Virus record (IMG/VR): IMGVR_UViG_3300033148_001129
Coordinates: 1-21,642 of that record
Strand: one strand, 5' to 3'
Origin: a virus
Length of the DNA: 21,642 nt
The translations under genes were made by a program, and so were the position numbers. Shown one piece after another: positions 1 through 21,642 of the stretch (the stretch's first letter is position 1; every line of letters starts with the position of its first letter). Below the pieces are notes generated by a model that searched no databases, was not told where the DNA came from, and saw only the letters and a program-made list of their open reading frames with translations.

Positions 1-2271
1 GCTAAGAAGATGCCTGATAGCGACTATGTAAAGTTCAAGCAGTATCTGAATCAGGTAGCGGATAACCTAGAGCAGGCACCAATGTATAGGACAGTTGAAC
101 CTATTGAAGAAATGCGAGCTGCTTTTATTGCGAGGTCAAAGAAGCTTGCAGCGCACAAGAGTAGGATGGTAAGTAGTATAGATGCATGGGCTTCAGATCA
201 GCCATCTGCTGACCTCTGGTATCATGGGGGTATTGGAGAAGTAGGCGAGTTAGAGCATGGCTTCTTTACCAAGGACATTAAACGAGCAGTGGACTATGCA
301 ACAGCGGCAGGCGATAAAGGAAAGGTTTATGTAGTGTCTGGCACTGAAGGTCTAAAACTTGCAGCACCTGGGGAAATGAGTATTGTTGGAAAGGTTAGTC
401 CAGTAAAGGTGTTTGACGTCTGGGAAGGGTTTGATATTAGTAAGCTAAGAGCTATAAGTCCACGAGAGCAGTGGTGGGCTAAGAAAGAATCTGCTATGGC
501 TAAAGCCCGTACTCAGTATGAACTTGACTTCACTGACTACAGCAATCGCAATATGGTAGATGCTGCTATGAGAATGGTATTTCCGTTCTGGACCTATGAG
601 TGGCAGAGGTACTTCTGGCTACCCCGCACTTTCCTTCGCACCCCTGGAACTGCCACTGGTCTAGGTCGCTACATGGAATACTCTGACCAGGGCTACATTC
701 CTGTACCCGGCACTAATATCCAGTTCAATCCTACTCGTGGTACTGTCTTCATGGGCGGCTTCAGGCGTATGATGCTCAGGGACTTCCCTGAATACTACGA
801 TGCTTTCCCTGGAATGGAAGTTATAGACTTTATTAGCAGAATGGGCTTCTACCCAGGTATCCATGTTATGCTTCCTATCATCACTACTGGTGCTCTGACT
901 GGTAAACCTGAGTGGGGAGAAGTGCTACCAGCATGGTCTAAGACTGGTCTCAATGCTGCCAGAGCAATAGCACCAGAAGCAGCTGGTAAGGTCATAGACC
1001 ATATCTTCCCTGACCGCTTCCGAGACTACCTGACCATGCTTCAGTTAGGTGATATGGGCTATGATGCTGACGAGATATGGAGAAAGAAAAAGCAGAATAT
1101 CAAGCTAACTGAGGAGGAAGAGAAGCTGTGGCTGAAGGCTGAGAGCAAGGCTACAGGTCTAAAAGGCATTCTGTTTGAGCAGTCTGGAGTATTCAGGCTA
1201 AGACCCCCTGAATATACTAAGTTCCGCAAAGATATGCAGGAACTAATAGCAGAAATGACAGGAGTGCCTGTTGATGTTCAAGAAACTATCCAGCGGAGGT
1301 ATCCTGTTACTGGCAAGAGGTTCTCTGACTACTACAAGCTGGACTCCTTGCAGCAGAAGATACTATACGAGCAGGAAGCTTATGAGCGCTGGCAGGGTAT
1401 AACAACTCCTCTATACCCATCTGCATGGCAGCTGGAAGACATCAGGGTCAGGGACTACTATGAGAAGGTAGAATCCATCTATGACGACTACCGCCACGTA
1501 GGAGTCATTGACGAGCAAGGTAACCTTGTCAGCCCCAGCATTGACGCCCTTACTGCTCAGTGGAGGAGAGGAGAGATAGGTCCTGACCAGTGGACTTCTG
1601 CCAGAGGCGACTTGCTATCAGAGGCAGTAGCTGCTGCCAGAGAAATGGGCAAGAGAGACTACCCTGACGTACCTAAGACTTTAGAGGAGAGAGAAGCCAG
1701 ATATGCAGAGCGAGGTATTACTGCTCCCACCTACTCTCCTGACCAAGAAATCATCTTCATGTACTACGACATAAAGCCTGAACTTCGCTGGGACTGGGAA
1801 GCAGGTAGAGACACCTACGACTTCGACTCCTACTATGCTAAGATAGATGCTATAGTAGAGACTCTGGAAGGTGAGTACAGACAGCGCTTCCTTGACCGCA
1901 TACAGTATGAGTGGAATGATATGGAGAAGCTCTACTGGCAGGTAAGTAGGGAGTACCTGAGACCCTACAGGCTGGTTAGGAATCTGGTTCTAGACAAGTA
2001 CACCGATGAGCAGCGTCATGCTATCCGCAGGTATGAGGTAGCAAGAGGAGCAGAACGGGACGCTATCCGCAGCATGATAGGACCTGAAGGAAAGAAACTA
2101 ATTAGCCATTTCAATAGTCAGGTCAGGGAAGCAAGACAGCGGCTCAGAATGCTAGACCCTGAGCTAGATGCTTGGACTTACTTCTTTGGTGTAACAGACA
2201 CTCTACTATCTAATGAGTCCAAGAAGCTCTATTCTGAACTGGAAAAACAATACCTGAAAGGAGGTGGATAA
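1..2271 (+). CDS. Large phage structural/polyvalent protein with ART-like segment, 5' partial
   Basis: The reading frame is open to the left edge. The first visible ATG (base 10) has no ribosome binding site, so the true start is probably upstream. Numbering from that ATG gives 753 residues. Residues about 68-110 (WYHGG, then GFFTKDIKRAVDYA, then GKVYVV) resemble the first half of an ADP-ribosyltransferase fold of the H-Y-E type, with H72 and Y96 as candidate NAD-binding residues. I did not locate a convincing catalytic Glu. Residues from about 190 onward (FPFWTYEWQRYFW, IPVPGTNIQFNP) are rich in Tyr, Trp, Arg and acidic residues and look like a conserved family of uncultivated phages; I cannot name its function. 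The gene sits directly before the scaffold and capsid genes, where portal or minor head proteins usually lie, so a virion or head role is inferred. The last codons (KGGG) contain a strong Shine-Dalgarno with no start codon after it. Confidence 0.6.
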   Translation, partial: AKKMPDSDYVKFKQYLNQVADNLEQAPMYRTVEPIEEMRAAFIARSKKLAAHKSRMVSSIDAWASDQPSADLWYHGGIGEVGELEHGFFTKDIKRAVDYATAAGDKGKVYVVSGTEGLKLAAPGEMSIVGKVSPVKVFDVWEGFDISKLRAISPREQWWAKKESAMAKARTQYELDFTDYSNRNMVDAAMRMVFPFWTYEWQRYFWLPRTFLRTPGTATGLGRYMEYSDQGYIPVPGTNIQFNPTRGTVFMGGFRRMMLRDFPEYYDAFPGMEVIDFISRMGFYPGIHVMLPIITTGALTGKPEWGEVLPAWSKTGLNAARAIAPEAAGKVIDHIFPDRFRDYLTMLQLGDMGYDADEIWRKKKQNIKLTEEEEKLWLKAESKATGLKGILFEQSGVFRLRPPEYTKFRKDMQELIAEMTGVPVDVQETIQRRYPVTGKRFSDYYKLDSLQQKILYEQEAYERWQGITTPLYPSAWQLEDIRVRDYYEKVESIYDDYRHVGVIDEQGNLVSPSIDALTAQWRRGEIGPDQWTSARGDLLSEAVAAAREMGKRDYPDVPKTLEEREARYAERGITAPTYSPDQEIIFMYYDIKPELRWDWEAGRDTYDFDSYYAKIDAIVETLEGEYRQRFLDRIQYEWNDMEKLYWQVSREYLRPYRLVRNLVLDKYTDEQRHAIRRYEVARGAERDAIRSMIGPEGKKLISHFNSQVREARQRLRMLDPELDAWTYFFGVTDTLLSNESKKLYSELEKQYLKGGG

Positions 2272-2299
2272 AAAATAAACATCTGACTATTTATTATAA

Positions 2300-2328
2300 T
2301 TGACATTCCGTGCACAATGTGGTACTAT
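2300..2328 (+). promoter_or_regulatory. Sigma70-type promoter with operator-like dyad
   Basis: TTGACA at 2300-2305 and TACTAT at 2323-2328 are separated by exactly 17 bases in the gap between two genes. The predicted transcription start falls near 2335, so the leader would be about 10 bases and still keep the GGAGGG ribosome binding site (2335-2340). An inverted repeat, ACATT (2303-2307) with AATGT (2316-2320), lies across the -35 and spacer and surrounds a GTGCAC palindrome, as an operator might. It would drive scaffold and capsid genes. This is inferred from the sequence only. Confidence 0.5.
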
Positions 2329-2345
2329 ATAGGAGGAGGGAAATA

Positions 2346-3017
2346 ATGGTAACTGAACCAGCTAAATCTGGTGCTCCTAGCAGTGTAGAGGAACCGTCTG
2401 CACCTGCAGCTTCTGAGCCTACGTCCACTCCTGAATCTATAGCTGCTGCTAAGGTAGAAGTCAAGGACGGAAGACTGATAGTGGATGGCAAGAAGTATGT
2501 GGCTGAGTCGGACCTGATAGCTGCAAAGGAGAGTTTGAAGTCAGCTGCTGAGCAGGCTCAGGCAGCTCACAACGAGGCTATGGACAGAGCCAAGTTGGAA
2601 CTGTCTGAATCCCAGGCGGCAATAGCTGCTGCAAACGCAAAGATTCAAGAACTAGAGAAGGCCCGTAGTTCGGGTGCTGTATCTGACGAGGATACAGCGA
2701 AGGTCAAGCAAGAATTAGAGGCTGCTATAAGCAGAGCAGAGGAGGCAGAGAGCCGTTCTCTCGAGCTGAGGCGGGCATATCTGGCATTACAGTATCAGAT
2801 ACCGCCTGAGCAACTAAAAGAAAAGAATATGGCACAGCTTGACTCTTTTGAAGAAGCCTTAAAGGCTCTAGCAACAGCTCGAGGAGGTGCAGGACCTTAT
2901 GCTATCGGTGGAGGTGCAGGTGGTGATGCTCCTAAGACTGACATGGACAGAGCAAGAGCACTACTTGATGCTACTCCTGTCCGAGGCGTAAGAAATGCTC
3001 CTTCATCGACAACTTAG
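2346..3017 (+). CDS. Capsid assembly scaffolding protein (inferred)
   Basis: A 223-residue acidic, alanine/glutamate-rich protein immediately upstream of the major capsid gene. The N-terminal 35 residues are low-complexity Pro/Ser/Ala. A short beta-like segment (GRLIVDGKKYVAESDL) follows, then a long predicted coiled coil covering about residues 60-145 (repeated AAxAKIQELEKA-type heptads), and a glycine-rich tail. This layout and position match phage scaffolding proteins, which guide procapsid assembly and then leave the head. The ATG at 2346 is chosen over the in-frame GTG at 2310 because AGGAGGG lies 5 bases before it and because the candidate promoter would start transcription downstream of 2310. 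The role rests on architecture and synteny rather than a specific motif. Confidence 0.72.
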   Translation: MVTEPAKSGAPSSVEEPSAPAASEPTSTPESIAAAKVEVKDGRLIVDGKKYVAESDLIAAKESLKSAAEQAQAAHNEAMDRAKLELSESQAAIAAANAKIQELEKARSSGAVSDEDTAKVKQELEAAISRAEEAESRSLELRRAYLALQYQIPPEQLKEKNMAQLDSFEEALKALATARGGAGPYAIGGGAGGDAPKTDMDRARALLDATPVRGVRNAPSSTT

Positions 3018-3036
3018 ATAAAGGAGGAAAGCAATC

Positions 3037-4107
3037 ATGGCTGATTCTGGTGGACACTGGAAGAATTTAGCTGAAGCACAGAAGCTTACACAGTCCCTGA
3101 AGATTCCGGGCGTCTTCGAAGAGGACATAAAAAGAAACAACCCTTTAGAAAGAATGCCTGTCGCTCAGGCAGCCCGAAGCGGACGCAAGATAGAGTGGTT
3201 AAGGGAGAAAACTACCACTGAGGACTCGGTTACTGAGGTAGATATCGGTGAGCAACTCTCCTGGGCTGAGGACGTGGAGTATGAAGAGAAGGAGGCGGAG
3301 CTCAAGAGGGTCTATATTCAGCGCAAACTTGACCACTTTGTTGAAGGCATCTACGGCACATATAATAACTATGAGGCTAGGATGCTGCTTGAGTCCGAGA
3401 AAGGTCTAAAGAGGCGACTTGGTGCAAGAATCGTCTATGCCGACTCCGCCTACACCAGCTCCAAGCAGTTTGATGGAATTCATGCTCTGGCTTATGAGCA
3501 TGGCGCACCTTATACTGCTGGCTCCAGTAATGACCCGAAGAACATCGACAACGGAGATGCTGGTCTATCACTAGCATTCCTGAGACTCATGGTAGACGAG
3601 ATGAAGCATGGCGTAGATGAAATTCTGGCACCTTACGAAATCATCCGCAGAATGGACGCAGCCTATCAGGAGAAAGGCTTTGCTGGTCTCGCATACGACA
3701 CTGCCGGCACTATGGCTTTCTTGGCTATGGGCTACAACGAACTGGGCAAGAGGGTCTTGTTCTGGGATGGTATTCCTATCATCCGTACTGACTATCTGGT
3801 AGCCGAGGATGACGATACTGGCACCGGTTCTGATGGTGCTGCCAGATCACTATACTCCAGCGGTGATAAGGTCTATAGCATCTTCGGTCTCAAGTACGGC
3901 AACGTGATGAACATGGAACCTGGTATCACCTTTGCATATGGCGGTACTGAAGGTCAGGGCGACCTCTACAAGCTGGTGAGATTCCCTGAACTGGAAGACT
4001 ACGATGCTGGCGGTATAAGGCTGGTTACCTACGGAGCCTTGCTGCTGGGGTCGAGCCTGTGCCTCGGAAGAATCTTCGACATTCAAGATGCTGCGATAAC
4101 TGTCTAA
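3037..4107 (+). CDS. Major capsid protein, HK97-fold type (inferred)
   Basis: A 356-residue protein directly after the scaffold gene, with the strong site AAAGGAGGAAA before its ATG. The sequence follows the pattern of HK97-type capsid proteins: an N-terminal arm (about 1-50), then a charged E-loop-like stretch (RKIEWLREKTTTEDSVTEVD, about residues 50-70), a glutamate-rich segment, a long 'spine' helix region around RKLDHFVEGIYGTYNNYEARMLL, and a beta-rich C-terminal part with an insertion rich in Asp/Gly (about 255-275). It forms the icosahedral head shell. Scaffold before it and a small beta protein after it support the call. No catalytic motif exists to confirm it, and the subfamily is not identified. 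Confidence 0.82.
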   Translation: MADSGGHWKNLAEAQKLTQSLKIPGVFEEDIKRNNPLERMPVAQAARSGRKIEWLREKTTTEDSVTEVDIGEQLSWAEDVEYEEKEAELKRVYIQRKLDHFVEGIYGTYNNYEARMLLESEKGLKRRLGARIVYADSAYTSSKQFDGIHALAYEHGAPYTAGSSNDPKNIDNGDAGLSLAFLRLMVDEMKHGVDEILAPYEIIRRMDAAYQEKGFAGLAYDTAGTMAFLAMGYNELGKRVLFWDGIPIIRTDYLVAEDDDTGTGSDGAARSLYSSGDKVYSIFGLKYGNVMNMEPGITFAYGGTEGQGDLYKLVRFPELEDYDAGGIRLVTYGALLLGSSLCLGRIFDIQDAAITV

Positions 4108-4154
4108 ATCCAGTACGCAGGAGAATAAAACTTTAAGTAAAGGAGAGGTAACAA

Positions 4155-4994
4155 ATGGCTGTAAAATACTATAACCAGAATATACGCTTCTACAATGGGC
4201 GGTCTATAGTCCTCCCGCCTTTTGTAGAAAATCAGGTAGGATTCGGGAATCTTAGCCACCCTAACATAGCTGTACCTGATTCTTCCCAGTCTTACCCACT
4301 TGGCACAAAGTTCATCGACGGCGATAAGGTGTTTAAGTACTGCGCTTTCAAAGCTACTGTTAATCCTGACCTTGGTGCTAAGAATGGTCAACCTCAGGCG
4401 GTTGCCTATGTAACGGTAGCGGATAATACTGCGCAGTATGCCACCTCCCTGGTAGTTGATGTCGGGAGCAGTGATGGTATATCCGGAGATGGAGAGATAG
4501 CAGAGAATGCCCTAGCTGGGGGAGAAATTCTCATATTCGATGCTAGTGCATCTACAGGCAGCATCAAGCGGACTATTGTATCTAATACTGCTGTAGACTC
4601 CGGCGGCGGCGAGTGCACTATTACTGTCATTGACCCTATTCCTGTAGCTCTAGTTGGGGATACTGACCATGCTGAGATTATGGCAAGCCCATATAGTTAT
4701 GTGAATACTGAAAACGAGAAGCCTGTAGTAGGCGTACCTGTACTCGCATACACTGATGGGCAGTATGGCTGGGTACAGACCTGGGGACCTTCCTGGGTTT
4801 CTCCTCAGGCAGAGGTCGGTGTTGGCAGTAATAACCGCATCTGTGTGTTCAGGCATGACGGCAGTATCGATGAGCTGGACTACTCTGACAGCTACAATAG
4901 TCAGGGGCAGATTGCTGGTTATGTTATGTCTATTCCACAGGCAGGTGCAGGCTCGCAGGCTGCTCCGTTCATATTCCTGACAATCAGCAACTAA
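4155..4994 (+). CDS. Head-associated beta-rich protein, likely capsid decoration
   Basis: A 279-residue protein after the capsid gene, preceded by AAAGGAGAGG. It is almost wholly predicted beta structure, has no signal peptide or membrane segment, and contains the GQYGWVQTWGP motif (about residues 202-212) that I associate with small phage head proteins of the DUF2190-like kind. A central Gly/Ser/Asp-rich segment (about 100-165) looks like an extra beta domain. The probable job is to bind and stabilise the outside of the capsid shell or form part of the head completion layer. The family assignment is from memory of the motif and the gene order; a tail tube role is less likely at this position. 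Confidence 0.6.
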   Translation: MAVKYYNQNIRFYNGRSIVLPPFVENQVGFGNLSHPNIAVPDSSQSYPLGTKFIDGDKVFKYCAFKATVNPDLGAKNGQPQAVAYVTVADNTAQYATSLVVDVGSSDGISGDGEIAENALAGGEILIFDASASTGSIKRTIVSNTAVDSGGGECTITVIDPIPVALVGDTDHAEIMASPYSYVNTENEKPVVGVPVLAYTDGQYGWVQTWGPSWVSPQAEVGVGSNNRICVFRHDGSIDELDYSDSYNSQGQIAGYVMSIPQAGAGSQAAPFIFLTISN

Positions 4995-5019
4995 GCAACC
5001 GTAGCAAGGAGGGTAACAT

Positions 5020-5154
5020 ATGCCTGATAGAAAGTATAAGTGCCCAAACAAGAGCTGCCCAGTGAACTTCCAAATTCATACCGGCAGTACGAAGAAATGC
5101 CCAAAGTGCGGAGCTAAGCTTGTTCCTGTTAAGTCAGAGCCTGAATCTGGATAA
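5020..5154 (+). CDS. Small zinc-ribbon protein (44 aa)
   Basis: The ATG follows AAGGAGGG by six bases, and the gene starts 25 bases after the previous stop. The 44-residue product carries two cysteine pairs, C8-x4-C13 and C27-x2-C30 (CPKCG), the usual knuckles of a zinc ribbon, followed by a short Lys/Pro/Glu tail. The fold probably binds one zinc ion and may contact nucleic acid or another protein. Zinc-ribbon peptides of this size are common between head genes of phages, but their function is not known to me. The good ribosome binding site and the Cys spacing make a real gene likely. Confidence 0.7.
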   Translation: MPDRKYKCPNKSCPVNFQIHTGSTKKCPKCGAKLVPVKSEPESG

Positions 5155-5165
5155 CAAATCAATCA

Positions 5166-5203
5166 TTGAGGAGGGAGAAGGGTTTGTTCCTCTCCCTCCT
5201 TAA
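5166..5203 (+). terminator. Stem-loop after the capsid block (terminator-like, no U-run)
   Basis: AGGAGGGAGA (5169-5178) pairs perfectly with TCTCCCTCCT (5191-5200), with a 12-base loop; a G-T pair and two A-T pairs extend the base of the stem. No T-run follows, so it may be a weak terminator, a transcript-stabilising hairpin, or a structure that hides a Shine-Dalgarno-like sequence. It divides the head genes from the next block. Confidence 0.4.
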
Positions 5204-5223
5204 ATGAGTAAAGGGGGTATATC

Positions 5224-5403
5224 ATGCCTTTGGCTGTTGAGAACCTGAACAAAAACTCATCTATAGAGCAAATCCGAGAAGCCATATCTGAGACTATCAG
5301 ATACCTGATGAAGAATGAGGGCAAGACTCAGAAGGAGGCTGCTGGTCAGGCGTACGGTATGGCAAGAGAGAGAACGGGGAAGGACTTAGACTTCGGGAAA
5401 TAG
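5224..5403 (+). CDS. Small helical phage protein (59 aa)
   Basis: The ATG follows AAAGGGGGTATATC. The 59-residue product starts MPL and ends with a helical basic segment, KTQKEAAGQAYGMARERTGK. This resembles a widespread family of short phage and bacterial proteins with the pattern MPLxxGxS...I..NI...G....QAVAIA...AR, which occur in phage structural regions without a defined role. It lies between the stem-loop and the first surface protein. Recognition is by pattern only; the gene itself is well supported by its start site and by filling the gap exactly. Confidence 0.65.
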   Translation: MPLAVENLNKNSSIEQIREAISETIRYLMKNEGKTQKEAAGQAYGMARERTGKDLDFGK

Positions 5404-5427
5404 TTAAACCGAAAAAAGGAGGTTTAG
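5404..5427 (+). promoter_or_regulatory. Inverted repeat around a ribosome binding site
   Basis: TTAAACC (5404-5410) can pair with GGTTTAG (5421-5427) across a 10-base A-rich loop, with one G-U pair. The Shine-Dalgarno AGGAGG (5417-5422) of the next gene lies half in the loop and half in the stem. It could reduce or tune initiation, but the stem is short and may be chance. Confidence 0.2.
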
Positions 5428-5428
5428 A

Positions 5429-5926
5429 ATGACCAAGGTTGCTATATCTACCCATAGGTTTATAGGAGCATCTACCGACACTAAGGATACAGGAGTCCCT
5501 ATCGGCTCCACTTGGTACGAGTATGATACAGGAAAACTCTATATTACATATGACGGAGACAACTGGGCAGTTAAAGGAGACGGCGGCAGGGCTGGAGACA
5601 ATGCTTTGTTCTCTACCGCTACTGGCGCTGCTGCTATCAGTAAGACCCTAGCTCCTGGGGCTAAGTTCCGGCTGCTCAGAATTGAACTTCATCTATCAGC
5701 AGCTCCAACTACATCCGAGAACTTCACCGTTGACCTTGATGCAGGTGATGGCGGTGCATATGACGTTAACTTGCACACTGAGGACTTATCTGCCGGTAGC
5801 ATAACTGATTTACTTCTGACTTTTGGCGAAGGTTATGAGTATGAGGCAGACGACGAAATCGACATAGCGTACGACAATACTGACGAAGGTACATATGGAC
5901 TCAGAATAGAGTACGAGCTGATTTAG
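5429..5926 (+). CDS. Beta-rich virion surface protein (165 aa)
   Basis: Preceded by AAAAAAGGAGG. The N-terminal part (about residues 22-48) carries the pattern PIGSTWYEYDTGKLYITYDG, typical of phage fibre and minor structural proteins ('GSxWxExDTGxxYxxYDGxxW'). The rest is predicted to be a beta-sandwich (alternating hydrophobic strands ending in YGLRIEYEL) with no catalytic motif. No signal peptide or membrane segment. The likely role is as a head fibre, decoration or appendage subunit. It stands next to a lectin-like gene, which suggests a host-contact or capsid-surface block. Specific function unknown. Confidence 0.55.
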   Translation: MTKVAISTHRFIGASTDTKDTGVPIGSTWYEYDTGKLYITYDGDNWAVKGDGGRAGDNALFSTATGAAAISKTLAPGAKFRLLRIELHLSAAPTTSENFTVDLDAGDGGAYDVNLHTEDLSAGSITDLLLTFGEGYEYEADDEIDIAYDNTDEGTYGLRIEYELI

Positions 5927-5934
5927 GAAGTACC

Positions 5935-6714
5935 ATGACTACAAAGATTCTAAGAAACGGATACGGAATTAGTAGGCTAGACCCAAAAGCCTGTATAGAT
6001 AAAGCCACAAACTTGAATGCTCGAAGTTCTCTTAGCATGGTAGCAGAATCTAGAAGAAATGGAGTTCTAGCAGGCGATATTATTACCAGCGGGCTGGTAC
6101 TGCATCTTCCTCTGTGGATGCTTAAGGGTAGCTCCATCGTATCCAGAGACATAAACAGTCATACCTGCTCAGTAACGGGAGCTTTGTGGAGTCCGCAGGG
6201 AAGGTACTTTGACGGGGTAAATGACTTCGTAGGATTGCCTGCATCCGCATCACTAGATGTAGCCGGGACTGACCAGGCTTTCACCTTCGAGGTTTGGGTG
6301 TACTTTGCTGATTACAGTCCGGACACTTATAGCATCCCTTTGGGACAATCAGACCTTTTCATCGGTAGAAAGAAAGCCAACGAGAAAGGTACGTTCTCCA
6401 TCTATCATGCAGCGGGTGATAGCATATATCTTGAATCGAATCAGTCTCTTTCTAATGAGCAATGGTATCATCTGACTGGGACACGGGACACAAGTGCAGA
6501 CTGCCGAATCTACGTCAACGGCTCGCTGGACTGCACACCAATCAACTACGCCAAAGACCCTACCGGTGGAGAAAGGCCCAAATACCTCGGCAGTGAAGGC
6601 GGGACTGATTACCGAACAAAGGGCTATATTGGCGAGGCTAGAGTATATAGCTTAGCATTAACCCCTCAGGAAGTCCAGCATAACTACTTGGCTACCAAGT
6701 GGAGGTATCGTTAA
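5935..6714 (+). CDS. LamG/concanavalin A-like lectin domain protein
   Basis: A 259-residue protein. Residues about 52-256 show the laminin G-like jelly roll pattern (Laminin_G_3/ConA-like): GLVLHLPL at the start, YFDGVNDFVGLP near 91-102, the FTFEVWVYF strand, EQWYHLTGTRD, the RIYVNGSLDCTP strand, and the closing YIGEARVYSLALTPQEVQHNY. In phages this fold sits in capsid-surface fibres or receptor-binding appendages and binds carbohydrate or protein. The N-terminal 50 residues are basic and may attach to the virion. It starts eight bases after the previous gene, with AGGAAG before the ATG. The lectin-like fold is well supported; its ligand is unknown. Confidence 0.8.
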   Translation: MTTKILRNGYGISRLDPKACIDKATNLNARSSLSMVAESRRNGVLAGDIITSGLVLHLPLWMLKGSSIVSRDINSHTCSVTGALWSPQGRYFDGVNDFVGLPASASLDVAGTDQAFTFEVWVYFADYSPDTYSIPLGQSDLFIGRKKANEKGTFSIYHAAGDSIYLESNQSLSNEQWYHLTGTRDTSADCRIYVNGSLDCTPINYAKDPTGGERPKYLGSEGGTDYRTKGYIGEARVYSLALTPQEVQHNYLATKWRYR

Positions 6715-6938
6715 TGAAATATCGAGTAAGACTGGACTTGAGTTTTGCCAGTGAGAGTGATGCGCAGACATTGATGGCCTGTGCCAGAGGATTGAGTGGG
6801 CAGGCAGTCAGCATCAATGAGGGGCAGCCAAATGAGGAAATACCGCGACTGGACTTTCATAAGTGCTACCATGATGAGTCTGTGCCTAAGCCATGTGAAG
6901 TCATTGAGGAACTGAGGATTAAAAAGTTAAAGGAGTAG
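6714..6938 (+). CDS. Small phage protein of unknown function (74 aa)
   Basis: The ATG at 6714 overlaps the TAA of the lectin gene (TAATG), with GGAGG eight bases upstream (6701-6705); an earlier in-frame start at 6699 has no binding site and is rejected. The 74-residue product begins with a strand-helix-strand pattern (KYRVRLDLSFASESDAQTLM, then GQAVSIN) and has a charged tail ending in IEELRIKKLKE. No motif I can name. Tight coupling between an appendage gene and a tail hub gene suggests a virion or assembly role. Confidence 0.65.
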   Translation: MKYRVRLDLSFASESDAQTLMACARGLSGQAVSINEGQPNEEIPRLDFHKCYHDESVPKPCEVIEELRIKKLKE

Positions 6939-6941
6939 ATT

Positions 6942-7970
6942 GTGAGGACTATCCATGCCGACCTGCTTGCAGCTCAGAATGCTGCCAGTAATACCCCCTA
7001 CATACATCTAGTATTCACCAGCAAGGATGGGGGAACTACCTATGACTATTCATCCGACAAGGCTGGTCGGCGAATACTGTCCATAGACCATCAAGAGGAG
7101 CCTTACAACGAGTATGCATCTATTATCCTCAGAAACAACGACAGAACTATACCCAACCTGAAGGGCTACTGGACTGAGATAGGCTATGGCTACATCTGTG
7201 CTGGAGATACTCCTCGCTACTCCCAAACTTCCCGCCTCTGGGTGAAGCATCAGCAGGACATATCTGCTCAGGGTAAGATAGTTACTCTACTGGAGCTGGA
7301 AGGTATGTGGGCTAAGGCTCGTGAGATGCCTATCAGAATAGGTAATCCTCCATTCTACATGGACGAGAATAATACCCTATCTAACTCCACTCCCTACAGC
7401 ATTATAAGTACTATTGCTGGTGAGATTGGTATGACTGTAGCTGCACTAGAAGAGGACGACGGCATCATGGGAAGTCTTAATATTCCTAATATGCTAATAA
7501 ATATGCAGCCGTTTGAGTCAGCTGCTGGTGTACTTTACCGTCTTATAAGCATCACTAAATCTTATCTGCGTTCCAAGAGCGGTCTTGAGTTTGAGGTTAA
7601 ATATCCTCAAGCATCTGACCCTGTGGATATTACTTACTACTCCAATCAGTCTCCTTACTTCTACGAATACATGGAGCGTAGGAATGTGCTGATTCCTAAT
7701 CATGTCTACTGCTTTGCTAATGAAGGCGATGATGGTCTTTACAGTAACATCATAGTTGGGGAGGCTAGTAGTGCTGATGAGATTGCTCTCTATGATGATA
7801 TTGTAAAGATAATTGTCGCAGCTAGCATCACTAATCAGGCCGATGCAGACAACCGAGCAGCAGCTGTTCTGGCTAGGGCTGAGGCAGAAGTACTGGCTGG
7901 CAGAATGTATGCGCCGCATGACTGCAGGCTAGAACTGTACGACAGAATACAAATCGATGATAGGCGATAG
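6942..7970 (+). CDS. Tail hub/baseplate-type protein, apparently lacking its C-terminus
   Basis: Starts at GTG with AAAGGAG 9 bases before. The 342 residues resemble phage tail-tip or baseplate hub proteins: an N-terminal beta domain (IHLVFTSKDGGTTYDYS), SIIxTIAGEIG-type helix, the segment PFESAAGVLYRLISITKSYL, then NHVYCFANEG...YSNIIVGEASS and a helix of ADADNRAAAVLARAEAEVL before APHDCRLELYDRIQIDD. In related hub proteins this last segment is normally followed by a strand pair ending in a 'Y-x-M-x-V-x-LGD' motif. Here a TAG comes first and that motif sits in the next gene, in the same frame. The hub role is inferred from pattern and position. Confidence 0.55.
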   Translation: MRTIHADLLAAQNAASNTPYIHLVFTSKDGGTTYDYSSDKAGRRILSIDHQEEPYNEYASIILRNNDRTIPNLKGYWTEIGYGYICAGDTPRYSQTSRLWVKHQQDISAQGKIVTLLELEGMWAKAREMPIRIGNPPFYMDENNTLSNSTPYSIISTIAGEIGMTVAALEEDDGIMGSLNIPNMLINMQPFESAAGVLYRLISITKSYLRSKSGLEFEVKYPQASDPVDITYYSNQSPYFYEYMERRNVLIPNHVYCFANEGDDGLYSNIIVGEASSADEIALYDDIVKIIVAASITNQADADNRAAAVLARAEAEVLAGRMYAPHDCRLELYDRIQIDDRR

Positions 7971-7979
7971 GAGACTATA

Positions 7980-9077
7980 GTGGCACTCGAGTTTATCTGC
8001 TCTGCTAATGACAGAGATGTTATCCAGCCTGGGAGTCCAGGCAGCTGGACAAGTGCCCATGATGGCGCAGGTAATCGTTTCTTGGACTGGAGCAACTATA
8101 TTAGCACTCAGTACAAGGTAACTACCTTTGGTGATTATCAGCTTGTAAGGGCATGGCTGGACTTCGACCTGACAGACCTGCCATCTGGGTGGACTAGCAT
8201 CTATAATGTAGTGAAGCTAAAACTATATATTGAGGACTGGTATGACTATACTCATGGCAGTACTGGAGATTTAGTAGTAGTCCAAGGAGTCCAGCATCTT
8301 CCAGTCCAAGTGAGCGACTACGGAGCACAAGTATCATATGTTACACCTGGAGGTACTTTTGATGCTGATGATTTCTCTGGCGCAGGCTGGTACTACATAA
8401 CTCTTAATGATACTGGCAAAGGGTGGATTACAGCAGGTCAAACTTTCAAACTCTGCCTCAGGTCTAGAGGCGATGTCAACGACAGCCCTGTATTAGGCGA
8501 CTTCATGCACAGGCCTTTTATATGGTCTAGGGATGCTGACATTAACAAGGCTGCTAGGCTAGTGTTTGAGACTGTATATCCTATAGACGGAGACTCTCTC
8601 ACTAGAGTAACTGGTATTCGCCACATCTACCGTCCTGGACTATTCAGAATGCAGGTGAGTCTTGGGGATGTCAGCAACACTGTTGAGATAGCAGAGCATA
8701 AGGTAAGGAAGGAACTGGAGATACCAGAACAGCAGACACCTGAACCAAAAGTTCCGCCAGAATGGCCTGAGCCAGCTCCGCCAGCTCCGAAACCTGTACC
8801 CAAGCCTGAGCCACCCAGCTACTGGGGTGTAGGTCCTGTCAGTGAGATACCTGGCATAGGCGAGTATAGAGAAAAAGCACTACGGAGAGAACAAGAGCCT
8901 GAATATGAGCAGATTCCTGGACTGCCTCCTTCTATGCGCAGGGAGGTAGAGAAGCCTTCCTTGTGGAGTAGGATAACTCCCTGGAAGGAGGAGTCCGGAG
9001 AGACTTTTGGCAGCGAGATAGCTGAAAGGTTTGAAGTGTTAAGGAAACTGTTTGGAGGTCTGTTTGGCGGGAAGTAA
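7980..9077 (+). CDS. DNRLRE/CBM-like domain protein with hub C-terminal motif and Pro-rich tail
   Basis: Starts at GTG with AGGAG six bases upstream, in the same frame as the preceding hub gene and separated from it only by TAG and three codons. Residues about 1-199 are a beta-rich module like DNRLRE or carbohydrate-binding domains (VRAWLDFDLTDLP, VKLKLYIEDW, GWYYITLNDTGKGWI, FKLCLRSRGD). Residues about 207-236 (TRVTGIRHIYRPGLFRMQVS then LGD) look like the missing end of the hub protein. Residues about 249-281 are a Pro/Glu/Lys linker. The tail (about 282-365) is charged and ends FGGLFGGK. It probably forms a tail-tip accessory or receptor-facing component. Domain names are tentative. Confidence 0.5.
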   Translation: MALEFICSANDRDVIQPGSPGSWTSAHDGAGNRFLDWSNYISTQYKVTTFGDYQLVRAWLDFDLTDLPSGWTSIYNVVKLKLYIEDWYDYTHGSTGDLVVVQGVQHLPVQVSDYGAQVSYVTPGGTFDADDFSGAGWYYITLNDTGKGWITAGQTFKLCLRSRGDVNDSPVLGDFMHRPFIWSRDADINKAARLVFETVYPIDGDSLTRVTGIRHIYRPGLFRMQVSLGDVSNTVEIAEHKVRKELEIPEQQTPEPKVPPEWPEPAPPAPKPVPKPEPPSYWGVGPVSEIPGIGEYREKALRREQEPEYEQIPGLPPSMRREVEKPSLWSRITPWKEESGETFGSEIAERFEVLRKLFGGLFGGK

Positions 9078-9097
9078 CATAGTTGGAGGATACATCA

Positions 9098-9370
9098 GTG
9101 GGACGTGAGAAGACCGGAAGACCAATAGACACTCCAATAGGCAGTGGGCTAGCTGTTACTGGGCAGGACTTTGAGCAGAGAAAAGCAGTATTCCCGCCCA
9201 GCTTCATAGACGAGTTAGTACTAAAAGGAGGTGATGAGTACGTGAAGGCAGATGACTTAAAAGTTCTCATAAGTGCTATCGTCGAGCGCTTAGAGCCTGT
9301 GCTGAGAAATATAGAAACTCATCTTGCACTAGGTAGCGACGAAGAACTAGGAAAGGAGGAATCGCAGTAA
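9098..9370 (+). CDS. Small phage protein with internal start site (90 aa)
   Basis: GTG at 9098 follows GGAGGA by seven bases; an in-frame TTG at 9083 overlaps that binding site and is rejected. The product has a basic N-terminus (GREKTGRPIDTPIG) and a helical acidic C-terminal half (DDLKVLISAIVERLEPVLRN). The stop TAA overlaps the ATG of the next gene. Inside it, a near-perfect Shine-Dalgarno precedes a second in-frame GTG at 9242, which would give a 42-residue C-terminal form. No signal peptide or membrane segment. Function unknown; position in the tail region suggests a virion or assembly factor. Confidence 0.55.
   Translation: MGREKTGRPIDTPIGSGLAVTGQDFEQRKAVFPPSFIDELVLKGGDEYVKADDLKVLISAIVERLEPVLRNIETHLALGSDEELGKEESQ
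9224..9244 (+). promoter_or_regulatory. Internal ribosome binding site and GTG start
   Basis: AAAGGAGGTGAT (9224-9235) is fully complementary to the 3' end of bacterial 16S rRNA, and GTG follows at 9242-9244 in the same frame as the host gene, ten bases after GGAGG. It is among the best-matched binding sites in the window. It encodes LKGGDEY in the longer protein. Confidence 0.45.
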
Positions 9371-9930
9371 TGGAGATATTTGGATGGGGAAGAAAGAACA
9401 CGGCGGATGTCAACTCTAGCGGACAGTTGCTTACAGCGGCTATGTCCTTTGCTGAAGACCATGAGGCAGCGATAGATGGTGAGGCATATACTATGGACAT
9501 AGATGCTGTGGGAGTAAACGGCTCAGAGCATCTCTGTGTTATCAAGAACAATCACAGCACCAAGAACCTTATCATCACCTCGATACTACTATGGGTGGCA
9601 ACCTTTAAGGATACCACTTTCCTTGAGGCGAGGCTGAACGAGACCTTTACCTATGCTGCTGGCGGAACTGCCGTAGTACCTGCGAACCTGAAGTCAGGGA
9701 AGGTAGGCGGAGCACAAGGAGACTTCTATACCATAGCATCTCCTGGTACTGACATAACTACCTTTGGCGGAACAGCAGTCATAGCTGGCAGATGCATCTT
9801 CACCACTACACCTTACAAGTGGACAAAGACAAGCAACTGGATAGTGCCTCCCAATCATGTGTTCTCGCTTTTTAATGACTCCAATGATAATACTTACTAT
9901 GGCTATATCTCATTCTACTATCACGAATAG
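9370..9930 (+). CDS. Beta-rich virion protein (186 aa), function unknown
   Basis: The ATG overlaps the previous stop (TAATG) and is preceded by AAAGGAGGAATCGC. The 186-residue product is soluble and mostly beta: strands include EHLCVIKNN, LIITSILLWVATF and the closing YYGYISFYYHE. No enzymatic motif is visible. The pattern resembles phage proteins encoded after the tail hub, perhaps fibres or appendage connectors. It forms a coupled pair with the next gene, which has a similar size and beta content. Function is not assigned. Confidence 0.6.
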   Translation: MEIFGWGRKNTADVNSSGQLLTAAMSFAEDHEAAIDGEAYTMDIDAVGVNGSEHLCVIKNNHSTKNLIITSILLWVATFKDTTFLEARLNETFTYAAGGTAVVPANLKSGKVGGAQGDFYTIASPGTDITTFGGTAVIAGRCIFTTTPYKWTKTSNWIVPPNHVFSLFNDSNDNTYYGYISFYYHE

Positions 9931-9941
9931 GAAGTTAACTG

Positions 9942-10406
9942 ATGTGGGCTGTTAAGTTAGTAGGCGCACTAGAAAAGGTTGTCGAGCAGTTTGCCACACC
10001 TTTTGGCTATGCTCTGTCTGTGCTCAACTATAGGCAGAAGTATGGTATGTGGAGGTCTGTTAGCTGGTCTGGCACACAGGTGGCAAAGACTGCTATTGCT
10101 ACTCCTGTCAGTGGAGGCTCTATAGAGGTAACTGACATATTCTTCATGGCTAATAAGGTATCTGGTGGAACAGTAACGATTACCTTTGAGGATGGAAGTC
10201 ATACAGAGACGCTGGCAACACTTATCCTAACTAATGAAGCTGTAAGAATGAGCCATCAAGTGCAGGGCAGAATGCAAGGCTGGCGAGACGCAGCACTCTA
10301 CTACACAGTAGCTGGTGCTAACTCTACGGGGGCTATAACTGTAGGCTATGTCAAGCACAGTAAGGCGCACTCGGAGGACTACAGCGTCTGGAATGGAAGG
10401 AGATAA
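9942..10406 (+). CDS. Beta-rich virion protein (154 aa), function unknown
   Basis: Starts eleven bases after the previous stop, with AGGAAG before the ATG. The N-terminal 35 residues form an amphipathic helix (AVKLVGALEKVVEQFATPFG) followed by beta strands (SIEVTDIFFMANK, VTITFEDGS, TGAITVGYVKHSK). The end of the gene (GRR) encodes the AAGGAG binding site of the next gene. No catalytic motif. An appendage or tail-completion role is inferred from neighbours only. Confidence 0.6.
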   Translation: MWAVKLVGALEKVVEQFATPFGYALSVLNYRQKYGMWRSVSWSGTQVAKTAIATPVSGGSIEVTDIFFMANKVSGGTVTITFEDGSHTETLATLILTNEAVRMSHQVQGRMQGWRDAALYYTVAGANSTGAITVGYVKHSKAHSEDYSVWNGRR

Positions 10407-10409
10407 AAT

Positions 10410-10526
10410 ATGGCAACTAGAGGAGTACCCAAGAGAGATGGCAGTGGCAGGGGCGTGAGGGCTAATAGAGGCAGAGGCGGCTGTGCTACTACGAGGAGGA
10501 TAGGCAGGGGCAGCAACAGGAGGTAA
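10410..10526 (+). CDS. Arg/Gly-rich 38-aa peptide, DUF5320-like
   Basis: ATG follows AAGGAGATAAAAT. The 38-residue product is extremely basic, with about a dozen arginines and the core KRDGSGRGVRANRGRGGC. The DGSGRG/RGRGGC pattern recalls short Gly-rich proteins of the DUF5320 type (xxDGTGPxGxGxxTGRGxGxC) and small peptides found in environmental phages. It may bind nucleic acid or be an unstructured virion component. Its last codons (AGG AGG) double as the ribosome binding site of the next gene. Being short, it could be doubted, but the start signal and exact fit between neighbours support it. Confidence 0.6.
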   Translation: MATRGVPKRDGSGRGVRANRGRGGCATTRRIGRGSNRR

Positions 10527-10529
10527 TTT

Positions 10530-12362
10530 ATGAGCAAGACAAGATTGCAAATGCGGGCTGACATTAAGACAGACATCAGGACTACAGATGAGATAACTGA
10601 TGCTGAGCTGAACAGGGCTATTGAGAGGGCGGTATCTGACCTTAGCCGCTTCCTGCCTAGGGAGAAGACCTACGAGGAAAGCCTACAGTTTGATGTAGTA
10701 GACGAGTCAGTTATCATGCCTGCTGACACCAGCTTAGATGCCATCGTCGCTGACGAGGACATATCGTCCTTTGAGGCTGGCAGCACCTGTACTATTGGCG
10801 GACAGCCTGACGTACCCAGACCACTTGTAGTAACCCTGACTGATAGCGATAACTCTATAACTGGAATGACTATTGATATTGTAGGTACTGATGAAGATGA
10901 CATAGCATTATCGGAGACATTCAGCTACATCAAAGGTGATAGCAAGACCATCACAGGAAAGAAGTACTTCAAGAATGTCTACTCAGTTACTGCCACGCAG
11001 ATAGCCGGTGCTGGTGCGTCAGATGTACTGGATGTAGGCTATGGTGCTTATACCACTGTCTGGGTCAGAATGGCTAACAGACCTATCAAGTGGGGGAGTG
11101 AGAAGAATGTTACTGACGCAGACTCTAATACTCTCACCCGTAATACTGACTTCTACATCGACTACATAGGAGGCAAGATTAAGGCTATAAGCGGCGGAGA
11201 TATAGCAGCCTCAGATACTGTAACTATCTCATACACCAGAGGGCAGTTGTGGCTGGATATATCTGACCTAGCTGACATCATTAGAGTTGACAGAGTTGAG
11301 TATCCTGTAGGCAATATACCTCAGTCTTTTGTTCAGCATGATATCTGGGGAAGCATACTGTCAATATCTGGCGGCGCAGAGCAGGAAGAGCAGAGCAGTA
11401 TGGCAAAGAACAATCATGTTAGAGTATATTATTCTGCCGAGCATCAGCCTCCTACTGAGTACTCTCCTGGCTCTGTACCTGGGTTCTTGGAGAACACTGT
11501 TATTCTTGCTGCTAGCGCTTATGCTCTGTTCACTTATGCTATGAAGCAGGAGATAGCTGCTGAGACTAATCTAACTACTGCAGTTACCAGACTGACTAGT
11601 GCTAGCACCGCTCATACCAACCTGGATACGGCACTAACCAATATCAAGAAGTACCTTGACAATAACAGTGATGCAGATGCTGCCGGTATACTACAGGACA
11701 TCACTGATGATATTGATAGTCTCAGAACTGCCATAGCTACCGCCGCAGATGCTGCCAACGCCTATCTGGATTCAGTAGATACTGACATCACCAATGCTGA
11801 TGGTGTGAGGGCTGATTACATTGATACCACTGACTATGTTGATGGCGGCAGTGAACCTGATATTAAGACCTATTTAGAATCAGGCGATGCTCTACTAAAC
11901 ACTGTGGCAGTAGGTGGTGAGAGTACGGAGGTATCAGAGTCCTACCGTAGATATGCTGATACTGTTAAGTCTGCTCTGGTAGGCTCATTTGAGAATGACA
12001 GAGCTATGTACTTACAAAATGCTACCGCCAGAACCAATGCTGCTCTGGCATATGTACAGGAGGCAGCACAAAGGCTCAGTAATGTCCGTAGCTATATTGA
12101 GCAGTCTGCTGGATATGCTACCATATCTAATCTGTTTGCTAGAGAAGCAGAGGCTAGACTAAGCAAAATCAATGCTCATCTCCGAGCTGCCAGCACTTAT
12201 GTCGAGGCTGCTGCTGGCTGTATGACTATGGCAGACAGGTTCAGAACTGAGGCTATAGAGCGCAGGAATGAGGCGTGGAGTATATGGCGCGATAGAACAC
12301 AGTACATAGGCGACTACACTCAGAGCTCAGCAAAACAACTACCGAGATATAGCAATGCTTAA
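10530..12362 (+). CDS. Neck/adaptor-like virion protein with long helical tail (610 aa)
   Basis: AGGAGG precedes the ATG by six bases. Residues 1-60 resemble phage head-tail adaptor or neck proteins (LQMRADIKTDIRTTDEITDA, then ELNRAIERAVSDLSRFLPRE). Residues about 95-175 and 205-235 are beta modules like those inserted in phage structural proteins. From about 320 to the end the protein is helical and alanine-rich, with a conserved-looking block YLESGDALLNTVAVGG and the ending FRTEAIERRNEAWSIWRDRT, which I recognise as a recurring, unnamed C-terminal module of environmental phages. The length is far above a simple adaptor (about 100-200 residues), so this is a fusion. It probably joins head and tail, or forms a neck appendage. 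Confidence 0.6.
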   Translation: MSKTRLQMRADIKTDIRTTDEITDAELNRAIERAVSDLSRFLPREKTYEESLQFDVVDESVIMPADTSLDAIVADEDISSFEAGSTCTIGGQPDVPRPLVVTLTDSDNSITGMTIDIVGTDEDDIALSETFSYIKGDSKTITGKKYFKNVYSVTATQIAGAGASDVLDVGYGAYTTVWVRMANRPIKWGSEKNVTDADSNTLTRNTDFYIDYIGGKIKAISGGDIAASDTVTISYTRGQLWLDISDLADIIRVDRVEYPVGNIPQSFVQHDIWGSILSISGGAEQEEQSSMAKNNHVRVYYSAEHQPPTEYSPGSVPGFLENTVILAASAYALFTYAMKQEIAAETNLTTAVTRLTSASTAHTNLDTALTNIKKYLDNNSDADAAGILQDITDDIDSLRTAIATAADAANAYLDSVDTDITNADGVRADYIDTTDYVDGGSEPDIKTYLESGDALLNTVAVGGESTEVSESYRRYADTVKSALVGSFENDRAMYLQNATARTNAALAYVQEAAQRLSNVRSYIEQSAGYATISNLFAREAEARLSKINAHLRAASTYVEAAAGCMTMADRFRTEAIERRNEAWSIWRDRTQYIGDYTQSSAKQLPRYSNA

Positions 12363-12396
12363 TCCTCCATTCTACGATAGCATAGAGGAGTATCAT

Positions 12397-12675
12397 ATGA
12401 ACTGGAAGAAGAGGTTTCCGCTATCCTTCATAAAGCATAGTAGAGACAAGGAAGGGGACTTTGGAATCAGAGTGCTAATACACATACCTATAGGACTACT
12501 GATAGGTCTGACCTTCCCGTTGAGCATACCTCTGGTCAAGTTATTTATCAGGTATGAAGAGAACGAGGACATACATACTAAAGACCAGGCATGGAAAGAT
12601 TACTTTGGTGCTATGGTAGGATGCAGCATAGGCATTTTGGCAGTTGTGGCGTCCGTGCTATGTGCGGTATTATAG
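12397..12675 (+). CDS. Two-TM membrane protein, holin candidate
   Basis: Two starts are possible: ATG at 12355, overlapping the previous gene with a poor site, and ATG at 12397 with AGAGGAG six bases before it. The second is chosen, giving 92 residues. Two hydrophobic segments are visible, VLIHIPIGLLIGLTFPLSIPLVKLF and, near the C-terminus, AMVGCSIGILAVVASVLCAVL, with a charged loop between (RYEENEDIHTKDQAWKD) and a basic N-terminus. Small two-TM proteins at the end of a late operon are often holins, but no endolysin lies next to it here, so this is only a candidate. Confidence 0.6.
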   Translation: MNWKKRFPLSFIKHSRDKEGDFGIRVLIHIPIGLLIGLTFPLSIPLVKLFIRYEENEDIHTKDQAWKDYFGAMVGCSIGILAVVASVLCAVL

Positions 12676-12741
12676 CCTGTCCATAGGACAGGGCTCCTCC
12701 GCTTGCGGAGGGTGGGAATTAGTTGCCAACCTACCCTCCGC
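12676..12741. terminator. Convergent intergenic region with alternative hairpins
   Basis: Lies between converging genes. CCTGTCC (12676-12682) pairs with GGACAGG (12686-12692). CCTCCG (12696-12701) pairs with CGGAGG (12706-12711) around a short loop. GCGGAGGGT (12705-12713) instead pairs perfectly with ACCCTCCGC (12733-12741), so the last two are mutually exclusive. The arms read the same on both strands, as expected of a bidirectional terminator, but no T-run is present. Confidence 0.5.
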
Positions 12742-13062
12742 TCACTTATAAGTCCAGTAATACTCTGTAACCCACCTACCTGAATACTCTGGGGGCGCTG
12801 CATCTTCTATACTATCCTTCACAGTTGTCTTCCATCTACGATACTCTGGCGATTCCTGCCAGTATACCCTTTCTCTAACTTCCATACGGGATAATGGTAA
12901 TGGTTCACTATGCCCATACTGGGGCTGATTTGTCATTGTAGGGCTTGTGGCGGGCACGGAATCTGGTGATTTGGGTGCATCCTGCTGATTATACACTATC
13001 AGTAATAGGCAGGCTATGATGATGGTAAGTAGTATCTTCATCACTCTACCAGTCAACCTCAT
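12742..13062 (-). CDS. Small membrane-anchored protein (106 aa)
   Basis: An N-terminal hydrophobic stretch (ILLTIIIACLLLIVY, about residues 9-24) after a basic start acts as a signal anchor. IIAC fits a lipobox loosely, but the residues after the Cys stay hydrophobic, so a transmembrane anchor is more likely. The rest is polar with a Pro/Ser/Thr linker and a charged end (YRRWKTTVKDSIED, YYWTYK), presumably outside the cytoplasm. Alternative starts at 13044 (GTG) or 13041 (ATG) follow the previous stop; the longer form overlaps that gene by 17 bases. Last gene of the leftward block. A lysis accessory (spanin-like) or superinfection role is possible but unproven. Confidence 0.5.
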   Translation of the reverse strand: MRLTGRVMKILLTIIIACLLLIVYNQQDAPKSPDSVPATSPTMTNQPQYGHSEPLPLSRMEVRERVYWQESPEYRRWKTTVKDSIEDAAPPEYSGRWVTEYYWTYK

Positions 13063-13288
13063 AGTGGTTGTCTGCGATATCTGCGTCTGGTACTATCCAC
13101 TCTCCACAGAATCCTAAGGTATAACCACCTTTTTGTTCTGGGCATATTCCAAGGAATTCGCACGCCTCTCTCAATCTATTATAATCGCCGTAGCTAACAC
13201 GAATCTTCTTAGGATATGTGGTAGGCGGTAGCTGCTTCATAGCTTCCTCTAGGATTTCTAGTGTTAGTTCATCTCCTTTGTTGCTCAT
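13046..13288 (-). CDS. Small phage protein of unknown function (80 aa)
   Basis: Starts three bases after the polymerase stop. The 80-residue product has an N-terminal helix (LTLEILEEAMKQLP), a KIRVSYGDYNRLREACEFLG strand-helix unit, and a beta end (YTLGFCGEWIVPDADIADNH). The strand plus 'xxYxxL' helix plus 'GxxIxxDxxxxxxHY' pattern recurs in small phage proteins of unknown role. No metal or catalytic motif. Co-transcription with the DNA polymerase is the only functional clue. Confidence 0.65.
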   Translation of the reverse strand: MSNKGDELTLEILEEAMKQLPPTTYPKKIRVSYGDYNRLREACEFLGICPEQKGGYTLGFCGEWIVPDADIADNHYEVDW

Positions 13289-13291
13289 GCC

Positions 13292-14953
13292 CTATTCCCA
13301 CCTTATAGTCTTCTTTACTTCAAACGGAATCCTGAATCCCGGTATCATCTCTAGCTCTTCTTTGGGCAGCTCTATATCTCCATCGAATGTAATTGAGTCA
13401 TGTACTGTTATAGCCATGATGGGAGGACCTAGACCTTTCCTAGCACACATGATAAGTGCCCTCTTGATAACCTCTCCGTCACTGCCAAGGATAGGATAGT
13501 TCACAGCCTTCCTCTCCATCGCATCCCTGTTCAACTTACCCCATCTGTTGAACTCTTCTGGTATCCTTATCCTTCTACCAAACAGCGTAGGTTCTGACCA
13601 GCCGGTACGGACACCTTCTATCTGTACCGACTTGACCCAGTCTGCTACTCCCTTATACGTCCTGAACCAATCATCCAGCAGCTTACTACATATCCTTATG
13701 TCTTTTATCTTTGCCTCATCTCTAATGGTCTTGGCGGTAGCGCCGTATGCTACTGCAAAGTTTAGTGTCTTTGCCAGTTTCCTTGGTACTCCCATCTTGT
13801 CAGCAGTGTGTTGATGAATATCAGCCTTCCTTGGGTCAGGGTCTCTAAGGACTCTGAGCATATCCCTATCCTGTGCTCTTTCAGCTAGCAGGTACAAGTG
13901 CTCACGACTATAGTCTCCAGTAGTCCACACTCCATTATCTGGCATGAACATACGCCTTGCCTCAAGAGGTATATTCTGGATATTCCTATTCCTGCTGTTT
14001 ATCCTGCCAACTACTGTATCCAGATAATACTCTGTGTAGAAATGGTCTTGGTCTTTGAGCGGCTCTAGATATGTATTGAGGAACTTCGACTTCTTCCTAT
14101 ATCCAAGTATGGCAGCTGCCAGCGGGTCATCCAGAAACTCTAAGTCTGCCTCTCTAGTGGACAGCTGCTTCTTGCTTCTGGTCATTGGTAGAAAGTTACC
14201 TCTCTTACCTAATATATATCCTACCTGCTGGGCGGAGCCCGGCTTCTCTATTCCTCCTGCCTGCACCTGCCTACGGTAGAACTCCACTTCATCCTCATAT
14301 CTGCATTGTAAGTCTGCTCTCGCCTGCTGGTCAATAGCCAGTCCTCTCAGGCTAAGGTCTATCAGTATGGGTATGACTGCCATCTCTACCTGAAAGTACT
14401 CGGCATACTGACTCTGTATCTGTGGAAGGTAGCTGAGGTACAGCTCATATGTGGCTCTGGCATCTCTCTGGCACTTGCTAGCCAACTCCATAGGGTCAAC
14501 ATCTAGCATGGTCTTGCCAGACCCCAGCATATCTCTGGCAGAAGTAACACTATATCCCAGATTTAGTTCATTGGCAGCCAGAGTTGGCAGATCTGTCTCT
14601 ATCCTGCCCAGAAGCCTAGCTGCTACATTAGTATCCCAGATGTTACTTCTATCAAGTCCCTTAAGGTGCGGTATCATAGGCAGCACACCCATATCGAATA
14701 GTATGTTGTGTGCTATCTTGCATACCTGGGGATTGAACATTATAGGCTTCAGCAGCTCTAACTCTCTCGGAGGCTCAGGGTAAACTTGAAAGTAAAATGC
14801 CTCATCTGGTGAGAATGCAATAGCAAATCCCAAAGGCATCCGTTCTTTGATGCTTACCGTCTCTACATCTACTGCTACAGCAGCAGGTGGGTGATTGATA
14901 AAGTACTGGAACCTTTCTTTAGCTTCGCCACTTCCGTAGTAAAATACACTCAT
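13292..14953 (-). CDS. polA-like: Family A DNA polymerase with 3'-5' exonuclease
   Basis: 553 residues, copying phage DNA. The exonuclease domain (about 20-180) has Exo I D29-V-E31, Exo II N83-x3-D87 and Exo III D164; the usual Exo III Tyr is Lys160. There is no 5'-3' nuclease domain. The polymerase domain has the QNIP motif (326-329), motif A GDYS with catalytic D347, motif B R391-x3-K395-x3-F399-x3-Y403-G404, and motif C HDS with D519. Three positions differ from Pol I: the steric-gate Glu is H352, the NxPxQG Gln is L489, and the Glu after D519 is S520. The thumb region is short. The ATG overlaps the methyltransferase stop (ATGA). The family is certain; the effects of the substitutions are unknown. 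Confidence 0.93.
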   Translation of the reverse strand: MSVFYYGSGEAKERFQYFINHPPAAVAVDVETVSIKERMPLGFAIAFSPDEAFYFQVYPEPPRELELLKPIMFNPQVCKIAHNILFDMGVLPMIPHLKGLDRSNIWDTNVAARLLGRIETDLPTLAANELNLGYSVTSARDMLGSGKTMLDVDPMELASKCQRDARATYELYLSYLPQIQSQYAEYFQVEMAVIPILIDLSLRGLAIDQQARADLQCRYEDEVEFYRRQVQAGGIEKPGSAQQVGYILGKRGNFLPMTRSKKQLSTREADLEFLDDPLAAAILGYRKKSKFLNTYLEPLKDQDHFYTEYYLDTVVGRINSRNRNIQNIPLEARRMFMPDNGVWTTGDYSREHLYLLAERAQDRDMLRVLRDPDPRKADIHQHTADKMGVPRKLAKTLNFAVAYGATAKTIRDEAKIKDIRICSKLLDDWFRTYKGVADWVKSVQIEGVRTGWSEPTLFGRRIRIPEEFNRWGKLNRDAMERKAVNYPILGSDGEVIKRALIMCARKGLGPPIMAITVHDSITFDGDIELPKEELEMIPGFRIPFEVKKTIRWE

Positions 14954-15759
14954 AGCTTGTCTGCTCCTACTGGCTTCTGCATTATGACTATGTCTTCCAC
15001 GTCCACTACCTTATCCCCTCTTGCTCTCATAAATGATGTGTACGCTGCTCCTGGAGGCTTCCACTTAAACCAGTCCTTCTGTTCAAATCCTATATCAAGA
15101 CAATCATCTCTTGCTTGACCACTGAAGTCTACTTCCTTACCCTGCTCGATATGGTTCTTGATTATAATGGTAAGAGTACCTCCATCTGGCAGGGAGTCAT
15201 AGCACTTCTTATATACTTTTGACATCTCCTGCCTGTATATGAAGTCATTGAGATTGCCTATGTTCATAGGGTCTTTAGAGTAGAATAGCAGACCTTCTCC
15301 GACCTTCTCAACAGACAACTTATCCAGACTCTTCTTCTTCAGTATATTACCATAAGGGGGAGAGAATATGATATGGTCTACTGGTACAGGCATAACCAGT
15401 CTACAATCAGATGGAATAAACACTATCTGGTTAGATGCTCCTGGTGCTATCTCATCCATACACTGGATACCTTGCTGGATAATCCGCTGGTACTCTTTCT
15501 CTATCTCCATGCACATTACTCTTCTACCCACTAGGGCCGCCACCAGTATGCTACCAGTACCGGACATCGGGTCTAATATAAGTTGCTCTGGTTCAGACAC
15601 ATACTCCACACAAGCCTGTAGCATATACAGGTTGGCTTTTGCTGGATGGTCTGAGAGGTTAAGAAACGGGAATAGTCTTTTCCTGTAATCGGCATCTGGC
15701 GGGAACTTGTACCATCCTTCATCCGTAATATCATATCCTGATGCGAACTCCTTAGTCAT
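14950..15759 (-). CDS. DNA N4-cytosine/N6-adenine methyltransferase
   Basis: 269 residues. Motif I LDPMSGTGS (62-70) binds S-adenosylmethionine, and motif IV SPPY (133-136) is the catalytic motif of amino-methyltransferases; SPPY is more common in N4-cytosine enzymes, but adenine is not excluded. HPAKAN (38-43) before motif I is a motif X-like element. The order X, I, IV differs from the beta class, in which IV comes first, and fits a gamma-like order. No restriction partner is visible nearby, so it is probably an orphan phage enzyme for protection from host restriction or control of replication. It overlaps genes on both sides by four bases (ATGA). Confidence 0.85.
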   Translation of the reverse strand: MTKEFASGYDITDEGWYKFPPDADYRKRLFPFLNLSDHPAKANLYMLQACVEYVSEPEQLILDPMSGTGSILVAALVGRRVMCMEIEKEYQRIIQQGIQCMDEIAPGASNQIVFIPSDCRLVMPVPVDHIIFSPPYGNILKKKSLDKLSVEKVGEGLLFYSKDPMNIGNLNDFIYRQEMSKVYKKCYDSLPDGGTLTIIIKNHIEQGKEVDFSGQARDDCLDIGFEQKDWFKWKPPGAAYTSFMRARGDKVVDVEDIVIMQKPVGADKL

Positions 15760-15887
15760 CTCTTATCCTTTCTGCCATGCTTGTATCCATGTATCATCCA
15801 GGCTATGAGCAGAGGTCTTACCATAGCTAGAAACCAGTCGGTGTGCTCCTCTGCTAGTTGCATTGGCGTCTTCTTAGGCTTAGTCAT
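15756..15887 (-). CDS. Tiny protein with a hydrophobic segment (43 aa)
   Basis: ATG at 15887 is preceded by GGAGGAA nine bases upstream and lies inside the end of the previous gene (8-base overlap); the TGA overlaps the methyltransferase ATG (ATGA). The 43 residues consist of a Lys-rich start (MTKPKKTP), a mid segment WFLAMVRPLLIAWMIHGY that could be a membrane-associated helix, and a basic end (KHGRKDKR). Such short 'GYKHGxxD' proteins are frequent in phage early regions. The signals on both sides support a real gene; function unknown. Confidence 0.65.
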   Translation of the reverse strand: MTKPKKTPMQLAEEHTDWFLAMVRPLLIAWMIHGYKHGRKDKR

Positions 15888-16083
15888 CTTGATGTTCCTC
15901 CATGAATGCTCTGATTCCTTTACACTGGTAATCGAGGTCTACGTACTTGCTATCAAACAGGGCTATATTACCTCTGGGTGCCTTAATAACCATCTGCACT
16001 TTTACCTCAGCCTGATAGCCGCTACTGTTCCAGTCTGCGAAGGTTAGCAACAAGTCTCTGCCTACATCTTCTAATTCTATCAT
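15880..16083 (-). CDS. Small unknown protein (67 aa)
   Basis: The ATG overlaps the stop of the XPF-like nuclease gene (ATGA), with GGAAGGGAG just upstream. The 67-residue product is a mixed beta/alpha chain (DLLLTFADWN, AEVKVQMVIKAP) with a charged end (IRAFMEEHQDD). No recognisable motif. Coupled translation with the nuclease suggests a shared function or simply genome compaction. Confidence 0.65.
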   Translation of the reverse strand: MIELEDVGRDLLLTFADWNSSGYQAEVKVQMVIKAPRGNIALFDSKYVDLDYQCKGIRAFMEEHQDD

Positions 16084-16874
16084 ATCTCCCTTCCTAATGC
16101 TGTTAGTATTTTTTCTGCCGTCTTCTTACCTATGCCCTCCACTGCCGCTACCTCACTCAGGTCAGCTGTAGCTAAGTCCAGTATATTGCAGAAGCGTTCT
16201 GCCAGCGCAGCCGACCTCTTTCCTCCTATACCTAACTTGTAAGCATTGGATAGGAACAGCAGAGACTTCAGGAATGGCTCAGCCTTCTTAATATGTATCC
16301 GAGGTACTATTACTCTCTGCAAAGTAACGTGCTCTTCTGGTGGCTTCTGCTCGTTGCGGTAGATGGCTGATAGCAGCTTGGCTGTGCCTATCCAGTTGGT
16401 AGTATAGTACGTGATAACTCCAGCCTTTGCTAGCCTGTGAGTCCATGCATACAGCAGAGAGTCGTTTATGTGAGAGAAGCCATGACCACTCTCTATGTAT
16501 CCTCCTGGTTCTACCTTGTAGCAGAATAGCCTGCTGCCGAGGTCTCTGGTGCTGATACCAAGCCTGTCATGGACATCTACAGGAACAGTTGCTCCTCTCA
16601 TCTTCAGCTTATCTGGACTGATAATACCTTCTACTATCTGATAGTTCTCATCTGCATTACGGTAGTAGTCGGCAATCTGGTCTTCTGCCTCATCAATATT
16701 ACCTACCAGTTCTCCAGCCTGCTTCCTAGAAAACTGTAGTGTCTTGCCGTCATAACTGCTGAAATAGTAGTCAGACATATGGAGTAGATTGAGGTTAGTT
16801 ACAGTAACTGGAACAGACTGTTTGAGAAGACGGACTATGTTATCAGGCTCATTACTGTCTACTAAGAGAGTCAT
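16080..16874 (-). CDS. XPF/ERCC4-like nuclease with helix-hairpin-helix
   Basis: 264 residues with AAAGGAG six bases before the ATG. The N-terminal part matches the ERCC4 fold: LLVDSNEP (3-10), SDYYFSS (34-40), FSRKQAGE (48-55) and IDEAEDQI. In XPF/Mus81/Hef enzymes the metal-binding motif is GDxxxERKx3D; here it reads S49-R50-K51-x3-E55, so the first Glu is replaced and the Asp is a Glu. D6 and E9 remain. The C-terminus (about 215-262) carries helix-hairpin-helix motifs (LYKLGIGGKRSAALAE and VEGIGKKTAEKIL) for binding branched DNA. Likely job: processing of replication or recombination intermediates. The fold is clear; activity is uncertain because of the altered motif. Confidence 0.8.
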   Translation of the reverse strand: MTLLVDSNEPDNIVRLLKQSVPVTVTNLNLLHMSDYYFSSYDGKTLQFSRKQAGELVGNIDEAEDQIADYYRNADENYQIVEGIISPDKLKMRGATVPVDVHDRLGISTRDLGSRLFCYKVEPGGYIESGHGFSHINDSLLYAWTHRLAKAGVITYYTTNWIGTAKLLSAIYRNEQKPPEEHVTLQRVIVPRIHIKKAEPFLKSLLFLSNAYKLGIGGKRSAALAERFCNILDLATADLSEVAAVEGIGKKTAEKILTALGREI

Positions 16875-16876
16875 AT

Positions 16877-17530
16877 CTACTCCTTTGGCTTTTCTATTTC
16901 TACTGGTATCTCCTCCTCCTCATCCACATCAGGCTGGGGTGCTATGTCCCTGGCTACCATCTTGTCAAGCCTTGCATTTCTTGACTGCATATCATCTAGA
17001 GGAGTACCGGGCGGTAGTGTTCCTCTAGGCGGCTGCTTGGGCTTACGGTCAACTGTAGGAATAGGAGGAGTGCTAATAGAAGTTATGTCAGGTTCCTTCT
17101 CCACTTCAGCAAATGCTGCTCTGGCGGGGGATACCTCAGCAGATGCAGGCGCAGCCACCTCCTCAGCTAATGCTCCCGACTCTACCATTTTGGACTCCTG
17201 AGTCCTCAGCTTCTCTATCTCCTCCTTTAGCCTCTTAATCTCATCCTCCCTCTCATCAGCCTGCTTTATCTGCTCCTCAGTAGCCTCAGCAACATTACTG
17301 CCATCTTTCTCAATATCTACTGCTACTAGACTATCTGGCGGCACATACTCAATAGGAATAGCTACTCCAGGCTTGCGAGGATGAGGTACTGAAGGATACA
17401 TGGGGATTATAATTCTCTCTGGGTCTTCATTCTGGCAGTGGAACAAGTAGCTGATGATATATCCTGCCAGTATGTAGTTAGCATCCCTCTTTTCCATGTC
17501 TATTGACTTGTTACCTTTGTTGATTCTCAT
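16877..17530 (-). CDS. Coiled-coil and disordered protein, unknown (217 aa)
   Basis: AAAGGAGGTAAT directly precedes the ATG. Residues 1-75 form a compact region (ANYILAGYIISYLFHCQNED, then IPIEYVPPDSLVAVDIEKDG). Residues about 83-113 form a Glu/Lys coiled coil (DEREDEIKRLKEEIEKLRTQ). The remainder is Pro/Ala/Glu-rich and disordered, ending in a run of acidic residues (DVDEEEEIPVEIEKPKE). An acidic tail is common in proteins that interact with DNA-binding partners, such as SSB-type proteins, but no OB-fold motif is apparent. It lies two bases upstream of the nuclease gene, suggesting a replication-associated partner. Function unknown. Confidence 0.6.
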   Translation of the reverse strand: MRINKGNKSIDMEKRDANYILAGYIISYLFHCQNEDPERIIIPMYPSVPHPRKPGVAIPIEYVPPDSLVAVDIEKDGSNVAEATEEQIKQADEREDEIKRLKEEIEKLRTQESKMVESGALAEEVAAPASAEVSPARAAFAEVEKEPDITSISTPPIPTVDRKPKQPPRGTLPPGTPLDDMQSRNARLDKMVARDIAPQPDVDEEEEIPVEIEKPKE

Positions 17531-17540
17531 ATTACCTCCT

Positions 17541-18005
17541 TTATTTTAGCATTTTGCCTGCTAGGTTCTCTGTCCTAGGTATCCACTGGTACTTGACATC
17601 TATATTTTCTGTCATCTGCCATACCTGCTGAGCCAGCTTCCTTAGCCTGTCGTTGCCAATATGGTACTGGCGGCTGAGCTGCTTAACCACTACCTCATTG
17701 TCAGAACACACCAGTACCGGCGGAGGTAGCGGTCTGCGAGTTTCCTGAGACGGAGTTGCTGTCTTAAAGAACTCCCCCTCACCAGACTTCTCGGCTGCGT
17801 CCACTGACTCCCTGGTCATGTCGTACTGTCTGGAATCTAGCTCTTTGTTCCATTTGAGAAAGTACTCATCCAATCCATAGATGATGGCTAGATACTCTGC
17901 TTCCATGCTGGTATGACCTACTGGGAGTTCCTGATAATCGCTACCACCACCATCTAGGCAGTAGGCTACACATCTAGGATTGGCATCTACAAACAGCTTA
18001 GGCAT
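17541..18005 (-). CDS. rnhA-like: RNase HI-like protein with insertion
   Basis: 154 residues. The RNase H fold elements are in order: first strand LFVDANP with D7; the helix SMEAEYLAIIYGL with E37 in the canonical A-E position; the strand VLVCSDN with D102; and the final YQWIPRTENLAGK, where the family usually has N-x-A-D. Here the last Asp is Gly150. Between the helix and the SDN strand lies an extra charged stretch of about 40 residues (54-95) absent from standard enzymes. It would remove RNA from RNA-DNA hybrids, such as primers. Loss of the fourth acidic residue lowers but does not abolish activity in known enzymes; a binding-only role is also possible. Confidence 0.78.
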   Translation of the reverse strand: MPKLFVDANPRCVAYCLDGGGSDYQELPVGHTSMEAEYLAIIYGLDEYFLKWNKELDSRQYDMTRESVDAAEKSGEGEFFKTATPSQETRRPLPPPVLVCSDNEVVVKQLSRQYHIGNDRLRKLAQQVWQMTENIDVKYQWIPRTENLAGKMLK

Positions 18006-18334
18006 TAGTTCTGCCTCCCTCTAGAGGACGCCATCTCTCTAATCAGTTCATCTGCTAGGTCAGCTGCCCTGTCTATCAGCTTCTCCTGCGCTCTGGCTAT
18101 CCTCTCCTTTAGTATCTGTATGTGTCTCCTCATCTGATTCAGCTTGACTGGAGTTACAGTTGTATCTGTATCTGCATAAGCATAAACTACCAAAGTGTAC
18201 TCCTGTCCGCAGTGTCGGCAGTACTTAGTTCTGGTTGATAGTGTACCTCCCCAGCCTGATATTGCAGGGTGAGCTGGCTTACCGCAGTAGGGGCACTTGA
18301 TAGCTGGCATAAAGTTTAGGTCTGGCTTAGGCAT
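18005..18334 (-). CDS. Zinc-ribbon protein with C-terminal coiled coil (109 aa)
   Basis: The ATG lies within the end of the preceding gene and after its AGGAGGT. Cys pairs C14-x2-C17 (CPYCGKP) and C39-x2-C42 (CRHCGQEY) form a zinc ribbon. Residues about 63-103 (LNQMRRHIQILKERIARAQE) form a basic coiled coil. The stop overlaps the RNase H start (TAATG). The combination suggests a small nucleic-acid-binding dimer, perhaps a replication accessory or regulator. No more exact family was recognised. Confidence 0.65.
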   Translation of the reverse strand: MPKPDLNFMPAIKCPYCGKPAHPAISGWGGTLSTRTKYCRHCGQEYTLVVYAYADTDTTVTPVKLNQMRRHIQILKERIARAQEKLIDRAADLADELIREMASSRGRQN

Positions 18335-18701
18335 TACTACCTCCTTTCTGAATACGCGACATGAGGAGTTGAACCTCTATGTCTAAGCGTTCTGACAGAA
18401 CTGGTATTTCAAGCTTACGTCTCTCAGCTTCATCAGTAAGGTTATCATATATGCTAGGTAAATAGTCCTCAAGAGTAGCACTCCATGCTTGGTCGCATTC
18501 TTGGTCAAACGCCATCATAGCACCTTCCGCAGTTGGACCTGTACAGGTAGCATAAAATACCGAGTTGCGTATTCGTCTTGCCTCAGCACGTCTTTGCAAT
18601 AACCTGATAGCGTTTAGCAAGTGGGAGTCTTCCATATCACAGATTCTCAATATATTACCATCTTTAGTTTTCCATAATTTTGTCTGCTTCCTATGAGGCA
18701 T
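18327..18701 (-). CDS. Phage protein of unknown function (124 aa)
   Basis: Starts six bases after the ATPase stop; the binding site AAAGGAGG is inside the last ATPase codons, 12 bases from the ATG. The N-terminal pattern KLWKTKDGNILRICDMEDSH with LLNAIRLLQRR recurs in phage early regions ('LWxTxxGxxIxIxDMxxxHLxNAI'), but I know no function for it. The remainder is helical with several acidic residues and a single CTG..C pair. It ends IQKGGSNA, where the KGG codons carry the next binding site. Role likely linked to the replication module. Confidence 0.65.
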   Translation of the reverse strand: MPHRKQTKLWKTKDGNILRICDMEDSHLLNAIRLLQRRAEARRIRNSVFYATCTGPTAEGAMMAFDQECDQAWSATLEDYLPSIYDNLTDEAERRKLEIPVLSERLDIEVQLLMSRIQKGGSNA

Positions 18702-18707
18702 TGGCTT

Positions 18708-19559
18708 TTACCCACCTCCTTTCTGACTTCCTATCATCATATTCTTTAAGTTGATAATGCCCTCGTAGGTAGCTGGAACTTCTAACCCGACCGCATTCAG
18801 TCCCATACCTTCTATTCCGCATTTAGTAATCTTGGCTACTACTGACTTCTGCTCTACCCCCTGTACTGTCTGGGTCTTAATAGAAGTCCATACTACTAAG
18901 TCTACTAGCTTGACCGTCTCCTTGAACCCATCAAGTATGGTCTTGCCGGTCTTACCTTCTACCACATTGCCTCTGCCATCCGGTACTGTACCATACTCAT
19001 CTGTAGGATAATGGATTAGTATAAGGTTCTTACCAAATGACCTTGCAGTGTGTAGTAGCGCTCTCATCCTATCATTGGCAGGTCCATACTCGATAGGCTG
19101 CAGGCGTTCACGATAGTCATTCTCATCCCAGGGCTGGTTGGGCTTCTCCTTCTTGTGTTTAGCAAACTGTATTTCCTGTAGTTCTTGTAGTCTACCATTA
19201 TGGCATACGTTCCAGAGGAGAGTGGAGGAATCCAGTACGATGGTCTTAACAGCTGCATCTTGGCAGGCTTCCACAAAGTCAGTTACTATGCTCTGCCACA
19301 ACTCCTTCATGCCAGTAACCTTCTTGGGAATCTCTATCCTCGTGGATACGTTCTGCTGACCCATTAGTTTGTTCATCTGAATAGGTCTAGGATAGCTCTT
19401 GGATACAGTGTCTGTAGTGTCCAGTCTCCATATAGCTCTCCTGTAGCCTCCCACGTCTATATCGAAGTGGCGGAGTGGCTTGGGGAAGGTCAGCGCCATA
19501 GTTGTCTTACCTGTACCTTCATCTCCACATATTGCTGTAATTCCTATAAAATCATCCAC
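18708..19559 (-). CDS. RecA-like ATPase, Sak4-type recombinase candidate
   Basis: 283 residues. Starts at GTG with AAGGAG six bases before. Walker A is GDEGTGKT (12-19), followed by MALTFPKPLRHFDIDVGGYR; Walker B is KTIVLDSST (D110); a later strand NLILIHYPTDEY is in the sensor position. This matches phage AAA/RecA-like NTP-binding proteins of the AAA_24/Sak4 type, which pair single strands or load onto DNA during phage recombination. It lacks helicase motifs typical of DnaB. It lies between a Cas4/AddB-like nuclease and other replication genes, consistent with a nuclease plus annealing/strand-exchange pair. RecA-like ATPase is firm; Sak4 is a good but untested label. Confidence 0.8.
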   Translation of the reverse strand: MDDFIGITAICGDEGTGKTTMALTFPKPLRHFDIDVGGYRRAIWRLDTTDTVSKSYPRPIQMNKLMGQQNVSTRIEIPKKVTGMKELWQSIVTDFVEACQDAAVKTIVLDSSTLLWNVCHNGRLQELQEIQFAKHKKEKPNQPWDENDYRERLQPIEYGPANDRMRALLHTARSFGKNLILIHYPTDEYGTVPDGRGNVVEGKTGKTILDGFKETVKLVDLVVWTSIKTQTVQGVEQKSVVAKITKCGIEGMGLNAVGLEVPATYEGIINLKNMMIGSQKGGG

Positions 19560-19577
19560 TGATGTCTCCTTATCTTT

Positions 19578-20258
19578 TTACTCTTGTTTGGGAATATCTA
19601 TGCCTTTTGACCTGCAGATAGTCTCACAGACCAGCTTATATCTGCACCAGCGGCATTCCCAACTATAACAGTTAACAAATGGATTGGGGGGCTCACCTGT
19701 ATCTAGTGCTGTGTCTAGCACAGACTTGTGAGCAGTTATATTCTTCCAGTTCTCTTCCAGCTCTGCCTCATCAAAGATAAAGGTGTCAGCATATATAGCT
19801 GGGAATGGAGGTGAGTAGTCTCCCATAAGGTATAGTACTATTAGGTCATACTGATTAGTGTTTCTAATATAGCATCCTCCTTTCATATAATCTAGCCAGG
19901 TGGCAGGTAAGGACTCGTCTATATAGTGGTCTCTGGCTGACCTGCGAGTAGTCTTTAGCTCCACTAGGTTAGTTTCCACAAAGACCATATCAGGTCTGTA
20001 GATGATACCGTTTTGCTGATATACTGGAGTATCAGCATTCTTGGGAGTCAGCACATCCTGTAGCCCATAGCCCAAAGCAAACAACATTACCTCCTGCTCG
20101 GTTGGTTCTATTGTCTGCTTCTGGTCTAGGAACGCTTTGGTGCGACAGTATACGTAACTGCTCAGGTGATTGGGTTCTCTGACTTCCTTTATCTGGTACT
20201 GGTCAGCAAGGTGGTTAAGTATCCTGCGTTTTAACTCTGGGTTATCAAGCCTTTTCAT
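19578..20258 (-). CDS. PD-(D/E)XK nuclease with Cas4/AddB-like Fe-S cluster
   Basis: 226 residues from the ATG at 20258, which follows AAAGGAG by five bases; an upstream in-frame GTG at 20312 lies in the preceding small genes and is rejected. The nuclease core shows D90 in YRPDMVF and E100-x-K102 in VELKTTRR. C38 (VYCRTKAF) and C202-x2-C205-x5-C211 (ECRWCRYKLVC) reproduce the single N-terminal and three C-terminal cysteines of the 4Fe-4S clamp in Cas4 and AddB nucleases. It probably trims DNA ends to give single strands for the neighbouring RecA-like ATPase. No CRISPR genes are nearby, so a recombination exonuclease is preferred over an adaptation role. Confidence 0.87.
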   Translation of the reverse strand: MKRLDNPELKRRILNHLADQYQIKEVREPNHLSSYVYCRTKAFLDQKQTIEPTEQEVMLFALGYGLQDVLTPKNADTPVYQQNGIIYRPDMVFVETNLVELKTTRRSARDHYIDESLPATWLDYMKGGCYIRNTNQYDLIVLYLMGDYSPPFPAIYADTFIFDEAELEENWKNITAHKSVLDTALDTGEPPNPFVNCYSWECRWCRYKLVCETICRSKGIDIPKQE

Positions 20259-20338
20259 TCCTGCTCCTTTCGTTTGTCCTGCAGAGCTACTTCCTCTTCT
20301 GTCAGCCTGCACTTCTCAATTGGTTCACCTTGGTTCAT
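20255..20338 (-). CDS. Tiny acidic protein (27 aa), probable
   Basis: The ATG lies four bases after the previous small gene's stop and the TGA overlaps the nuclease ATG (ATGA), so it fills the gap exactly. The 27 residues (MNQGEPIEKCRLTEEEVALQ, then DKRKEQE) read as one charged helix. The upstream AAGGA is too close to the ATG for an ideal site, so translation may depend on the gene before. No function. Confidence 0.4.
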   Translation of the reverse strand: MNQGEPIEKCRLTEEEVALQDKRKEQE

Positions 20339-20342
20339 TCCT

Positions 20343-20435
20343 TCAAAACCAATTCTTGGTTGCTTCTCCCCTATTTTCCCACTTGACCATTCTGCCCTCT
20401 GCCATAGCTCTAGCTATCTTTTCTCTCAGTTCCAC
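20343..20435 (-). CDS. Tiny protein (30 aa), probable
   Basis: GTG at 20435 follows AAGGAGGT by five bases, a strong signal. The product MELREKIARAMAEGRMVKWE and its end (NRGEATKNWF) matches the style of very short phage proteins beginning 'LREKIARAI'. It overlaps the end of the preceding small gene by 26 bases. Function unknown. Confidence 0.5.
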   Translation of the reverse strand: MELREKIARAMAEGRMVKWENRGEATKNWF

Positions 20436-20631
20436 CAGTTACCTCCTTAGCCTCATCAGCCAGATTTTCTCTGGGACTGGGGAAGCTACTGGACTGATTC
20501 TGATGCAATCTCGCAGTCTTCACTAACTCCTCGCTTACCCCAGTCCCTTTGCCTGAGCCTACTTTGCAGGGGTAGCATCCTGCTGTAGCACATTCCCTCG
20601 GCTCAGGCTTCCTGCCAGCTAGTAGCGTCAT
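20410..20631 (-). CDS. Small Cys-containing protein (73 aa), uncertain
   Basis: ATG at 20631 with AAGG ten bases upstream. The N-terminal part (RKPEPRECATAGCYPCKVGS) has three cysteines, C14, C19 and C22, the last two as C-x2-C, perhaps a partial metal site or disulfide. The remainder is Ser/Glu/Lys-rich and disordered. The 26-base overlap with the next gene is longer than is usual here, so the true end or frame is uncertain. No family recognised. Confidence 0.4.
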   Translation of the reverse strand: MTLLAGRKPEPRECATAGCYPCKVGSGKGTGVSEELVKTARLHQNQSSSFPSPRENLADEAKEVTGGTERKDS

Positions 20632-20657
20632 TCTTTAGCTACCTTACTAACACTCCC

Positions 20658-20744
20658 TTAACCCTTGATGAAAGACTCAGCTTCAGCCTTTCGGGTAGCT
20701 GGCAGGCTTGCTGGCTCGGCGAACTTCCCTACTGTGCAGGTCAT
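20658..20744 (-). CDS. Tiny protein (28 aa), doubtful
   Basis: ATG at 20744 with a weak AGG seven bases before it; product MTCTVGKFAEPASLPATRKA followed by EAESFIKG. The 'R-x-A-E-x-F-I-x-G' end resembles other small phage or DNA-binding peptides, but the resemblance is slight. Another open frame overlaps it (from TTG about 20785). The rest of the gap from 20745 to 20814 shows no gene, only a strong binding site without a good start. Confidence 0.3.
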   Translation of the reverse strand: MTCTVGKFAEPASLPATRKAEAESFIKG

Positions 20745-20814
20745 TTTTCAACCTGTAAACTCCGATGGGTTTGAGTGTAGACACCAGCAAGCTATTCAGT
20801 TGTTAACGACCTCC

Positions 20815-21573
20815 TTATACCTTATGGTATACTTCCTGCTCATCCTTGGTGAACTTCCCTGCCGCTACCATAGTATTGGCAAAGGAGTCAGGTGCTGACA
20901 CTGGCTTGGATATAGCCTGAAGCAAGGCAGCATCTCCTCTTATCTGAGGGTCGGCAAGTGCAGCAGCATTGAACTCGGCTAAGGTCTTGCCATCTAGCAG
21001 TTCCATAGCCTTGTCCATAGGCGACATACCCTGACCTCCGGCTACGCCTATGCCCTCAATGGAGTAGATTGTCCAGCATGGTCTTTCCACGTCCTTGTCC
21101 GCTCTGCCATCATATAGCAGTGGCTTTGCCGGTCTGCCTTCCTCTCCATCACACATGACATAGCCTATCCTTTTGCCGATACACTGCCTTATGTCCATTC
21201 TGTCTTTGGGCTTGACATAGGCAGGATTGGCGGGGTCAAGCTGCTCCGCTGTATACTGCTGGTCAGCTACATTATTGAAGCCGACTTCTTTCTGACCGGG
21301 AGGTCCTTCTGACAGGATTCCCCACATGGACTTTTTTCTGTTGGATAGAGTCATTGATATAGTGTAGATGGGGAACTGGTAAGGCTCTACTGCCTCAATC
21401 ACCTCAATATCCTTGTTGTTGAGGGTTACTCTGGTGGAGTGTCTGGCTGATTCACCTTCTCCATAGGTCTGTACTTCCGTAGGCATACTGTCTAAGATAC
21501 CAGTAAACCTCCGCAGTGGACCTATGTCTGAGTCAATTAAACCTCTGGTTGTTACTGCTCTTTCCTCTGTCAA
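20815..21573 (-). CDS. Unknown phage early protein (252 aa)
   Basis: Starts at TTG, with AAAGGAGG ten bases upstream; the first Met is not until residue 30, so TTG is preferred. The first 170 residues are mixed beta (TRVTLNNKDIEVIEAVEPYQ, YTISMTLSNRKKSMWGIL, KRIGYVMCDGEE, CWTIYSIEGIG), and the last 80 are helical (MDKAMELLDGKTLAEFNAAA). No enzyme motif. In phages with Sak4-type recombinases, a single-strand-binding protein often lies nearby, and the beta content could suit an OB-fold, but I see no specific signature, so this is only a suggestion. Possibly abundantly made, given its strong binding site. Confidence 0.6.
   Translation of the reverse strand: MTEERAVTTRGLIDSDIGPLRRFTGILDSMPTEVQTYGEGESARHSTRVTLNNKDIEVIEAVEPYQFPIYTISMTLSNRKKSMWGILSEGPPGQKEVGFNNVADQQYTAEQLDPANPAYVKPKDRMDIRQCIGKRIGYVMCDGEEGRPAKPLLYDGRADKDVERPCWTIYSIEGIGVAGGQGMSPMDKAMELLDGKTLAEFNAAALADPQIRGDAALLQAISKPVSAPDSFANTMVAAGKFTKDEQEVYHKV
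20816..20831. repeat. Perfect short inverted repeat at a gene end
   Basis: TATACC (20816-20821) and GGTATA (20826-20831) form a 6-bp stem with a 4-base loop that covers the stop codon of the 252-aa gene, just before an AAGGAGG site. It is too A/T-rich to be a strong terminator. Confidence 0.35.
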
Positions 21574-21590
21574 TTCTGTTTATCCTCCTT

Positions 21591-21642
21591 TTATTGTAGT
21601 AACTTGATGATGATAATTGGTACTGCGATTAGTGCTATCAGG
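21591..21642 (-). CDS. C-terminal tail of a hydrophobic protein, partial
   Basis: The frame is open to the right edge and ends in TAA at 21593-21591. The 16 visible residues (LIALIAVPIIIIKLLQ) form an almost unbroken hydrophobic run, as in the end of a small membrane protein. It stops 17 bases before the next gene's start, consistent with the same leftward transcript. Nothing further can be said without the sequence to the right. Confidence 0.45.
   Translation of the reverse strand, partial: LIALIAVPIIIIKLLQ

Follow-up and report, generated by a model that had tools for sequence, protein, structure and literature searches.

A conserved gene break in the last domain of a phage tail hub coincides with the border of an exchangeable module

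Why is the gene for a phage tail hub interrupted by a stop codon just ahead of the strands that complete its last domain? The question is raised by a 21.6-kb virus record (the window, that is, the whole stretch of 21,642 nucleotides analysed), in which the head genes are clustered on the + strand and the replication genes lie on the - strand. A preliminary description had reported a 342-aa hub-like protein stopping at a TAG codon and a second gene in the same frame only three codons on, and both observations hold: gene 1 ends in ...LELYDRIQIDDRR-TAG, and the codons GAG ACT ATA separate this stop from the in-frame GTG of gene 2. The elements of the locus are listed below in window coordinates.

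6942..7970, + strand: gene 1, tail hub body; 342 aa, GTG start; the last hub beta-hairpin is missing; homologues in viral loci
7929..7967, + strand: LELYDRIQIDDRR, last hub strand of gene 1; end point common to all split homologues (alignment)
7968..7970, + strand: TAG stop codon of gene 1, an ordinary terminator; homologues use TAA, TAG or TGA
7969..7973, + strand: AGGAG, Shine-Dalgarno-like, for gene 2; overlaps the TAG, with the GTG 6 bases on
7980..9077, + strand: gene 2; 365 aa, GTG at 7980; module, hub-closing hairpin and proline-rich tail
7980..8576, + strand: exchangeable module, DNRLRE-like beta-rich domain; gene 2 residues 1-199 (sub-threshold match to NF033679, alignment)
8577..8678, + strand: YPIDGDSLTRVTGIRHIYRPGLFRMQVSLGDVSN, hub-closing beta-hairpin; gene 2 residues 200-233, counterpart of residues 366-386 of the L066 model
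8679..9074, + strand: proline-rich tail, with the end KPSLWSRITPWKEESGETFGSEIAERF...GGLFGGK; the conserved end (about 8952-9074) is present in most gene 2 proteins and in the unsplit L066

Searches with tblastn in 50,697 phage records found no cultivated relative of gene 1 or gene 2, two scans of 84,980 GTDB genomes found no bacterial or archaeal one, and gene 1 gave no usable match in Pfam or PHROGs. Relatives were present in viral metagenome contigs: a single-sequence search recovered 11, a profile built on eight proteins 46 and a broader one 57, the three sets overlapping. The gene order is conserved and runs from the major capsid protein through variable genes to the hub and gene 2, and then through further variable genes to a 610-aa protein. 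No match to a tape-measure protein was accepted in this arrangement, and neither a tape-measure nor a tail-tube gene was recognised in the stretch that separates the capsid genes from those for replication (window positions 3037-12362), even though the hub belongs to the tail type.

The nature of the two products became apparent from two lineages in which the hub is unsplit and free of the module, represented by L049 (516 aa) and L066 (558 aa). In L066, which is 48% identical to the window gene 1, a single frame runs from the hub body to the hairpin without a stop (...VELYDKAAFVDNRGGAVTYPSNSLTRVGGLHHIYQPGKYLLEIYLGG), and the ends that flank the module elsewhere are joined by a few residues (...VDNRGGAVTYPSNSLTRVGG...). 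Genes 1 and 2 together equal L066, so that in the split phages the hub is made by two proteins. An AlphaFold model of L066 (residues 1-425, 38 sequences) had a pLDDT of 82.9 and a pTM of 0.82; the alignment included, for folding only, rows in which the six in-frame loci were read through the stop. The hairpin strands (366-376 and 379-386) were modelled at a pLDDT of about 90 and the linker, which is the module site elsewhere, at 39-66. Comparison by Foldseek and VIA-align matched the model to the hub of the S. coelicolor injection system (9gtr_q, Z 26.8), to 6j0m_A (Z 25.3), to Mu (Z 22.9 for 9ki1_G and 21.5 for 1wru, Mu gp44) and to T4 gp27 (1k28_D, Z 18.6; model residues 6..388, with the hairpin within the aligned span), and a search of BFVD returned hundreds of phage tail proteins. 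The VIA-align spans, of about 300-340 aligned residues, end at 387-415, past the hairpin. The gp27-like hub fold was thus found on the unsplit homologue L066. Two alignments with separate rows for hairpin fragments or gene 2 ends misplaced these rows onto the N-terminal hub hairpin and were not used as evidence. The two hub barrels are known to be alike, and the misplacement hints at this likeness.

The strand pair that the preliminary description had assigned to gene 2 is therefore the closing element of a hub: residues 200-233 match both L066 and L049, and the structural matches run through the pair, so the outcome envisaged beforehand, that it would lack a structural counterpart in hub C-termini, did not arise. 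The motif (R)VSSIRHIYRPGxYRMxVxLGD was found in all loci that extend as far as the gene 2 end, and the hairpin is the most conserved part of this gene. At L075:7038-8700 the hub is spread over three ORFs, namely the body, a module ending at an in-frame TAA, and the hairpin in an ORF of its own. A conserved tail, SLWxxITPWKEExGETFGGE...GGLFK, corresponds to window positions 8952-9074 and to most gene 2 ends; it is doubled in L066 and L020.

The position of the break is fixed. In 38/38 split relatives gene 1 ends 12-15 residues past the E of an ELYD motif, and in all 38 the stop codon precedes the module, so that the module is not an insertion within one polypeptide. Among the 34 loci with a complete gene 2, gene 1 stops at TAA in 21, at TAG in seven and at TGA in six, and gene 2 lies in frame 0 relative to gene 1 in six (the window, L011, L020, L077, L079 and L082), in +1 in four and in +2 in 24, the out-of-frame junctions being mostly TAATG or ATGA overlaps. 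In a 17-base stretch whose end lies 3 bases ahead of the start of gene 2, AGG or GGAG was present at 36/37 junctions, compared to 29% of control positions inside hub genes. This Shine-Dalgarno sequence is usually encoded by the last codons of gene 1 itself (D-S-R-G, GAT AGT AGA GGN); in the window, AGGAG has two bases in common with the TAG. As judged from these junctions, re-initiation would explain all loci and readthrough six at most. In a phylogenetic tree the unsplit L049 and L066 were placed apart inside a mainly split tree, corresponding to two changes, under midpoint rooting and with both unsplit hubs on long branches. As L066 and L049 are unsplit, the split is dispensable for a working hub, and any advantage that it may bring is hypothetical. 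In L083, near 6950-7010, the hub stops early and out of register (HDCRGLRYYLVG, then a stop), probably because of a frameshift.

The module was then considered. It is 150-490 residues long in all split hubs that could be read to their end, it lies between a hub strand and the hub hairpin, and it is absent from L066 and L049, which marks it as a foreign domain in the hub. The proposal that a domain entered the hub and the gene was then split fits this anatomy well. The preliminary description had placed a DNRLRE/CBM-like domain between the hub parts; the position is right, and the DNRLRE label is weak in the window, where NF033679 (DNRLRE) gives an E value of 0.093 and 12.8 bits. For this family E values of 4.8e-5, 0.0029 and 6.1e-6 were obtained in L024, L030 and L075, and the scores in L024 (23.5 bits) and L075 (26.4 bits), like that of the window, are under the curated cut-off of 34 bits. 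The window module is about 30% identical overall, in alignment, to those of L024 and L030, and AlphaFold modelled gene 2 of the window poorly (five sequences, pLDDT 47); it may be called DNRLRE-like, weakly so. Elsewhere, the L047 module carries GLUG repeats and a CBM5/12 domain, both over the Pfam cut-off, some modules have fibronectin-III-like linkers under the cut-off, others were labelled propeller-like from repeated sequence judged by eye, and many match no family. No enzyme family exceeded its curated cut-off in the modules scanned. Family resemblance suggests that the modules bind sugars, and some could be enzymes.

Modules are exchanged between close relatives. Among 79 pairs with a hub identity of at least 70%, BLASTP gave no match below E 0.01 for the modules of 59, and the hairpins of the pairs remained alike. 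In L076/L077 the hubs are 97% and the hairpins 93% identical and the modules are unrelated; L011/L012 and L020/L024, each with a hub identity of 90%, are further examples. At the DNA level, identity in five pairs is lost 0-28 bases from the gene 1 stop and regained at most about 40 bases from the hairpin motif. In L076/L077 (96.8% DNA identity in the hub) it is lost 28 bases before the stop and regained exactly at the motif, and in L020/L024 it is lost at the stop. Combined, these results indicate that the split is the rule throughout this family of phages and that the inserted domain behaves as a cassette open to exchange, neither of which was visible from the window taken singly. Two loci show other arrangements. 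At L032:4616-7134 gene 2 is present as a tandem of two cassettes, which differ in their modules and both include a hub-closing hairpin. The second cassette begins one base past the end of the first and is cut off by the end of the contig. At L051:9411-10706 a separate downstream gene encodes a domain that shares 29% identity with the window gene 2 over 186 residues, and modules may therefore move between virion genes.

These observations bear on several explanations of the locus. The lone in-frame TAG with its in-frame continuation resembles, when viewed alone, a nonsense mutation in a decaying or mis-sequenced hub gene. The relatives refute this: the break point is identical in 38 of them, with three stop codons and three frames. 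The TAG is also present in an independent, near-identical contig that differs by dozens of bases (L002; 99.5-99.7% identity over most of the overlap and 97.4% in one end piece). It is therefore not a base-calling error, and damage of either kind has practically no chance of being the cause. A further possibility is that readthrough of the TAG, which the preliminary description had considered for some virions, or another form of recoding fuses the hub to the module in some or all virions. In the six loci with gene 2 in frame, the window among them, occasional readthrough would indeed yield a fusion. However, gene 1 homologues end at the equivalent place whichever stop they use, an outcome named beforehand as one that would refute the idea, and the downstream frame is in phase in just 6/34 loci, leaving 28/34 out of frame, which is not the signature expected of readthrough; moreover, gene 2 is equipped with a start and a Shine-Dalgarno sequence of its own. 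The final 105 bases of gene 1 contain no canonical in-frame slippery heptamer in any of the 38 loci. TAG ends 9/27 genes of the window, in agreement with the earlier view that it is a normal stop here, and ARAGORN finds no tRNA gene in the window and hence no suppressor, which a host could still supply. Readthrough and frameshifting were consequently rejected, and we regard a fused product as very improbable.

Two further readings accept the break and differ in what gene 2 does. Its product might be a separate tail protein, a fibre or an adhesin, that keeps the hairpin as a docking motif outside the assembled hub domain. In the split phages gene 2 does encode its own polypeptide from its own start, and the linkage to the hub is seen only in the unsplit homologues. 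In these, however, the hairpin is continuous with the hub, is folded into it and lies within the span aligned to solved hubs, and no part of gene 2 is better conserved; we consider a free-standing tail protein unlikely. Alternatively, the hub would be split in the same way and the modules would mainly cut surface polymers or serve assembly instead of binding receptors. Insertions in the Brussowvirus Tal hub carry lysin domains (PMC9437275), and the many modules that match no family leave room for such functions. The matches that do exist are of the binding type (CBM5/12 and GLUG in L047, DNRLRE in several), and the scans for enzyme families were negative, so a chiefly cutting or assembly role is rather doubtful.

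The explanation that we consider probable is that the split of the hub is conserved and that its second subunit serves to plug an adhesion module, itself exchangeable, into the last hub domain. The tail hub would consist of two polypeptides synthesised in succession from a single message, an order that, like the closing of the last hub domain by the hairpin of the second subunit, has the support of the anatomy. The hub body would come from gene 1 and extend as far as the penultimate strand of the last hub domain. Translation of gene 2 would restart at or next to the gene 1 stop through the Shine-Dalgarno sequence in the last codons of gene 1. In the gene 2 product the adhesion module would come first, with the closing beta-hairpin of the last hub domain behind it; during assembly this hairpin would join the hub body in trans, anchoring the module at the tail tip, from where it would project and bind sugars or other components of the cell surface and might thereby contribute to host range. 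Since the gene junction and the conserved hairpin form the borders of the module, recombination would swap whole modules (DNRLRE-like, GLUG repeats with CBM5/12, propeller-like, fibronectin-III-containing and others) and leave the hub core untouched. A bolder extension, which we put forward tentatively as possible, is that gene 2 is an interchangeable plug-in, such that every hairpin-bearing product could complete, in trans, every hub body found in the family. Phages with two copies, such as L032, would therefore build mixed tips with more than one binding specificity.

Parts of this arrangement have precedents. In lambda (gpL and gpJ) and RcGTA (gp13 and gp15), a tail tip of four hub domains is spread over two proteins, and a beta-sandwich (483-569) is inserted in HDIV of lambda gpJ between beta24 and beta25 (PMC10721106). 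As here, one hub is formed from two polypeptides and a hub domain is divided between both, and range arithmetic (gpJ 591 to model 389) indicates that the gpJ insertion appears to lie at or near the module site. However, the lambda and RcGTA break falls between HDI and HDII, in an HDII insertion, whereas here it falls in the last hub domain, before the last hairpin, after about 350 residues and right at the module; and, unlike in lambda and RcGTA, close relatives differ in the module. In the 'evolved Tal' and 'evolved Dit' of phages of Gram-positive hosts, carbohydrate-binding or lysin domains are found in a gp27-like hub or in Dit, the Brussowvirus Tal insertion lying between sub-domains 3 and 4 (PMC9437275). 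The available parts of these sources describe one polypeptide and mention no gene break (PMC7291167, PMC9437275), whereas here a stop precedes the module. T4 gp27, Mu gp44, and the injection-system hub and VgrG resemble the reconstituted hub in fold (Z 18.6 to 26.8), but are single chains without an exchangeable module and are 7-13% identical to it in sequence. Hub insertions and split hubs are thus already known, and their combination at this site, in nearly every family member, appears to be the new element; no description of a hub split at this site with a family-wide exchangeable module was found in the literature searched, which comprised papers accessible without subscription.

In these uncultivated tailed phages, the grip of the tail tip would thus be exchangeable while the core is unchanged, the hub being divided inside a domain at a place that is fixed throughout the family and coincides with the border of the variable module. 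If the hairpin docks in trans, these phages provide a natural setting in which to test how tail-tip binding changes with the conserved core intact, and whether one virion can carry several modules. For annotation, an in-frame stop inside a hub gene may be a conserved state and not recoding or damage.

Two other genes of the window were noted. Just upstream of the hub, positions 5935-6714 encode a Laminin-G-like (concanavalin-type) protein (Pfam E 5.8e-24), possibly a second adhesin. The gene that follows the major capsid protein (4155-4994) is 91% identical to its counterpart in L044, yet the two hubs are just 56% identical; with other relatives its identity is 24-39% or 83%, and this pattern suggests a recent transfer of the gene.
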